A stretch of DNA of 64,000 bases from Candidatus Zixiibacteriota bacterium (GTDB lineage Bacteria > Zixibacteria > MSB-5A5 > GN15 > FEB-12), in NCBI GenBank assembly GCA_028289585.1, contig JANQPI010000026.1, positions 124,001 to 188,000 of the forward strand, read 5' to 3'. The notes under the pieces were generated by a model. That model did no database searches, was not told the origin of the DNA, and saw only the letters and a list, made by a program, of their open reading frames with translations. This document shows, in pieces, positions 1 through 64,000 of this stretch; positions within the stretch are counted from its first letter, which is position 1, and every line of letters starts with the position of its first letter. The translations under genes were made by a program, and so were the position numbers.

Positions 1-41
1 TTCGCACGGAACCAACAGCGATGAGCCGGGGTGAAACCGGC

Positions 42-692
42 ATGTTGACCACTCTGAAACGCTACTTCATCAGCGGCGTGTTGGTCGTCGTGCCACTCAT
101 CGCGACCTTTCTTGTTCTTCGCTTCCTCTTCGATGCCGTCGATTCGGTGATGCAACCAGTCGCCACCTGGCTGGTTGGACAGACCGTCCCCGGGTTGGGG
201 ATCGTAACGTCGCTGCTGGTGATCCTGATCGCCGGCATTCTCTCGCGAAACGTCCTTGGCCACGCCGCGCATCGGTTCGTGGATCGAATTCTCTCGCGCG
301 TACCCCTTGTCCGGCCAATCTACATCGCGGCTAAGCAGCTCTTGGAGGCGTTCACGATCTCGCCCAACAAGACATTTCAGGAAGTCGTGATCGTCGAATA
401 TCCCCGCCGCGGGCTCTGGCAGCTCGGCTTTGTCACCCGGCGGTTCAGTGTGGCCAACCCCGAGCCGGAAACTCGGGTCGCCGTATTTATTCCCTCGACA
501 CCAACGCCTGTATCCGGCATGATTATCCTCGTTCCGGATACGGAATGCAAAGTGCTGGCGATGACGGTGGAGGAGGGGATCAAGTTCATTGTCTCGGGCG
601 GGGTTGCCGCGCCGGATACTCTGGCAACCCGTGAGGCTCTTAAGGACATCCCCCCCCTCCCGCAACACGAACTGCAGGATGAAGCTCGCTAA
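42..692 (+). CDS. DUF502 family membrane protein
   Basis: A 216-residue protein with two hydrophobic segments near the N-terminus (about residues 8-30 and 45-70) followed by a soluble domain. The pattern of an N-terminal TM pair, then VPLVRPIY and a V(F)IPSTPTPVSG-like stretch, is typical of DUF502 proteins, a conserved inner-membrane family without settled function. I chose the ATG at 42 (MLTTLKRYF) over an in-frame ATG at 21 because the family starts at this hydrophobic segment and a GGGGTG stretch lies about 10 bases upstream. Its 3' end overlaps the EIIA-CBS gene by 14 bases, so the two are probably translated from one message. Family call is fairly secure; function is unknown. Confidence 0.85.
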   Translation: MLTTLKRYFISGVLVVVPLIATFLVLRFLFDAVDSVMQPVATWLVGQTVPGLGIVTSLLVILIAGILSRNVLGHAAHRFVDRILSRVPLVRPIYIAAKQLLEAFTISPNKTFQEVVIVEYPRRGLWQLGFVTRRFSVANPEPETRVAVFIPSTPTPVSGMIILVPDTECKVLAMTVEEGIKFIVSGGVAAPDTLATREALKDIPPLPQHELQDEAR

Positions 693-1578
693 TCTGCTCC
701 TGGAACGTCGAATCACCCTTGACCTCAAGGCGACAACCAAAGACGGTGCGATCGAGGAATTGCTCGGTCTGATCTCTCGGGAAGGGATCGAAATCGACTA
801 CGCCCGGGTCGCCGCCTCAATTCGCGAACGTGAATCGATTGAGGATACGTCCTACGGCTATGGTTGGGCGTTTCCGCATGCCCGGACCGACGCCGTCGGT
901 GAAATGTTCTGCCTGATCGGCGTCTCGCGCGCCGGGTTAACGGAGATCTGCAAAGACGGTCGACGGTTGCACGTTGTCTGCCTGCTGCTGACACCGTCGA
1001 TGATCGCCAAGCTCTACCTGCAGACCCTGTCCGGCTTGGCTCGATTTGCGCGCCGTGACGGGACTCTCGATGACATCTTTGCCTGCGAGACTCCTGCTGA
1101 CCTGATCAAGCTCGTCGCGAACGCCGGAATCACCATCGACAAGGAACTCCTGGTCAAAGATATCATGCGCCATGACGTCGCAACGATCGGTCTCGATGAT
1201 TCTCTGCGTGAGGTTGGTCGCCGGATGTTTCGCCACCGCCTTTCTGCGCTGGCGGTGGTTGAGGAGGGCAAACTACTGGGCATCATCAACGATCGTGATA
1301 TTATCAAGGCCGCTCTGCCTGATTATCGCTCGCTGATCGACAATTTGAATTACTCGATCGAGATCGAACCGTTCGAGGAGTTGCTCAAACAGCAAGATAT
1401 CGTCAAAGTCAGCCAGCTCTACGAGCAGGAATTCGAGGTGACGACCCCGGAGACCCGGATTGTCGAGGTCGCTGCGATGATGATTTTCAAGGACGTTCGC
1501 CGCGTTTTCGTGGTTGAGAACGACAAGTTGGTCGGCATCTTGCTCCGTAAGGACATTGTGAACATGGTGCTGCGCTAA
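679..1578 (+). CDS. PTS EIIA (type 2, PtsN-like) domain fused to a CBS pair
   Basis: A 299-residue two-part regulatory protein. Residues 1-145 are a fructose/nitrogen-type EIIA domain; the motif GWAFPHART places the phosphorylatable histidine at about residue 67. Residues about 155-299 form two CBS motifs (first around VKDIMRHDVATI and GIINDRDI, second around TPETRIVEV and GILLRKDI), which usually bind adenosine nucleotides or SAM. I set the start at ATG 679 because EIIA domains begin with this MKLANLL-like strand; the frame stays open upstream but matches nothing there. No HPr, EI or sugar permease is nearby, so a regulatory role linking PTS phosphorylation to nucleotide state is inferred. 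It overlaps the DUF502 gene by 14 bases. Confidence 0.88.
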   Translation: MKLANLLLERRITLDLKATTKDGAIEELLGLISREGIEIDYARVAASIRERESIEDTSYGYGWAFPHARTDAVGEMFCLIGVSRAGLTEICKDGRRLHVVCLLLTPSMIAKLYLQTLSGLARFARRDGTLDDIFACETPADLIKLVANAGITIDKELLVKDIMRHDVATIGLDDSLREVGRRMFRHRLSALAVVEEGKLLGIINDRDIIKAALPDYRSLIDNLNYSIEIEPFEELLKQQDIVKVSQLYEQEFEVTTPETRIVEVAAMMIFKDVRRVFVVENDKLVGILLRKDIVNMVLR

Positions 1579-1615
1579 GGGGAGACCACCCAGCCAGTAT
1601 CCGATCTGGCGGCCG

Positions 1616-1643
1616 TTGACACCGCTGCGGCAACCATTATCTT
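1616..1643 (+). promoter_or_regulatory. Sigma70-type promoter, TTGACA-16-TATCTT, very close to the start codon
   Basis: A perfect -35 TTGACA (1616-1621), a 16-base spacer and TATCTT (1638-1643). The -10 ends 10 bases before the ATG at 1654, so the predicted transcript would have a leader of only a few bases. No Shine-Dalgarno sequence is visible before that ATG. Confidence 0.5.
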
Positions 1644-1653
1644 CCGCCCCGCT

Positions 1654-2091
1654 ATGCCCAAACGACTCGGACAACGAACGCACCCGATCCTCGCGCCCCT
1701 GACGGCCATTTTGCTGTTTGGTTGGAGCCTCATTGGTGTCGCCACCGAGCCTCTGGCGCTGGGGGCCCTCTCCTCGCAGCCGGTTGTTGTTACAAACGAA
1801 ATCACCGGTCCGATTCTCGATTCGGATCCCCGGGAGCGGGAAGAGGACGAGGGCGTCGCCCCGAGTCCGACGCTTCCGACGGGAGAGATTGTCCTCACCC
1901 TGACCGCCGTGACCACGCCCGGCGTCGACTCGCCCGCCCGTGGAACCGGCGATATCGCCCCGCCCAGCAAGCTGACCGATGAGCTAACCTCTGGCGAAAC
2001 GCATTGCGTTCAGCCGACTCTCGGTTCGGTCTCGACCCGACTCGCCCATCGGGCGACCTTGGTCGGGCACCATCCCCAAGGCACGCATTAG
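1654..2091 (+). CDS. Hypothetical small exported protein
   Basis: A 145-residue open frame with a hydrophobic N-terminal segment (about residues 12-30, ending VATEP) that looks like a signal peptide, then a low-complexity stretch rich in Pro, Thr, Gly and acidic residues. I do not recognise a family. Support for it being real: codon usage looks like its neighbours, and a good promoter with perfect TTGACA lies immediately upstream. Against it: there is no ribosome binding site and no recognisable domain. It sits between the EIIA-CBS gene and secD, on the same strand. The function cannot be guessed. Confidence 0.5.
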   Translation: MPKRLGQRTHPILAPLTAILLFGWSLIGVATEPLALGALSSQPVVVTNEITGPILDSDPREREEDEGVAPSPTLPTGEIVLTLTAVTTPGVDSPARGTGDIAPPSKLTDELTSGETHCVQPTLGSVSTRLAHRATLVGHHPQGTH

Positions 2092-2166
2092 CGTCCTCCC
2101 CCGCGTTCTAGCCACGCGACACTCGATTCTGACAACACATCAAACTCATCAGATAGAGGAGCAGTC

Positions 2167-3927
2167 ATGAAAGCACTGCAACGCTGGTGGTGGATCCTGA
2201 CACTTGTTCTTGTCGTTGTATCCACCCTCATGTTCTGGTCAACGTTCCGCTTCTGGACAATGTCCGAGGAGGCGCGGGCCGAACTCAACGAATCCGATCC
2301 CGGCAAACTCCGGGAGCTCCAGCAGGAATCGATCCGTCTGGGTCTCGATCTCCAGGGCGGTGTCCATACCGTTTTGCGGGTGAAGACCGAAGAGCTCACG
2401 GTTGCTGAGCAGGAGGGGGCGGTTGATCGGGCGATTACCATTCTCCGTAACCGTATCGACGCGCTCGGTGTCAATGAGCCGATCATTCAGAAGCAGGGGA
2501 ACGATCAGATCGTCGTCGATCTCCCCGGATACACCAATCCTGAACAGGCTGAGCAGATCATTGGCCAGACCGCCGTACTCGAATTCAAGCTCCTTGAGAC
2601 GTTCGACAACGCCCAGTTGATCCTCTCGCGGATCGACTCGGTGATTGCCGCTCGCGAAGGACTGAGCTCCGACACAGACGCCGCAGATATCGCCGATACT
2701 CTCGGGGATCTGGTCGACGCAGCCGTCGATACGGCCACCGCCGCTACCGACGGAGAGTCCGACGATCTCCTGGCTGAGCTGTTGGGCGCCGATACGCTGG
2801 CCGGGGATACGGTCATCGAGGACGATCCGTTCGCGTTCGACGAAGATGCGCCGATCGGCGGCCTCGAGGAGACGCCGTTCACCAGTCGCCTTGAACCAAG
2901 CATTACCAACTCGGCCCGAATCCCATGGCCGGGTTATGCCGTCAACGATCGGGAGAAACTTCAGGTCGAGCGTTGGCTTGCACTTCCCGAAGTGCAGGCG
3001 GTGATTCCAGCCGACGTCCAGTTCGCCTGGTCAACGCGCTCAACAATCAGCAATAACCGGGAAGTCTGGAGCCTGTATTTGCTGAAACGCAAGGTCGAGT
3101 TCCTCGGCAAGTTCCTTGAGGATATCTCGATGGGCGTTGGTCAACAGACCGGTGGCTTTCAGGTCAATTTTGCGCTTTCCGGCGACGGTGCCGCTCGCTT
3201 TGCCCAGTTGACCGGTGCCAATGTGGACAAACCGCTGGCGATCGTTATCGACGACCGCGTCGAGTCAGCACCGATCATCAATGATCGAATTCGTAACTCC
3301 GGTGTGATTACGATGGGTGGTGATGCCAGTCAGGCGGATGCTCGGACGCTCGAGATCGTGTTGAAGGCGGGTGCTTTGCCGGCGCCAGTCGAGTTCATCG
3401 AAAAGAACGTCATCGGTGCCTCGCTGGGGCAGGATTCCATCCGCAAGGGGCTGACTTCGACCCTGATCGGTCTCGGCCTTGTTCTCCTCTTTATGGCCGT
3501 GTATTACCGTCTTTCAGGGGTCATTGCGGACTTTGCACTCCTGTTTAACCTCTTCTTCCTCCTTGCCGTCATGGCCGGATTGGGAGCGACACTGTCGATG
3601 CCGGGTATCGCAGGTATCATTCTGACGATCGGTATTTCTGTCGACTCCAACATTCTCATCTTCGAACGTATCCGCGAGGAATTACGAACCGGTAAAACGG
3701 TGCGGGCAGCGATCGACGCCGGCTATGACCGGGCGTTCGCCGCGATTCTCGACTCCCACGTGACAACACTTATTACTGCCGCCGCGCTCTTTGTCGTCGG
3801 CTCGGGCCCGATTAAGGGTTTTGCGATCACGTTGTTCTGGGGTGTTCTCATTTCACTCTACACCGCGTACGTCATCACCAAGGGGATTTTCGACATCCGC
3901 AAGGCGTACAAAACCATCAGCATTTAA
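2167..3927 (+). CDS. secD: Protein translocase subunit SecD
   Basis: A 586-residue SecD, part of the SecDF complex that uses the proton motive force to pull preproteins out of the Sec channel. One TM helix at about residues 8-28, the DLQGG motif at 61-65, a periplasmic P1 region with FALSGDGAARFAQLT, and five C-terminal TM helices (about 420-580) including SVDSNILIFERIREE. Start: ATG with GAGGAG about 6 bases upstream. Odd: residues about 160-245 form an Asp/Thr/Ala-rich acidic insertion inside the periplasmic domain, absent from the short SecD proteins. secF follows after 12 bases, so the pair is an operon. Confidence 0.97.
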   Translation: MKALQRWWWILTLVLVVVSTLMFWSTFRFWTMSEEARAELNESDPGKLRELQQESIRLGLDLQGGVHTVLRVKTEELTVAEQEGAVDRAITILRNRIDALGVNEPIIQKQGNDQIVVDLPGYTNPEQAEQIIGQTAVLEFKLLETFDNAQLILSRIDSVIAAREGLSSDTDAADIADTLGDLVDAAVDTATAATDGESDDLLAELLGADTLAGDTVIEDDPFAFDEDAPIGGLEETPFTSRLEPSITNSARIPWPGYAVNDREKLQVERWLALPEVQAVIPADVQFAWSTRSTISNNREVWSLYLLKRKVEFLGKFLEDISMGVGQQTGGFQVNFALSGDGAARFAQLTGANVDKPLAIVIDDRVESAPIINDRIRNSGVITMGGDASQADARTLEIVLKAGALPAPVEFIEKNVIGASLGQDSIRKGLTSTLIGLGLVLLFMAVYYRLSGVIADFALLFNLFFLLAVMAGLGATLSMPGIAGIILTIGISVDSNILIFERIREELRTGKTVRAAIDAGYDRAFAAILDSHVTTLITAAALFVVGSGPIKGFAITLFWGVLISLYTAYVITKGIFDIRKAYKTISI

Positions 3928-3939
3928 AGGTACCTTGCC

Positions 3940-4869
3940 ATGTTTCGCATAATTGGAGAAACAAAATTCAAGTTCATCGAGAAGCGGAAGTACACGGTAG
4001 TGCTTTCAGCCATTCTCGTTGCACTGGGCATCACCGGCCTGATCATGATCGGTACCGGCAATGCCAATATGGGAATTGACTTCGCGGGCGGTCTCTCGCT
4101 GCGCGGCCATTTTGCCTCGGAAATGCCAATCGAAAGTCTCCGTTCGGCAGTTACCGCCGAGTTCCCCGATGCCGCGGTTACCGAGGTGAACGATCCGGCC
4201 CAGCCGCACTCGTTTATCATCAAGGTCAAACGCCCAGAGACTGAGGCCCAGGGGGAAGAGCAGGCCGAACGGATTCTGGCGCTCCTTGCCTCAACCTTCT
4301 CGGATAACGCCTTCACCTCTGATTCGGAGCATATCATTGGTCCAGCGGTTGGAGAACAGCTTCGTAAGGACGCTCAATTAGCGATCCTGTTATCCCTGAT
4401 TGGCGTTCTGATCTACATTGCCTTCCGCTTTGACTTCCGTTCCGGAGTGGCTGCAACCGTCGCGACATTTCATGACGTTTTAGCGGTTATCGGTATCTTC
4501 TGGGTCCTTGGGCTTGAGTTCGACCTGCTGATCGTGACCGCACTGCTCACACTGGCGGGGTACTCACTGTCAGATACGGTCGTGGTTTTCGACCGCATCC
4601 GCGAGAACCTCCGTCGATTCCGGACGAAGGGTGAATTTGGCAATGCGATTAACCTCTCGATCAATGAAACATTGGCCCGAACGATCAACACCTCACTCAC
4701 GGTGTTGTTAGTGGTTGTCACACTTTTCATTTTCGGTGGAGAGGTTCTTAAGTATTTTGCGTTGGCCTTAATCATCGGCGTGCTCGTCGGTTCATATAGC
4801 TCGGTCTTTGTTGCCAGTCCGCTGGTCTATGAGTGGGAGATGCGAAAGCCAGCACGTTTCAAAGTATGA
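3940..4869 (+). CDS. secF: Protein translocase subunit SecF
   Basis: A 309-residue SecF, partner of SecD in the inner membrane. TM1 is at about residues 17-37, followed by the MGIDFAGG motif (44-51), a periplasmic domain, and five TM helices from about 125 to 300 containing the conserved SDTVVVFDRIRENLR stretch and the INTSLTVLL segment. Length is normal for the family. It starts 12 bases after secD and ends shortly before a strong stem-loop, which makes it the last gene of the secDF unit. Confidence 0.97.
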   Translation: MFRIIGETKFKFIEKRKYTVVLSAILVALGITGLIMIGTGNANMGIDFAGGLSLRGHFASEMPIESLRSAVTAEFPDAAVTEVNDPAQPHSFIIKVKRPETEAQGEEQAERILALLASTFSDNAFTSDSEHIIGPAVGEQLRKDAQLAILLSLIGVLIYIAFRFDFRSGVAATVATFHDVLAVIGIFWVLGLEFDLLIVTALLTLAGYSLSDTVVVFDRIRENLRRFRTKGEFGNAINLSINETLARTINTSLTVLLVVVTLFIFGGEVLKYFALALIIGVLVGSYSSVFVASPLVYEWEMRKPARFKV

Positions 4870-4952
4870 GGTCGTGACGCCATGGATCGGCGCCGCCCAC
4901 TGTGGCTCGTGGTCGGAGATCCGCCACCTCGGTTGTCATCTCCTCTGTGCAC

Positions 4953-4987
4953 GGCCCCGACCGCTCGGTCGGGGCCTTCTCATTAAT
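4953..4987 (+). terminator. Rho-independent terminator after secF
   Basis: An inverted repeat GGCCCCGACCG / CGGTCGGGGCC (4953-4963 and 4966-4976) forms a very GC-rich stem with a tight loop, followed by CTTCTCATTAAT. The downstream T tract is interrupted, so the terminator is imperfect but well placed 83 bases after the secF stop. Confidence 0.7.
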
Positions 4988-5064
4988 CTCTGTAGTTTCC
5001 TCTCAAATCGGCGATTTTCTCTCCGGAAATGGGGAAAATCGGAGGTTGGGGCGTATACTGCTAT

Positions 5065-5793
5065 ATGCGTTTGGTCCTCGTTCTCGTCGTCCTCCTGGTT
5101 GCCGATCTCGTTATCTCGGAATCGGCCTTTGCACAGCGCCGCCCGACTGGCGCCGGCGCCTATTCAGCCGGGTTGGAGGCGGCCCGCAACCCTAATCCCT
5201 CAGCGCTACGGGTCGCCCGACTCCAATATGGCGGGGGGGGAGACTGGTATTGGGGGAACTCGGCGATCCCGAACTTCCTGAAGTTCGTCCGCGACGAGAC
5301 CGCCTTGCCGGTCGATACCCTGGAGTATCAGGTCGAGATCACTGATGCCGAGTTGTTCAATTACCCGTTCCTGTTCGCGACTGGTCACGGCGTGATGCGC
5401 TTCACTGCAGAGGAGCGGGAGCGTCTTCGCGAGTATCTGCGCGCCGGAGGCTTTCTATTCGTTAATGACTCATATGGCATGGCCGCGACGTTCCTTGACG
5501 AAATGCAGGAGCTCTTTCCCGAGCGACCGATTGTCGACCTGCCGTTTGACCACGAACTGTATCGGAGTTACTTCGATTTCCCCAATGGTCCGCCCAAGAT
5601 TCACGAACACGACGGTGCGGCACCGCGAGGGCGAGCCCTGATCGTCGACGGCCGGGTGGTTGTCTACTTCCTGACCGAGTCGGATATCGGTGATGGTTGG
5701 GAGGATGAGCAGGTTCACGGTAACCCTCCGGAGAAACGACTCGAAGCGTTTCGGATGGGGACCAATATTCTGACCTACGCGTTGCTCTACTAG
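5065..5793 (+). CDS. DUF4159 domain protein, exported
   Basis: A 242-residue protein. Residues 1-23 are a signal peptide (hydrophobic run LVLVLVVLLVADLV, cleavage likely after AFAQ). The rest resembles DUF4159: RVARLQYGGGGDWYWG near the start, LFATGHGVMRFTAEERERLREYL, then GGFLFVNDSYG and FPERPIVDLPFDHELY. This family has a class I glutamine-amidotransferase-like fold and usually sits with DUF4175, MoxR and DUF58 genes. I placed the start at ATG 5065 to begin at the signal peptide; TATACT lies only 5 bases before it and there is no well-spaced Shine-Dalgarno. The DUF4175 gene follows 94 bases downstream. Confidence 0.85.
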   Translation: MRLVLVLVVLLVADLVISESAFAQRRPTGAGAYSAGLEAARNPNPSALRVARLQYGGGGDWYWGNSAIPNFLKFVRDETALPVDTLEYQVEITDAELFNYPFLFATGHGVMRFTAEERERLREYLRAGGFLFVNDSYGMAATFLDEMQELFPERPIVDLPFDHELYRSYFDFPNGPPKIHEHDGAAPRGRALIVDGRVVVYFLTESDIGDGWEDEQVHGNPPEKRLEAFRMGTNILTYALLY

Positions 5794-5887
5794 AGGTCAG
5801 GGCGCCGCGTCGACGGCGACCAACAACGAGAAGCAAACGTCCCGAATTGAGGTATCCGATTCGGGACTTGAGCAAGGGAGACGGCAT

Positions 5888-8800
5888 ATGCCGCCGATTT
5901 CATCGACTGCGGATCTGATCAAACGACTTCAGCATACTCTGGTCAAACAACGCATCATCTTGTTTGCAGCCGGTCTTCTGACTAGCCTCGCTGTCGTCAT
6001 TGCGGCTTGGTTGCTCTTATCGATTGTTGCTCAGGTGATGATTGTGCCGGTCTGGCTCAAGATCGGCCTGATATCGCTGGCCGGGATCGTATCAGCAACA
6101 GCTTTTGCCCGCTTTGCTCTCGTCCGGCTCTGGTCCGGATCGCTCGACGGGGTCGCGGTTGCTCTCGAGCAGCGCAATCCCTCGCTCAAGGGTGTCCTGG
6201 TTGCGGCTATCGATTTCGAACAGAATGGTGTTGCCCCCGGCTTTTCGCATGAGCTGGTCGAGGCGACCCATATAGCGGCGGTCCGGTCGGCCGGAGGTGT
6301 GAATACGAACGAGGTTGTGTCGTTTCATCCGGTGCTACGGACGACGAAGAGTCTGGGGGCAGCAACGGTCGCTGCTCTTGTAGCCCTGCTTCTGATCCCC
6401 GGGCTGTTTCAGCATGCGTTCGAGGTCTATTCCAACCCAACCTTGCTTGTCGCTCCGCCCCTCGCGTATACGGTTACCGCGACTCCTGGAACCGGCGAGT
6501 GGACCAAATACACCGACCTGACGCTCGGTGCGACCATTGCCGGTCAGCGTATTCCTGACGATGCGACACTCCACTACCGCCTGGTGGGCGGATCCTGGCA
6601 GACCGAGGAGTTTGACCTTGAGGCGATGCAGCGAGGTTCAATCGGATTGTCTGACTCAATCACGGTTGGCCACACTATCCGTCAGATCGCTCGATCGGTT
6701 GAGTTCTTTGTGGAAGCCGGCCGAGTAACCAGTGAGCGACAGGAAATCACCGTCGTCGACCGTCCCCGGGTTGAGGAAATCAATCTGACGATCTTTTCGC
6801 CACCATACACCGAATTGAGTCCACAGTCGATTGACGAACAAACCGGATCGTTTTCCGCGATTGTCGGGAGTCGCGTAAATCTTGAACTCGCCGCTAACCT
6901 CCCCATCGTTGGTGCGGAACTCGTTTTTGCAGATTCCAGTCGTCAGCCGCTCACTGTCGAGGGGGCGACGGCGAAGACATCGATCATCGTCGATGAATCT
7001 AAGAGTTACCACATTCGCCTGATTGACAATCTGAGTCAGATGAACCCGGACCCGATCGAGTACTACATTACAGCGACGCCGGATGAGTATCCGTCGATCG
7101 AGGTCGTCAAACCCGGGTTTGATGTCAACCTCACCGACGACATGCGCCTTCCACTCTTTCTGCGCATCTGGGATGACTTCGGCTTCTCGTCGCTGGTCAT
7201 GAAATTCGTGACTGTCGCCGACGGCCGGGCATCGGACGAACAGGTCGCGGTTCTGAGCTTCTCTGACAAGATCAAGACCGAAGGTGATATCGAATGGTCG
7301 TGGAATCTCGATCAGTTGTCGCTCCTGCCGGGTGACTTTGTGCAGTACTGGTTTGAGATTGCAGACAATGACCAGATCTCCGGTCCCAAGGTATCGACTT
7401 CGCGCAAGTACCTTGCTCGGGTGCCGTCGCTGGAAGAATTGACTTCTCGCTCGGAACGGCAGGGCGAGGAGCGCATCTCCAAGACTGAAGACGTTCTCCG
7501 CCAGGGCCGGGACCTTCTCCAACGGCTGAAAGATGCCGGTCGGAAGATCGAGTCGGAATTGCAGGAGAAGCAGGCTGACTCAGACTGGCAGCAGAAAAAA
7601 GAACTCGAACAAATTCTCCAGCAGAATCAGGAGATGACCGAAAAGGTTGAAGAACTCGCCGAGTCGATGCAGGAATCGGTCGAGGAACTGCGTGAAAACG
7701 CCCTGATGAGTCGGGAGATCCTTGAAAAGATGGAGGAGATTCGCGAGCTCTTTGAAGAGGTCGCCACTCAGGAGATGCGCGAGGCGCAGGAGCGTATGCT
7801 GGAAGCGTTGCAGGAGATGAATCGCAACGAACTTCAGGACGCGATGGAGCAGTTCGAATTATCTCAGGAAGAGATGCTCGATCGTCTCGAACGAACGGCA
7901 GAATTGCTCAAGCGCATGCAGGTTGAGCAGAAGATGGAAGCAATGGTCCGTCGCGCCGAGCAACTACTCGAAGAACAGACTCGCCTTGATGACGAAATCC
8001 AGCAGCGAGATGCCGAAGACCTTCCCGAACTCGAAGGTGCGCAAGATGGCATCCGCGAGCGCTTGGAAGATCTGAAGAAGGAAGCCTCCGAGTTGGAAGA
8101 ACTGCTCAAGGAAGCGGAACTCGAAGAAAACGAGTTTGCCAAGAAGTTCTCCGAAGCGCTGGAACAGAACGACGCCGACCAGGATATGCAGGAGTCATCG
8201 GAGGCGATGAACCAGCAGGAGAAGTCCGACGCCGAGGAATCGAGCGACGAGGCAAAACGGAAGCTGGCGGATATGCTGAGCGAGATGCAGGAACAGCAGA
8301 TGGCGATGACCGGTCAGCAGAGCCAGGAGATTCAGAACGCTATGCGCCGGGTTATCGAGGATGCCAACACCCTCTCGCTGACACAGGAGTCACTGCGCGA
8401 AGAGGCGACCGACATCCAGGCCAACTCGATGATCCAGCGGGAAATCGCCCAGCAGCAACAGGATGTCGCCCAGGCGACCGAAGGACTGCGCCGGTCGATT
8501 GCTGCCATTGGTAAGGCGACACCGTTTGTCGCATCGGAACTCGGACGAATCGTCGAAATGGCGATTACCGAAATGGATAACGCAACCGAACAGTTTGACT
8601 CTCGCTCCGGAACTCGAGCGGCCAATCATCAGCGGGAAGCGATGATCTATCTCAACAAGGTGGCCTCCCGCATGATGGAGTCGCTCAACGAGCAAAAGCA
8701 GTGCGAGAATCCGTCCGACGGCGCTCAGGGGATGCAGAAACTCGAAGAGCTGGCGCAACGGCAGCAGCGGCTGAATCAGGAGTCCGAAGGCATGTGCGAC

Positions 8801-9379
8801 AATCCGTCGATGCAGCCCGGTCAGGGAAAACAACCAATGCCTGGATCGCCCGGCCAGGGTCAGGGGCAGCAGGGCCAGGGTAATCAGGATGGCCAGATGC
8901 GCGACCTTGCCGGCCTCAAGCGGCTGGCTGGAGAGCAGGGTTCGATCCGCAAGTCGATGGAGCAGCTCGCTGAGGAGATGGGCAACAATCGCCAGTTGCT
9001 CGGACGACTGGACGAGATCGCAAAGGAGATGAAGAAGGTCGAGGAGGCGCTCGAATCAGGGGAGATCGGCGAGGAGACAGCGCAGCGTCAGTTGCGTATT
9101 TATTCGCGGATGCTCGAAGCGACCCGGTCGCTGCAACGACGCGATTACACCAATGAGCGTCGCGCTCGAACGGCCGAGACCGCCCCAACCTTCCTGCCAC
9201 CCGAGCTCTCGCCTGAGGTGCTGGGAGACCGTGGCCAATTCGAAGATCGGCTGCGGCGTTACCTCGGCGAGAACTACCCGCGGCAGTACGAAGAGCAGAT
9301 TAAAGCCTACTTCCGTGCGTTGCTCAAAGCAGAAACCGACAGCGATGCTGTGGTGCCGTCACCGGAAACGGAGAATTAA
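5888..9379 (+). CDS. DUF4175-like giant membrane protein with long coiled coils
   Basis: A 1163-residue protein. N-terminal hydrophobic helices at about residues 22-47, 55-77 and 158-176 anchor it; residues about 180-510 look like beta-rich periplasmic domains (YTVTATPGTGEWTKYTDLT, a common DUF4175 opening). From about 515 to 1080 it is almost continuously charged coiled coil (EELRENALMSREILEKMEE), broken by a Gly/Gln/Pro linker around residues 975-1000. The C-terminus reads LPPELSPEVLGDRGQFEDR and YPRQYEEQIKAYFRAL, typical of DUF4175 tails. The start has GGGAG 8 bases upstream. It follows the DUF4159 gene and precedes a TPR gene by 9 bases. Function unknown; probably a cell-envelope scaffold. 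Confidence 0.85.
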   Translation: MPPISSTADLIKRLQHTLVKQRIILFAAGLLTSLAVVIAAWLLLSIVAQVMIVPVWLKIGLISLAGIVSATAFARFALVRLWSGSLDGVAVALEQRNPSLKGVLVAAIDFEQNGVAPGFSHELVEATHIAAVRSAGGVNTNEVVSFHPVLRTTKSLGAATVAALVALLLIPGLFQHAFEVYSNPTLLVAPPLAYTVTATPGTGEWTKYTDLTLGATIAGQRIPDDATLHYRLVGGSWQTEEFDLEAMQRGSIGLSDSITVGHTIRQIARSVEFFVEAGRVTSERQEITVVDRPRVEEINLTIFSPPYTELSPQSIDEQTGSFSAIVGSRVNLELAANLPIVGAELVFADSSRQPLTVEGATAKTSIIVDESKSYHIRLIDNLSQMNPDPIEYYITATPDEYPSIEVVKPGFDVNLTDDMRLPLFLRIWDDFGFSSLVMKFVTVADGRASDEQVAVLSFSDKIKTEGDIEWSWNLDQLSLLPGDFVQYWFEIADNDQISGPKVSTSRKYLARVPSLEELTSRSERQGEERISKTEDVLRQGRDLLQRLKDAGRKIESELQEKQADSDWQQKKELEQILQQNQEMTEKVEELAESMQESVEELRENALMSREILEKMEEIRELFEEVATQEMREAQERMLEALQEMNRNELQDAMEQFELSQEEMLDRLERTAELLKRMQVEQKMEAMVRRAEQLLEEQTRLDDEIQQRDAEDLPELEGAQDGIRERLEDLKKEASELEELLKEAELEENEFAKKFSEALEQNDADQDMQESSEAMNQQEKSDAEESSDEAKRKLADMLSEMQEQQMAMTGQQSQEIQNAMRRVIEDANTLSLTQESLREEATDIQANSMIQREIAQQQQDVAQATEGLRRSIAAIGKATPFVASELGRIVEMAITEMDNATEQFDSRSGTRAANHQREAMIYLNKVASRMMESLNEQKQCENPSDGAQGMQKLEELAQRQQRLNQESEGMCDNPSMQPGQGKQPMPGSPGQGQGQQGQGNQDGQMRDLAGLKRLAGEQGSIRKSMEQLAEEMGNNRQLLGRLDEIAKEMKKVEEALESGEIGEETAQRQLRIYSRMLEATRSLQRRDYTNERRARTAETAPTFLPPELSPEVLGDRGQFEDRLRRYLGENYPRQYEEQIKAYFRALLKAETDSDAVVPSPETEN

Positions 9380-9388
9380 GCGACGGTC

Positions 9389-11284
9389 ATGAGCGTCCTG
9401 CGTCCTCGACATTTCGCCGTCATTGCCGTTGGCTGCCTGCTGTTCGCTGCTGCGTCGCCCGCGGCTGATGAACCAGATAGCACGGACACGACACCGCCGA
9501 TAAAACCGTTCACCGGGGAGATCTTCAAAGACCTCAAGCGTCTTGAACCCGTGCAGCCGCTCCTCGACGAACGGTTGCAGGTCGTTCGTCAATTGATGCG
9601 GGCTCGCAACTGGTTCGGAGCCGCATCGCTACTCGAAGAACTGTATGTCGACGAGCCTGAGAACGTACAGATCCTTGAGATGCTGGTGACCTGTTACCAG
9701 GAGCTGAACTCACCCGGTCAACTCGAGTTATTCGCCGCTCAACTCGTCCAACGAGCACCAACGAATCCACGGTATCGACTGACATTCGCCGAGGCGTTGA
9801 TCGCAATGGAGAAGATTGATTCGGGAATCGTTCAGTACGATACCGCACTCACTCTTTACAGTGCGCAGGGTGACATGGGGTACCGACTCGTTCTGCAGTC
9901 ACTGATTGATCATCGCCAGTTCACTCATGCCCTGGGTGTCATCGACACGCTACGCACGGAACGTAACGATTCGATGCTGTTTCTTCCCGAGGAAGGGATG
10001 GTGTATGAGCGGCTGTCGGCCTACAGTCAGGCAGCAACGACCTACCTCAAGATAGCGGTCACCGATACGACGGCGGAGGCGATTCGCGCTGAGCGGAGAT
10101 TGCAGTCGATGTTGCAGTTCGCGGAATCGGCACCGGCAACCGAGGCAGCGCTGATAGAGAACATCAACCTCGTCAACAACCGACGGACGATCGCTTTTCT
10201 CAGCGGTCACTACATCCGGAATGGACGATTCGACGAGGCGTTTGCCTTTGCGGTACGCGAGGATTCGCTCAATCCGGTGGCTCAGGGTCGACCGCTCGTT
10301 GTCTATATGCGGCAAGTCCTCGAAGCCGAGGCGTTCGACCAGGTCATCCGTATGGCGGAGCGATTTGATTCGTTGCACGGTAACACCAGTCGCTACCAGT
10401 TCGAAGCCAACCGTTGGCAGGCGAAAGCGTTGGGCAGTCTTAATTTGGTCGACCCTGCTCGGCTCGTCTATGAACGCAATCTGACCGGCGGAATTCCTCA
10501 CGAAGCGGCGCGGGCGTACAATCGCATTGGTGATCTCTACCTCGACATCGATCGCGATCCGGCAACGGCGTTGGCCTATTACGATTCGTCATTGATGCGT
10601 CTGCCCAACGGGTTCACGGCCCTCGAAGCGCGGCGAGCGAGACCGGTGGCACTGGCTCGGATGGATCGTTCGGAAGAAGCCCGATTGGCCTGGCAAGCTC
10701 TTGCCCAGGAAGACTTGAACGAAGATGTCGCCGAGGAGGTCGACTATCATCTGGCGCTGCTGGACTTCTTCGGGAGCGATATCGACTCGGCGATGGCCGG
10801 ATTCCGGCGCATCATGGTGAATTTCCCACGCGGCCTGTATGTCAACGACTGCATTCGACTACTGCTGGTCACCGAGGCGGCCGCAGCGTTTCCCGAGCTG
10901 ATGGAGCTCTATACCGAGGCGACATTTGCCGAGTTTGCTCGCCTCGACGACACGCTTCAGGAACGACTCACGCGGTTGGCTGATCATGACAACCGTGCCT
11001 TGGCCCCGGTCGCTCTATATCAGCTGGCGGTGATGGCGGAAAGCAACCGACAGCTCGATCGAGTCCGAGAACTGGCCGATCGCTTGGCCACCGAGTTTCC
11101 CGATGCTTATTACGTCCCGTATGCGCTCAAAATGAAAGCCGACCTGATGCGGGGCAGCTATGAGGAGTTACAACAGGCGCGTGACCTGTACCTGAGGCTG
11201 TTGGATCGTTTTCCGAATTTTCCGGAGGCGACAGCGGTTCGTCAGGCACTCCGTGAGATTGAGGAGCAGCTGGCGGTTGGTTGA
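9389..11284 (+). CDS. Exported TPR-repeat protein
   Basis: A 631-residue protein with an N-terminal signal peptide (residues 1-26, AVGCLLFAAASPAAD) and helical repeats of TPR type throughout: NWFGAASLLEELYVDEPENVQ, a YRLTFAEALIAMEKIDSGIVQYDTAL-like repeat, and C-terminal LYLRLLDRFPNFPEA. Such proteins act as protein-interaction scaffolds in the periplasm. It starts 9 bases after the DUF4175 gene, so it likely shares its message and may interact with that coiled-coil protein. The last codons abut the convergent small membrane protein gene: the TGA at 11282-11284 and the opposite stop form a TGATCA palindrome, leaving no room for a terminator. Confidence 0.85.
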   Translation: MSVLRPRHFAVIAVGCLLFAAASPAADEPDSTDTTPPIKPFTGEIFKDLKRLEPVQPLLDERLQVVRQLMRARNWFGAASLLEELYVDEPENVQILEMLVTCYQELNSPGQLELFAAQLVQRAPTNPRYRLTFAEALIAMEKIDSGIVQYDTALTLYSAQGDMGYRLVLQSLIDHRQFTHALGVIDTLRTERNDSMLFLPEEGMVYERLSAYSQAATTYLKIAVTDTTAEAIRAERRLQSMLQFAESAPATEAALIENINLVNNRRTIAFLSGHYIRNGRFDEAFAFAVREDSLNPVAQGRPLVVYMRQVLEAEAFDQVIRMAERFDSLHGNTSRYQFEANRWQAKALGSLNLVDPARLVYERNLTGGIPHEAARAYNRIGDLYLDIDRDPATALAYYDSSLMRLPNGFTALEARRARPVALARMDRSEEARLAWQALAQEDLNEDVAEEVDYHLALLDFFGSDIDSAMAGFRRIMVNFPRGLYVNDCIRLLLVTEAAAAFPELMELYTEATFAEFARLDDTLQERLTRLADHDNRALAPVALYQLAVMAESNRQLDRVRELADRLATEFPDAYYVPYALKMKADLMRGSYEELQQARDLYLRLLDRFPNFPEATAVRQALREIEEQLAVG

Positions 11285-11539
11285 TCAGTCGAACTGCTCT
11301 TCGAGCTTACGCTGACCTTCGCGGAGGATAGCGTTTTCCTGCTGCAGCGCGTTGATCTTCTTCCGGTATTCCTCGATCTCCTTACCCCGCATCTTGGTCG
11401 AGGTGCGAATCAGGATCCCCAAGGCAACCAGGAGAAACATGAGGGAGTTGAGGCCTCGAAAGAGTTCACCCATGCTGAATACGAAATCCAGAAAGGCAAG
11501 AACGCCGAGAACAAAGAGGACAAGGCACCAGGCCAGCAT
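11285..11539 (-). CDS. Small membrane protein with C-terminal coiled coil
   Basis: An 84-residue protein with two hydrophobic helices (about residues 1-22 and 28-45) followed by a charged amphipathic helix with heptad character (EEYRKKINALQQENAIL). The start has GAGGGA 7 bases upstream on the minus strand. No family is recognised. It is convergent with the TPR gene and divergent from the DUF2723 gene. Topology suggests an inner-membrane hairpin presenting a cytoplasmic coiled coil. Confidence 0.75.
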   Translation of the reverse strand: MLAWCLVLFVLGVLAFLDFVFSMGELFRGLNSLMFLLVALGILIRTSTKMRGKEIEEYRKKINALQQENAILREGQRKLEEQFD

Positions 11540-11690
11540 GGAGATTCCCTCACAATCAGTTACGCGTCGAAAAGCGGTTGGCAGACCAACCCGGTCGCCT
11601 ATATTGGCCGTCTGTTCGAGCCGGCTGGCGACCGCTCTATAGTCGTCAATCGGCAGATTGCCAGATCGCTTTAGGAGGGACTACCTCACT

Positions 11691-14489
11691 ATGCACAGCC
11701 CGACCGAAGCCCGCTTCGACCGGACCAACGCGCTTATCGGCTTTTTCGTCTTCGCTTTTGCCCTCGTTGTCTATGTCCTGACCATGCAGCGAACGGTCCC
11801 GTTCTGGGATTCAGGTGAGTTTGTAGCTATCAGCGCTATCCTGGGTATCCCTCATCCTCCTGGGTTCCCGCTCTATTCCCTGCTTGGTCGGGTGTTTATC
11901 CTGTTTCCGTTCTTTGAGGACCTGGCTGCGCGTGTGAATTTCCTGTCGGCGATTTCGTCAGCCGGAACGGCCCTCTTCGCCTACCTGCTGACAGTCCGCC
12001 TGGTCAATTACTTCTTTTCCGATGATGGCCGACAGAACGTTGCCCGGTTCATCTCGTATGTCGCGGGGGTTGTGGGGGCACTGTTTGTCGCTTTCTCGGC
12101 GACCAACTGGGAAAACTCGGTCGAAGCCGAGGTGTACGGTCTCGCTCTGGCCCTTTCCGTTGCACTCGTGTGGATGGCGATCCGCTACCATGAAGCGCAG
12201 GATACGCCGGCCGGTATTCGCTGGCTCATTCTATCCATCTTTGTCGCAATGCTGGGTGTCGGGATTCATCTGACCGTGTTTCTTGTCATCCCGGTCTGTG
12301 CAATCTTCTATCTGCTTCGCTCTTCGGCCGGTGCTCGTGAGTACGCCCTGATCAGCGGGTATGCGATCGCCGCGTTGTTCTTGATCATTCTCTTCGCCGA
12401 CACCGGCAATGGCTACACGATGTTCCTGATCACCGTTGGTCTTCTGGGACTCGTTCTTCTGTACGTACTCCGCCATCATATGCGATGGGGTGTCCTGGCC
12501 GGTCTGCTCGGAGTGGGGGCCGTTGCCACCGGTTTCAATACCTATCTCTGGGCAACGCTCATCATGCTCGCCGTGATCCCGGTCGTGTATATCGTCTCAC
12601 GGTCGATTGGCTTTCGATTCGATGTCAAAACGGCGTTTGCTATCATCTTGGCCGGGTTTATGGGGATTTCGGTGCACGCGTTCATCTGGGTTCGCTCGGA
12701 TCACAACCCGCGCATTGATATGGGGAATCCCGATCGCGACTGGCAGACGTTCATCGACTTCCTCGACCGCAAGCAGTACGGTGCGACGTCGATGGTGGAA
12801 CGAATGTTCAATCGTCGGGGCCAGCTTTCCAACCAGCTCGGCACTCACGCGCACATGGGCTTCTGGGGGTTCTTCTCCGAGCAATACAACGCCCCCGGAT
12901 CGATCTTCGTGGTCCCGCTGCTGCTCGGCATTATCGGCATGGGCTTTCTCATCTGGCGGCGCATGAAAATGGGTCTCCCCTTACTAACGCTCTTCCTCGC
13001 AACGTCACTTGGTCTGGCGCTCTATATGAATTTCGCCGACGGCACCCGTTACAATCAGCGGACCGGCGACGCCTACCTTGAGGTCCGCGATCGAGACTAC
13101 TTCTTCACGCCGGCATTTGTTGTCTTTGGCATTGCGATTGGGATCGGTGTCGGAGCCGTGATGACCGGAGTTCGGAACGCGACGTCGAAAGATGGCGACG
13201 GCAACAGAATGACGCCGGCCGTCTATGCGTCTTCGATCCTGATTCTTCTGCCCGCGATTCCGCTGACCCAGAACTATCATCGAAGTGATCGCTCCGCCGA
13301 CCGCATTGCCTATAACTACGCGTATAACCTGCTCGCATCAGTCGAGGAGAACGGGATTCTCTTCACGGCCGGTGATAACGACACGTACCCCGTCTGGGCA
13401 TTGCAGGAGGTCTACAATCACCGCCGTGATGTCACGATTGCCAATCTTTCGCTTCTGAACACCGATTGGTACGTGAAGCAGATGCGGGATACGTATGGAT
13501 TGCCCATTAACCTGACCGACGCACAGATCGACTGGTACCCTGCGGAATGTGCCGGTCTCACTATTGATCAACCGCGGGAGCAGTTTTTCGATGCTCCCCG
13601 GCAGCGCCGGACGTTTCTCTCGAACGCGTACTGTGCGGGACCGAATGTGTTGCCGAACGAGCGCGTGGCGAACATGATGACCGACATGATCGTGCTGAAC
13701 AATCGGTTTGAACGGCCGATTTACTTCGGTTCCTCGCCGTGGAATTCACCCCTCGGCCTGACACGACGCGTCGAGCTTGAGGGAATGATCTTTGCTCTCA
13801 ATCGTGACACGATCACGGCGAGCCATCGTGTCGATATCGAACGTTCCTGGAAGCTTTTCATGGAAGAGTTTCGCATCGAGGGTTTCAATGATGCCTCGAC
13901 CTATCGGGATAACAACGCCACCGGTGTGATGCTCACCATGGGGGCCAACGCAACTCGTCTCTACGATGCTCTCATTGCTGAGGGAGACACAACGCGCGCC
14001 GAGCAGGTAATGCAAAGGATTATCGATGCCTACCCGGAATACTGGCAGGCGCCGGTGATCCTGGCCGATCTCTATGACGCCCTTGGCGACAGTACCCGCG
14101 CAGATTCCGTGCTCTGGCGCGCTCACGATTCGCTGTCATCGTTCATGGCTTCCAACGATCAAAACATCTTCTATCCGCAAGATCTTGGTCTGATTAAAAA
14201 CGAGTTGGCACGTCGACCGGCCAACATCGCCCAGCGGGATCAATTGATTGAGGATGGCATCGACCTGCTCTGGAAGTCATACCGGATGAATACCAATTCG
14301 GTATTTAGCTTTCGGAAACTTGTTTCCGTACTCTCGACGCATCGTCGGCTTTCCGAGATGCAGCAGGCAGCGAACATTTTCGCCAACTACGGTCAGCACA
14401 GCAATGACCAGTTCCTGCGTCAGATTCTTCAGATCGGTGCCTCAGGTGGTGCTGCTCCCCCACCACAGGGTGGAGGCCGGATCCGCTGA
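11691..14489 (+). CDS. DUF2723 (GT117-type) polytopic membrane protein
   Basis: A 932-residue protein. The N-terminal region has many TM helices (from about residue 13) with the family hallmark FWDSGEFVAISAILGIPHPPGFPLY, where the acidic residue after the first helix matches GT-C glycosyltransferase logic. The soluble C-terminal half begins near GDNDTYPVWALQE and ends in TPR-like helices (VMQRIIDAYPEYWQAP). Members are annotated as glycosyltransferase family 117 and are common in Bacteroidetes and relatives; the acceptor here is unknown. I chose ATG 11691 because AGGAGG lies at 11673-11678. A bidirectional terminator follows the gene. Confidence 0.92.
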   Translation: MHSPTEARFDRTNALIGFFVFAFALVVYVLTMQRTVPFWDSGEFVAISAILGIPHPPGFPLYSLLGRVFILFPFFEDLAARVNFLSAISSAGTALFAYLLTVRLVNYFFSDDGRQNVARFISYVAGVVGALFVAFSATNWENSVEAEVYGLALALSVALVWMAIRYHEAQDTPAGIRWLILSIFVAMLGVGIHLTVFLVIPVCAIFYLLRSSAGAREYALISGYAIAALFLIILFADTGNGYTMFLITVGLLGLVLLYVLRHHMRWGVLAGLLGVGAVATGFNTYLWATLIMLAVIPVVYIVSRSIGFRFDVKTAFAIILAGFMGISVHAFIWVRSDHNPRIDMGNPDRDWQTFIDFLDRKQYGATSMVERMFNRRGQLSNQLGTHAHMGFWGFFSEQYNAPGSIFVVPLLLGIIGMGFLIWRRMKMGLPLLTLFLATSLGLALYMNFADGTRYNQRTGDAYLEVRDRDYFFTPAFVVFGIAIGIGVGAVMTGVRNATSKDGDGNRMTPAVYASSILILLPAIPLTQNYHRSDRSADRIAYNYAYNLLASVEENGILFTAGDNDTYPVWALQEVYNHRRDVTIANLSLLNTDWYVKQMRDTYGLPINLTDAQIDWYPAECAGLTIDQPREQFFDAPRQRRTFLSNAYCAGPNVLPNERVANMMTDMIVLNNRFERPIYFGSSPWNSPLGLTRRVELEGMIFALNRDTITASHRVDIERSWKLFMEEFRIEGFNDASTYRDNNATGVMLTMGANATRLYDALIAEGDTTRAEQVMQRIIDAYPEYWQAPVILADLYDALGDSTRADSVLWRAHDSLSSFMASNDQNIFYPQDLGLIKNELARRPANIAQRDQLIEDGIDLLWKSYRMNTNSVFSFRKLVSVLSTHRRLSEMQQAANIFANYGQHSNDQFLRQILQIGASGGAAPPPQGGGRIR

Positions 14490-14516
14490 TCGTGGCCGAT
14501 TTGTTTGTGACCAAAA

Positions 14517-14548
14517 AAGCCGCTCGGTCTGACGACCGAGCGGCTTTT
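14517..14548. terminator. Bidirectional rho-independent terminator
   Basis: Perfect 11-base stem GCCGCTCGGTC / GACCGAGCGGC (14520-14530 and 14535-14545) with a TGAC loop, preceded by AAAAAA and followed by TTTT. It can terminate both the DUF2723 gene (+) and the HTH-DUF2087 gene (-), which converge here. Confidence 0.9.
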
Positions 14549-14565
14549 GCACTCATGGGGTGTTG

Positions 14566-15078
14566 CTAGCGCGAGAGGGTGTATCCGACCCGGCGGCGAT
14601 AGCGCCCGTTGACGAAATCCATCATTCGCCCCGCAACAAACTGGTCGCGAACCGAGTCGGCGTCCGGGTGATGACGGGCAATGATGCGATCGACTTCTTC
14701 CTCGGTATACGAGCGGTTCGGATCGAACTGCGCCAGGATGTATTCGAGTAAGTACGGGCGATTGGTATGATCGTGACCGTTTCCGTTGGTGGAACCATTA
14801 CGATGCTGTCCGTTGGTGACTCGCCCGACCGTCACTTTCGGTTTGGTCACTGGCGCGGGTTGCGTCATGACAATAGCGTGACCTTGATTGGAGTTTCGTT
14901 GCAGCCACTCAAATACCGACTGCTCCGGGATACGCCATTCCTTACCAACTTTGAACGCGCCAATTTCACCCGCTTGGACTTTGCGCGTGATCACCTGGAC
15001 ATTCATCTTCAGTTTTTGCGCCAGCTCGGTTGTTGTGAAGAATTCCGTGCTGCGGATAACCCCTTCCCAATAATCCAT
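14566..15078 (-). CDS. HTH (excisionase/MerR-like) - DUF2087 fusion protein, probable regulator
   Basis: A 170-residue protein. Residues about 10-55 match the helix-turn-helix_17 pattern (FFTTTELAQKLKMN.QVITRKV and FKVGKEWRIPEQSVFEWL), a DNA-binding module found in excisionases and small regulators. A Thr/Asn/Gly-rich linker follows. Residues about 105-170 resemble DUF2087 (LLEYILAQFDPNRSYTEEEV, MDFVNGRYRRRVGY). I set the start at ATG 15078 because GGAGG lies 9 bases upstream on the minus strand. With no phage genes nearby, a transcription factor is more likely than an excisionase. Confidence 0.82.
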   Translation of the reverse strand: MDYWEGVIRSTEFFTTTELAQKLKMNVQVITRKVQAGEIGAFKVGKEWRIPEQSVFEWLQRNSNQGHAIVMTQPAPVTKPKVTVGRVTNGQHRNGSTNGNGHDHTNRPYLLEYILAQFDPNRSYTEEEVDRIIARHHPDADSVRDQFVAGRMMDFVNGRYRRRVGYTLSR

Positions 15079-15252
15079 CAAATGTGCCTCCGGAAACGGT
15101 CCTCTTTGGTGGTAGGTACGTGGTACTGTGCGGCAGAAAGTGCTACCCTCTTGCCGTCGAGGCAAATAAAAAGTTAGACAAGGTGGAGCCGGTGGAGGGA
15201 ATTAATCGACTTGTAAAAGTAGTAAGTCGTTGTACAGTATGTTGTTGTTGAA

Positions 15253-16179
15253 TTGCGCTCACCCTGTTCGGATCGCCCACTCGTGATCCTGTTCGTCTAT
15301 GTCTTACTTTGTCTCGTCTGGGGATCGACTTGGATCGCGATCAAGATTGGCCTGACCGACCTGCCACCGCTGTGGGCGAGTGGCCTTCGCTTTGCGGTCG
15401 CATCCCTGCTGCTCACCGGCATAGTTTTTATCCGACCGGTGACCAAGCCTCGGTCGGCAGCAGAGTGGTGGCGAATTGCCTACCCCGGGCTCTATATCTA
15501 TGCCGGCTCCTACGCGTTCATCTACTTCGCGGAACTCTATATCAGCTCCGCGCTGACTGCGATCCTGTTCGCCTCGTTTCCATTCTTTGTCGCGCTGTTG
15601 GCTCGCTATGGAACGCCCCCCGAACCACTCGCGACACGGGGTTGGATCGGTCTGGTGATTGGCTTTGTGGGGGTGATTGTGATTTCATTCGATGGTGTGG
15701 CCGGTTCACCGGACCTGCTCCTCGGATCCAGTCTCGCGGTTCTGGGATCACTGGCCGCAGCCTACGGAGTCATGCTCCACAAGTGGAGACTGTCAAATAT
15801 CGACATTCGCTTAGCGGCCTGGCTACAGATCAGCCTCGGGGCGGTCGTTCTACTCGTTGCAGCGCTGGTTACCGAGCCGTGGTCAGCGATTGTCTGGAGC
15901 CCTGAAGCGATCGGCTCGCTGCTCTACCTGGCGGCTTTCGGCTCCGTGCTCGCGTTCCTGGCGTACTACTGGCTGTTGCGGAAGAGTAAGGCCGTGACTG
16001 TCTCGCTGATCGGATTCATTATCCCGATTGTCGCGACCGTTATCGGTGTCGGATTCTTCGATGAGCAGATGTCGGCTCTGGTCGGTGTCGGGGCAGCTCT
16101 CGTTCTCATTGGCGTCTGGATCGTCCTGCGCGATCCCGCGCCTCGCGATGCCGCTACCATCGAAACGCGTCGCGACTAG
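15253..16179 (+). CDS. EamA/DMT-family transporter
   Basis: A 308-residue inner-membrane transporter with about ten TM helices in two EamA repeats (about residues 12-140 and 155-295). The signature LVWGSTWIAIKIGLTDLPP in repeat 1 and the LLYLAAFGSVLAFLAYYWLL stretch in repeat 2 are typical of RhaT/YdcZ-like metabolite exporters. The start is uncertain: TTG at 15253 gives the full first helix, while GTG at 15283 is an alternative; neither has a clear Shine-Dalgarno. The stop overlaps the convergent repeat-protein stop in a shared CTAG. Substrate unknown. Confidence 0.9.
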   Translation: MRSPCSDRPLVILFVYVLLCLVWGSTWIAIKIGLTDLPPLWASGLRFAVASLLLTGIVFIRPVTKPRSAAEWWRIAYPGLYIYAGSYAFIYFAELYISSALTAILFASFPFFVALLARYGTPPEPLATRGWIGLVIGFVGVIVISFDGVAGSPDLLLGSSLAVLGSLAAAYGVMLHKWRLSNIDIRLAAWLQISLGAVVLLVAALVTEPWSAIVWSPEAIGSLLYLAAFGSVLAFLAYYWLLRKSKAVTVSLIGFIIPIVATVIGVGFFDEQMSALVGVGAALVLIGVWIVLRDPAPRDAATIETRRD

Positions 16180-18086
16180 CGATCGAGTCCGACGCCCACC
16201 GCAATCGTATCGGCAGTAGCCGTCGCTGGGTTCCGCCACCTGCGGTTGTTGCCGGCGTAGTCTTCGGTGTAGCGATCGTCCCCGCCAGCGTCGATAAACA
16301 CCCCCCAGCAGCGAAGCCAGCCGCGTGTACCGTGATCAAAGCCGTTCGCCTTGCCGAGGGTCGTACCGCCATCAGTGGTGTAGGTGTCGTCGCCTCTATA
16401 ATCGATGAAGACCCCGATACCATTGGCATTGCCCCCTCCGAGCGAAAGATTCGGAACCGTGTATTGATCGTTGCCAGCACGTTCGTTAAGCCACCCAATC
16501 GTGAAGTCGTGACCCGCCCCGACGGCCATATTATGCGTGGCCGTGTAGGTGTCATCGCCGGCACCATCGTCGAGATACCCAACAGCAAAGTGCGCACCTG
16601 ACCCCTGAACATACCAGACACCGCTGTACACATCGCTGCCGCTGCGATCGAGCAACATGCCGAGGGCGTACCAGTAGGCGCATCCCTGGGCAAAGAGTCC
16701 AGCGCTGTAGCGATCATCTCCGGCGCCGTCGACCAGGAGACCGATGCCGCCGGCCCATGACCGACCGTCGAGATAGTCAGCTCGTTTGCCGAAGCCCACG
16801 CCCTGGGCAAGCGACGCATTGTGTTCCGGCGTTTGCGGCGACGGACTGAAGAGGATTGAATCGATCGCGACATAGGCGTCATCACCGGACCGATCAGCCA
16901 GAAGTCCAATGCCGCGGGTGAAGCCATACCCCTGACTCTGTGACCAGCAGAGAAATGAATCGGTGCCGATCGTGTCGATCAGCATCCCGACGCCAAACGC
17001 ACCGGCCCCTTGGGTCAGGTGTTGACCCGTGTAGACATCGTTACCGTCAAGATCGAGCAAGGCGCCGACGCCAAACAGCCCGGCACCGAGTCCGGCATGG
17101 GTGACCTCGTAACGATCGTTGCCGCGTTTGTCGATCACGATCGACATCGCACAGACGCCTCCGGCGACCCCGGCCTTGGTGCTGTCATCTGACCGATAGA
17201 TATCATCACCCGCGAGGTCGATGATAATCTGGAGTGGATAATCACTGTTGGCGCCACTGACTTCGTACGTATCGTTGCCGCCGGGATCGATTATCAACAG
17301 CGGCGCCCCGACATAGCCGTGTACATCGTCCCCTGCAGTACCAAACGCAATCAACCCACGTCGAGTCTTCAGTTCATACGGGAAATCGGGGTACACGAAA
17401 AACTCGAGCGAATCAGCCAATCGTTCAACGGCCTCCAGGAGATCCTGGGCGCCGGCATAGAAATAGTCCCAGTTTACTTTCGTGACCAGCTCTTCAATCA
17501 GATCGTCATGCTGACGCGCTGTGTCGTCAGTAACGTTGGCGATATGCTCAATCAGTCGGCGGCGGTATTTGTCGGAATCGATATCGCGTAACGCTTCTCG
17601 CCACCAGAAAGATTTGTCGTTCACCAATCGGTAGAGGAGATCGATGCGATCTTTCACCGGGGCGTATTTGGCTCCCGGCAAAGCATTGCGACTGCGGGTT
17701 ATCGACGGTACCGGAAGGGTGTCGGGATAGTTGGTAAATCGTTCCAACTGGTCACCGATGAGACCGCGGCGGATCGGATGACCCGCCAGACGACTTGTCA
17801 GTTTCATCAGTTCCGATAGATCTGCTCCACCCTCCAGCACCTGTTCCATTGTGCGGTCACCGTAGCGGGGAAGGAGTAGCGGTCGGCGATGCAGCAGTTC
17901 AAACAGTGGCAACTGCCACCGATCGCCGCCCCAGTTGGCCTGCATTTGGTCATAGTCGAAACGGAGATCCGTTGACGACTGCCCGACCTGGGCCAGGGCT
18001 GAGTCGAACAGCGCGGTTACATCCCAATCGGCATCCTCTGCATAGACGCTGGTCGAAAGAATCAAGAATAGAAAGAACGAACGCAT
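16176..18086 (-). CDS. Exported glycine/aspartate-rich repeat protein, probable beta-solenoid
   Basis: A 636-residue protein with a short signal peptide (RSFFLFLILSTSVYAED). The first 240 residues are helical and unrecognised. From about residue 250 it becomes a run of roughly a dozen repeats of about 30 residues with core G(A/R)GDDxY...QGxGxxxxxGxLxDxxG, for example DGAGDDRYSAGLFAQG and DLDGNDVYTGQHLTQGAG. Regular Gly-Asp-Asp turns suggest a beta-helix, possibly calcium-binding, although the RTX nonapeptide GGxGxDxUx is not present. I chose ATG 18086, with GGGAG 9 bases upstream. No characterised family is recognised. The gene is followed upstream by the ATP-grasp gene 14 bases away, so they may be co-transcribed. 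Confidence 0.85.
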   Translation of the reverse strand: MRSFFLFLILSTSVYAEDADWDVTALFDSALAQVGQSSTDLRFDYDQMQANWGGDRWQLPLFELLHRRPLLLPRYGDRTMEQVLEGGADLSELMKLTSRLAGHPIRRGLIGDQLERFTNYPDTLPVPSITRSRNALPGAKYAPVKDRIDLLYRLVNDKSFWWREALRDIDSDKYRRRLIEHIANVTDDTARQHDDLIEELVTKVNWDYFYAGAQDLLEAVERLADSLEFFVYPDFPYELKTRRGLIAFGTAGDDVHGYVGAPLLIIDPGGNDTYEVSGANSDYPLQIIIDLAGDDIYRSDDSTKAGVAGGVCAMSIVIDKRGNDRYEVTHAGLGAGLFGVGALLDLDGNDVYTGQHLTQGAGAFGVGMLIDTIGTDSFLCWSQSQGYGFTRGIGLLADRSGDDAYVAIDSILFSPSPQTPEHNASLAQGVGFGKRADYLDGRSWAGGIGLLVDGAGDDRYSAGLFAQGCAYWYALGMLLDRSGSDVYSGVWYVQGSGAHFAVGYLDDGAGDDTYTATHNMAVGAGHDFTIGWLNERAGNDQYTVPNLSLGGGNANGIGVFIDYRGDDTYTTDGGTTLGKANGFDHGTRGWLRCWGVFIDAGGDDRYTEDYAGNNRRWRNPATATADTIAVGVGLDR

Positions 18087-18100
18087 CAACGTGACTCCCG

Positions 18101-18928
18101 TCAGGAGGTGAGCATGGTGACAAAACGGTCAAGCGCGACGGGTGAATGATCGAAGAAGAGTGAGGGTTCGATCAACTCCAATTCCGATAATCGCAAAGTT
18201 CCGTCGCGCATTTCGACCATGTCGATTCGTGCGTACCGCAGGTTGTGGTCGACCGCCGATAGAACGGAAGCGGCAAACTCCCGATGCCGAGGTTCGAGAG
18301 GAGCAGCCGTTACCGCTTCCGTACCGTCGTGCCATCGCGGTGCCTTACGAACCGCATGGGTGATCATTCCATCGATGACGATCACATTCACCTCGGCGCC
18401 GTTGGCAACCTCGGTGAGAAACGGCTGGATCAATGTATCCCGCGTTGCGATCGCATTGGCAAGGAGCTGTTCCGTCGTCGACGAATCGCACCGGGCCCGA
18501 TGGGTTTCCCATGATCCGGCACCGATGGCGGGCTTGATGACCACTTCCGGCCATTCGCATGACTTTAGTATCTCGGTAGTCTCGTGTGACCCCGCCGGCA
18601 CCAGCGTTGTGGGAACGATCGGAACGCCACGCTCGGCTAGCTCCAGCAGATAACGCTTGTGGATGTTGGCCGACACGATATCCGGTTCGTGCCAAACTTC
18701 CGTAACCGTCGCTGCCTTCCTCAGCCACTGTATGAAATGATCGGGATCTCGATAGTAATTCCAGGTCGCTCGGAGGACACAACGATCGTAATGACTCAGA
18801 TCACTATCCGCATCATCCCAGGCAATGACCGCGGCCTCATGGCCGTGGTCGTGCAGGGACCGGAGCAGCGGTGCTTCATCCGGATCTGGTTCAATCCGGT
18901 TGACCATTCCGACCAAACCGATACGCAT
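18101..18928 (-). CDS. ATP-grasp family ligase
   Basis: A 275-residue protein resembling RimK/glutathione-synthetase-like ATP-grasp enzymes, which join a carboxylate to an amine using ATP. Evidence: LLELAERGVPIVPTTLV at the start of the grasp domain, WPEVVIKPAIGAGSWET (ATP-binding lysine and glycine-rich loop), QPFLTEVANGAEVNVIVI, and YARIDMVEMRDGTLRLSELELIEPSLFF with the acidic Mg-binding residues D and E. I placed the start at ATG 18928 (MRIGLVGMV), preceded by GGGGG about 7 bases upstream. It begins 2 bases after the stop of the small membrane protein gene, so these form an operon. Substrate unknown. Confidence 0.85.
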   Translation of the reverse strand: MRIGLVGMVNRIEPDPDEAPLLRSLHDHGHEAAVIAWDDADSDLSHYDRCVLRATWNYYRDPDHFIQWLRKAATVTEVWHEPDIVSANIHKRYLLELAERGVPIVPTTLVPAGSHETTEILKSCEWPEVVIKPAIGAGSWETHRARCDSSTTEQLLANAIATRDTLIQPFLTEVANGAEVNVIVIDGMITHAVRKAPRWHDGTEAVTAAPLEPRHREFAASVLSAVDHNLRYARIDMVEMRDGTLRLSELELIEPSLFFDHSPVALDRFVTMLTS

Positions 18929-18930
18929 TG

Positions 18931-19185
18931 CTAGCCCCCTGCCATTCCACGCCGAAAAAGCCAGAGCAGGCCGATGAAGATGCCAAACAGCGCGATCAGT
19001 TGGACGGTGACAACGGCGAGTTTCCACCACGGAGATCGATTGGGGTCGAAGAGAAAGCCGCCGTACCAGTAGCGATAGGTTGACTCGGGGTGGTTCCTCC
19101 ATCCGATACCCAACCAGATAACCGTTACCGCATAGGCGACGGCGAGCCAGAAATAGAGAACCGCGAGCGACGTCCCTTCGAGCAT
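18931..19185 (-). CDS. Small two-helix membrane protein
   Basis: An 84-residue protein with two TM helices (about residues 5-27 and 55-76) separated by a polar loop with Trp/Tyr-rich NHPESTYRYWYGGFLFDP. No family is recognised. There is no Shine-Dalgarno; instead a promoter TTGAGC-17-TATCAT ends 6 bases before the ATG, which supports the start and suggests leaderless translation. The ATP-grasp gene follows directly, so the two probably work together. Confidence 0.72.
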   Translation of the reverse strand: MLEGTSLAVLYFWLAVAYAVTVIWLGIGWRNHPESTYRYWYGGFLFDPNRSPWWKLAVVTVQLIALFGIFIGLLWLFRRGMAGG

Positions 19186-19191
19186 AAGTTG

Positions 19192-19220
19192 ATGATACGA
19201 CCGGCGTCGGGAACGCTCAA
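19192..19220 (-). promoter_or_regulatory. Candidate leaderless promoter, TTGAGC-17-TATCAT-6-ATG
   Basis: On the minus strand, TTGAGC (19220-19215), 17 bases, TATCAT (19197-19192), then 6 bases to the ATG at 19185. Transcription would start at or next to the start codon of the small membrane protein gene. Confidence 0.5.
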
Positions 19221-19238
19221 GCGATGGGAGGCAAAAGA

Positions 19239-19265
19239 AAACGAGCCGCGGACAACGGCTCGTTT
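19239..19265 (-). terminator. Rho-independent terminator for the RraB-like gene
   Basis: Perfect stem AAACGAGCCG / CGGCTCGTTT (19239-19248 and 19256-19265) with a 7-base loop. Read on the minus strand it is followed by TCTTTTGC, 20 bases after the stop of the RraB-like gene. Confidence 0.8.
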
Positions 19266-19284
19266 CATTGGATGCGATAGCAAA

Positions 19285-19740
19285 TTAGAAGGGAAGCGCC
19301 GACTCGTCGTCATCGTCCTCTTCTGAGGCCAGCGCCTCGAACTCATCTTTGTCGTCCTCTTCGACCAGATCGAACGGGGCGAGGTCGTATCCGTCGTACT
19401 CACCATCGGTGTGGGCACAGACGATCACCTCGCAGGCAGTGTCGGTGAGTTCGTTGAGATCATGTTCGGTTGGCAGCGTAACGAGGGCGCCGACAATCTG
19501 CCAGAAGACCGTGCCGTCGTCCTCATCCTGGCGTCGTGAAACGTCCATGATCTGCCAGCCGAGCAGGCGAATCATCACTTCCAGAATCGGGACATCCGCT
19601 TCGGTATAGACATAGAAGACGTGGTGCATCTGATGGGGGAGAGTGAGGTCGAAGTTCTCCTCCCGGAGTAAGTCGAGGAGTTTGGCGTTTTTGGTGCGGT
19701 ACTCCTGCTGGCGCTCCTGGACGATCTCGGATAGGATCAT
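19285..19740 (-). CDS. RraB-like protein (ribonuclease E inhibitor fold)
   Basis: A 151-residue acidic protein. The layout PHQMHHVFYVYTEADV (beta strand), WQIMDVSRRQDEDDGTVFWQI, and near the end CAHTDGEYDGYDLAPF matches the RraB family, whose signature is (G)GEYDGW. RraB in gamma-proteobacteria binds the C-terminal scaffold of RNase E; here a more general regulatory role is possible. The tail is very acidic (SEEDDDDESALPF). Start: ATG with GGGAGAG 5 bases upstream. A terminator follows. Family assignment is by motif only. Confidence 0.72.
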   Translation of the reverse strand: MILSEIVQERQQEYRTKNAKLLDLLREENFDLTLPHQMHHVFYVYTEADVPILEVMIRLLGWQIMDVSRRQDEDDGTVFWQIVGALVTLPTEHDLNELTDTACEVIVCAHTDGEYDGYDLAPFDLVEEDDKDEFEALASEEDDDDESALPF

Positions 19741-19776
19741 GAGATCTCTCCCTTCTCAAGCCATGACGTGGCTTGT

Positions 19777-20544
19777 CTATGTGTCTGCGGACTTGTGTAC
19801 CTGCGTCGACCCGGCCTGAGCGGTCGGGAAGATCAGGACCTCCGCAATTTGCACGTGTGGCGGGCGACCGACGATCCAGAGGACGGTATCGGCGATATCG
19901 TCGCCCGACAGTGGCGTGTATCCCTTATACACCTGTCGTGCACGCTCGGAATCTCCATGAAACCGAACGGTCGAGAACTCTGTCTCGACCAAACCTGGGT
20001 CGATTGTGGCGACCCTAATGGGTGTATCGACCAAATCGATCCGTAGCCCCTTGGTAATTGCATCGACAGCGTGTTTTGTTGCGCAATAAACGTTGCCGCG
20101 GGGGTAGACCTCGCGGCCGGCAATCGAGCCGATATTGATAATCTGCCCTCGTCCCCGGGAAACCATGCCGGGAACGATGGCCCGCGTGATAGCGAGCAGC
20201 CCCTTGATGTTCGTATCGATCATCTCATCCCAGTCGCTCGGATTTCCCTCGTGCAGTTTGTCGAGACCCCGACCGAGACCAGCGTTGTTGACCAGCAGAT
20301 CGATCGTCTGCCAATCGGGATCGAGCCCGGCAACGGCAGCGTCGATATCGGATCGACGAGTTACGTCGAGAGACAGCGGGAGAAGGTTAGCGCCCAGCTG
20401 CTGTTGGAGTTCAACGAGTCGGTCGGTTCGGCGAGCGGCGGCGATGACCCGCCATCCGGCCGACACGAGTTTGGCGACCGTGGCGCGGCCAATTCCGGAG
20501 GAGGCTCCGGTTACCAGGGCTGTCAGTTGGGCCGTAGAGGTCAT
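19777..20544 (-). CDS. Short-chain dehydrogenase/reductase (SDR, NAD(P)-dependent)
   Basis: A 255-residue classical SDR. The cofactor motif TGASSGIG is at residues 12-19, NNAG follows at about 90, the catalytic Ser lies in INIGSIAG, and YCATK gives the catalytic Tyr and Lys. The sequence most resembles YdfG/serine-dehydrogenase-like oxidoreductases that act on hydroxy acids or sugars; the exact substrate is unknown. I chose ATG 20544 (MTSTAQLTALVTG) to start at the Rossmann strand. No Shine-Dalgarno is visible; TTGATT-18-TTTACT lies just upstream. Confidence 0.93.
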   Translation of the reverse strand: MTSTAQLTALVTGASSGIGRATVAKLVSAGWRVIAAARRTDRLVELQQQLGANLLPLSLDVTRRSDIDAAVAGLDPDWQTIDLLVNNAGLGRGLDKLHEGNPSDWDEMIDTNIKGLLAITRAIVPGMVSRGRGQIINIGSIAGREVYPRGNVYCATKHAVDAITKGLRIDLVDTPIRVATIDPGLVETEFSTVRFHGDSERARQVYKGYTPLSGDDIADTVLWIVGRPPHVQIAEVLIFPTAQAGSTQVHKSADT

Positions 20545-20937
20545 CCGAAGTACGAGAAGAGTAAACGCCGCCGGTGTGACCGCAATCAACCACAACAGTG
20601 GTGCTCCTCCGTTTTTTTCCGGTTAGCTGTTCGCGTCCGGTGCAGTTGCACTTTGCCTGCGCCGATTTCGGGCGAAGTATCATCGCCGTTTCGATCTCTG
20701 TTGCCGATATCCTGCAGCCGGGTGTTCGGTGTTCGATTTCTGCGCAGAGTCGCGCTCCGTCATTCCGGGAACGAATCACAAATCGGTCGGCGCAGGGCTC
20801 TATCTCGGTTCCGGCGAGCGGTTTGCCATACTCCTGGCGAAACGGTGTCAAGAAACAGTCCTGAGCGTCCGATACTAACCGGCGAGACGGTGTCATCCCG
20901 TCGGTGGGTCGGTGGCCAGAACCGAGCGAGGATGACG
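20545..20937. other. Intergenic region without a supported gene
   Basis: About 390 bases between the SDR gene and a small ORF. Open frames exist on both strands but have no domain, no signal and Arg/Ser-rich composition typical of out-of-frame reading. I see only the candidate SDR promoter (minus-strand TTTACT at 20565-20560). No tRNA, riboswitch or strong stem-loop stands out. Confidence 0.5.
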
Positions 20938-21078
20938 ATGGAAAAGTCGAAAAAGGAGCCGTATCAGATGCCAAAGAAGACCCACTGGCATCTCTACTCG
21001 CTCCAAACGATGTCGTCGAAAAAGATGGCGGAGGTGATCAACAAGGTTCTCAAGCAGGAGTACTCGCTGGTTAAGTAA
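20938..21078 (+). CDS. Short Lys-rich protein (46 residues), unknown
   Basis: A short frame encoding a basic peptide with KKTHWHLYSLQTM and a predicted amphipathic helix (SSKKMAEVINKVLKQEY). A GAGG lies 5 bases before ATG 20938 (an in-frame ATG at 20932 is an alternative start). Composition is unlike the Arg/Ser-rich out-of-frame readings nearby, which argues for a real product. It ends 15 bases before the promoter of the M23 peptidase gene. No family is recognised. Confidence 0.5.
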   Translation: MEKSKKEPYQMPKKTHWHLYSLQTMSSKKMAEVINKVLKQEYSLVK

Positions 21079-21093
21079 CAGCGGCAAAACTAC

Positions 21094-21122
21094 TTGACTG
21101 TATGGGGACCCAACCCTACTCT
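21094..21122 (+). promoter_or_regulatory. Sigma70-type promoter, TTGACT-17-TACTCT
   Basis: TTGACT (21094-21099), a 17-base spacer and TACTCT (21117-21122), giving a leader of about 65 bases before the M23 peptidase start at 21195, which has its own AAAGGA site. Confidence 0.45.
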
Positions 21123-21194
21123 CGGGGTTGATCACGTACCGCGCGCCTGTTCGGGAAAGTGGACCCCGCGGGTTCGACAGAGACAAAAGGACAC

Positions 21195-22106
21195 ATGTTT
21201 AAGAAGCGGCTGACATTCATGCTGATTCCGGATTCTACCGGAACAGCACGTCAGATTTCGGTTCCTGTAGCCGGTCTTTGGCTTGCGGCTAGCTCTCTCG
21301 CCGTCGTCATCATCGCAAAAGTTCTCTTCGCCTCCCTCTGGGTCTCGAATCGTGTCGATTCCTCCGAATTAACACAGCTTCGTTCGGAAAATGCGCAGCT
21401 CGCGGAACGCTACGAAGATCTTCGCTGGAAACTCTCTGAAGTTGATGCCCGGTATCAGGAGCTGATCGAAAAAGAGATCGCCATTCGAACGCTCTTTGAG
21501 CTTCCTGAGATCGATTTGGAAGAACGCCAGCTCGGTATTGGTGGTCCGGGGCCGCTCGTATCCGAGCCAACTACTCCGCTTGGTCTCCAGGCCTACGAAT
21601 CAACGGAGCGAGTTGAGGAACTCCTGCGGCTGTCGAGTTACGAGCTGGAGAAGTTTGCTGATGTCGAGCAGGAACTACTGGAACTGAGGACCGAACTCGC
21701 CCACACGCCGTCGATCAAGCCGTCGCCGGGATGGTTCTCGAGTTCGTTCGGGTATCGCACCGATCCGTTCACTGGCATGCGACAATTCCACCGTGGGATT
21801 GATATCGCCAATCGTCCGGGTACGCCGATCGTCGCCACGGCCGATGGCAAGGTGACGCGTGCTGTCAAGGCCGGTAACTTTGGTCGGATGGTCACGATCG
21901 ACCATGGCAACGGCTATGTCACCCGCTACGGCCATCTCGCGAAGTGGACCGTAAAGGTTGGGCAGCGAGTGGAGCGTGGTGAGATTATCGCCTATATGGG
22001 CAACACCGGTCGCTCGACCGGTCCGCACTTGCATTACGAAGTCTGGAAAGATGGCAAGGCGGTCAACCCGCGTTCGTATATTCTGAACTCCGGCAATAAC
22101 TTATAG
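21195..22106 (+). CDS. M23-family (LytM-type) peptidase, membrane-anchored
   Basis: A 303-residue protein with an N-terminal TM anchor (about residues 22-47), a coiled-coil stalk (LRSENAQLAERYEDLRWKL, about 60-95) and a C-terminal LytM domain. The zinc ligands are visible: HRGID (H and D), and HLHYEVW with GNTGRSTGPHLH. These enzymes cut peptide crosslinks of peptidoglycan or activate amidases; the intact ligands suggest activity. Start: ATG 21195 with AAAGGA about 5 bases upstream, replacing an upstream in-frame start. The next terminator is at 22127. Confidence 0.93.
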   Translation: MFKKRLTFMLIPDSTGTARQISVPVAGLWLAASSLAVVIIAKVLFASLWVSNRVDSSELTQLRSENAQLAERYEDLRWKLSEVDARYQELIEKEIAIRTLFELPEIDLEERQLGIGGPGPLVSEPTTPLGLQAYESTERVEELLRLSSYELEKFADVEQELLELRTELAHTPSIKPSPGWFSSSFGYRTDPFTGMRQFHRGIDIANRPGTPIVATADGKVTRAVKAGNFGRMVTIDHGNGYVTRYGHLAKWTVKVGQRVERGEIIAYMGNTGRSTGPHLHYEVWKDGKAVNPRSYILNSGNNL

Positions 22107-22126
22107 TCTTCGGGTCGAGCCGACCC

Positions 22127-22150
22127 GCCGCCCTGTGCGGCTTTCTTGTT
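22127..22150 (+). terminator. Probable terminator after the M23 peptidase gene
   Basis: Short stem GCCGC / GCGGC (22127-22131 and 22137-22141) followed by TTTCTTGTT. A second inverted repeat CGGGTC / GACCCG lies just before it (22111-22127). Stem is short, so confidence is moderate. Confidence 0.5.
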
Positions 22151-22246
22151 GCTGAAATCTGCTCCGCTGGCTAGTGTGGTGATGGTGGTGGTGCTCTTCC
22201 GGTACCCGGTTACGTGCGTCATTCACCGGGAGGGTCTGTGGAACGA

Positions 22247-22876
22247 ATGGGCGGTCTTCAAAGCGCCCGGAGCGGGGTATCAAGCCCCCGGTTTGTCTCC
22301 GACGCGGAAGCCAAAAAGCTAATCCGAAAAGCACGAGCCGGTGACCGAACTGCCTTCAGCCGTTTGGTTCGCGCCTATCGGCCACGCGTTGCCGCTCTTG
22401 CCTACGCGACGGTTCGGGACTATGACGACGCGGCCGATGTCTGCCAGCTCGTTTTCATCAAGCTCGCCCAGGCGCTTCCCACGTTTGATGATGACCGCCG
22501 CTTCTTCACCTGGCTCCATCGTATTACGATCAATGCGGCCATCGACTGGCTTCGCCGCGAACAACGTCACAGTCACGAACCGCTCTCGGCGATCTCGGGA
22601 AGCCTCGCCTCAAGCCGGGGGAATCCGGCGGAGGTTCACCGCCAGCAGGTGATTCGACGTGAGATTGGGCGGTGTGCTCGCCGCCTCGATCCGGTCAGCC
22701 GACGGTTGTTCATTGCCCGTGCGTGGCAGGGACGGAGCCCGGAGGAGCTGCGGCAAACGTATCGGATGCCGTCGTCGACAATTCGCTGGCATATCGCCCG
22801 CGCTCGCAATCAATTGCAGCGGGATCTCCGATCTCGACTCTCGGCCCGCTGGGCCTACGACCTCAAACCGTTATAG
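22247..22876 (+). CDS. ECF-like sigma-70 family RNA polymerase sigma factor
   Basis: A protein of about 209 residues. Region 2 reads LVRAYRPRVAALAYATVRDYDDAADVCQLVFIKL with FFTWLHRITINAAIDWLRR; region 4 reads DPVSRRLFIARAWQGRSPEEL and STIRWHIARARNQLQRDL. This is the two-domain layout of ECF sigma factors. The start is uncertain: ATG 22247 or GTG 22238, both downstream of GGGAGGG (22228-22234) at non-ideal distances. No anti-sigma gene is adjacent; the next gene is a copper ATPase. Confidence 0.88.
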   Translation: MGGLQSARSGVSSPRFVSDAEAKKLIRKARAGDRTAFSRLVRAYRPRVAALAYATVRDYDDAADVCQLVFIKLAQALPTFDDDRRFFTWLHRITINAAIDWLRREQRHSHEPLSAISGSLASSRGNPAEVHRQQVIRREIGRCARRLDPVSRRLFIARAWQGRSPEELRQTYRMPSSTIRWHIARARNQLQRDLRSRLSARWAYDLKPL

Positions 22877-22877
22877 G

Positions 22878-22908
22878 TTGACCCAAGCGGGCCTGTTCCG
22901 CGTATACT
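22878..22908 (+). promoter_or_regulatory. Candidate leaderless promoter, TTGACC-19-TATACT-7-ATG
   Basis: TTGACC (22878-22883), a 19-base spacer, TATACT (22903-22908), then 7 bases to the ATPase ATG at 22916. No Shine-Dalgarno is present. The spacer is longer than ideal. Confidence 0.45.
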
Positions 22909-22915
22909 CTTTCCC

Positions 22916-25126
22916 ATGACTGAGGCGACATTTCGTATTCGCGGTATGCACTGCGCTGGGTGCGTGGCTACGCTCGAGCGCGGGATCGGGAATCTCCCCG
23001 GGGTCGCCGAGGTCCAGGTGAATCTGGCGACCGGTTCCGCTCGCGTCGCGTTTGACGGGGCCAAACTTTCCGAGCCAACGGTGGTCGAGACGATCACTCA
23101 GCTGGGCTACAACGCCGAGCCGGGGGAACCGGACATCGTTGGCGACGCCGCCAACGAGCTGCGCCGGTTGCGACTCGATGCAGTGGTGGCAGTGACCCTG
23201 GCGTTGCTCCTCATGGTCGTCGCCATGGGGCCGATGATCCACGGTGGCAGTCTCTTCTCGGTCGAGGTCGACTCAATCGTACAAGCATTCTTGGCCGCGA
23301 TCATTCTCTTCGGCAGTGGCCGTCGGATTCTGGCCGATGCGGCCAATCAGACGCGTCATCGAGCGGCCAACATGAATTCGCTCGTCGCTCTTGGTACCGT
23401 GGCCGCGTTTCTCTGGTCCGTCTACGCGGCGTTCGTCGCACGCCCCCCGCTCTTCGACCAGTTGTACTTCGAATCGGCGGGGATGATTATCGCTCTGGTA
23501 TTGTTGGGCCGGTTCTTCGAAGCGCGAGCGCGCTGGCGAGCGGGGGATTCTCTGCGGTCACTCGTCTCACTCCGTCCGAGTAAGGCGCTGGCGGTTATCA
23601 ATGACGTGGAAATCGAAATTGACAGTGACACCATCCAACCCGGCATGGATCTCATTGTGAAGTCGGGGGAGCGTCTGGCCGCCGACGGTCGGATCCGAGA
23701 CGGTGAACCATCCCTTGATGAGTCACTCGTCACCGGTGAGTCAAGCCCGCAGGACAAACGGTCCGGTGATGATGTCATCGGTGGCTCCTTGAATGTGGGG
23801 CAGCCGTTTCGAATGACGGTCACCCGGCCGGCCTCGGATAGTTTTCTTGCCGAGGTGCTTCGTCAGGTTGCTGCTGCCCAAGCGGCGAAAGTCCCCATCC
23901 AGCGCCTGGCCGACCGCGTTGCTGGAATCTTCGTCCCAATTGTCATCGGAATTGCCGTCATTACCGGCGTCACCTGGGCAATCGTTGCGCCGGGATCACC
24001 GCTCCTGGTTAACTGCGTTGTCGCGGTGCTCATCATCGCCTGTCCGTGTGCCCTCGGTCTGGCGACGCCAACAGCCATCTTGGTCGCGACCGGACGAGCG
24101 GCACGGGAGGGGATGATCATTCGCTCAGGAGATCTTCTCGAGCGCCTCACTGCCATTTCAACCATTGCGCTGGATAAGACCGGCACTCTGACTCGCGGCC
24201 AGCATGCAGTGTCGGAATTTGTCTCTTATGATCCGTACACGCTGAAGACCGTCCTACAGTTGGTTGGTGCGCTCGAAAGCCGCTCAGAGCATCCCCTTGG
24301 CCGAGCGATCTTTGAGTACTGTCAGATTCAGCAACCGACCGTCGCATCATCAGAGCGCGTGACGATCCATCCCGGCGGTGGCCTGTCCGGTACCGTCGAC
24401 AATCGCCAGGTGGTAATCGGGAGTCGCGCGTTGATGGTTGAGCATGATGTCGATGTTTCAGCGGCGGGCGAGTTTGCCAGTGACCAAACGGCGCGCGGGC
24501 GCTCGGTTGTCTTTGTCGCGGTCGATGGGGCCCTGGCCGCCTCGGTCTCGTTGTCCGATCACCTCCGGACGGATGCCCGTGAAGCCGTACGATCGCTCCG
24601 TGAACGGTTCCAGCTGATACTTTTTTCGGGGGACAATCGGCGGACGGTCGGTGCGGCCGCTCGGTCGCTCGGCATTGATGCGTACGAGGCCGAGCTTAAG
24701 CCAGGTCAGAAGCGGGATGCGGTCGAGGTATTGCAGCGGGCAGGGGAAACAGTGGCTATGGTCGGTGATGGTATCAATGACGCTCCGGCGCTGACACAGG
24801 CCGATGTCGGGATCGCGATCGGCTCCGGGACCGATGTCGCAGCTCAGTCTGCGGGTGTCGTTTTGGTCGGCTCGGAGTTGGTAACGCTGCGGAAGCTGTT
24901 TGAATTGAGTGACATGACGCTTCGGACCATTCGCCAGAACCTTGGTTGGGCCTTTGGCTATAACCTTCTCGCGCTACCCATTGCCGCGGGAGTTTTTTAC
25001 CCTCTCTTTGCGTGGACACTAACACCCATGATTGCCGCGGTTGCGATGTCGCTTTCCTCACTCTTCGTCGTTCTCAATTCACTGCGACTGGCCCGACTCG
25101 AGCTTTCTCCTAAACTCGATACCTGA
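22916..25126 (+). CDS. copA: Copper-transporting P1B-type ATPase
   Basis: A 736-residue P-type ATPase that exports Cu(I) across the inner membrane at the cost of ATP. N-terminal heavy-metal domain with GMHCAGC (residues 10-16), the membrane metal site CPC at about 376-378, the phosphorylated Asp in DKTGTLT at about 420, and GDGINDAPAL in the hinge. The YN in GYNLLALPI and MSLSSL in the last TM helices fit the Cu(I) subclass rather than Zn/Cd. Length is normal. It follows the sigma gene and has a promoter whose -10 is 7 bases before the ATG. A two-component pair follows, though a copper link is not shown. Confidence 0.94.
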   Translation: MTEATFRIRGMHCAGCVATLERGIGNLPGVAEVQVNLATGSARVAFDGAKLSEPTVVETITQLGYNAEPGEPDIVGDAANELRRLRLDAVVAVTLALLLMVVAMGPMIHGGSLFSVEVDSIVQAFLAAIILFGSGRRILADAANQTRHRAANMNSLVALGTVAAFLWSVYAAFVARPPLFDQLYFESAGMIIALVLLGRFFEARARWRAGDSLRSLVSLRPSKALAVINDVEIEIDSDTIQPGMDLIVKSGERLAADGRIRDGEPSLDESLVTGESSPQDKRSGDDVIGGSLNVGQPFRMTVTRPASDSFLAEVLRQVAAAQAAKVPIQRLADRVAGIFVPIVIGIAVITGVTWAIVAPGSPLLVNCVVAVLIIACPCALGLATPTAILVATGRAAREGMIIRSGDLLERLTAISTIALDKTGTLTRGQHAVSEFVSYDPYTLKTVLQLVGALESRSEHPLGRAIFEYCQIQQPTVASSERVTIHPGGGLSGTVDNRQVVIGSRALMVEHDVDVSAAGEFASDQTARGRSVVFVAVDGALAASVSLSDHLRTDAREAVRSLRERFQLILFSGDNRRTVGAAARSLGIDAYEAELKPGQKRDAVEVLQRAGETVAMVGDGINDAPALTQADVGIAIGSGTDVAAQSAGVVLVGSELVTLRKLFELSDMTLRTIRQNLGWAFGYNLLALPIAAGVFYPLFAWTLTPMIAAVAMSLSSLFVVLNSLRLARLELSPKLDT

Positions 25127-25183
25127 TGACAGCGTTATGCTTCACCTTTCCATTCTTCCCAGTCTCGATATATTGACCGAGCG

Positions 25184-26182
25184 ATGAGGTTACGTTCAAT
25201 CCATCTGTCGCCGCGAGCGGCGCTCGGTCTCTTCATCGGCTTGCTCGTGTTCATGTTCGCACAGGCCGTCTGGTGGGTGATCTACATCGCTCAATTGACC
25301 GACGAAAAAGTGGAGATCGCTGAGGAACTTGGAGCGAGTTCCGCGTATGTCGAACGTCTCAATGATCAGGAACGTGCGCGCCAGATTATGGTCGGTTCCG
25401 AAGGCGTCGTGTTTCTCATTGTTATGGGCGTCGGTCTGGGACTGATCTACCGGTCTCTCCGGCAGTCACAAAAGCTCAAGCATCAGCAGCAGAACTTCCT
25501 GCTGGCGGTTACTCACGAACTGCGAACGCCGATATCATCGCTTCGACTCTACCTCGAATCGCTCGCATCGCCCAAGATTCCTGAGGCAAAGAAGGCAACG
25601 ATTGGACCCAAAGTAATGGCCAGTCTCACGCGTCTGGAGCGTCTGGTTGATGATGTTCTCGACGCCGGTCGACTCGAGCGCAACGCCTTCACTCTTGAGC
25701 GACACAGAATGTCTCTGAGTGATCTCGTACGTGAGGTAGCGGAGGAAGCTCGGCTCATTCCAACCCGCTATGACGTTGCTATTGAATCGGAGATTGAGGA
25801 CGACCTGGTTGTCGACGGCGACTACCGGGCTCTGCGTCGGGCCATAACCGGTCTTGTCGATAACGCCTTCAAGTATCATGGCGATGATCAACTCCAATTG
25901 TTGATTCATCTTCATGCGAGAGATAGTATCGCCATACTTCTGATCGCGGATAACGGTATCGGCTTTGAACCGAACGAGGCCGAAGCACTCTTCGATAGGT
26001 TTTACCGAGGCGGCGATGAAATGACCCGGCGGGCCGACGGTTCCGGCCTGGGACTCTACATGGCGAGGTCGATTGCTCGAGCCCATGGTGGCGACGTGGT
26101 AGCGGAATCGGCTGGTCGAGATCGTGGCGCTGACTTTACGATGACAGTTCCACTCGTCCGGGAGGCGATATTGACGCAATGA
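25184..26182 (+). CDS. Membrane sensor histidine kinase (HisKA type)
   Basis: A 332-residue kinase with TM helices at about residues 12-36 and 73-91 and only a short periplasmic loop between. The H box VTHELRTPISSLRLYLESL places the phospho-accepting His at residue 111; the N box is DNAFKYHG, then DNGIGFEPNEAEALFDRFYRGG and GSGLGLYMARSIARAHGG. The small sensor loop suggests it senses the membrane or a partner. The ATG lies 9 bases after TATATT and lacks a clear Shine-Dalgarno. It overlaps the response regulator gene by 4 bases (ATGA). Confidence 0.95.
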   Translation: MRLRSIHLSPRAALGLFIGLLVFMFAQAVWWVIYIAQLTDEKVEIAEELGASSAYVERLNDQERARQIMVGSEGVVFLIVMGVGLGLIYRSLRQSQKLKHQQQNFLLAVTHELRTPISSLRLYLESLASPKIPEAKKATIGPKVMASLTRLERLVDDVLDAGRLERNAFTLERHRMSLSDLVREVAEEARLIPTRYDVAIESEIEDDLVVDGDYRALRRAITGLVDNAFKYHGDDQLQLLIHLHARDSIAILLIADNGIGFEPNEAEALFDRFYRGGDEMTRRADGSGLGLYMARSIARAHGGDVVAESAGRDRGADFTMTVPLVREAILTQ

Positions 26183-26892
26183 CAAAACGTATTCTCGTTG
26201 TAGAAGATGACGCCGCGGTTGCCGACGGACTTGTGATGAATCTCGATGCCGAGGGGTATGAAACGGTCCACGTTGATCATGGCCGCGACGCTGTGCCGGC
26301 GTTCGAAGCCGGTGAGTTTGATCTCGTTCTTCTGGACATCATGCTACCTGAAGTTGATGGACTGACAATCTGCCGGCAGATTCGTGAGTCCGGAGCGCGG
26401 ACACCGGTCGTCTTCCTGACGGCCAAAGGGACGACCGAGGAACGCATTGAAGGGCTGGTAGCTGGCGGAGATGATTACCTGCCCAAACCGTTTTCCATTC
26501 ACGAACTCCTCGCTCGCATTCAGGGGATCTTCCGACGGCAATCGTGGCTATCCGACGACAATGATCTGGGCGTTGCTTTTCGGTTTGATGGCCGGGAGAT
26601 TGATTTTCGCCAGTTCAAGGCGTCTGGCCCCCACGGAACGGTTACACTGACCCGCCGCGAATGTATGGTTGCGAAATACCTGATGGAGCGCCCCGGCGAG
26701 GTCGTCAGTCGGGATGAACTACTGGATGCCGTCTGGGGCTACAACACCTATCCCACCACCCGAACCGTGGATAACTTCATTCTGAAGCTGCGGAAGATCT
26801 TCGAGGACGACCCGGCAGAACCAACCTATTTTGAGACGATTCGCGGCGTCGGTTATCGGTTTACCGGCGCAATTTCCGCTGACATGAATTAG
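26179..26892 (+). CDS. OmpR/PhoB-type response regulator
   Basis: A 237-residue partner of the preceding kinase. Receiver domain residues 1-120 with the acidic pocket VVEDD, the phosphorylated Asp at residue 53 in LLDIMLPEVDG, and Lys in LPKPFS. The C-terminal winged helix (about 135-232) has RRECMVAKYLMERPGEVVSRDELLDAVWG and VDNFILKLRKIFEDDPAEP. It starts inside the kinase stop codon, so translation is coupled. Target genes are not known; copA upstream is one possibility. Confidence 0.95.
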   Translation: MTKRILVVEDDAAVADGLVMNLDAEGYETVHVDHGRDAVPAFEAGEFDLVLLDIMLPEVDGLTICRQIRESGARTPVVFLTAKGTTEERIEGLVAGGDDYLPKPFSIHELLARIQGIFRRQSWLSDDNDLGVAFRFDGREIDFRQFKASGPHGTVTLTRRECMVAKYLMERPGEVVSRDELLDAVWGYNTYPTTRTVDNFILKLRKIFEDDPAEPTYFETIRGVGYRFTGAISADMN

Positions 26893-27012
26893 CAATTCTC
26901 CCGGTATCGCAGGCCGTGGTTTTAGTTGCCGCTGGGACTCCCCATCGTTACTTTTCAGGCTGAAAATGTGGTCCTCTCGGACACCCATATACCCTCTTGG
27001 TAAAGGACTCCT

Positions 27013-29445
27013 ATGACTCTCGAACGCCAGCGGATTGAACCGATCTATCTCGAAGAGGAGATGAAATCCTCATACCTCGATTACTCGATGTCGGTCATCA
27101 CCAATCGTGCCCTGCCGGATGTGCGCGACGGTATGAAACCGTCCAACCGCCGCATCCTGGTGGCGATGAACGATTTGAATCTCTCACCTGGCCGTCCGCA
27201 CCGCAAATGTGCCAAAATCTGTGGCGATACGTCGGGTAACTACCACCCTCACGGCGAACAGGTCGTCTATCCAACGCTGGTGCGCATGGCGCAGGACTTC
27301 AACATGCGCTACCCGCTGGTCGATGGTCAGGGAAACTTTGGGTCTATCGATGGTGATGATGCCGCGGCGATGCGCTATACCGAAGCGCGCTTGACGCCGA
27401 TCGCCGTTGAGATGCTGGCGGACCTCGAAAAAGAGACCGTCGACTTCATGGGGAACTACGACAACACGCTCCAGGAGCCAACTGTGTTGCCGGGACGATT
27501 CCCCAACCTGATCTGCAATGGGACTTCCGGTATCGCCGTCGGAATGGCGACCAATGTGCCTCCCCACAATCTCAACGAGATCGGGAGTGCGATTATCCAC
27601 CTGATCGATACACCTGACGCTACCATCACGGATCTGATGCAGCATGTGCCCGGCCCTGACTTTCCGACCGGAGGCATTGTCAACGGACTCGACGGCATCC
27701 GGCAGGCCTACGAGACCGGCAAAGGACACGTTCCGGTCCGTGCCAAAGTCGTCAACGAGAAGATGCGCAACGGCAAGGAAGCGCTGGTCGTTACCGAGAT
27801 TCCATTCCAGGTCAATAAAGCGAATCTCATTGAGAAGATTGCCGACCTTGTTCGCGATAAGAAGATTGATGGCATCTCCGACCTTCGTGATGAATCCGAT
27901 CGCGATGGCATGAGGATTGTCATCGAACTGAAGCGCGATGCTCAGGCCGAGATCGTGCTGAATCAACTGTACGCGCATACGACGATGCAGTCGACGTTTT
28001 CGGTGATGATGCTCGCCCTCGACGGCGGCATTCCCAAGATGCTCTCATTGAAAGAGATGCTCCAGCGGTTCATCGATCACCGACATGAAGTCGTGGTTCG
28101 TCGCACGGAATTCGAGCTGCGTAAAGCCGAGGAGCGGGCGCATATTCTTGAGGGCTATCGCATTGCTCTCGACAATATCGATGCCGTCATTGAGCTTATT
28201 CGTGCGTCCAAAGACACGCCGACCGCTCGCGCCGGACTTATGAAGCGCTTCAAGCTCTCTGAGATTCAGGCGACAGCCATTCTGGAGATGCGCCTTCAGC
28301 GATTGACCGGTCTGGAACGCCAGAAGATCGAAGACGAATACAACGAGTTGATCAAGAAGATTGAGCAGCTCAAAGCGATTCTCGGTTCCAAGCAACTCCG
28401 CTACCAGATAATCAAGGATGAGACTACCGAACTCATGCGCAAATATGGTGACGAGCGTCGCACCGACATTCAATCGGCAGCCGACGACCTCACTATCGAG
28501 GATCTGATCGCCGAAGAGAACATGGTGATCACGATCTCACATCACGGCTATGTCAAACGGCTTGCCGAGTCGCAGTACCGCCGTCAGCAGCGTGGTGGTC
28601 GCGGTGTGCGAGGTATGGAGACGAAGGATGAGGACTTCTCCGAACACCTCTTCGTCGCCTCGACGCACGACTATATCCTCTTCTTCTCCAACCGCGGTCG
28701 GTGTTACTGGGTGAAAGTCCACACCATTCCGGTTGGTGGCAAGCTGGCGAAAGGGAAACCGATCGTTAACCTCTGCCAGGTGAGCAAAGATGAGCGGATT
28801 ACGGCGTTCTGCAAAGTACGTGACTTCACCGACGACCAGTTCATTGTCATGGCCTCACGCAACGGTCAGGTGAAGAAGGTGAGTCTCGATGCGTTCTCGA
28901 ATCCGCGCAAGGCCGGTGTCAATGCGATGGCGGTGCCGGATGATGATGAGTTGATCGAAGTCGATATCTCCAATGGCGCGTTCGACATCGTTCTCGCGAC
29001 GCGCAAGGGGATGGCCATTCGCTTCCCTGAGGAGAAGCTGCGGCCGATGGGTCGTACGGCCTATGGCGTGCGCGGCATCACACTCATCAAAGATGACTAC
29101 GTTGTCGCGATGGTCGTGATTAAACGTGAGTCGACGCTGCTAACCGTGTGTGAGAACGGCTACGGTAAACGCTCACATATCGAGGACTACCGGATCACGA
29201 ACCGGGGCGGTAAGGGCGTCATCAATATCAAGGCGTCCCAACGCAATGGCGAGATCGTTGCGGTCAAGGAAGTGCTCGACATGGATGAGTTAATCCTGAT
29301 TACCAAGAACGGCATCGTCAATCGCCAGGCAGTCAGTCAGCTGCGGACCCTGGGACGGAACACTCAGGGTGTGCGACTGGTGAATCTTGATGACGGTGAC
29401 AAGGTGATCGATGTTGCCGTGGTGGTGAAAGAGGACGACGAGTAG
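27013..29445 (+). CDS. gyrA: DNA gyrase subunit A
   Basis: An 810-residue type IIA topoisomerase A subunit, which cuts and reseals DNA in the gyrase complex. The catalytic Tyr is residue 122 (AMRYTEARL). C-terminal beta-pinwheel blades follow RRQQRGGRGVRGM, a GyrA-box-like motif that marks gyrase rather than topoisomerase IV. Odd: in the quinolone-binding loop the usual D82-S83 and D87 are E82-Q83 and P87 (HPHGEQVVYP). Start: ATG with AAAGGA 7 bases upstream. gyrB is not in the window. Confidence 0.96.
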   Translation: MTLERQRIEPIYLEEEMKSSYLDYSMSVITNRALPDVRDGMKPSNRRILVAMNDLNLSPGRPHRKCAKICGDTSGNYHPHGEQVVYPTLVRMAQDFNMRYPLVDGQGNFGSIDGDDAAAMRYTEARLTPIAVEMLADLEKETVDFMGNYDNTLQEPTVLPGRFPNLICNGTSGIAVGMATNVPPHNLNEIGSAIIHLIDTPDATITDLMQHVPGPDFPTGGIVNGLDGIRQAYETGKGHVPVRAKVVNEKMRNGKEALVVTEIPFQVNKANLIEKIADLVRDKKIDGISDLRDESDRDGMRIVIELKRDAQAEIVLNQLYAHTTMQSTFSVMMLALDGGIPKMLSLKEMLQRFIDHRHEVVVRRTEFELRKAEERAHILEGYRIALDNIDAVIELIRASKDTPTARAGLMKRFKLSEIQATAILEMRLQRLTGLERQKIEDEYNELIKKIEQLKAILGSKQLRYQIIKDETTELMRKYGDERRTDIQSAADDLTIEDLIAEENMVITISHHGYVKRLAESQYRRQQRGGRGVRGMETKDEDFSEHLFVASTHDYILFFSNRGRCYWVKVHTIPVGGKLAKGKPIVNLCQVSKDERITAFCKVRDFTDDQFIVMASRNGQVKKVSLDAFSNPRKAGVNAMAVPDDDELIEVDISNGAFDIVLATRKGMAIRFPEEKLRPMGRTAYGVRGITLIKDDYVVAMVVIKRESTLLTVCENGYGKRSHIEDYRITNRGGKGVINIKASQRNGEIVAVKEVLDMDELILITKNGIVNRQAVSQLRTLGRNTQGVRLVNLDDGDKVIDVAVVVKEDDE

Positions 29446-29469
29446 CCTCGCTGCTTCAGTAAACGACAG

Positions 29470-29499
29470 CGCCGACTCACGACTGTGGGTCGGCGTTTT
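29470..29499 (+). terminator. Rho-independent terminator after gyrA
   Basis: Stem CGCCGACTCAC / GTGGGTCGGCG (29470-29480 and 29485-29495, one G-U pair) with a GACT loop and TTTT. It overlaps the last codons of the convergent NtrC-type gene, whose stop lies at 29477. Confidence 0.85.
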
Positions 29500-30817
29500 C
29501 TTTGGCTCCTTCGAGCCGCTTCAGCTTCTTGTACAGATGTGATCGTTCCAGACCAAGTTCGCGAGCCGCCGCGGCAATGTTGCCATCGTGGCGGGCGATC
29601 GCGGTCTCAATGTAGTCCCGTTCGAACCGAGCCGTCGCATTGCGCAACGACTCGCTGGTAGAATCCGGGATACGGGGAAGTAGCGTCAGGAGCAGTTCTG
29701 GTGTAACGTCTTCACCGGTCGCATAGATGTGAACGCGCTCCATCAGGTTGCGCAGTTCTCGTACGTTGCCCCGCCAGGTCTGCTTCCGAAGCAGCTCGAG
29801 GGAGCTCGGTTCTAACCGTCGTACGGCCTCACCGCTTTCGGCCGCCAGGCGCGACAGGAAGTAGTCGGCGAGGATCGGGATATCGTCGCCTCGCTCCCGC
29901 AACGGTGGCAGCGCTACCGCCACAACATTGAGTCGATAAAAAAGATCTTCGCGGAACCGACCAGAACGAATCTCGCTTTCGAGATCGCGGTTCGTTGCGG
30001 CGATAATTGTGCCGGTGACCGTGGTCGGCTTCTCTGAACCGACCGGTGTCACCTCGCGGGTCTCAAGGACCCGGAGCAGTTTGGCCTGAGCGGTTGGTGT
30101 CAGCTCGGCAATCTCATCAAGAAAGATCGAGCCACCGTCGGCGGCTTTGAAATAGCCGGATCGTGCTTTGCGAGCCCCGGTGAACGCCCCGGCCGTATGA
30201 CCAAAGAGCTCTGATTCGATTAGCTCTTTGGGGAGGGCGGCACAATTGACCGGCACGAATGGTCCATCGGCGAACCGACTCTGGCTGTGGATCAGATGTG
30301 CGACAAGTTCCTTACCGGTGCCATTTTCGCCGGTTATCAGGAAACGGTCGGTCCGCGGTGCGGCCCGCGCGATCAGTCGACGAATCTCTTCGATGACCGG
30401 TGACACACCGATCAATTGACCGAAGACCCGATCAACCAGCCGGGCGTTTTCGCTCGTCAACCGTCGACTGCGCGTTGCGTTTTCAATCGTGACGATGACT
30501 CGTTCCAGGACGAGAGGCTTCTGCAGAAAATCGAACGCACCCTCTTTCACCGCCCGTACGGCGTCGTCGATGTCGGCGTTGCCGGAAATCATGACTACCG
30601 GCGTATGTGGTTGCGACGCCTTCAAACGGTGCAACAGATCAAGTCCGCTGCCATCCGGAAGATAGATATCGAGCAGAATGCAGTCGAAGTCGGCGCTGGC
30701 GAACTGTTCCCCTTCACCAATCGAGGCCGCCGTCACGATTTCCCAATCGCGACGACCAAGAGCGGTGCGAAGACTCTGTCGAATTGCCGGTTCGTCGTCG
30801 ATGATCAGTATCTTCAT
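29477..30817 (-). CDS. NtrC-family sigma54-dependent response regulator
   Basis: A 446-residue activator. Receiver domain with phospho-Asp at residue 50 (CILLDIYLPDG), AAA+ domain with Walker A GENGTGKE (163-170), the sigma54-contact loop GAFTGA (210-215), Walker B IFLDEI (231-236), and a C-terminal Fis-type helix-turn-helix (NIAAAARELGLERSHLYKKL). All catalytic motifs look intact. It overlaps the upstream kinase gene by 4 bases (ATGA). rpoN lies elsewhere in the window. The 3' end is shared with the gyrA terminator. Target promoters are likely to include the divergent region at 33.6 kb. Confidence 0.96.
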   Translation of the reverse strand: MKILIIDDEPAIRQSLRTALGRRDWEIVTAASIGEGEQFASADFDCILLDIYLPDGSGLDLLHRLKASQPHTPVVMISGNADIDDAVRAVKEGAFDFLQKPLVLERVIVTIENATRSRRLTSENARLVDRVFGQLIGVSPVIEEIRRLIARAAPRTDRFLITGENGTGKELVAHLIHSQSRFADGPFVPVNCAALPKELIESELFGHTAGAFTGARKARSGYFKAADGGSIFLDEIAELTPTAQAKLLRVLETREVTPVGSEKPTTVTGTIIAATNRDLESEIRSGRFREDLFYRLNVVAVALPPLRERGDDIPILADYFLSRLAAESGEAVRRLEPSSLELLRKQTWRGNVRELRNLMERVHIYATGEDVTPELLLTLLPRIPDSTSESLRNATARFERDYIETAIARHDGNIAAAARELGLERSHLYKKLKRLEGAKENADPQS

Positions 30818-32400
30818 GCGAACGCTCCGGGAAGACTGATGGTCACCATTGCCCCCGTCTCGGTGTTAGCTAGCGTGATTGTTCCGGCGTGATCGGTAAT
30901 GATTCGCTGGGCAATCAACAGACCAAGACCGGAGCCGGTTGCTTTTGACGATTCACGGGGAGTGAACGGGTCGGCCAGCACGTTCGACGGAAACCCCGGT
31001 CCGGTATCGGTTACGTGGATCACGACGCTGGTGCCGTCACGTGTGACGTCGAGACAGACCCGGGAATCGGGGCTGGCCTCCAGGCCGTTCTTTACAAGAT
31101 TGATCAGTACCTGCGTGAGTTGATCTCGATCGACAACAATCGTTATGTCGCCTCCCCGAGTGAGGGTCACACGTCCGCTTGCGATATCGGTTGCAAAGAG
31201 CTCCTCGATGTCAGATAGGATACTGGCAAGGCCGGTTGGCTGGCGGTTGGCTGGTCGCATTCGTGCGAACTGCACAAACTCATCCAGCAGTTTCGTTACG
31301 CGTCGAATCTCTCGCCGGATCATCGTCGTCGACTGTTCGAGTGTATCGCCAAAGTTTGTGTTTTCGTCAGCGTACGCGGTTCGCAGATCGGCCGCGGCGA
31401 TGTCGATCGGAGTGAGCGGATTGCGAACCTCATGAGCGACCTTGCGACCGATTTCTTCCCAGGCCGCGATACGCTCAGCGATTGCTAACTGCTGGTGGGT
31501 CAGTCGAATCTCTCGTTGCATGCGGTCAAGCGCATCGGCGAGGCGCTGAAACTCACCCTCTTCAAACGCCATGACCGGCTGGTGATAGTCGCCCGATCCG
31601 ATTCGTTGTGTCGCGGCAACTAAGTTGTCGACCTCCCGCCGCGTCCGACTCAACAGGAACCACCCGATTAGCATCGCGATGATGACTGTCAGGCCGATCA
31701 ACAGAAAAGCTGGTGTCAGGGGGCCGCTGGCCAAGGCATCCGGCTCGGCCAGCAGTAGGGTGTATCCGTGCCCGTTTCCTCCGGCCACCAGAGCATGACG
31801 GTTACCATCGTCGGTTGTAATGATCGAACCGATCTGAGCATACCGTACGGAGTCACGGCCAAGCTCTTGGTTGGTGATGAGAGTCAGACGATCGGCAAGC
31901 GGTTGACCGATGTTTGCTGTGGTGCGGCTCAGTGGTTCACCACCCCACACCTGCCAGTCTGAAACTGTCGCAAAGTGCCAGTCGAACCAGAGTGGTCCGT
32001 CGGCGGTGAACTCCTGGCGTGCCAGTGATTCCTTGTCAAGCCATGGATCACCGGTCAGTCCCGGACGATTGGCTGCCCATACGATCCGTTGGTCGCGCAC
32101 AATTTGGAAGCGTTCGAACGGTAACACCGCTGGATCGAGACGAACCGGTCGGCCGGCCGACAGATTGTCGAGCGTTGTTGCGATCGATGGTGAGATCGCA
32201 ATCTCCTCGATCTGACTCTGCCGGGTGGTCCGCACTCGCTCTTGTGCTGACTGGACGAGGCGGATCTCTTGACGCCATAGTGTCTCTGCCGACAACCGCA
32301 ACTGTTGTGTACGGTGCTCAGTCAGGAGTAAGAGAGCCGCAATCGTCGGCAGCAGCCCAGCGATGGCTAATGCGACAATCACTCGCCGGGAGAGACTCAC
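30814..32400 (-). CDS. NtrY/NtrB-like sensor histidine kinase
   Basis: A 528-residue kinase. TM1 at about residues 7-26, a periplasmic domain of about 200 residues, TM2 at about 231-251, HAMP (252-305), H box VAHEVRNPLTPI with His at residue 323, N box NLVKNGLEASP, and G boxes DTGPGFP and GSGLGLLIAQ. The H-box form EVRNPLTPI is characteristic of NtrY-like kinases. It starts with GTG at 32400 in a 4-base overlap with the upstream gene (GTGA) and ends in an ATGA overlap with the NtrC-type gene, so the three are translated as a unit. Confidence 0.95.
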   Translation of the reverse strand: MSLSRRVIVALAIAGLLPTIAALLLLTEHRTQQLRLSAETLWRQEIRLVQSAQERVRTTRQSQIEEIAISPSIATTLDNLSAGRPVRLDPAVLPFERFQIVRDQRIVWAANRPGLTGDPWLDKESLARQEFTADGPLWFDWHFATVSDWQVWGGEPLSRTTANIGQPLADRLTLITNQELGRDSVRYAQIGSIITTDDGNRHALVAGGNGHGYTLLLAEPDALASGPLTPAFLLIGLTVIIAMLIGWFLLSRTRREVDNLVAATQRIGSGDYHQPVMAFEEGEFQRLADALDRMQREIRLTHQQLAIAERIAAWEEIGRKVAHEVRNPLTPIDIAAADLRTAYADENTNFGDTLEQSTTMIRREIRRVTKLLDEFVQFARMRPANRQPTGLASILSDIEELFATDIASGRVTLTRGGDITIVVDRDQLTQVLINLVKNGLEASPDSRVCLDVTRDGTSVVIHVTDTGPGFPSNVLADPFTPRESSKATGSGLGLLIAQRIITDHAGTITLANTETGAMVTISLPGAFA

Positions 32401-33584
32401 GGCTGCTCCTCTGGAAGCGCGAAGAAGCGAAGGCGGTCGAGCGTCAGCTGGCCGGAATTGCTAAAGGGCGCCCCAAACACCGGATGACGCAGCGTCACCA
32501 CAAGATCCGGACGAGCCAGAGGGAATACCCCCCAATCGTCGAGCATGCGGCGCTCGGCTTCCAGCAAGAGGTGACGAGCAATCGACGAATCAGCAGTTGC
32601 TTCGGACCGTGCTAGCAAGCCCCGGACGGCTTGGAGTTCCTGTCGCATCGATGCGGTTAACACGTTGAGGTGGTCAGTTACCGCATCCGCTACGAGCGTG
32701 AGGCCGTCACTGTCATTATCTGGCCGTACCGGCACCCAGGTTAGATTGAGATCGGCGGGAGTTTGCGTGATAATGCGCGCCCGCCAGCGGTGGCGGATCA
32801 ACCGGTCGCGGAGCCAGCGCGCGAGGGGCAGCAGGTCGCTTGAAGCTACCGCAATTGTTACTACCGAATCCGGGATCGGCAGGGTACGAAGCAAGGCGAC
32901 CCCGCGCTCAGGATTGACGAGTGACGCTGGATTACCCGACGGTCTCGGGAGCCATCGTAAAACCGGGCTCCATCTGTCGACCTCCAGGAGGTTGTCGATC
33001 GTTGCCGAATCGAGTTGATAACGCAACGCGGTCGTCAGCATTCCTTCCCGGTTGATCTCGGACGACAGATTGGGGATCAACGCGGCAACAACCGGAGCCG
33101 GCTCGGTGACGACGGTCGCCCGTCGATCGAACGCATGACCGGTTCGCCAGCCGAGATAAGTCCGACACGTGCCCGACTCGAATGCATAGCTGACTTGTGA
33201 CACACTAACACCCGTTCGCGCTACAGCGAGATCATCTGATGCCAGCTGGTGCACGCTCAGATCCAGCAACGACCAGATCACCACCGGAGAGGTGATCGGT
33301 TGCAACGAACGGACAGCGACTGCGACTATCTCGGCGTTGGGTGAGATGACAGCTCGATCGAGAACGGCCGACACCGCGTAGCCGGTGTCGGCATAGGCAA
33401 CAGTCGTTTTCACGATGTTACTATCCGACATCGTCAATGCAACAGCACAGCCGGGCCACACACCTGCATCTACGCCGCACGGCAAATAGACCCGTCCATT
33501 GGTGATCGCGGTCGGTGGGCAATCAACCCATCCGTGGTTGAGTGCTCCGAGGAGTTGGGCAAGTGTGATAAGAAGAGCGGCCAT
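32397..33584 (-). CDS. Unknown exported protein translated with the kinase-regulator pair
   Basis: A 395-residue protein with a signal peptide (AALLITLAQLLGALNHG). The C-terminal half (LARWLRDRLIRHRWRARII, then HPVFGAPFS and a final LPEEQP) faintly recalls family 5 extracellular solute-binding proteins, with LVNPERGVALLRTLP as a possible hinge segment, but I do not claim membership. Two cysteines lie near the N-terminus (WVDCPPT, YLPCGVD). I chose ATG 33584 after AAGGAG; GTG 33587 is an alternative. The 4-base coupled overlap with the kinase suggests it is a periplasmic ligand-binding partner of the sensor. Function inferred from context only. Confidence 0.75.
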   Translation of the reverse strand: MAALLITLAQLLGALNHGWVDCPPTAITNGRVYLPCGVDAGVWPGCAVALTMSDSNIVKTTVAYADTGYAVSAVLDRAVISPNAEIVAVAVRSLQPITSPVVIWSLLDLSVHQLASDDLAVARTGVSVSQVSYAFESGTCRTYLGWRTGHAFDRRATVVTEPAPVVAALIPNLSSEINREGMLTTALRYQLDSATIDNLLEVDRWSPVLRWLPRPSGNPASLVNPERGVALLRTLPIPDSVVTIAVASSDLLPLARWLRDRLIRHRWRARIITQTPADLNLTWVPVRPDNDSDGLTLVADAVTDHLNVLTASMRQELQAVRGLLARSEATADSSIARHLLLEAERRMLDDWGVFPLARPDLVVTLRHPVFGAPFSNSGQLTLDRLRFFALPEEQP

Positions 33585-33626
33585 CACTCCTTGTACGCGC
33601 TATTTGGCGACTTCGTTGAAGCAAAT

Positions 33627-33708
33627 GTGTCCCTTTTGACACGCTGTAAGTTGTTATTTGATGGTTTATTATAGATTAGGGAGGGCTTTTATGTGTCATT
33701 ATTGACAC
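33627..33708. promoter_or_regulatory. Two 16-base palindromes GTGTC-N6-GACAC flanking a TATAAT box
   Basis: Palindrome 1 is GTGTC-N6-GACAC at 33627-33642; palindrome 2 has the same geometry at 33693-33708 (GTGTCA-N4-TGACAC). Both are followed by GC. Their centres are 66 bases apart. Between them, on the minus strand, lies a perfect TATAAT (33673-33668), a likely -10 for the operon with the exported protein, kinase and regulator. Palindrome 2 covers the -35 position of that promoter. These look like a binding site pair for a dimeric regulator, most simply the encoded NtrC-type protein. Confidence 0.6.
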
Positions 33709-33828
33709 GCTTTTGGCTGGTTTGAACGTTGCCCCTTTAGTGTAAGTCGTTGCAAGGCATGGCCTTGGTGAAGTGGCATGGCACTTGACTGCATTGCCGG
33801 CAGACAACGAACGCGAAAGGAGCGACTC

Positions 33829-34920
33829 ATGTTGAAACGCACACTCTTCCACCTTGCCGGCTTGGCTTTTCTGTTTGCTGCCTTGATCTTCACCGGATGC
33901 GCCGGCGCTGAAACCGATGAGCCTACCCGGACGGCGTCGGATTCGGCCACCACCGAGGTGCCACCGGCAGCGCTGCCCGCCTCCGCCTCTCAACCGGAGG
34001 GACCAGCAGAACCGATTCTGGCAGTTGACCCAACTCCCGCCGTGGCCCCGTCAGTTGCCCCGGGTGAGTTTGGTCGCGTCGGCGATCTGGCTCTCGTCGA
34101 CGGTCTTCTCTATGCTGCCTGTGATGCGGGTCTCATCCGTTACCATCCCGTGACCGAATCTGTGACACTTCTATCGCAGGCCGATCCCATTGGTACAGTG
34201 GCCCGGTTTGACGGTAATCTGTTCGCGGGTGGGTCCCGGTTGTATCGCCTTAGCGGCGATAACCTCCTCGTTGCCGATGCTGACCTTTCCGGTTTCGTGA
34301 CTGCGATGACGGTCTTCGATGAGCAGTTGTACGTCGGTACCGATGACGGTCTGTGGCGGTATTCGGATGGCGTGGCAGAGCAGGTCTGGTCTGATGTGCC
34401 GGTGACCACCCTGACCGCTCAGCTCGACCGACTCTGGATCGGCACTGCCGGCTCCGGCCTGTTTGATTACAACGGTGACACGATTCGTCGTCGCTATATT
34501 CAGCGCGATACGGCAGCTTTCGATGATGTTACTGTCCTTGCCAGCCGCGGAGCGTGGCTCTATGTCGGCACCGCTACTGGTCTGTACCTGTATGATGGCG
34601 GTCGCTGGGCGCAACGTTCAGTCATCGACGGCCTCCCGGCTGACATGATCACGGCAATCGATGCCTCCGGTTGGGTGGTGCGAATCGGTACCGCAGCCGG
34701 TGTCGTCGGCTACTTCGAGGATACGTTCACGCCCGTTTCGCAACTGGCGCAACAGGAAGTCCGTGACCTGGCTCGAATTGGTACAACCGTGATCGCCGCG
34801 ACTGACTACGATGGTTTGGTGGTCATCAACGGCGAACTTCGCCGGTCAATTGTAACTGCTGGAGACAGTACGTCGGCGCCACCCGAACTTGCCGAAACAG
34901 TGATCGGCTTCTCGTGGTGA
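33829..34920 (+). CDS. Lipoprotein with beta-propeller-like repeats
   Basis: A 363-residue lipoprotein. Signal peptide with lipobox FTGC (Cys at about residue 24), a Pro/Ala-rich linker, then from about residue 85 repeated blades such as VGDLALVDGLLYAACDAGLIRY, LYVGTDDGLWRY, LWIGTAGSGLFDY and LYVGTATGLYLYD. The (L)YVGTxxGLxxY pattern matches two-component-regulator propeller blades, here without any kinase domain. Start: ATG 33829 with AAAGGAG 7 bases upstream. It is divergent from the NtrC-type operon and shares its palindrome-bearing intergenic region, so joint control is likely. It may be a surface sensor or scaffold. Confidence 0.88.
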   Translation: MLKRTLFHLAGLAFLFAALIFTGCAGAETDEPTRTASDSATTEVPPAALPASASQPEGPAEPILAVDPTPAVAPSVAPGEFGRVGDLALVDGLLYAACDAGLIRYHPVTESVTLLSQADPIGTVARFDGNLFAGGSRLYRLSGDNLLVADADLSGFVTAMTVFDEQLYVGTDDGLWRYSDGVAEQVWSDVPVTTLTAQLDRLWIGTAGSGLFDYNGDTIRRRYIQRDTAAFDDVTVLASRGAWLYVGTATGLYLYDGGRWAQRSVIDGLPADMITAIDASGWVVRIGTAAGVVGYFEDTFTPVSQLAQQEVRDLARIGTTVIAATDYDGLVVINGELRRSIVTAGDSTSAPPELAETVIGFSW

Positions 34921-34968
34921 GTTATCTCCTCGTGCGGGTGGTCCGGGGTACGCTCCGGGCTGCTCGTG

Positions 34969-35685
34969 TTAGGTCGGGTGGTCTCCAAGCAGGAGGCGTT
35001 TGATCTGTCCCTCTTCGCGTTGGGCCCGCTCATAATCCGCGGGCCGGCCGATATCGAGCCAGTAGCCGTCGTGGCGCCACGAATGGATCGGGGCGCCTGC
35101 TGCTAGAAGATCACGCATCAACTCATCAAACCCGTACGGCCCATCGGGCGGGATCCGAGACAGCACACCTCTCGAAAAGGCATACACGCCCATCGACACA
35201 TCATGGTGCGAGACTGGCTTCTCGTGAAAGTTGGTGATCTGTGAATTGCTGTCGATATCGACAACGCCGTAATCCACGGTGTGGGATCGCGACGTCACCG
35301 CAACCGATACGTCGGCGCCGCTTTGGGTATGCTCGTGAAGGAACGCTCCGACATCGATATCGGTCAGCACATCACCATTGACGACAAGAAACTGCTCAGG
35401 GAGGTCTGGTATCAGTCGCAGCGGCGCAACGGTCGACAATGGTTCTCGTTCCCGAACATACCTAACGGTCAGACCATAGCGACTTCCGTCGCCGATCACC
35501 GCTTCGATAAGATGAGCCAGATGATTGACCGAAAGATACACGGTGGTCACGCCACGGCGGGCAAGTGCCTGCAGCAATAACTCCAGTACCGCTCGATCGC
35601 CCAGGGGAACGAGCGGCTTGGGTACAACCGCTGTGTAGGGGGCAAGGCGTCGACCGGCTCCCCCGGCGAGGACGACGGCAACCAT
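34969..35685 (-). CDS. Sugar-1-phosphate nucleotidyltransferase
   Basis: A 238-residue NTP-transferase that makes an NDP-sugar from NTP and a sugar-1-phosphate. Signature LAGGAGRRLAPYTAVVPKPLVPLGD (nucleotide loop and Lys), LVVNGDVLTDIDV (metal-binding Asp), FHEKPVSHHDVSMGVYAF and WLDIGRPADYERAQREEG. It is closest to mannose/glucosamine-1-phosphate guanylyltransferases of surface-sugar clusters. Its ATG shares one base with the stop of the upstream dehydratase-like gene (TGATG), so the two are coupled. The sugar is not identified. Confidence 0.92.
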   Translation of the reverse strand: MVAVVLAGGAGRRLAPYTAVVPKPLVPLGDRAVLELLLQALARRGVTTVYLSVNHLAHLIEAVIGDGSRYGLTVRYVREREPLSTVAPLRLIPDLPEQFLVVNGDVLTDIDVGAFLHEHTQSGADVSVAVTSRSHTVDYGVVDIDSNSQITNFHEKPVSHHDVSMGVYAFSRGVLSRIPPDGPYGFDELMRDLLAAGAPIHSWRHDGYWLDIGRPADYERAQREEGQIKRLLLGDHPT

Positions 35686-36695
35686 CAGAAACTGAAATCG
35701 CGAGTGCCGTAGCGCCGAAGATTGTCCGGATTCTGGAACCAGGCGATTGTCTGTCGCAATCCGTCTTCAAGCGTTATCGATGGTTGCCATTCGAGTCGCT
35801 CGCTTGCCCGACGATTGTCGGCACGCAATCGGTCGACTTCGGATTTGTCCGGGCGTAAACGTTTGTCATCGACGACAATCGTCAGATCCCGTCCCATATC
35901 ACGGGCAATGGTGTGCGCAATCTCTTCAACTGACACGTCATGACCTGTTCCCAGGTTGATCGTGTCTCCGACGACCATGCGGTCGGGGTCGCCAGCACGG
36001 ATGAGTCCATCGACGGTATCCGTGACGTAAGTCAGATCTCGACGGGCAGCCGTGTTCCCCAGTTTCAGATCGTTACCCGCGGACAGTTGTCGAATAATCG
36101 TTGGGATAACTGCACGTATCGATTGCCGAGGACCATACGTGTTGAACGGACGAACAATAACCGCCGGTAGATCGAACGCCGCGCAATATGATAGTGTTAG
36201 CTGATCCGCTGCAATCTTCGATGCGGCGTATGGCGATTGCGCATGGAGAGGATGGTCCTCGCTCATCGGCAGCTGACGGGCTGTGCCATATACCTCAGAA
36301 GTCGAAACGACAACAACACGTGAACACGCAACGTCGTGAGCGGCGCTCAGTAGTGCCTGCGTTCCGATAACGTTTGTCTGCAAGTATGATTCGGGGGCAT
36401 GATAGCTGTAGGGAATGCCGATCAGGGCAGCAAGATGCCAGACAATATCTGTTCCTTCCAACCAACGGCGAATCTGACTTTGGTCTCGAATATCCCCCAG
36501 GGTAATGTCGACGTGGGCCAAGAGATCCGGTGTGAAATCATCGAGCCATCCGGCGTCACCGAACGCGTTGTACCAGGCGAGCGCCCGAACCTGTGCGCCA
36601 CTCCGGGCGAGTTGCTCGACGAGATGACTACCGATGAAGCCATCGGCGCCGGTTACCGCGACAGTTCGTCCTTGCAGATACGTCGGCTCGATCAT
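35685..36695 (-). CDS. NAD-dependent epimerase/4,6-dehydratase (LegB-like)
   Basis: A 336-residue extended SDR. NAD motif GADGFIGSH (residues about 16-24), HLAALIGIPYSYHAPESYLQTN, STSEVYGTA with catalytic Ser/Thr, and YAASKIAAD with Tyr and Lys. The stretch RPFNTYGPRQSIRAVIPTII closely matches LegB-type nucleotide-sugar 4,6-dehydratases that begin legionaminic-acid-type sugar synthesis. The aminotransferase and other Leg enzymes are not in the window, so the exact product is uncertain. It starts 14 bases after the TPR lipoprotein stop and overlaps the nucleotidyltransferase by one base. Confidence 0.9.
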   Translation of the reverse strand: MIEPTYLQGRTVAVTGADGFIGSHLVEQLARSGAQVRALAWYNAFGDAGWLDDFTPDLLAHVDITLGDIRDQSQIRRWLEGTDIVWHLAALIGIPYSYHAPESYLQTNVIGTQALLSAAHDVACSRVVVVSTSEVYGTARQLPMSEDHPLHAQSPYAASKIAADQLTLSYCAAFDLPAVIVRPFNTYGPRQSIRAVIPTIIRQLSAGNDLKLGNTAARRDLTYVTDTVDGLIRAGDPDRMVVGDTINLGTGHDVSVEEIAHTIARDMGRDLTIVVDDKRLRPDKSEVDRLRADNRRASERLEWQPSITLEDGLRQTIAWFQNPDNLRRYGTRDFSF

Positions 36696-36709
36696 GTCGA
36701 CAGGATCGG

Positions 36710-38905
36710 TCAGCCGTCGAGTTGCCGCAAGAGCGAGACAGCCGTGGTTCGTTCGTCGCCCCGCAGTCCAAGTTGCAGCGACATCTCCAGGGTCGGCTGA
36801 GCCTGGTCATCGCCTTGGTGGTACAGGGCCTGGCCGAGATAATAGAGTGGCTCCGGGACGCCAACGTAGAGGTTGGCTGCCTGTCCGGCGTAATTGATCA
36901 CCTGCTGCCAGGCTCCGTTGAGACTGAAGACTTCGCATGCGGTAAGAAGCGTCTTTAAATCGTGAGGACTGGAGCGGATAGCCGATCGGACGAGATTCCC
37001 GGCCCGGACAAAATCTGTCGAATCAGCCGCGTAAGCGTATGCTGCATAGCGGTTGGCATTGACATCGCCGGTAGCAATCGCCAGCAGGGAATCGAGCGCT
37101 GCCCGAGCAGCCGGACGGTTCCCCTCGTGAAATCTGACTCGGGCGGCCTCAACCGCGAGGCCAAAGTGATCAGCCTGAACTTCCAGGCCGGCGTCGACAT
37201 AGTTTCGCGCCGCTTCCCAGTCACCGCGATCGCCGGCGTCTCCAGCCGCCAATTGAAAGGCCTCGGGATTCCCGGGGTTGTTGGCGACCATGAGTGTGAA
37301 GACTTCACCAACTCGCTCATGACGCAGTCGGCGCCGCAGGGCCTCGGCAGTCGCCTCGTACTCGGCGAGCAGAGCAGACATCGGTGCAATGGCGCGACCG
37401 AACTGATCCAGACCGGCGTCAATCGAATCGAGGGCAATCAACAGTCGAGCTCGCGTTGTTCCCAGCTGCGGAACGCGGTCAATGCGCCCACCGAGGCTGT
37501 TGATATACGACAGCGCTGCCTGTGGACCATCGGCCAGCTTGGTGGTGATCATCCCATTGAGCGCGGGGAAGAAGACATCGTTCCGTTGGAGCGCGCGTCG
37601 GAAGTACTCGGATGCCGAATCGAGTGACAGCATCGCCGGTCGCAGGTGCAACTCACCCAGACCTGCCAGCCAGTCAATATCCGTTGGATGCTGCTGCTCA
37701 GCCAGATCGAGACGTGACTGCATCAGTTCGAATTGTTGTGAGAAGGCGAGGTCGTAGATCTCCTGAAGGCGGTAGCGGCGATCATCCTGCTGCCATCCGG
37801 GAGCCGATCGCAGTGACATGATATCGATCTCCGGTTTCATCGCCTCTCCGAACGTGAGAATCATGCGACCGCGGACGTAATGGATATAGGTGGTATCAGA
37901 TTCGCGACGTGCCATCAACGCGTTGATCAGCTGCACATTGTCTTTCAGCGTCAGTTTGTCATTTAGCCGGAGGCGTGACTCGATTTCAGCGAAGTAGGTA
38001 TCGATGTTCGTGCCGGTGTGCAGGATCATCTCGGCGGTTGCACGATCCGCCCGGAAGTTATCGTTACGAGCCCAGGCTAAGAACTGCCACAGATGAGCAG
38101 CGACGGCATTCTCAGCGTCCTGACCTCCGGACAGCGACGGAATCATTTCTTCCGCTGCTGAGTAGTACCCCATGGCCAGATAGCGCTTGAATTCGGCGTA
38201 TCGCTCTTCCTGCCCGGCGGCATCGCTCGCGAGGAAACGCTGACTGTAAATCAGGGCCGAGTCGTACTGTTGCCGGGACTGGTGCCAGTCGGCGCGGGTG
38301 AGGAGAAAATACGGGTGGGCATTATCACCCGCCGTGCCGGTGGCGGAGGCATCGGTCCGTAATGCCGAGTCGGCATGACCTTCCAGAAAGTACGACTGGG
38401 CGGTTAGTTGGAGGATCGCTGCCCGGTCGAGATCGCCGGGGTCGGAGATGAGGAACCCCTGGCGCGCTATGATAGGGCGAAAATCCGCGATAAACTGGCG
38501 CGCCCGTTCTAACTTGGCCCGGCTGTCAGCAGGTTGCCGGGAAACGAACTGTGTCCAGGCGCTGGCCGCCAGTGCGGGTTCATTGAGCTTTGCGTAGACT
38601 CGTCCCAAATGTACGTACACCGAATCGAACTCGGGGACATCCCGCTCAATACTGAGGTACCGTTCGAGAGCTTCTAAGTGAAGTCCCTGGCGTTCCTTGG
38701 TGAGTCCAATACCGAGACGGCCCAGAGGCACATCGGGAAAGTCGACACTCAGATCGGCAAATGTCGACTCTGCTTCGGCGAAGGCGAACTGATCGATCTG
38801 GTCGAGTCCCTTGGAGAACTGTTGCTGCATCTGTCGCTCGGGACTGGTGGAGCAGGCGAGAATCGTCAGTGAAATCAGGGCGAGAGAGCTAAGCTGTTTG
38901 ATCAT
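36710..38905 (-). CDS. TPR-repeat lipoprotein
   Basis: A 731-residue lipoprotein. Lipobox ILAC places the acylated Cys at about residue 18. The rest is helical repeats of TPR type, for example LGRLGIGLTKERQGLHLEALERYLSI and VYVHLGRVYAKLNEPALAASAWTQF, and ending with VPEPLYYLGQALYHQGDDQAQPTLEMSL. It heads an operon with the epimerase and nucleotidyltransferase. No Shine-Dalgarno is present; TTGACA-17-GATTAA lies 6 bases before the ATG. A role in surface polysaccharide assembly is possible but inferred only from the neighbours. Confidence 0.85.
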   Translation of the reverse strand: MIKQLSSLALISLTILACSTSPERQMQQQFSKGLDQIDQFAFAEAESTFADLSVDFPDVPLGRLGIGLTKERQGLHLEALERYLSIERDVPEFDSVYVHLGRVYAKLNEPALAASAWTQFVSRQPADSRAKLERARQFIADFRPIIARQGFLISDPGDLDRAAILQLTAQSYFLEGHADSALRTDASATGTAGDNAHPYFLLTRADWHQSRQQYDSALIYSQRFLASDAAGQEERYAEFKRYLAMGYYSAAEEMIPSLSGGQDAENAVAAHLWQFLAWARNDNFRADRATAEMILHTGTNIDTYFAEIESRLRLNDKLTLKDNVQLINALMARRESDTTYIHYVRGRMILTFGEAMKPEIDIMSLRSAPGWQQDDRRYRLQEIYDLAFSQQFELMQSRLDLAEQQHPTDIDWLAGLGELHLRPAMLSLDSASEYFRRALQRNDVFFPALNGMITTKLADGPQAALSYINSLGGRIDRVPQLGTTRARLLIALDSIDAGLDQFGRAIAPMSALLAEYEATAEALRRRLRHERVGEVFTLMVANNPGNPEAFQLAAGDAGDRGDWEAARNYVDAGLEVQADHFGLAVEAARVRFHEGNRPAARAALDSLLAIATGDVNANRYAAYAYAADSTDFVRAGNLVRSAIRSSPHDLKTLLTACEVFSLNGAWQQVINYAGQAANLYVGVPEPLYYLGQALYHQGDDQAQPTLEMSLQLGLRGDERTTAVSLLRQLDG

Positions 38906-38911
38906 AATTAG

Positions 38912-38940
38912 TTAATCGGCAGTGTCCGGTTTGGTGTCAA
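38912..38940 (-). promoter_or_regulatory. Candidate leaderless promoter, TTGACA-17-GATTAA-6-ATG
   Basis: Minus strand: a perfect -35 TTGACA (38940-38935), a 17-base spacer, a weak -10 GATTAA (38917-38912), then 6 bases to the ATG at 38905. No Shine-Dalgarno precedes the start. Confidence 0.4.
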
Positions 38941-39029
38941 CTCGATTTCCGGCGCTAGCAAAAATCATGCGCGATTGACAGTTTATCGTTGTATCAATTC
39001 CAGCCCCCCGCATATGTTTCGGAAGAGCC

Positions 39030-39755
39030 ATGACCCGACTATACACCAACGACCTGTTTAAGACATTTCGCAAGCGCCCCGTTGTCAACGGCGTATCGCT
39101 TGAGGTAAACCAGGGTGAGGTGGTCGGGCTTCTCGGCCCCAACGGTGCCGGTAAGACCACGACCTTCTATATGATCATTGGCTTCATTCGTCCCGACAAG
39201 GGATCGGTTTTCTTTGGGGACCGGAATATCAGCCGCCTGCCGATGTACCGCCGGGCCAAACTCGGCATCGGTTACCTCGCTCAGGAAGCGTCGGTTTTCC
39301 GAAAGCTGACGGTCGAGCAGAATATCATGGCGATTCTTCAGTTTCAGGGACTGGGCCGCAAAGAACGAAAGGCTCGGTTGGAATCGTTGCTCAACGAGCT
39401 CGATATCGCCCGCCTTCGCAAGTCGCAAGCGATCACGCTTTCCGGCGGCGAACGTCGTCGGGTTGAAATCACCCGCGCGTTGGTAACCAACCCGAAATTC
39501 ATTCTGCTCGATGAACCGTTCGCGGGCATTGATCCGATCGCGGTTGAGGACATCCAGGGGATTATCTCGCGCCTGGTTGATCGCGGGCTCGGTGTTTTGA
39601 TTACCGATCATAACGTCCGCGAAACGCTATCGATCTGTGACCGCGCGTACATCATGGCTGATGGCAAAATTCTGAAGACTGGAACGGCCGACTTTTTGGC
39701 TGAGGATCCGGAAGCTCGGAAGATTTATCTGGGCGAGAAGTTTCGACTGAATTGA
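39030..39755 (+). CDS. lptB: LPS export ABC transporter ATPase LptB
   Basis: A 241-residue ABC ATPase that powers lipopolysaccharide extraction from the inner membrane with LptF/LptG. Walker A GPNGAGKT (residues 36-43), Q-loop in GYLAQEASVF, signature LSGGERRR, Walker B FILLDEPFAGIDP and the switch His in ITDHNV. The GIGYLAQEASVFRKLTVEQNIMAIL run is specific to LptB. It precedes rpoN and hpf, the order also found in many proteobacteria. Partners LptA, C, F and G are not in the window. Start: ATG 39030 with a GGAAGAG stretch upstream. Confidence 0.96.
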   Translation: MTRLYTNDLFKTFRKRPVVNGVSLEVNQGEVVGLLGPNGAGKTTTFYMIIGFIRPDKGSVFFGDRNISRLPMYRRAKLGIGYLAQEASVFRKLTVEQNIMAILQFQGLGRKERKARLESLLNELDIARLRKSQAITLSGGERRRVEITRALVTNPKFILLDEPFAGIDPIAVEDIQGIISRLVDRGLGVLITDHNVRETLSICDRAYIMADGKILKTGTADFLAEDPEARKIYLGEKFRLN

Positions 39756-39921
39756 AAGCTGCTGTCGGGCACGCTTGTGCATTTGGCGCAGCAACGCTGC
39801 ATCTGTAGAAATACTGAACCGTTTACCGGTGACTCATAAACAGCCGCGAAAGCGACTCCGATACTGAGGGTAGAGAGTAGAGCTTTCCGGTTCGGTTGAG
39901 CTGGACGTACGAGGTAAGGTT

Positions 39922-41313
39922 ATGAAACTCGGTCTATCCCAAACACTCAAACTGCAGCAGACCCTCGCGCCGCAGTTGATTCAGTCGCTGCAACTGCTGC
40001 AGATGCCCCTGCTCAAACTGGAGCAGACATTACGTACCGAACTGGCCACCAATCCACTCCTTGAGGAAGTGCTCGAGGTCGACGAGGATCAGGAGACGCC
40101 GGATGAGGTCGCCGATGCCAAGGCCGAGGAAGAGTTTAACTGGGATGATTACCTCTATGGCGACGACGAGGAAGGCTACAAAGTTCGTGAGCCAGTCGAA
40201 CGGACAGAGGAGCGTTTCGAAGGTTCGGCCTCGGGCGATACCTCACTCTATGATCATCTGACCGAGCAGCTGCACTACCTGAAGCTGTCTGATGAAGATC
40301 GGCTCCTCGGGGAATACATCATTGGTAACATCAATCCCGACGGGTACCTGGCCATCTCGGTCGCGGAAATGGCCGCTGAACTCACGATCGATGAGGCGAC
40401 GGTCGAGCGCCTCCTGCGCGTCATTCAGACGTTCGATCCGGTTGGTGTCGGAGCTCGCGATCTGCGCGAGTCTCTGCTTCTGCAGCTCGAAGATCGTGAT
40501 CTCAAAGATACGCTCGCCTATCGCATCGTGCGTGATCACCTGCGTGACCTGGAGAAGAAATCGACACAGCAGATTGCTCGCATGATGGGCGTGCCGTTCG
40601 AGCGTGCCCAAAAAGCGCTCGAATGTATTAAGTCACTCTCGCCGACACCGGCGCACGGACGCTTTGATTCCGGTGCCGCTCCGGTCCTTCCCGATTTGAT
40701 CGTGGAGCGGTTTGGCGAAGAACTGATCGTCATGCACAACGACCGCAATGTCCCGCGGCTACGGATCAATTCCGGCTATCGTGAATTGATTAAACGCGGG
40801 AACACAACGCCGAATGAAACGAAAGACTACGTTCGTCAGAAACTTGAGCAGGCTCGGTGGTTGCTCAATGCCATCAATCAGCGCCGTTCAACAATGATTC
40901 GCGTGATGGAAGCGATCGTTGTCGAGCAGAATCTGTTCTTTGAGAAAGGTCCGGCCTTCCTCAAGCCGCTGATCATGGATGATATCGCCCGCATTGTCGA
41001 TATGAATGTGGCGACGATCTCACGCGTGAGTAAGGGCAAGTATGTGCAGACGCCGTTCGGCGTGTTCGAGATCAAACACTTCTTCAATACCGGTATCGCC
41101 CGTGAGGGGGGGGAAGATGTCTCCAAGCGTTCCGTGAAGCAACGGATCGAGGAGATCATCAACGCCGAAGACCCCGATCGACCACTCTCCGATCAGCAGA
41201 TCTTTACGAAGCTGAACGACGAGGGAATCAAGCTCGCCCGCCGGACAGTGACGAAGTATCGTGAGGAACTCGGTATTAAGGCGGCCCGATTCCGAAAGCG
41301 AGTTGAGGTCTAA
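39922..41313 (+). CDS. rpoN: RNA polymerase sigma-54 factor RpoN
   Basis: A 463-residue sigma54. Region I is Gln/Leu-rich (LSQTLKLQQTLAPQLIQSLQLLQ), followed by an acidic stretch (about residues 50-105), the core-binding region, the DNA-binding helix-turn-helix and the RpoN box ARRTVTKYR at 439-447. It recognises -24/-12 promoters and needs an AAA+ activator such as the NtrC-type protein encoded at 29.5 kb. Start: ATG 39922 with GAGGTAAGG upstream. It is 166 bases after lptB and 130 bases before hpf. Confidence 0.97.
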   Translation: MKLGLSQTLKLQQTLAPQLIQSLQLLQMPLLKLEQTLRTELATNPLLEEVLEVDEDQETPDEVADAKAEEEFNWDDYLYGDDEEGYKVREPVERTEERFEGSASGDTSLYDHLTEQLHYLKLSDEDRLLGEYIIGNINPDGYLAISVAEMAAELTIDEATVERLLRVIQTFDPVGVGARDLRESLLLQLEDRDLKDTLAYRIVRDHLRDLEKKSTQQIARMMGVPFERAQKALECIKSLSPTPAHGRFDSGAAPVLPDLIVERFGEELIVMHNDRNVPRLRINSGYRELIKRGNTTPNETKDYVRQKLEQARWLLNAINQRRSTMIRVMEAIVVEQNLFFEKGPAFLKPLIMDDIARIVDMNVATISRVSKGKYVQTPFGVFEIKHFFNTGIAREGGEDVSKRSVKQRIEEIINAEDPDRPLSDQQIFTKLNDEGIKLARRTVTKYREELGIKAARFRKRVEV

Positions 41314-41443
41314 AAACCCCCAACCTTGCGGCGCGGCATTTCGTAGCCTATCTTAGAGCAGGCATCGGTCGTGACCGGCTGGTGCTTCGCTAACCACTCC
41401 AACCGCTGGGGCTGAACCCGCCAACAGAAAGGGATGGTGCGGC

Positions 41444-41803
41444 ATGAAGAAAGCTATTACCGCTCGCCACTTCGATCTTCATCCGGACATAAAGGCACGC
41501 GCCGAGTCGGAAATGGACGGTCTGACCAAGTTTTTCGAGAATATCACGTCTGCCGATCTTGTCCTTGAAAAAGCGCGTCATCGTAATATCGCTGAGCTAC
41601 AAATCTCCGTTGCCCGCGACCGCATTGTTGGCTCGGCTGAAGCCGACGACATGATGCAGGCAATGCTGGCCGCGGTTGATAAGGTCACGACGCAGCTGAA
41701 GAAGCACAAAGATAAGCTCAAGCTGAAGAAGCCGGAAGAGGTGCAGGCGATGGCTGAGTCGGTCACTCGCCCGAAAGCGAATCCTGAAGACGTCGACATG
41801 TAG
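41444..41803 (+). CDS. hpf: Ribosome hibernation-promoting factor (short HPF)
   Basis: A 119-residue ribosome-associated protein that stabilises inactive ribosomes in slow growth. The N-terminal pattern AITARHFDLHPDIKARAESEM and a DDMMQAMLAAVDKVTTQLKKHKDKL helix are typical. The C-terminal extension of the long form is absent. It follows rpoN, as in many genomes. The start is ATG 41444, with an AAAGGGA stretch unusually far upstream (about 11 bases). Confidence 0.92.
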   Translation: MKKAITARHFDLHPDIKARAESEMDGLTKFFENITSADLVLEKARHRNIAELQISVARDRIVGSAEADDMMQAMLAAVDKVTTQLKKHKDKLKLKKPEEVQAMAESVTRPKANPEDVDM

Positions 41804-41837
41804 TCGCGTCAGTATCACCACTACTGAAATGTTCGAA

Positions 41838-41865
41838 GCCACCGGTCATTACCCGGTGGCTTTTT
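41838..41865 (+). terminator. Rho-independent terminator after hpf
   Basis: Perfect 8-base stem GCCACCGG / CCGGTGGC (41838-41845 and 41853-41860) followed by TTTTT. It ends the lptB-rpoN-hpf region and abuts the stop codon (41865) of the convergent Nudix-like gene. Confidence 0.85.
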
Positions 41866-42815
41866 CATGAGCTGTGGCCGAGGTATTCTTCCAGCAGGTA
41901 GCAGGCCGTACTGGCCTCCGGATTCAACCGGGTTGAGAAGCGCGATGGCAGCGTCCCATTCGCAGCTAGCCGCCAGAACCGGAGTGCGCTGAATTCGCGA
42001 TCGGATAACGGTATCATTCGAACTCGTTCGAGCAGTTCTTGCCGAGAAATCAGGAGTTCCAAACAGGCAAACAGCTGTGGTCGATCGCCCCGCCAGGTCT
42101 CGCGGCCATAACCGAGCGGAACGAAGCGATAATCGTCCTCTGTCAACCGGAGCTCCTCGTTCGCTTCTCGAGTCATTACCTCCCGAAGCATCTGACCGAC
42201 CGACCGCCAATGCGACTCATAGTCGACCGACCCCGCAACCGACGGACCATACGATGCCGGCAGCGCCGCGAGATTCCGGGACCGCCGCACCTGAACGATG
42301 TACGTGTCGCCTTCCTCGCGAATAAGCACATACCCACAAACTCCGAGAGAGATGGCGAGCGGATTCCCGGATACCGTATGGAGCGGATCGACCGTATGGA
42401 AATACTGTCGCAATGTGGCATGCGGTTGGAAATGGTTGGTCGGCCGATCAAGCGCGAAACAACTCCCGGCAACGTCGGCATAGGCGACCGGTTGTATCGT
42501 CATCATCTCGTCACCTGGTGCAAATGCTACCAGCTTGGTGGTGAGGGGACCGTCGTACAATCGCCCCTCCTCCCGCATGATCTGAGCTGTCTCTTCGGCG
42601 AAGCGTCGAATGCGAGCGTCGGTAATCACAAACGAATCGCTGGCGTAGTGCAGTGCAATCTCATCAGGAGTCACGCTGCCGGGTCCAAAGAAGCGGGTCA
42701 GGTCGAGGTAGCCGGAGTCGAATGTACCGTCACGACCGATGAGGCGTTCGGTGCGTCGATCGGCATAGTGCGTCAACAGGGCCTGTTCGTAGGAGGACTT
42801 ATCTAACCAGGGCAT
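41865..42815 (-). CDS. Nudix-like protein of unknown substrate
   Basis: A 316-residue protein. The C-terminal half reads like a Nudix domain: GNPLAISLGVCGYVLIREEGDTYIVQVRR, then MLREVMTREANEEL, which resembles the REUXEE core of the Nudix box, although the Gx5E spacing upstream is not canonical. The N-terminal 150 residues are unrecognised. I placed the start at ATG 42815 (MPWLDKSS), 17 bases inside the EamA gene. There is no Shine-Dalgarno, so translation is probably coupled. The call is tentative; it may be a Nudix fold without hydrolase activity. Confidence 0.55.
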   Translation of the reverse strand: MPWLDKSSYEQALLTHYADRRTERLIGRDGTFDSGYLDLTRFFGPGSVTPDEIALHYASDSFVITDARIRRFAEETAQIMREEGRLYDGPLTTKLVAFAPGDEMMTIQPVAYADVAGSCFALDRPTNHFQPHATLRQYFHTVDPLHTVSGNPLAISLGVCGYVLIREEGDTYIVQVRRSRNLAALPASYGPSVAGSVDYESHWRSVGQMLREVMTREANEELRLTEDDYRFVPLGYGRETWRGDRPQLFACLELLISRQELLERVRMIPLSDREFSALRFWRLAANGTLPSRFSTRLNPEASTACYLLEEYLGHSS

Positions 42816-43743
42816 CACCGGAAAATAGCAGTGCAACCCCGATGACCGCCAGTACCGTTCCAAACAACGCCCGAACGGATACGCGTTCGCGATAGACGAG
42901 GTAGACGACCGGAATAATGATAATCGGCGTTGTCCCGTTTAAGGTCGCGGCAACGCCCGCCTCGATCTGATTGACCGCGACCAGCGAGAGCCAGACACCG
43001 AGGACGGGACCAAAGATCGTTCCACCAAGAGCGAAGAGCATTGCCGAGCGGTTACTGACAGCACGCACCGTTTCAGTGATATCGTTTCGCGCGACAGCGA
43101 AGCCCCAGATGAAAAACATCGACGCAATCATGCGGATCATCGATGCCGGCATCGGGTCGAGCGGTTCGCCTGCGTGTACCATTGCCTGTTTCGAGAGTAC
43201 CAACCCCGTCGCCTGGCCAAATGCACCAATCGTCGCCAAAATCACGCCTTTGGTCTTCGAGCCAGCATCGGGATGATCGGTGGTCAGACCAAATCGATTG
43301 GCAGAGCCAAACTGTCGTTCGAGAACGACCCACATGACGCCCCCAATTGTCAGTGCGATACCGAGTAACGTCATGATGCCGAGGCGCTCGCCAAGAAAGA
43401 TCCATGCGATGATTGTGGCAAAGATCGGTGCAGTGGCCATTAGCAGGGTGGCGAGGCGCGGACCGATCATTACAAAGGCGCGGAACAGTGCACCGTCGCC
43501 CAAGACAAGTCCGATGAGACCGGAGAGCGCCAGCCACCCGGTCTGCTGCCAGGTTGCCTGAGTCGGGAACGGCGATCCAAAGACGGCCGTCATAATCGCC
43601 GCATAGAGGAGAACCGCCATGATCAGGCGGATCTTGTTGACGCGATGCGAACCCACGCGTCGTCCGGCCTCGGCAAAGAAGATTGCTGTCAGAGACCAGC
43701 AGGCCGCAGTCCCAAGAGCCGCAAGTTCACCCCAGTATGGCAC
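42799..43743 (-). CDS. EamA/DMT-family transporter (second)
   Basis: A 314-residue inner-membrane transporter with about ten TM helices in two EamA repeats. The first begins WGELAALGTAACWSLTAIFFAEAGRRVGSH and contains GLVLGDGALFRAFVMIGPRLATLL; the second has NQIEAGVAATLNGTTPIIIIPVVYLVYRERVS. It starts 3 bases after the stop of the BtuF-like gene and overlaps the Nudix-like gene by 17 bases, so the three form one operon. The substrate is unknown; the neighbours suggest a cofactor or metabolite. Confidence 0.92.
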   Translation of the reverse strand: MPYWGELAALGTAACWSLTAIFFAEAGRRVGSHRVNKIRLIMAVLLYAAIMTAVFGSPFPTQATWQQTGWLALSGLIGLVLGDGALFRAFVMIGPRLATLLMATAPIFATIIAWIFLGERLGIMTLLGIALTIGGVMWVVLERQFGSANRFGLTTDHPDAGSKTKGVILATIGAFGQATGLVLSKQAMVHAGEPLDPMPASMIRMIASMFFIWGFAVARNDITETVRAVSNRSAMLFALGGTIFGPVLGVWLSLVAVNQIEAGVAATLNGTTPIIIIPVVYLVYRERVSVRALFGTVLAVIGVALLFSGDALVR

Positions 43744-43746
43744 TGA

Positions 43747-44670
43747 TCAGACGGGGGCCGTAACGCGTTCCCAGGCGATTCCCTCGAAGCCGAAGTGAAA
43801 GCCGTCGGGCCAGAATACCTCGCCGAGAATTTCAAGGGTTTCGACAACACGCGGTCCGGGGCGGTTGAAGTACTGGTTACCGTCGGCGACAAAGACCCGA
43901 TTGTTGCGAACGGCACGTAGAGACGGCCAGTCCGGGTGACCGGTCAGAATTGGGAGATCGGCCTTCGTCCGTTCGATGTCGAAGCCGCAGGGGCTGATAA
44001 AAATGAGATCGGGGTCGGCGGCGAAGAGGTCCGCCGGAGTCATAAATGGGGAATGTTTACCGGCGCTGCCAAAAAGCTCGTCTCCACCCGCCATCCTGAC
44101 CAGGGTTGGCATCCAGTTACCGGCGGCCATCAGGGGGTCAATCCACTCGATGGTAGCAACTTTGAGGCGGCTGCGGAGACGCCGGGTTTTGCGTCGAATC
44201 TGAGTCATGCGGGACTTCATTTGACTGATCAGCATCTCTGCGGGGGTTTCGGCTCCAATCGCTGCGCCGACTTTGCGAATGTCCGACCAGATATCGCTCA
44301 GTCGGTTCGGAAGCAACGATACAACGAGAGGATTGCTGTTGACCATTGACGATACCGCGAGTTGCACGTCCGCTTCGCTAACGGCGCACACGGCGCATTG
44401 CGTCTGGGTGATGATGACATCAGGTTGCAGTTCGTTCAACCGCTCGGCGTCGACCCGATAGATCGACAGCCCCTCCTGAAGAATCGCCTTGATCCGCTGA
44501 TCGATCTGGTACGACGTGCCATCGAGCTCAAACTTGGGTTCGGTCACCTGCGGCAGATTGCGTACGGACAGGGGATAATCGCACTCATGGGATCGACCGA
44601 CGAGGAGCTTCTCGGCGCCAAGAGCACAGACGATTTCGGTAGCCGAGGCGATAAGGGAAACGATGCGCAC
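43747..44670 (-). CDS. BtuF-like cobalamin/siderophore-type binding protein
   Basis: A 307-residue protein of the periplasmic-binding family that includes BtuF. The opening RIVSLIASATEIVCALGAEKLLVGRSHECDYP and later LQPDVIITQTQCAVCAVSEADV with cysteines are typical of the cobalamin-binding subset; LGEVFWPDGF is near the end. No signal peptide is visible with the GTG start at 44670, which has GAGGAG about 6 bases upstream. Homologs without a signal exist, and the mature role may be cytoplasmic or transporter-linked. No ABC permease is adjacent. It diverges from a TonB-dependent receptor. Confidence 0.83.
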   Translation of the reverse strand: MRIVSLIASATEIVCALGAEKLLVGRSHECDYPLSVRNLPQVTEPKFELDGTSYQIDQRIKAILQEGLSIYRVDAERLNELQPDVIITQTQCAVCAVSEADVQLAVSSMVNSNPLVVSLLPNRLSDIWSDIRKVGAAIGAETPAEMLISQMKSRMTQIRRKTRRLRSRLKVATIEWIDPLMAAGNWMPTLVRMAGGDELFGSAGKHSPFMTPADLFAADPDLIFISPCGFDIERTKADLPILTGHPDWPSLRAVRNNRVFVADGNQYFNRPGPRVVETLEILGEVFWPDGFHFGFEGIAWERVTAPV

Positions 44671-44877
44671 GGGGTCTCCTCGTGGTTCGGTGAGCGGCGA
44701 GAATATAGGGGCACCGGCGGCACCGAGCAACGCGCCAACTCTGCAACCGTCTGCCGACTCCGAGGGCTGGTTTGGGCCTGATGATTCACCGGTAACATCC
44801 TGCTAAATAGGGTCTTAGGGCAAAAGAGAGAGTCCTCTGCGCCTCGGCATGGCGTTTGTCCTCAAGCTCATAGCGAG

Positions 44878-47136
44878 ATGATACGTCAGCGATATGGACA
44901 ATTCATCGTCGCCGGAGCGCTCTGGTTCACGGTGGCGCTTGCGGCATTTGCTTCCGAACCGCTTTCGGTACTGGAGGGCACCGTTCGGACGACCGAGGGT
45001 CGGCTGGTGGCCGGAGCGACGATCCGTCTTCAGGCCAACGATAGTCTGGTGTCCGGGGTCATTGCCGACTCGGTCGGTGCCTGGGTATTACCGATCACAG
45101 GACATCATCTGAGCGATTTGTCACTTGTCGTCAGTGCTGTCGGTTTCAAAACGCGGCGATTGTCGTTGGCTCACATGGGTGACAACGCCACCCACCTTCA
45201 GCTTTCCATCATCCTGGCACCGTTACTCGATAGCCGGACCACGATAACGATTACCGAGTCGCATGACATTCCACGCTCACGAATTGATTCGACAGAAATT
45301 GCCCGCCGGGTGCGCGCCGCACTCGTGCCAACCGATGCGACCGCGGCGGTACGGTTGCCAGGCGCCGCCCGGCCGGGCTCAATGCACTCCGCCGATATTC
45401 GTCTCTATGGCCGAAGCCCACAGTGGCGACTTGATGGTCACATCCTGGAAGGGAGTACGAATCACTATGGCATGTTTTCTGTGGTTCCGTCGCCTGCGCT
45501 CGCTGCTGTTTCGGTCCTCGCGCTTGGCGGGGATGCCTCCGCCGCCGAAGCGTCGACGATTGATCTAGAGACGATCGACGGTTTTTCAACTGTTCCGGAC
45601 AACGCCGTTTCGATTTCAACGATCGATGCCTCCGGGTCGATGCATCATCGTGCCGATCGCTGGTTTCTGTCCGCCACGGGTCGCTATTCGGTCCTTGATC
45701 GACTTACCGCGCTTGCACCGGCATCAAGCGATCGACGGTCACTACCGCCGACATCGTTTCGCGACGTGCTGCTCACAAGCGGCCTCCGGCCCGCCCCCGG
45801 TAGGACGTTGACGGCAACACTTCTCGTTGCCAACGATGGCCTAACCGTAAACTCGGTTGCCGCCGCCGGATTAGGCACGCCAACCGAAGTCGATCAATCG
45901 ACAACGCGGGTACTGTCGGCGGTCCGATACAAGCAACCGTTCGCTTCCGGATGGTTGACGCTTACCGGACGGTATCAGGCTACCTCCGAGCAGTATCGTG
46001 CACTGCCGGACGTGGCCGGGGGGGTTACTGTCGACCTTCGAGATGCAACGAGAGTTGTCTCTGTGGGGGGCAGATGGATAGCCGGATTCAAGAACACGAC
46101 CGTTACGATCGGCACGGATGTGTCCGTACGCTCGTTTGACCAAACCGGTGAGCAGAATAACTGGAACTTCCTGTCACCGTTTAGTTCATCGGATCGCCCG
46201 CATCTCTATCAAGCGACGCTCAACGCTGATTACGGGACGTTTGATACCTTCGGCACCGCAGTCGACGGTGCAGTGTACCTTTCGGCAAGTCGACGCCTGG
46301 CTCCTCTGGATGTAACCGCCGGCGTACGAGCCCAGCAGATCGGTTTCGTGTCGAACGGGCGTGCACTACTGCCTCGACTTCGCATTGGGCTTCCGATCGG
46401 AGCGGCTCGACTGGAACTCGTTGCGGGTCGCTACCGGACAACGCCGCTGTCTTCGGTGCTGAACGATAACCAACCCCTCGCTCGAATGAATCTGTCGGAG
46501 CTGAAACCGATCGCTGCTGATCAAGTGGGGCTGCGCCTCCGTTACCACGACGTTACGGTCGAGACCGTTGCGCGACGCGAGTGGCATCGCCCCGAACTAG
46601 TGGCAAACGCCGTTGTCGAAGCATTAAGCGTCCAGTCGACGGGATCAGCCCGTCTCTGGTCGGCGGCGATTAGCTGGGATCGGGAACGATGGCCGCTAGC
46701 ATCAATGGCGATCAACGCGTCGTATACGTTCACCCGGGGTAGCCGTGTATACGACGGAGTCCGTCAGTCCGACCCCGAATCGGTACCCCATCGATTTTGG
46801 ACCGAGGTTCACTGGCAGGCCGACGACACCTGGCATTTCACCGGCCAGTTTCAGCTGGCGTCGGGGCAGGCCTACGCACCGCTTACATTCTTAGCTGCCG
46901 CTAACGAACCGTGGAATACCGCCAGCTACCGAAGCTGGTTGGCGACCGACTATACTCAGCGCTTTCGAACCCACGCTTACCTGACGTTCTCGGCCGAGTA
47001 TCGCTTTGCGATTGGTGCGGCCTGGTTAACGCTGGCAAATGTTACCAATCGTGCGAATCCGATTATCAATTCTCCGAGTGGCCGCGTTTTCGATGCCGGT
47101 ATCCTGCCGACCGTCGGCGTGCGCTTCGCGATCTAG
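44878..47136 (+). CDS. TonB-dependent outer-membrane receptor-like protein
   Basis: A 752-residue outer-membrane protein. Signal peptide residues 1-25 (FTVALAAFASE). Residues about 30-115 are a carboxypeptidase-regulatory-like domain (VLEGTVRTTEGRLVAGATIRL). The plug domain follows (VRLPGAARPGSMHSADIRLYG and LDGHILEGSTNHYG). The rest is a beta-barrel with repeating polar/hydrophobic strands, ending LPTVGVRFAI, with a C-terminal aromatic motif typical of Bam-inserted barrels. The divergent BtuF-like gene suggests corrinoid or similar cofactor uptake, which is inference. Start: ATG 44878, no clear Shine-Dalgarno. Confidence 0.85.
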   Translation: MIRQRYGQFIVAGALWFTVALAAFASEPLSVLEGTVRTTEGRLVAGATIRLQANDSLVSGVIADSVGAWVLPITGHHLSDLSLVVSAVGFKTRRLSLAHMGDNATHLQLSIILAPLLDSRTTITITESHDIPRSRIDSTEIARRVRAALVPTDATAAVRLPGAARPGSMHSADIRLYGRSPQWRLDGHILEGSTNHYGMFSVVPSPALAAVSVLALGGDASAAEASTIDLETIDGFSTVPDNAVSISTIDASGSMHHRADRWFLSATGRYSVLDRLTALAPASSDRRSLPPTSFRDVLLTSGLRPAPGRTLTATLLVANDGLTVNSVAAAGLGTPTEVDQSTTRVLSAVRYKQPFASGWLTLTGRYQATSEQYRALPDVAGGVTVDLRDATRVVSVGGRWIAGFKNTTVTIGTDVSVRSFDQTGEQNNWNFLSPFSSSDRPHLYQATLNADYGTFDTFGTAVDGAVYLSASRRLAPLDVTAGVRAQQIGFVSNGRALLPRLRIGLPIGAARLELVAGRYRTTPLSSVLNDNQPLARMNLSELKPIAADQVGLRLRYHDVTVETVARREWHRPELVANAVVEALSVQSTGSARLWSAAISWDRERWPLASMAINASYTFTRGSRVYDGVRQSDPESVPHRFWTEVHWQADDTWHFTGQFQLASGQAYAPLTFLAAANEPWNTASYRSWLATDYTQRFRTHAYLTFSAEYRFAIGAAWLTLANVTNRANPIINSPSGRVFDAGILPTVGVRFAI

Positions 47137-47151
47137 CGAGAAATTCGTCTT

Positions 47152-47235
47152 CTAGAAGTAGAAGGTTGCAGCGACGACTGCTGCGGTGTTGAAGTTCGTT
47201 CCGTCGGGGACGCTTGACGTCAAGAGCAACCGCAC
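47152..47235 (-). pseudogene. Possible remnant of an outer-membrane protein C-terminus
   Basis: In the intergenic stretch after the TonB receptor, the minus strand carries 27 sense codons ending in TAG with the translated tail NTAAVVAATFYF. An alternating small/hydrophobic strand ending in Phe is the hallmark of a barrel-inserted outer-membrane protein. No start or upstream barrel exists; a terminator hairpin sits immediately before it on the minus strand (47264-47241). Chance cannot be excluded. Confidence 0.3.
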
Positions 47236-47240
47236 AAAAA

Positions 47241-47264
47241 ACGGCGGGCCTGGAAGCCCGCCGT
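47241..47264 (-). terminator. Rho-independent terminator after the acyl-CoA dehydrogenase gene
   Basis: Perfect 9-base stem ACGGCGGGC / GCCCGCCGT (47241-47249 and 47256-47264) with loop CTGGAA. On the minus strand it is followed by TTTTT, 25 bases after the acyl-CoA dehydrogenase stop. Confidence 0.85.
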
Positions 47265-47288
47265 CGAAAAATGACACTACTTGTTTGT

Positions 47289-48524
47289 TTACACGACTGG
47301 ATAGCGCTCGACCGTCGGCGAATCGTCGTGCACCGGCGGCAGGTCACGATCGAGTGGTTTGTCGACGCGATAGCCGAGCGCGTAGTCGGCTTGCACGAGC
47401 GTGTGGACTTCGCGGGAACCCTCGTAGATCGAAGCTCCCTTGGAGTTACGGAAGAACCGCTCGACCGGGTACTCATCGGAGAAGCCGTAAGCGCCAAAGC
47501 ACTGCACGGCGTCGGCGGCCGCCTTCTCAGCCTCACGACAGCTGATCCACTTGGCCATCGACGTTTCCTTCGTCGAACGCTTGCCGAGATTCTTCAGCCA
47601 GCCGGCCTTAAGCGTCAGTGCGCGTGAGTATTCGTAACCCGCTTCCATGTTTGCGATCATCTGCTGAACGAGTTGATGTTTCGCTATCGGCTGACCGAAC
47701 GTCTCGCGCTCTTTCGTATAATCAACGGCCGCATCGCGGCAGGCACGGATCAATCCGCAGGAACCGCCGGCGACGGTGTAGCGGCCTTGATCGATGCAGA
47801 ACATCGCGATCTTGAAGCCGGCACCTTCCTCATGGACGAGATTCTCGGCCGGGACTTTGACATCCTGGAAGGCGAGCCAACCGGTGTTGCCAGCGCGGAC
47901 GCCGAGCTTACCGTGGATAGCACCCGACGTTACGCCGTCCCAGTTACGCTCCACGATGAACGCGGAGAGACCGGAGTGGTCGCGTTTCTTCTTCTTCTCC
48001 AGATCGGTCCAGGCGAAGACATAGAAGTAATCGGCAACATCGGCGAGAGAGATCCACATCTTCTCGCCATTGAGAACGTAATGGTCACCCTGCTTCACGG
48101 CGGTCGACTGAATACCAACGGCATCCGAGCCGGCCGCCGGCTCGGTTAACCCGAAGGTGGTGATCTTGTCACCCTGCGCCGCGGGTGTGAGATACTTCTG
48201 CTTCTGCGCCTCATTACCCCACACCAGGAGCGACATCGCGAAGAGTCCGATATGGACTGACAGAATGACGCGGGCCGACGTATCGGCGTACTCGAGTTCC
48301 TCGCAGGCGAGCGCGAGCGAAACGTAGTCCATGCCCAGGCCGCCGTATTCCTCGGGGATACAGAAGCCGAGCAGGTTGGCTTCTTTCATCGCCGGGAGCA
48401 GGTCGGGGTTGAGTTGCTGCTTGCGGTCGTACTCGGAAATGGTCGGGAGAATAACCCGATTGGACACGTCGCGGGCCATATCACGCACCGCGAGTTGGTT
48501 TTCGGTAAACGAAAAATCGATCAT
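47289..48524 (-). CDS. Acyl-CoA dehydrogenase
   Basis: A 411-residue flavoenzyme that introduces the alpha,beta double bond into an acyl-CoA. FAD/substrate motifs FGLTEPAAGSDA and DGVTSGAIHGKLGVRAGNTG are present, the catalytic Glu lies in IYEGSREVH, and the N-terminal helices begin FTENQLAVRDMARDV. I placed the start at ATG 48524 after AAAGGGG; the frame is open upstream but has no family match. Chain-length specificity is not clear; it resembles the medium/short-chain or glutaryl-CoA branch. An enoyl-CoA hydratase lies 640 bases away on the other strand. Confidence 0.94.
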   Translation of the reverse strand: MIDFSFTENQLAVRDMARDVSNRVILPTISEYDRKQQLNPDLLPAMKEANLLGFCIPEEYGGLGMDYVSLALACEELEYADTSARVILSVHIGLFAMSLLVWGNEAQKQKYLTPAAQGDKITTFGLTEPAAGSDAVGIQSTAVKQGDHYVLNGEKMWISLADVADYFYVFAWTDLEKKKKRDHSGLSAFIVERNWDGVTSGAIHGKLGVRAGNTGWLAFQDVKVPAENLVHEEGAGFKIAMFCIDQGRYTVAGGSCGLIRACRDAAVDYTKERETFGQPIAKHQLVQQMIANMEAGYEYSRALTLKAGWLKNLGKRSTKETSMAKWISCREAEKAAADAVQCFGAYGFSDEYPVERFFRNSKGASIYEGSREVHTLVQADYALGYRVDKPLDRDLPPVHDDSPTVERYPVV

Positions 48525-48635
48525 CGCTAGACCCCTTTCGGCCCGGCCCGCCGGGGCCGGCTTGTACTTTTGATCACTATATCGATCATAACGCGGATAG
48601 TCAAATATGGGTTCAGAATTCGGCGGTTCGGCCGC

Positions 48636-48664
48636 TTGCTCAACCCCGTCTGGGCGGCTATTCT
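48636..48664 (+). promoter_or_regulatory. Candidate leaderless promoter, TTGCTC-17-TATTCT-7-ATG
   Basis: TTGCTC (48636-48641), a 17-base spacer, TATTCT (48659-48664), then 7 bases to the GNAT start at 48672. No Shine-Dalgarno is present. Only the first three -35 bases match the consensus. Confidence 0.4.
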
Positions 48665-48671
48665 CGGTCCG

Positions 48672-49145
48672 ATGTCTGCGCTCTCTCGTGTCCAAACGTA
48701 CCTCGCTCCATACGAGCCGCCGTATGCATCGGTTGTTCGGGGCTGGCTCGATTCGCTCGCCACGGTGACCGCCGTCTGCCGGTCGGAAACGTGGCCGGTC
48801 GAGGAGGATATCGTCGATTCCTGGCAGCGGGATAACGTTACTGGCTGGTTGCTGTTCGACGATCGCCAGGCGCGGGCCTACGGCGAACTCTGGCCGCGCC
48901 CCAAAGAGAGCGCGATCGAAATCGCGCATCTGTTGGTCGATCCGGCCCTTCGCCGCCGGGGGCTCGGCCGTGAACTCTTACGACGGCTCTCGGCGCGCGC
49001 GGAAGAGGATCCGTCGGTCGACAGGGTCTTGATCAATATCTACACCGACAACGAGGCGGCCCTGGGGTTGGCGATGGCGTCGGGTTTCGAGCTGATGGGA
49101 ACGAACAAGTATGTCGAGGGGCTGCAGCTGGTGAAGTTGCTGTAG
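48672..49145 (+). CDS. GNAT-family N-acetyltransferase
   Basis: A 157-residue acetyltransferase using acetyl-CoA. Motif A reads IAHLLVDPALRRRGLGRELLRRLSA (pyrophosphate-binding R/Q-x-x-G-x-G/A), followed by NIYTDNEAALGLAMASGFELMGTNKY. The ATG at 48672 follows a TATTCT box by 7 bases; upstream in-frame codons exist but have no family match. Substrate unknown. It is 22 bases upstream of the enoyl-CoA hydratase gene and is probably co-transcribed. Confidence 0.85.
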   Translation: MSALSRVQTYLAPYEPPYASVVRGWLDSLATVTAVCRSETWPVEEDIVDSWQRDNVTGWLLFDDRQARAYGELWPRPKESAIEIAHLLVDPALRRRGLGRELLRRLSARAEEDPSVDRVLINIYTDNEAALGLAMASGFELMGTNKYVEGLQLVKLL

Positions 49146-49167
49146 GTCGCTCCTGAGAGGATTCGCT

Positions 49168-49950
49168 ATGGATTACCAGAACATCACCACTGAACGCAAA
49201 GAGGCCGTGCTCATTATCACGGTCACCCGCGAAAAAGCCCTCAATGCGATGAACAAAGATGTCATCGCCGAATTGCAGCACGCCTTTGATTCGTACAAAG
49301 CCGACGATTCCCTCCGCTGTGTTATCCTGACTGGCGCGGGACCGAAAGCGTTTGTCGCCGGCGCTGATATCAAAGAACTCAACACGCTCACCGGTGTCAC
49401 CGGCCACGAGTTCTCCGAACGCGGACTCCGGTTGATGCGCACCATTCAGTCGTTCCCGCTGCCGGTCATCGCGGCGATCAACGGCTTCGCCCTGGGTGGC
49501 GGCTCGGAACTCGCACTCGCCTGCGACATTCGCCTGGCTGCTGACACCGCACGACTGGGGCAACCGGAGGTCAAACTCGGTTTGTGTCCCGGGTATGGCG
49601 GCACGCAGCGATTGACGCGACTGGTCGGCCGCGGTAAAGCGATGCAAATCATGCTGACCGGTGGAATGTTCTCCGCCGCCGAGGCGCATCGGATCGGCTA
49701 CGTCGACGAAGTCTATCCGGCCGACGAATTGATGGACAAGGCGATGGCGATGGCGAACGAGATTGCTGCCCAGGGTCCGGTCGCCGTACGGCTGACCAAA
49801 GAGCTGGTCAACGCCGCCCTCGAAGTCGGCGAGACGGCCGGTTGCGAAATGGAGAAGCAGGCGTTTGCCTTGACGTGTGCGACCGATGATAAGAACGAGG
49901 GGACGACCGCGTTTCTTGAGAAGCGCGCCGCCGCGTTTACGAACAAGTAG
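49168..49950 (+). CDS. Enoyl-CoA hydratase/isomerase (crotonase family)
   Basis: A 260-residue crotonase-fold enzyme, likely hydrating 2-enoyl-CoA in fatty-acid oxidation. Oxyanion-hole and active-site motifs: GPKAFVAGADIKEL, GGGSELALACDIRLAA, and PEVKLGLCPGYGGTQRL with two acidic positions. It resembles short-chain crotonases. Start: ATG with GAGAGG 5-10 bases upstream. It probably acts with the divergently encoded acyl-CoA dehydrogenase. The LysE gene starts 6 bases after its stop. Confidence 0.95.
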   Translation: MDYQNITTERKEAVLIITVTREKALNAMNKDVIAELQHAFDSYKADDSLRCVILTGAGPKAFVAGADIKELNTLTGVTGHEFSERGLRLMRTIQSFPLPVIAAINGFALGGGSELALACDIRLAADTARLGQPEVKLGLCPGYGGTQRLTRLVGRGKAMQIMLTGGMFSAAEAHRIGYVDEVYPADELMDKAMAMANEIAAQGPVAVRLTKELVNAALEVGETAGCEMEKQAFALTCATDDKNEGTTAFLEKRAAAFTNK

Positions 49951-49956
49951 CTCCCC

Positions 49957-50604
49957 GTGACGCTGCTTGAGATTTTCGGGACGTCGTTCCTCGTCGGTTT
50001 TACCGGCGCCATGATGCCTGGACCACTGCTCGTGGTCGGCATCTCCGAGACACCGCGTCATGGCTGGCTGACCGGTCCCGTGATTGTCTTTGGGCACGGA
50101 ATCGTCGAAGCGCTGACTGTCGCTCTCCTTGCCTTCGGGCTGATCACCGTCACCGGCGAATCATGGGTCGCGCGCGCAATTGCGATCATTGGCGGTCTCG
50201 CGTTGATCGCGATGGCGGTCATGATGGTGGTCGATATTCTCCGCGGTAAAGTGAGTTACAACGTTGGTGAGCCGCCTCGGGCGGCCTCTCGGCTGTTAGT
50301 AGGCAAGGGAGCGACAGCAACGCTGTCGAACCCGTACTGGTGGGTCTGGTGGGGGACCGTTGGACTCGCGCTCGTGCTCGAGTCGAAAGCGATTGGTGTC
50401 GTCACCGGGCCGGTCGTCTTCTTTGTCGGACATATCCTCTCCGATCTCGTCTGGTACACGATCGTCGCGGTGTTGATCTGGTCCGGCCGGAAACTGCTCT
50501 TCGGCTGGCCGCTCAAGACGTTCCTCGTTCTCGCGGCGGCCTTTCTGATCTACCTCGGTGGCACGTTTATCTATGTCGGGCTGACCGACCAGATCGCATT
50601 ATGA
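49957..50604 (+). CDS. LysE-family amino-acid exporter
   Basis: A 215-residue protein with six TM helices. The N-terminal signature FLVGFTGAMMPGPLLVVGISET matches the LysE/RhtB family, whose members export basic amino acids or homoserine lactone-like compounds. Start: GTG 49957, 6 bases after the enoyl-CoA hydratase stop, without a Shine-Dalgarno, so coupled translation is likely. Its stop overlaps the next GNAT start by 4 bases (ATGA). The substrate is unknown. Confidence 0.85.
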   Translation: MTLLEIFGTSFLVGFTGAMMPGPLLVVGISETPRHGWLTGPVIVFGHGIVEALTVALLAFGLITVTGESWVARAIAIIGGLALIAMAVMMVVDILRGKVSYNVGEPPRAASRLLVGKGATATLSNPYWWVWWGTVGLALVLESKAIGVVTGPVVFFVGHILSDLVWYTIVAVLIWSGRKLLFGWPLKTFLVLAAAFLIYLGGTFIYVGLTDQIAL

Positions 50605-51083
50605 GCGACTGTCGCATCGAGCCGATCAATCCGTCGGATGAGCAATGGGCGGAGGCTGTCGATCAAGCGTGGGGGCACGAATTTATCGTCTCACGGGGTA
50701 AGGAGATCTATCCGCGCGACACTGAGGGATTGATTGCGCTCGACAGTTTCGGAGATGCCGTCGGCCTGTTGACATATCGTGTCGACGGTCAATCGTGCGA
50801 GATTGTCAGTGTCGATGCCTTCGAACGCTGGCGCGGTATCGGCACCGCGTTGCTGGAGCGAGTCAAAGGTGTGCTTCGCGAACGAGAGGTATCTCGAGTG
50901 TGGCTGGTCACGACCAACGACAATGTCGATGCAATGCGCTTCTACCAGAAACGCGGATTCACCCTCGCCGCGGCTCACGTGAATGCGCTCGCGTACTCTC
51001 GGGAGTTGAAGCCGCAGATTCCGATGACCGGTAGTTACGGAATTCCGATGCGCGATGAAGTCATCTTCGAGTGTTGGCTGTAG
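50601..51083 (+). CDS. GNAT-family N-acetyltransferase (second)
   Basis: A 160-residue acetyltransferase. Motif A is VSVDAFERWRGIGTALLERVKGVLRE, motif B WLVTTNDNVDAMRFYQKRGF, and the C-terminal tail is acidic. I placed the start at ATG 50601 inside the LysE stop, the normal pattern of coupling; the frame is open upstream but not meaningful. It could modify an amino acid or amine exported by LysE, which is inference. Substrate unknown. Confidence 0.85.
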   Translation: MSDCRIEPINPSDEQWAEAVDQAWGHEFIVSRGKEIYPRDTEGLIALDSFGDAVGLLTYRVDGQSCEIVSVDAFERWRGIGTALLERVKGVLREREVSRVWLVTTNDNVDAMRFYQKRGFTLAAAHVNALAYSRELKPQIPMTGSYGIPMRDEVIFECWL

Positions 51084-51131
51084 CTCCGCCATTGCGTTAT
51101 CCACATTCGATTGGACCGAACAAGTTTGTGA

Positions 51132-51160
51132 TTGCTGACGTAGCATCCGGCCGGTATTGT
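51132..51160 (+). promoter_or_regulatory. Candidate sigma70 promoter for dnaE
   Basis: TTGCTG (51132-51137), a 17-base spacer, TATTGT (51155-51160), giving a leader of about 40 bases before the dnaE start. The start itself has no clear Shine-Dalgarno. Confidence 0.35.
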
Positions 51161-51206
51161 CGCTGAACCGGGGGCGGTTTTCAACGAGTAACTATCCGAG
51201 CGCATT

Positions 51207-54200
51207 ATGGCATTGGCTGATTTTGTCCATCTGCATACCCATTCTCAGTATTCGCTGCTCGATGGTGCCTGTCGCATCGATCAGGTCGTCAAACTGGCCA
51301 AAGAGCATCAGATGCCGGCGGCGGCGATCACCGACCATGGTAACATGTTCGGGGCAATCGAATTCTACAAGCGCGCCACCGCCGAGGGAATCAAGCCGAT
51401 CATCGGCGTCGAGGCCTACGTCGCTGGCACCAGTCGATTGGATAAGAGTCCATCGACGGCCCATCCCGACGGCGGCTACCATCTTCTGCTGTTGGCGGAA
51501 AACAACGACGGCTACCGCAACCTGATCAAACTCTGTTCGGCCGCCTATCTCGAGGGATTCTATCACCGACCCCGGATCGATAAGGAACTGCTCAAGCAGC
51601 ACGCAGGCGGGCTGATTGCAACCTCGGCGTGCATGAACTCGGAAATCAATTCACAATTGCTGTCCGGGCGGACCGACGAAGCGGTCAATGCCCTGCGAGA
51701 AATGGTATCGTTGTTCGGCGAAGGAAACTTCTTCCTCGAGATCCAGCATCACGGGCTCGACAAAGACGACATGTTGATCGAGAAAGTTCTTGCCGTTCAC
51801 AAAGAGACGGGCGTGCCACTGGTGGCGACCAACGATTGCCACTACCTTCAGCGGCATCACGCTCAGGCTCATGACTGCCTGCTCTGCATCCAGACCGGTA
51901 AACTCGTATCAGATACGAATCGCATGAAGTACACCACCGAGGAACTGTACTTCAAGTCGCCCCGGGAGATGCAGGAACGCTTCCATGCCTACCCAGAAGC
52001 GCTGAGTAACACCGTTGCGATTGCTGAACGGTGCAATGTCGAGATCGAAATGGGTAAGTTGCTGCTGCCGGTCTTTCCCATTCCGGAATCACACAATGGT
52101 CCTGACGCCTACCTGCGACACCTTTGCGAAGAGGGCTTGATTGCGCGCTACGGTGAGACGACTACAGAGCTCACTGACCGGCTCGATTACGAGTTAGGCG
52201 TGATTGAACGGATGGGCTATGCCGGGTACTTCCTGATCGTACGGGATTTCGTTGCGTATGCCCGCTCGGAGAATATTCCGGTCGGACCCGGTCGAGGTTC
52301 GGCTGCTGGTTCGCTCGTGTCGTACGTTTTGGGCATCACCAACATCGATCCGATGAAGTTTGATCTGCTGTTTGAACGATTTCTCAATCCGGAACGTATG
52401 TCGATGCCGGATATTGACATTGATTTCGCCGACAGTGGGCGCGACAAAATCATCAAGTACGTTATCGAAAAGTACGGCAAAGACAACGTTTGCCAAATCA
52501 TCACGTTTGGAACGATGGCGGCGCGCGCGGTGATTCGTGATGTCGGACGTGTGCTCGGTATGCCGTACGGTGAGGTCGACACGATCGCGAAACTTGTCCC
52601 GGCGACGATCGGTATTCGTCTCGAAGAAGCGATCGAACAGGTGCCGGAACTGCGCCAACTGGCGAAAGATGATCAGCAGGTGGCGACACTGCTGGAGCAT
52701 TCCAAGACGTTAGAGGGGCTGGCCCGGCATTCATCCACCCACGCCGCTGGGGTGGTGATCGCGCCGTCGAAGCTCACCGACTATGTCCCGCTTTCGCAGG
52801 TCCCCGGGGCCGAGGTGACGACCCAGTACGATATGAAGATGGTCGAGGAGATCGGACTCCTGAAGATGGACTTCCTCGGCTTGAAAACGTTGACCGTCAT
52901 TGATGATTGTTTGCGGATGATCGGTCAGGATTTCCCGAATGAGAAGCCTATCGATATCGATCGTATCCCCGACGATGACCCTGAGGTCTTTGCGCTCTTT
53001 GCCCGCGGCGACACTATCGGCGTCTTTCAGTTTGAATCCCAGGGGATGCGTGACTATCTCCGCCGCCTTGAACCGCAGCGGTTCACCGATCTCGCGGTCA
53101 TGAATGCGCTCTACCGACCGGGTCCACTCGATTCGGGGATGATCGATGAGTACATCGATCGTAAGAAGGGCAAGAAGCAGGTAACGTACCTTCACCCCGT
53201 GCTCGAAGAGATACTGGCTCCGACGTATGGCGTGATCGTCTTTCAGGAGCAGGTGCTCAAGATTGCCAACAATCTGGCCGGCTACTCACTGGGCGAGGCC
53301 GATTTCCTTCGGAAAGCGATGGGCAAGAAGATCAAGTCGATGATGGACGAGCAGCGTGAGAAGTTCCTCACCGGCGCGGACGCCAATCACGTTGACCCCG
53401 AAACGGCAAAGGAAATCTTCGAGCAGATAGAAACGTTTGCCCGCTACGGTTTCAACAAGGCGCACTCGGTCTGTTATGCCTGGGTGGCGTATCAGACCGC
53501 GTGGCTGAAAGCGCACTATCCATCGCACTTCATGGCGGCACTCTTGACATCGGAAATGAGCGACTCCAAGCGCGTGTACGTCTTGCTCGATGAATGTCGC
53601 CGTCTGGGCATTAAGGTCCTTCAGCCGGATGTCAATTCGTCACAGATCGATTTCTCTGTCGAGGGCGAAAACATTCGCTTTGGCTTGCAGGGCGTGAAGA
53701 ACGTTGGCTCCGGACCGGCGAGCGCGATAGTTTCCGAACAGCAGGACCGATCGTTTACGTCGCTGGCCGATCTGGCCGCCCGAATCGAGCCGCGGCTGTT
53801 AAACAAACGGACAGTCGAAGCGCTTGTCGCTTCGGGGGCTCTCGATTCGTTGGTCGACAATCGAGCACAGTTGACCGCGGGGATTGAGAAGGCGCTCGAC
53901 TTTGGACATACGGTCTTTTCGCAACAGAACTCGACCGATTTGTTTGCCGCGGCCGGAGCCTCACTCGAACGGGTCGAACCGGTCCTCCCCGAGGTCCCGG
54001 ATTGGCCGACCGACGAGCGGCTCAATCGCGAGAAGCAGATGCTCGGTATCTACCTGACCGCTCATCCGCTCGATCGCTTTCGCGAGGAGCTACCGCTTTT
54101 CACGACCACCAACACGGCGTCATTGGGCAATCTTGCCGACGGTAAAGAGGCAACGGTTGCCGGGATTCTCACGGCTGTGAAAACCCGGGTCGACAAGAAG

Positions 54201-54671
54201 GGGAAGACGATGGCGTTCGCTACCCTCGAAGACTACTCCGGGACGACGGAGCTGCTGATTTTCTCGAAGGCATACGCGACCGGTCGAGATTTTGTCGCTG
54301 TCGACCGGCGGGTGTTGGTTACCGGGAGGGTCTCAACCCGCGAAGGTGAAGACGCCAAGATCGTGGTTTCAGAGGTCGTTGGCCTTGAGTCCCTTATGGA
54401 ACGGTACAATTGTCAGTTGGTGGTGAAAGTATCTGCCAATTGCCCCGACGATAGTATTGAGCAGGCACTCCTTTCGCTGGGCGAGCACCCGGGGCCAACG
54501 CCGGTCCTGATCGCCGCCCGAGAGAACGGGACCGAGGTGTTCATTCGGTCACGAAAGTACGCCGTGGCGCTCGATTTTGACCTGCTGACGCGACTCAAGG
54601 AGTTGCTGGGAGATGCCGGGGCGATTGTTCGGCCGCTATCGATGGCCAAATCGCCGGCCGGGCAGAACTAA
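51207..54671 (+). CDS. dnaE: DNA polymerase III subunit alpha (DnaE)
   Basis: A 1154-residue replicative polymerase catalytic subunit. N-terminal PHP domain (FVHLHTHSQYSLLDGA, ITDHGNMFG), the polymerase palm with catalytic Asp at about residues 402 and 404 (PDIDIDF), fingers with GRGSAAGSLVSYVLGI and DFLGLKTLTVIDDCLRMI, and C-terminal helix-hairpin-helix and OB domains (AFATLEDYSGTTELLIFSK). It is of the DnaE1 class by length and domain order. It lies alone with no other replication gene. Confidence 0.96.
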   Translation: MALADFVHLHTHSQYSLLDGACRIDQVVKLAKEHQMPAAAITDHGNMFGAIEFYKRATAEGIKPIIGVEAYVAGTSRLDKSPSTAHPDGGYHLLLLAENNDGYRNLIKLCSAAYLEGFYHRPRIDKELLKQHAGGLIATSACMNSEINSQLLSGRTDEAVNALREMVSLFGEGNFFLEIQHHGLDKDDMLIEKVLAVHKETGVPLVATNDCHYLQRHHAQAHDCLLCIQTGKLVSDTNRMKYTTEELYFKSPREMQERFHAYPEALSNTVAIAERCNVEIEMGKLLLPVFPIPESHNGPDAYLRHLCEEGLIARYGETTTELTDRLDYELGVIERMGYAGYFLIVRDFVAYARSENIPVGPGRGSAAGSLVSYVLGITNIDPMKFDLLFERFLNPERMSMPDIDIDFADSGRDKIIKYVIEKYGKDNVCQIITFGTMAARAVIRDVGRVLGMPYGEVDTIAKLVPATIGIRLEEAIEQVPELRQLAKDDQQVATLLEHSKTLEGLARHSSTHAAGVVIAPSKLTDYVPLSQVPGAEVTTQYDMKMVEEIGLLKMDFLGLKTLTVIDDCLRMIGQDFPNEKPIDIDRIPDDDPEVFALFARGDTIGVFQFESQGMRDYLRRLEPQRFTDLAVMNALYRPGPLDSGMIDEYIDRKKGKKQVTYLHPVLEEILAPTYGVIVFQEQVLKIANNLAGYSLGEADFLRKAMGKKIKSMMDEQREKFLTGADANHVDPETAKEIFEQIETFARYGFNKAHSVCYAWVAYQTAWLKAHYPSHFMAALLTSEMSDSKRVYVLLDECRRLGIKVLQPDVNSSQIDFSVEGENIRFGLQGVKNVGSGPASAIVSEQQDRSFTSLADLAARIEPRLLNKRTVEALVASGALDSLVDNRAQLTAGIEKALDFGHTVFSQQNSTDLFAAAGASLERVEPVLPEVPDWPTDERLNREKQMLGIYLTAHPLDRFREELPLFTTTNTASLGNLADGKEATVAGILTAVKTRVDKKGKTMAFATLEDYSGTTELLIFSKAYATGRDFVAVDRRVLVTGRVSTREGEDAKIVVSEVVGLESLMERYNCQLVVKVSANCPDDSIEQALLSLGEHPGPTPVLIAARENGTEVFIRSRKYAVALDFDLLTRLKELLGDAGAIVRPLSMAKSPAGQN

Positions 54672-54718
54672 CTGATTGGATTGAACCGGAGAGCCACAAG
54701 GCGGTACAAGGTCCCGAT

Positions 54719-55267
54719 ATGAAACGACCATACATCTTACGCATTGCTGCAGCTGGGTTGCTCGCCGCGGGGCTATTTGCGCCAGCCGATTCGCCGCGGG
54801 CTGACACGAAGCCACCGCCGGAACTCGAACCCAGGACGATCGATTCCTCAAAGATTACGTGGCTCAATGTAGAAGACGGAGTCCTCTATTCGAAGACAGA
54901 GGACAAACATGTCCTTCTCGATTTCACTGCCGTCTGGTGCGGATGGTGCAAGCGGATGGATCGGACAACTTTTGCGGATACCTCGGTAATCAGTTACGTG
55001 AATGACCACTTCATCCCAGTCAAAGTTTGGGGTGATACCGATTCGATCGTGACGATTGAGGGGTATCAGATTACCCAGCGTCAACTCGCCCGTCAGGAGT
55101 TTGGTGTCACCGGCTTCCCGGCCTTCTGGTTTCTTTCTCCCGACGGCTTGAAGATCGGTCCGCTCCGCGGCTATAAGGGTGTTGACGACTTCATGCGTGC
55201 CCTGACCTACATTCAGAATCGTGAGTATGACACCACCCGTGCCCCCCAGGAACCGGAGCAGCCCTAG
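54719..55267 (+). CDS. Exported thioredoxin-fold protein (CGWC)
   Basis: A 182-residue protein with a signal peptide (residues 1-28, RIAAAGLLAAGLFAPAD) and a thioredoxin fold with active-site motif WCGWC, Cys at about residues 74 and 77, followed by RQEFGVTGFPAFWFLSPDG with the cis-Pro loop. The CGWC pair and the thioredoxin_7-like layout suggest a periplasmic disulfide reductase or isomerase. Start: ATG 54719 after AAGG. It follows dnaE by 47 bases and precedes a second thioredoxin-like gene by 30 bases. Confidence 0.85.
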   Translation: MKRPYILRIAAAGLLAAGLFAPADSPRADTKPPPELEPRTIDSSKITWLNVEDGVLYSKTEDKHVLLDFTAVWCGWCKRMDRTTFADTSVISYVNDHFIPVKVWGDTDSIVTIEGYQITQRQLARQEFGVTGFPAFWFLSPDGLKIGPLRGYKGVDDFMRALTYIQNREYDTTRAPQEPEQP

Positions 55268-55297
55268 CGCTTCCGCCTCCCGGTGAAAGGACCTGAG

Positions 55298-55909
55298 ATG
55301 ACCCATCTTCCTGACAACCGCCACTCCTCCCGCAGTCGTGCACTACCGTTTAGCCGCGTCGTCTGGCCGGTCGCGGGTCTGTTGCTCGGCGCACTGCTCC
55401 TGGCGCTCGTATCCTGCTCGGGTGGTGGCGACGCTAATGCTTCGAATCAGAACCATGCCAACCAATCATCGGGAGGGGAACTCACCCTCGATCCGAGTGC
55501 GCCGACGTTTGCGGCGTTTGATACCCGCAACCAAGTTCGCCAGTCGACCGAATGGATTGGACGGCAGCCGGTCGTCATCAATTTCTGGGGGACGTGGTGT
55601 CCGCCGTGTCGCAAAGAGATTCCGTACCTGGTGCAGCTCTACGATGAGTTCAACGACTACGGTATCGAGATCGTCTCGATCGCGCTCAATGATCAGGTTG
55701 GTCGCGTCAATGATTACGTTGCGGCCAACAATATGAGCTGGATCCAGCTCATGGGTGATGAGGATGTTACCGGAGCATTTGGCGAAATCCGTGCGGTCCC
55801 AACGACGATCTTTCTCGATGCCACCGGTAAGGAAATCGAGCGGTTTCGAGGCCTCCGTGATTACAACACACTGAAGTCAGCCTTCGAGAAACTTGCCGCT
55901 TCGACCTGA
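55298..55909 (+). CDS. TlpA/ResA-like thioredoxin-fold lipoprotein
   Basis: A 203-residue lipoprotein. Lipobox LVSC places the acylated Cys at about residue 40. Residues about 70-200 form the TlpA domain, with the CPPC active site at about 101-104 (WGTWCPPCRKEIPYL) and AVPTTIFLDATGKE with the cis-Pro. Members reduce disulfides, for example in cytochrome c assembly. I chose ATG 55298 after AAAGGA rather than an upstream GTG. With the preceding gene it forms a tandem pair of periplasmic thiol proteins. A terminator follows. Confidence 0.9.
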   Translation: MTHLPDNRHSSRSRALPFSRVVWPVAGLLLGALLLALVSCSGGGDANASNQNHANQSSGGELTLDPSAPTFAAFDTRNQVRQSTEWIGRQPVVINFWGTWCPPCRKEIPYLVQLYDEFNDYGIEIVSIALNDQVGRVNDYVAANNMSWIQLMGDEDVTGAFGEIRAVPTTIFLDATGKEIERFRGLRDYNTLKSAFEKLAAST

Positions 55910-55937
55910 CCGTTTGTCCCCGCCTAGAGATTACGAC

Positions 55938-55975
55938 AACGCCGTTCCAGCGCTGACTGGGACGGCGTTACTTTT
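55938..55975 (+). terminator. Rho-independent terminator after the TlpA-like gene
   Basis: A 13-base stem AACGCCGTTCCAG / CTGGGACGGCGTT (one G-U pair) with loop CGCTGA, followed by ACTTTTT. It lies between the TlpA-like gene and the convergent lipoprotein gene. Confidence 0.85.
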
Positions 55976-55999
55976 TGTCGCTTGTGAGTGGGAGGGGAG

Positions 56000-57061
56000 T
56001 CAACCGCCCCCGGCTCGGCGTGCCGAATCGCGACGCTGCTTCAGTGCCTCAATCTGCTTTTCCTCATTCATTCGGAAAGACGCCAGTTCGTTTTCGAGAA
56101 GTCTTCGTTTGTCCTCGTCTTCGACCTCCATACGCGCCTTGATCGCCGTGATAACGTCGGGGTTGATTCGATGGATGCTATCAGGGCCCATCGGATACCA
56201 ATCGGGACCGTAGACGCCATCGAGCGCGCGTGTTGCGTTGTCTCGAATGATCGGAGAGGGGTGCAGCATTTGTGCAATGACCCACTCACGGATTTGGTCG
56301 CGAGCGCTCGTATCGGTATTGAAGGTCCCCTTGGTCCTTCCTCCGACCACTTCCAGTGAGTGCACGGCGGCCCGAACACCAAACGAATCGAGTGCAGGGT
56401 TGGTGACTTTGGGGAGTGCGTCGCGAATGTCCCCGGTCATGATCAGGTTGGTCAGTGCCAGCTGTCGGACATCCTCATGCTCGGCGGGGCTGGTGAAGAG
56501 ATCGGCATGGACCTGATTTGCAACTTCGGAGGCGACTCGCCACTGTCCCAGCGTTCGCAGCATCTGGACCTTGGCCGAGTACTCAGTCGAATCGACCTGT
56601 AACGCCAGCAGCATGGCGTCGATAACTTGCTGTTGATGCATTTCGTCGACCCGCTCCAGTTCGCGTGCTACGGCGGTAGCCATCGTTGGTGGCCAGATTA
56701 GTCCGGGGATTAGCCCTTCGATACCCTCTTCACTCTCGTGCGCCTTCATCTCGATCAACAGGCGATAGAGATTAATCCGGCCAATATCGCTACTCGCGTA
56801 GGCGGGATCTCCCTCAAGTGCTGAGAGAATTGCGGGAAAGACCCGGTCGCGCGGCCACAGGCGCAATGAATCGAGGTCGGCACTGCTCGTATCGACAGCC
56901 AGTCGGGCCAGCGATGCCGGGATGACTTCGGCGAAGTACTCCGGTGACCCCGGTTCGGGACCACGGCTACAGCCGGTCAACACAACCAACACGAAACATA
57001 GAATAAGGGTTGCAGCAGGTGCCGTGCGGTAGGGGAGAACAGTCATGAATGAAGTGTCCAT
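56000..57061 (-). CDS. Lipoprotein with helical (HEAT-like) repeats, unknown function
   Basis: A 353-residue lipoprotein. Lipobox VLTGC after a hydrophobic segment (APAATLILCFVLVV). The rest is mostly helical with repeats reminiscent of HEAT arrays, for example EDVRQLALTNLIMTGDIRDAL and PSPIIRDNATRALDGVYGP. No family is recognised. The first ATG (57061) lacks a Shine-Dalgarno and ATG 57046 is a possible start. Function unknown. Confidence 0.75.
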   Translation of the reverse strand: MDTSFMTVLPYRTAPAATLILCFVLVVLTGCSRGPEPGSPEYFAEVIPASLARLAVDTSSADLDSLRLWPRDRVFPAILSALEGDPAYASSDIGRINLYRLLIEMKAHESEEGIEGLIPGLIWPPTMATAVARELERVDEMHQQQVIDAMLLALQVDSTEYSAKVQMLRTLGQWRVASEVANQVHADLFTSPAEHEDVRQLALTNLIMTGDIRDALPKVTNPALDSFGVRAAVHSLEVVGGRTKGTFNTDTSARDQIREWVIAQMLHPSPIIRDNATRALDGVYGPDWYPMGPDSIHRINPDVITAIKARMEVEDEDKRRLLENELASFRMNEEKQIEALKQRRDSARRAGGG

Positions 57062-57178
57062 CGGCGATATGGAACGCAGCCCCGCTACCGGAATCGCGAA
57101 CCGTTGGTGGGGAGGTAACGCCAGCGGTCGGGTCGGTCAAGGTCGAAACGCAATGCTAACAGAATCTTTACACCCGTC

Positions 57179-57604
57179 TCAGGCGTCTTCGAACTGGTAC
57201 TTGGCGTAGTAGCGAACCGTGTCCCGGTACCGGTAGCCAAGGCGATCAGCCAGGTGCTGCGAAACGGCTCGGTCGTCCTCAATAAGCATCGCGATCACCA
57301 GTGCTCCACGGTCTTTCAACCAGTTTTCGGCGGCCTCGATAAGACGGCGGGCGATGCCCCGATCTTGCCACGATGGATCGACAGCGAGACGGTTGATCCA
57401 GCCTCGCCGGCCATCCCAGTGGGCCATCGCCACCCCCACAACCGTCCCCTGTTCCTGCCAGCCGAAAGCACTCACTGTGGTGAGCGCCACTTCGCTACGG
57501 AGTCGTTCGGGTTCGTCGCGTCCAGCGGGACGGTACGAAAGGTCGGCAGACCGCCAGACGCGGAGGAGGTCGTCGATCATGTTGGGGCCGAGCGTGACAA
57601 TCAT
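57179..57604 (-). CDS. GNAT-family N-acetyltransferase (third)
   Basis: A 141-residue acetyltransferase. Motif A: NRLAVDPSWQDRGIARRLIEAAENWL, motif B: DRAVSQHLADRLGYRYRDTVRYYAKY. Small single-domain member, with no extra domains. ATG 57604 has GAGG about 12 bases upstream. It is divergent from coaX across 77 bases. Substrate unknown. Confidence 0.85.
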   Translation of the reverse strand: MIVTLGPNMIDDLLRVWRSADLSYRPAGRDEPERLRSEVALTTVSAFGWQEQGTVVGVAMAHWDGRRGWINRLAVDPSWQDRGIARRLIEAAENWLKDRGALVIAMLIEDDRAVSQHLADRLGYRYRDTVRYYAKYQFEDA

Positions 57605-57646
57605 GCTGGGAACATCCTCTGCATTCGAGATGGCGGCAAGCCGTAT

Positions 57647-57675
57647 TTGGTCGCTACCCAGGAGCTACCTATATT
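57647..57675 (+). promoter_or_regulatory. Candidate leaderless promoter of coaX, TTGGTC-17-TATATT-6-ATG
   Basis: TTGGTC (57647-57652), a 17-base spacer, TATATT (57670-57675), then 6 bases to the coaX ATG at 57682. The GGAG at 57661-57664 is 17 bases before the start, too far for a Shine-Dalgarno. Confidence 0.5.
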
Positions 57676-57681
57676 CCCGTC

Positions 57682-58455
57682 ATGCTCCTGGCCTGTGACA
57701 TCGGCAATACCAACACCGTCTTCGGGGTCTTCGATGGCGATCGTCTGGTCGGCTCGTTTCGCTTCGCCACCCGGGCCGACCGAACGGCTGACGAATTGGG
57801 AATCTTCCTCCGTGATCTTGTGGAGCGCCTGCCCGATGCCGCCGGTCCTCTGGATCGGGCCGTTGTCAGCTCGGTTGTCCCTCGCCTAACCCCGGTAGCG
57901 TATAGCGCGGTGCAGAATATCTGCGCTACCGAACCGCTCCTGGTAACCAGCGACATGCCGTTGCCAATCGCTGTTGATGTTGACGAGCCGGAGGCAGTGG
58001 GCGCCGATCGGCTGTGCAATGCCGTCGCCGCGGCGGCGCTCTATGGCGGGGAGGTGATCGTCGTTGATTTCGGGACCGCCATCACGCTGGACATTATCGA
58101 CGCCCGTCCCGCGTACGTCGGCGGCGCGATCTTTCCCGGACCGGAAACGGCGCTGCGGGCGTTGACCCGCGATGCCGCCCAACTGCCGGCGGTGACAGTT
58201 GCGCCACCACAATCAATAGTTGGACGAACTACCGTCGGTGCGATGCAGGCGGGGCTCTTTTCCGGAACGCTCGGCGCAATCGATCATCTGATTGAGCAAT
58301 CGCTTGCTGAGCTCAACTGGACCAATCCGACGCTTGTTGCGACCGGCGGGTTGGGAGCGGCATTTGTCGGTCCGAGTCGCTATTTGTCAGCTCATAATCC
58401 GGACCTGACGCTCACTGGCCTGCGGTTAATCGCCGAGTTCGATGATGGCCAATAG
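57682..58455 (+). CDS. coaX: Type III pantothenate kinase
   Basis: A 257-residue kinase that phosphorylates pantothenate, the first step of coenzyme A synthesis. DIGNTNTVFGVF (nucleotide loop), AVGADRLCNAVAA, VDFGTAITLDII (metal and phosphate sites) and GGAIFPGPETALRAL are all family motifs. Length matches CoaX (about 255). The predicted promoter has its -10 6 bases before the ATG. No biotin ligase is adjacent, unlike in many genomes. Confidence 0.95.
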   Translation: MLLACDIGNTNTVFGVFDGDRLVGSFRFATRADRTADELGIFLRDLVERLPDAAGPLDRAVVSSVVPRLTPVAYSAVQNICATEPLLVTSDMPLPIAVDVDEPEAVGADRLCNAVAAAALYGGEVIVVDFGTAITLDIIDARPAYVGGAIFPGPETALRALTRDAAQLPAVTVAPPQSIVGRTTVGAMQAGLFSGTLGAIDHLIEQSLAELNWTNPTLVATGGLGAAFVGPSRYLSAHNPDLTLTGLRLIAEFDDGQ

Positions 58456-58520
58456 ATAATCGATCTCCCACTCATTAACGTGCTAAGGAAGATCGATCGC
58501 AACGCTATCGGTGCATCCGT

Positions 58521-58712
58521 TCAGTAACCAGGAATCCTGCGGCAGGACGGCGCAGGCCGGGTACCGATTATCAACAAATCCTCAATCATCAGCACCAGAT
58601 CAGTTAGCGTGACAACATAGTCACCACTGAAATCGGCCTCCGACGAACAACAGAGTGGCGTCAGAGTGATGAAGAGATAGTCGATGAGCGTGGAGCGGTC
58701 AGGAAGTCCGTG
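58521..58712 (-). pseudogene. Broken dockerin-like tail, remnant of a further paralog
   Basis: Immediately downstream (minus strand) of the first dockerin-like gene, a reading frame from about 58700 to the TGA at 58521-58523 contains GLPDRSTLIDYLFITLTPLCC and then LTDLVLMIEDLL, matching the tail motif of the three intact neighbours. At its head the reading NIDTD is in a different frame from GLPD, so a frameshift or small deletion has broken it. It lacks a signal peptide and start. It is likely a decayed copy. Confidence 0.65.
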
Positions 58713-59642
58713 TCAATATTGGAAATCCTCATAGATGCAGGAAACGATCAGCGAGCTACCCGAAAACAGATCACCGATAGCAAGCGCCAGATCGGAAATG
58801 GAGATGATTCCATCGCGGTTCCAGTCCGCCTTGCCGGGGCAGGGGAGGGGGGTGAACGTGATGAACAAATGGTCGATGAGGAAGCTGAGGTCCGGTAGCC
58901 CCGTACCACCGTCAGTATTCACATCGCCGACGAACCCGCGACAACAAGCCAGAGACCACGGTGCCTCAGACGACGTCGTATCGGGGAAGTAAATCAGGCC
59001 GTCTTTGGCCAGGTACGAGGAATCACCGTCGACTTCCGGCAGCAGCGTCAGTGCGATCTCGGCCGGACCCGGAGCAACTCGCTCGAACGACAGATAGAAG
59101 AACCGTTCCGACACGCCGACGGTTCGAAACGTGTCGATGCCAACCCGTTCTGTTTGTCCGAGATTATTCGATTCGACCACCTCAAACTGATCCGTATTGT
59201 CATGAAACCAGAGATTGAAACCGGTCGCCAGCGACGATTGAATTCCCGAGACCGAATCGAGATCGAGAGCTACCGAAACTCGATTAACGTGCTCAGCTAT
59301 GTCGACTACCACCTCAATGCGAAGCGGTGCACAGTCTGAACAGGGGGTAATGGCAAACGGTGCCAGGCTTGGACATATCACCGCTCCAGTGCCGTAGAGG
59401 AACGTGTTGTAGTACGTTGCCAGATCGCTCACCGTGATGCCGGCAAAGCCATCGATATCGGCATTGGCGGAGTCAAAGGTGCCGACACCCAGGTCCCGGC
59501 CGAAGAGAAACTCTTCGTACGCAAGTCGATCGCCATTCTCGATTACGCCATTACCATTGGCATCGCCGCAGACCTGGGCGCTTAGGGGTTGCGTCAAGGC
59601 CAGGAGCAGAGCCAGAGCTGAGTACTTGAAATGTGTGTGCAT
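58713..59642 (-). CDS. Secreted protein with N- and C-terminal dockerin-like segments (paralog 1)
   Basis: A 309-residue secreted protein with a signal peptide (YSALALLLALTQPLSAQ). Residues about 24-90 form a dockerin-like segment (CGDANGNGVIENGDRLAYEEF, ADIDGFAGITVSDLATYYN) with calcium-loop spacing D-x-N/D-x-D/N-G. A beta-sandwich-like middle domain follows. The C-terminus repeats the theme: GDVNTDGGTGLPDLSFLIDHLFITF, then a second segment (DWNRDGIISISDLALAIGDLF). Dockerins bind cohesins, but no cohesin is in the window; these segments may instead be lineage-specific surface-anchoring motifs. Start with GGGAG 7 bases upstream. It follows paralog 2 by 13 bases, so they share a transcript. 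Confidence 0.85.
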   Translation of the reverse strand: MHTHFKYSALALLLALTQPLSAQVCGDANGNGVIENGDRLAYEEFLFGRDLGVGTFDSANADIDGFAGITVSDLATYYNTFLYGTGAVICPSLAPFAITPCSDCAPLRIEVVVDIAEHVNRVSVALDLDSVSGIQSSLATGFNLWFHDNTDQFEVVESNNLGQTERVGIDTFRTVGVSERFFYLSFERVAPGPAEIALTLLPEVDGDSSYLAKDGLIYFPDTTSSEAPWSLACCRGFVGDVNTDGGTGLPDLSFLIDHLFITFTPLPCPGKADWNRDGIISISDLALAIGDLFSGSSLIVSCIYEDFQY

Positions 59643-59655
59643 GATTAGTCTCCCA

Positions 59656-60612
59656 TTACGGACACGGCGGTAATGGCGTGAAGCTGATGAACAGATTGTC
59701 TATTAATGAGGCTAGGTCGGGCAGGCCGGGTGCGTCCGAGTTCGCCAGACAGGTGGTCGTCGACGGACACCGCAGTGGCGCGAACGTGATGAACAGGTAG
59801 TCGATCAGTCGCGATAGATCCGGTAGACCGACACCCCCGTCGAGATTCACGTCACCACAATTCGTACAACACGCGGTCAAGTAATCGAGAGTTGTGAATA
59901 CAACTGACGGCACAACAAGATCACTCTCCGGCGGCGTAACGTACAATGGTTGCCCATTCACCGATGACACTGGCTGGACGATGAGGTCGGAGACGCCGGG
60001 AGCGACCCGAACATAATCGATAAGAATGACTTGCTCAAAGACGGGACCTATCGCTGGCAAAACCCCTGCCACTTGGATCGTATCGTGTCCGAAATCACGA
60101 GCAACGACATCGAGCGGCGTTGGAACCGGCGTTCCAGGGAAGTACTGTACCTGGGCAAACGCAAACTCCGGTGATGTTTCCAGAAGCGGGATGTTCACAC
60201 CGGCAAAGGGTAACGCCAACAAGTCTCGTCTTAACACGAGTTCGATTGACACGGTGTCGACACCGTCGGGAATGTCGGTCAATGCCAGGATTCGTAGGTC
60301 CGGTCCGGCGAACGCTCCAAACGATGGCGGACTTGATGGAAGGCAGTCATACGCCAACGTATCATCCCCCCAAATGTGATTCGCAACGATGGCGGCGTCG
60401 GCAAACGATATCCCGGTCACATCGTCCAGATCAGCAGCGCCCTCGTCGAAGATAGACGCCCCGACCGCCACCCCGAGCAACTCCTGGAAATAGGCGAGGT
60501 AGTCGAGCGTGTCGTTGACCGTTCCGGAACTGTCAACATCGCCGCAGATTCGAGCCGAACTCGATGGTGAAACGAGCAGCCCTGCTAACAGGACAAAAGC
60601 TACTGAGCGCAC
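59656..60612 (-). CDS. Secreted protein with dockerin-like segments (paralog 2)
   Basis: A 318-residue protein built like its neighbours: signal peptide (VRSVAFVLLAGLLVSPSSSA), N-terminal CGDVDSSGTVNDTLDYLAYF with D/N-rich loops, a middle domain with SIELVLRRDLLALPFAGVNI, and a C-terminal tail (CCTNCGDVNLDGGVGLPDL and LASLIDNLFISFTPLPPCP). I placed the start at ATG 60612 after AAGGAA; in-frame codons upstream overlap paralog 3. Its stop is 13 bases before paralog 1. The three genes are likely one operon. Confidence 0.82.
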   Translation of the reverse strand: MRSVAFVLLAGLLVSPSSSARICGDVDSSGTVNDTLDYLAYFQELLGVAVGASIFDEGAADLDDVTGISFADAAIVANHIWGDDTLAYDCLPSSPPSFGAFAGPDLRILALTDIPDGVDTVSIELVLRRDLLALPFAGVNIPLLETSPEFAFAQVQYFPGTPVPTPLDVVARDFGHDTIQVAGVLPAIGPVFEQVILIDYVRVAPGVSDLIVQPVSSVNGQPLYVTPPESDLVVPSVVFTTLDYLTACCTNCGDVNLDGGVGLPDLSRLIDYLFITFAPLRCPSTTTCLANSDAPGLPDLASLIDNLFISFTPLPPCP

Positions 60613-60632
60613 CATGATGCAAAGGTTCCTTC

Positions 60633-61688
60633 CTAGAACACACATGCGGGCAGGGGACTGAATGTTATGAAGAGGTGGTCGATCAGCGTCGAGAGGTCGC
60701 TGAGGCTGACACCCCCGTTGGCATCGACATCAGCCTCTTTCGGGCAAGCGAACTCGCCGGGCGCGATGAACAGGATGTTCACGAGCTTGGAGAGATCGGC
60801 CAGGTTGACCTCACCATCGGCGGAGTAGTCGACATTGCCTGTTGTGCCAACACAGCAGTAGTCGTTCTGCTCCAGATCAACGGTCACGGTGTGGGCCGTC
60901 CGAACGTCACCAACCTGCTCGTATGGTGACACCCAGGATCCGATCGCGACGTGCGGCGGGAGGTTATTGAACGAGGGCACTCCGGAGAACGTCACGCTGT
61001 CCGGACCGGGAGCGAGTCGCGAGAGACCAAGACGCATGAATATCGTTATCCCCTCCCGCGGACTTTCGCTGCGAACGATCGTACTGAGCACGGTCGTGTC
61101 GGACGATCCAATGCCCGAGTCGCCATAGAACGGTTGCGCCTCGGAGGCACCGAAGATTGAGGAGCGGATGGCGGTCAAACTCCAGATCGCCGTTGTGTCC
61201 CCACTCTCCCGAACGCCGCTTACGGTAGCGGGAATTGCCGGAATCGCTTCGCCCAGGGAACCCATCGTGTTGGCATTCCAGCCCGGACCAAGCTGTATGC
61301 GAACGGGGAGTTCTAGCTCCTGAATCGAATCGGGGATGTTCCCCACTCGGGGCAGCCATACCGTGTCTCCCGGCGATGGCTGCCAGCTAAAAGGAAAGAG
61401 CGTGTCCCCGGGAAGGAATGCACAGACGGGGAAACCATTGACCTCAAGAATGTGCACGAACAGGACAAGGAGGTCGGCATACGTCATGCCCTCGTACTTG
61501 TCCGGGTTGGCATCTGGATCGATTGTCGATTCCGGCAAAACCCCCAACAGCACGTCAGCTAAGGTCGTCAAGTCGGATGTGTTCGTTGTTCCATCACCGG
61601 TAATGTCCAGGCACTCTTCGCTGTGTGCGGAGGCTGTTCCGGTCACAAACACAACCGCCAGGACGGTCGCAGATAGGACACGTGTCAT
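60633..61688 (-). CDS. Secreted protein with dockerin-like segments (paralog 3)
   Basis: A 351-residue protein with signal peptide (RVLSATVLAVVFVTGTASA), N-terminal CLDITGDGTTNTSDLTTLADVLLG, a larger middle domain, and tail GNVDYSADGEVNLADLSKLVNILF followed by VDANGGVSLSDLSTLIDHLF. It is the longest of the three and first in the operon. Start: ATG 61688 with AAGGAG about 11 bases upstream. A 25-codon remnant ends in an ATGA overlap with this start. Middle domains of the three paralogs differ, while the tails are alike, which suggests shared targeting and different cargo. Confidence 0.83.
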   Translation of the reverse strand: MTRVLSATVLAVVFVTGTASAHSEECLDITGDGTTNTSDLTTLADVLLGVLPESTIDPDANPDKYEGMTYADLLVLFVHILEVNGFPVCAFLPGDTLFPFSWQPSPGDTVWLPRVGNIPDSIQELELPVRIQLGPGWNANTMGSLGEAIPAIPATVSGVRESGDTTAIWSLTAIRSSIFGASEAQPFYGDSGIGSSDTTVLSTIVRSESPREGITIFMRLGLSRLAPGPDSVTFSGVPSFNNLPPHVAIGSWVSPYEQVGDVRTAHTVTVDLEQNDYCCVGTTGNVDYSADGEVNLADLSKLVNILFIAPGEFACPKEADVDANGGVSLSDLSTLIDHLFITFSPLPACVF

Positions 61689-61762
61689 CGGTACGCGCTC
61701 CTTACTGGAACGCACACGGCGGCTAAGGCGTCCCCGTAATAGAGGATTCGAGATATGCGCAT
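61685..61762 (-). pseudogene. Deletion-collapsed fourth dockerin paralog, or a 25-codon leader ORF
   Basis: A short frame MRISRILYYGDALAAVCV... with an excellent ribosome site GGAGGGG before ATG 61762. The second half of the DNA matches the 3' end of the dockerin genes: CCGCCGTGT followed closely by TAA and GGAG, as at the end of paralog 2. This is most simply a gene whose middle was deleted, joining its first codons to its last, shifted in frame. The stop overlaps the ATG of paralog 3 as ATGA. It may now act as a translated leader. Confidence 0.5.
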
Positions 61763-62099
61763 GAAGCCCCTCCGTTGACTGACGGCCCGATTGGGCGAAT
61801 CGAGCCATGACAATACCCGTTTGGCGGCTCGAGACAGAGGCAAGGTACAAATCAAAGATATGTGGTCGCATAGTTTATGCAAGAACTGACAGTCGCTGTC
61901 GTTGTTAATTCTGTGCGAGCGCCATATTGGCAGCCCGCCTGCCATCTATCGCTGGGGCGCAACAAGTTAGCTGAACAAGCTTGGTTTGACCTGCCGTACT
62001 GGCAGCAACATTGTTGCCTGATAAGTAGTTACGGATGTTGTCGTGGTCAGGACTTGTGCTCGAAATCACGAGCGATTCCAACGGATTTCCGGAAACCTC
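61763..62099. other. Intergenic region with inverted repeats
   Basis: About 340 bases between the dockerin cluster and the groESL promoter without a supported gene. It carries TGGCAG-CCCGC-CTGCCA (61928-61944), CTGCC-GTACT-GGCAG (61991-62005) and GCAAC-N3-GTTGC (62005-62017), three small inverted repeats. It must also hold the minus-strand promoter for the dockerin genes, which I could not pinpoint. Confidence 0.4.
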
Positions 62100-62127
62100 T
62101 TGACAATAGACGCGTTTAAGCTACCAT
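62100..62127 (+). promoter_or_regulatory. Sigma70 promoter of groES-groEL
   Basis: Perfect -35 TTGACA (62100-62105), a 16-base spacer and TACCAT (62122-62127). The predicted start (about 62134) lies just before the CIRCE element, the classical arrangement for HrcA repression. Confidence 0.7.
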
Positions 62128-62137
62128 AGCGAGGCAG

Positions 62138-62164
62138 TTAGCAGTCACCGCTGGTGAGTGCTAA
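62138..62164 (+). promoter_or_regulatory. CIRCE element (HrcA operator)
   Basis: TTAGCAGTC-N9-GAGTGCTAA (62138-62146 and 62156-62164) matches the CIRCE consensus TTAGCACTC-N9-GAGTGCTAA with one mismatch in the left arm. It sits in the transcribed leader of groES-groEL, so HrcA should repress the operon without heat stress. hrcA is not in the window. Confidence 0.9.
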
Positions 62165-62194
62165 CAGGCTGGGCGCGAGCCCAAGCTCAGATAC

Positions 62195-62231
62195 AATTGA
62201 GGGAGGGGCGGCGAAACCGCCGCGCTCAATT
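62195..62231 (+). promoter_or_regulatory. Stem-loop in the groES 5' leader
   Basis: Outer arms AATTGAG / CTCAATT (62195-62201 and 62225-62231) with an inner stem GGCGG / CCGCC (62207-62211 and 62217-62221) around loop CGAAA. It lies 54 bases before the groES start, after CIRCE. It could stabilise the mRNA; a role is inferred from structure only. Confidence 0.5.
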
Positions 62232-62285
62232 ACACCACAGACACCCACAACACGAGGAGCACGACGCTCCCCAGGAGGTTCTCTC

Positions 62286-64000
<1,715 letters not shown>

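Follow-up and report, generated by a model that had tools for sequence, protein, structure and literature searches.

The divergent intergenic region described here very probably belongs to a dedicated three-component sigma54 circuit, in which an IHF-bent double enhancer would drive the gene for a beta-propeller lipoprotein; this reading is drawn from sequence comparison. The parts of the circuit are present in the window (the whole stretch of 64,000 nucleotides that was analysed), conserved among relatives, fixed in their spacing, and inherited together. The region comprises 244 bases (33585-33828), with a minus-strand operon on one side, transcribed in the order orf396, histidine kinase, NtrC-type response regulator, and the plus-strand lipoprotein gene on the other (Table 1). 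A first-pass annotation had already picked out the two GTGTC-N6-GACAC palindromes, both of which are exact and lie 66 bp apart, centre to centre, as well as the minus-strand TATAAT between them and the rpoN gene elsewhere in the window, which Pfam confirmed. Overlooked in that first reading were two symmetric boxes, one between palindrome 2 and the lipoprotein gene (33743-33767) and a weak one between the palindromes (33647-33671).

Table 1. Positions of the genes and control elements in the window, with predicted roles
Feature	Position	Strand	Remarks
Palindrome 1, GTGTC-N6-GACAC, putative upstream enhancer half	33627-33642	.	Exact; letters GTGTCCCTTTTGACAC
Palindrome 2, putative promoter-proximal enhancer half	33693-33708	.	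Exact; letters GTGTCATTATTGACAC
Symmetric IHF-like site, TAAGTCGTTG-CAAGG-CATGGCCTTG	33743-33767	.	11/12 consensus bases
Probable second, weak IHF-like site between the palindromes	33647-33671	.	8/12 in the window; better in relatives
Sigma54-type promoter of the lipoprotein gene, TGGCAT-N5-TTGA	33774-33788	+	Box at fixed distance in 33/33 loci
TATAAT, putative sigma70 -10 of the divergent operon	33668-33673	-	Recurs in part of the relatives only
Seven-bladed beta-propeller lipoprotein, predicted single target	33829-34920	+	Shine-Dalgarno AAAGGAG at 33816-33822
orf396, secreted substrate-binding-protein-like partner, 396 residues	32397-33587	-	
Sensor histidine kinase (HAMP, HisKA, HATPase)	30814-32400	-	
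NtrC-type response regulator / sigma54 activator (receiver, AAA+, Fis-type HTH)	29477-30817	-	
rpoN (sigma54)	39922-41313	+	Pfam

The palindromes are conserved outside the window. GTGTC-N6-GACAC occurs only twice in the 64 kb, and five times in the genome as a whole (3.15 Mb), compared with two occurrences of the reversed pattern. Conservation was assessed by searching for the lipoprotein in 61 genomes, namely the window's own and 60 relatives. It was matched in 33 of them (E 2.5e-27 or better, ~29-38% identity), while weaker matches in the other genomes resemble fragments of unrelated propellers. The named relatives that have the lipoprotein are mostly Candidatus Zixiibacteriota, with one member of candidate division GN15 and one of Calditrichota. 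The first-pass annotation had set the absence of the palindromes from orthologous loci as its refuting outcome; what we found instead was an exact copy upstream of the lipoprotein gene in 31 of the 33 loci (window included) and a copy with one mismatch in the remaining two (L007 and L021). Two copies are exact in 15/33 loci; in 20/33 the two copies, with no more than one mismatch in each, lie 63-66 bp apart, and in six more loci the partner at 60-65 bp is weaker. At least two palindromes also arose in 2 of 100 shuffles of the 64 kb window, which would be compatible with a functionless chance repeat, but a spacing conserved across loci whose proteins are only ~29-38% identical refutes that explanation and leaves it with practically no likelihood.

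The pair is not essential everywhere, since palindrome 1 is unrecognisable in 7/33 loci. Five of these belong to family f2 (L026, L030, L033, L034, L059), and the other two, L010 and L021, are both loci of one f1 genus. Among seven further named loci outside the 33, the palindrome is exact in four (L072, L079, L080, L083), has one mismatch in two (L078 and L084, the L084 copy standing ~150 bp upstream of the start codon), and is absent upstream of the lipoprotein gene in L081. No wider regulon is visible, because ten other copies in relatives (L063-L065, L184-L190) have neither a partner at 64 bp nor a sigma54-like box in range. In the window's genome, TGTC-N8-GACA occurs at 54 places, compared with 25 for the reversed control; this excess is spread out.

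We next consider the promoter of the lipoprotein gene. A free scan of the ~150 bp after palindrome 2, in each of the 33 loci, placed the first base of the best sigma54-type box 72-76 bp from the centre of palindrome 2 in every case. In the window, the box reads TGGCAT-GGCAC-TTGAC (33774-33789) and starts 73 bp from that centre. All 33 loci keep GGCAY at -24 and the same spacing. The position of the classical -12 C is occupied by A in 25 loci, T in 5 and C in 3, a comparison limited by the small weight that the box-placing score gave to the A of TTGA. With A at this position in 25/33 loci, a TTGA-type -12, however 'poor' by the usual standard, is the ordinary form in this lineage. In the 61 genomes, TGGCAC-N5-TTGAT was counted 255 times, vs. 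141 times with an 8-base spacer; the corresponding TTGCW pattern gave 205 vs. 120, with the reversed pattern as its sole control. Both elements of the window copy fall below the family norm (TGGCAT at -24, TTGAC at -12).

Two sigma54 candidates, each described as flawed, had been proposed at first pass, and both stand where they were placed. Of the two, TGGCAT-N5-TTGA is the right one, and its -12 is not poor among these relatives; TGGTTT-N5-TTGC (33718-33732) did not hold up. In this second sequence the invariant GG and GC stand 10 bases apart and the -12 is of textbook form, but the sequence has no counterpart in the 33-locus alignment, in which the box at 33774-33788 is kept at a fixed distance instead, and it begins only ~18 bp from the centre of palindrome 2. 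So short a distance leaves too little room for activator and polymerase together. We therefore rejected it, and consider it highly improbable that it works as a sigma54 promoter. For the conserved box, counting the last A of TTGA as -12, transcription would start near 33800, and the palindromes would be centred near -99 (palindrome 2) and -165 (palindrome 1). Enhancers of sigma54 promoters usually lie 80-150 bp upstream of the start, and the predicted distance of palindrome 2 (~99 bp, centre to start) falls within this range.

Between palindrome 2 and this promoter, all 33 loci carry a version of TAA-N4-TTG-N5-CAA-N4-TTR, centred 19 bp (24 loci) or 20 bp (9 loci) before the -24 element. Its mean score is 10.2/12, compared with 7.1 in shuffles (best shuffle mean 7.4); individual scores range from 7 (L007) to 12, and the window copy reaches 11/12. 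A similar box follows palindrome 1 in 26 loci, with its centre 22-24 bp away in 23/26 and a mean score of 9.2 vs. 6.8 in shuffles, the window copy scoring only 8/12. In its sequence, the symmetric box resembles a pair of inverted IHF half-sites, and it is the probable site of an IHF-like protein. The E. coli IHF consensus, as given in the excerpt available of PMC7962754, is the asymmetric WATCAR-N4-TTR. The family box has the CAA-N4-TTR core of this consensus on both sides, with the WAT part missing, and in the window (33743-33767) one half is an exact CAA-N4-TTR and the other is CAT-N4-TTG. Two HU/IHF family genes are present in most of the 61 genomes. In the six genomes that we typed, one gene scored best as HU and one was IHF-like, with about equal scores against both IHF subunit models, all of the HU/IHF scores lying below the curated cut-offs. 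A single IHF-like gene would imply a homodimer, which in turn would be expected to read a symmetric site.

The same motif recurs elsewhere in these genomes. The exact symmetric pattern is present at 199 places in the 61 genomes, compared with 19 for the reversed pattern (~tenfold). We fetched 30 of these places, one per genome, and left out one that was this locus. A sigma54-like box follows in 8 of the 29 others, at 20, 20, 30, 41, 41, 42, 42 and 44 bp, where random anchors gave an expectation of 0.23 of 29 and at most 3 in 2000 trials. This was also true, at a smaller share than 8/29, for a second set of 16 places, taken from other genomes of the phylum, two of which have such a box (30 and 39 bp) vs. 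0.13 expected. In the window's own genome, two of six places are followed, at 29 and 38 bp, by a sigma54-like box of looser form. Altogether, 46 symmetric boxes in relatives were examined, and 6 in the genome of the window. Over 11 cases, including the locus itself, the distances from box to promoter cluster near 20, 30 and 41 bp, although 39 and 44 fit poorly; these values are about one helical turn apart, and the clustering suggests helical phasing. The Zixibacteria places with the symmetric motif include L149-L183 and L201-L216. In L169 and L170, from two relatives, a sigma54-like box stands 41 bp beyond the motif and is followed by a near-identical, unusually conserved leader of ~65 bases.

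Alternatively, the symmetric TAA-N4-TTG-N5-CAA-N4-TTR boxes could be sites of a second regulator and not of an IHF-like protein. Their full symmetry, which sets them apart from the asymmetric E. coli WATCAR-N4-TTR in the excerpted PMC7962754, speaks for such a regulator. However, each half is CAA-N4-TTR, the core of the IHF consensus, and symmetry is what a single undifferentiated IHF-like gene would lead one to expect. Moreover, the boxes recur before other sigma54-like boxes and sit between enhancer and sigma54 promoter, as IHF does at orp in Desulfovibrio, according to the portion available of PMC3897727. We consider a second regulator unlikely, and retain an IHF-like protein as the probable partner of the box. 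Beyond this, we put forward, as a tentative proposal that falls a little short of being favoured, that a homodimeric, single-gene IHF of Zixibacteria may read TAA-N4-TTG-N5-CAA-N4-TTA near 20, 30 or 41 bp before TTGA-type sigma54 promoters, and that here two bends may gather both palindromes of the enhancer into one activator assembly serving one gene.

The candidate for the protein at the palindromes is encoded by the operon itself. Its regulator consists of a receiver, an AAA+ domain with GAFTGA, and a Fis-type HTH, and thus has both the AAA+ and the HTH of a sigma54 activator; Pfam, together with intact Walker A, Walker B and GAFTGA motifs, bears out the earlier statement that it is intact. 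Equivalog names were rejected for this activator (NtrC, NtrX, AtoC, ZraR or PrsR) and for the kinase, because the scores are under the curated NCBIfam cut-offs. Wherever contigs are long enough, the activator (49-60% identical) and the kinase are always divergent to the lipoprotein gene, with the palindromes between them. Activator orthologs (E at most 1e-120) were found in 26/61 genomes, all of them among the 33 with the lipoprotein; at the same threshold, none was found in the 28 genomes without it (Fisher 3.6e-11, for related genomes in which the events are not independent). Seven genomes with the lipoprotein have no full activator match. A partial activator is present in two of these (G027, G060), and no activator was seen in the other five, whose contigs are short. 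The genera g12, g17 and g20 each hold one genome with both genes and one without either.

Among the 22 complete activators, 20 have the identical recognition helix, ERSHLYKK. Because of this conserved helix and the co-inheritance, we infer that the palindromes would be bound by the NtrC-type regulator. Palindromes of the GTGTC-N6-GACAC type are common across many regulator families, and these genomes contain further exact copies, so that another factor, such as a repressor coded elsewhere, might occupy the palindromes while the NtrC-type protein acts at other sites. This is rather improbable, however, as the sites track the activator gene (the lipoprotein locus is present in 26/26 activator-bearing genomes), the ten other copies have neither a 64 bp partner nor a sigma54-like box, and palindrome 2 lies ~99 bp upstream of the predicted start, the usual place of sigma54 enhancers.

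A self-regulated circuit that switches on the lipoprotein had also been suggested at first pass. This idea is supported, as the activator, the palindromes and the lipoprotein are kept or lost together, with the correction that autoregulation at the -10 is not general. Palindrome 2 does cover the -35 position of the TATAAT promoter (33691-33697), as had been claimed, although the match to TTGACA there is poor. In the window, occupancy of palindrome 2 by the same regulator could shut off the -10 of its own operon (33668-33673). A -10 box between the palindromes, at offsets 15-19, is found in 11/33 loci only, which makes autoregulation plausible there and not in general. Many relatives seem to use another operon promoter, left of palindrome 1.

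A distinct arrangement stands to the left of palindrome 1 in many relatives (upstream regions of L007-L035 and L060), where an A-tract is followed by CTTGT and then, ~24 bases on, by TTGATTGTATAAT. The gap between CTTGT and TTGATTGTATAAT is too long for an ordinary -35/-10 pair, and the arrangement is absent from the window.

We also examined the two extracytoplasmic candidates, orf396 and the lipoprotein. Neither orf396 nor 19 aligned homologs matched a Pfam family at useful E-values, and there was no match to PF00496 (SBP_bac_5). A sequence search of the PDB gave weak matches (a dipeptide-binding protein at E 0.15, behind a phage collar protein at 0.12), and we therefore used a fold search. 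The predicted model of a homolog from L076 (pLDDT 77.7) matched sialic-acid, nickel and dipeptide binding proteins, with E-values of 1.7e-12 to 1.3e-9 among the best 50 matches. In L054 (family f2), the divergent gene (5123-6775) encodes a 551-residue, full-length version of orf396, which scores 15.4 bits against SBP_bac_5 (gathering score 32.4). In the genomes of L010 and L021, no recognisable version of orf396 lies between kinase and lipoprotein. On the strength of the predicted model, orf396 would be a shortened derivative of a substrate-binding protein that acts as a sensor partner.

In the lipoprotein, the lipobox Cys24 is invariant in 23/23 aligned homologs, and distant homologs (L078-L081, L083, L084) have an N-terminal hydrophobic stretch without that cysteine. 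The predicted model (pLDDT 81.7) is a seven-bladed propeller, with the blades counted by eye, and its closest solved folds in the PDB are the BT4663 sensor, designed propellers and BamB; Reg_prop is matched by 16/23 homologs. The downstream neighbours of the gene differ between relatives, so no co-transcribed gene points to a role. That a free propeller lipoprotein is the predicted sole target suggests feedback within the sensing system or, alternatively, a role in assembling the outer membrane.

The circuit that we infer, with its signal, its binding partners, the bending of its DNA, the direction of its regulation, and the autorepression of the operon through palindrome 2, would work as follows. 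The secreted protein with the substrate-binding fold and the membrane kinase would together sense an envelope signal, upon which the kinase would phosphorylate the NtrC-type regulator. Phosphorylated regulator would then fill palindromes 1 and 2. The single-gene IHF-like protein would introduce a bend at 33743-33767, on the promoter side of palindrome 2, and probably another at the box between the palindromes, and both regulator dimers would be brought onto sigma54-RNA polymerase at TGGCAT-N5-TTGA. The polymerase would be opened at 33774-33788, and the propeller lipoprotein would be made.

This locus offers a tractable enhancer in a largely uncultivated phylum, with each DNA part placed to the base. 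It can be used to ask directly whether an IHF encoded by a single gene recognises a symmetric site, it bears on how strict sigma54 is about the -12 element, and it connects a so far uncharacterised propeller lipoprotein with a system that senses the envelope.

Several known systems share features with this circuit. Like the NtrC / AtoC / ZraR / NtrX class, the regulator combines a receiver, an AAA+ domain with GAFTGA and a Fis-type HTH, and the palindromic enhancer lies ~100 bp upstream of the promoter; the palindrome, GTGTCA-N4-TGACAC, is not known as a site of NtrC or NtrX. An NtrC-like regulator with a kinase is also found in PrsK/PrsR of the PEP-CTERM system, but the scores here are far under the curated cut-offs (354.9 vs. 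502.6 and 69.2 vs. 300). In the same window, a TPR protein at 36710-38905 shows a weak likeness to PrsT of the XrtA/PEP-CTERM system. The predicted fold of the lipoprotein resembles that of Reg_prop sensors (BT4663) and BamB. Unlike the Reg_prop sensors, it is a free lipoprotein outside the sensor kinase, and a predicted target instead of the regulator's receptor.

Our literature search found no paper naming both Zixibacteria and sigma54, and searches on the palindrome sequence, on two-component systems of Zixibacteria and on symmetric IHF sites found no description of this circuit. Of two papers available as excerpts (PMC4641369 and PMC3333781), one gives a different inverted repeat, yGTCA-N6-TGACr, and the other reports that most Desulfovibrio response-regulator sites are inverted repeats of 4-6 bp. 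The closest described layout that we found is the orp region of Desulfovibrio vulgaris, as presented in the excerpt available of PMC3897727. There, IHF sites lie between the palindromes of the sigma54 activator DVU2106 and the sigma54 promoters, and the activator's sigma70 promoter overlaps its own binding site. Since that layout has already been described in this excerpt, the general mechanism is known. The two loci share the divergent arrangement and, on the predictions made here, palindromic activator sites, IHF-type sites before the sigma54 promoter, and a sigma70 promoter overlapped by the activator's own site. At orp, according to the same excerpt, IHF is a heterodimer with asymmetric, E. 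coli-like sites, and DVU2106 drives operons linked to cell division. In contrast to orp as excerpted, the locus described here has a symmetric box, a probable second box inside a spacing-locked pair of palindromes, and a TTGA-type -12; and whereas the excerpt of PMC3897727 names no kinase or substrate-binding partner, the design proposed here has three components and a single target.
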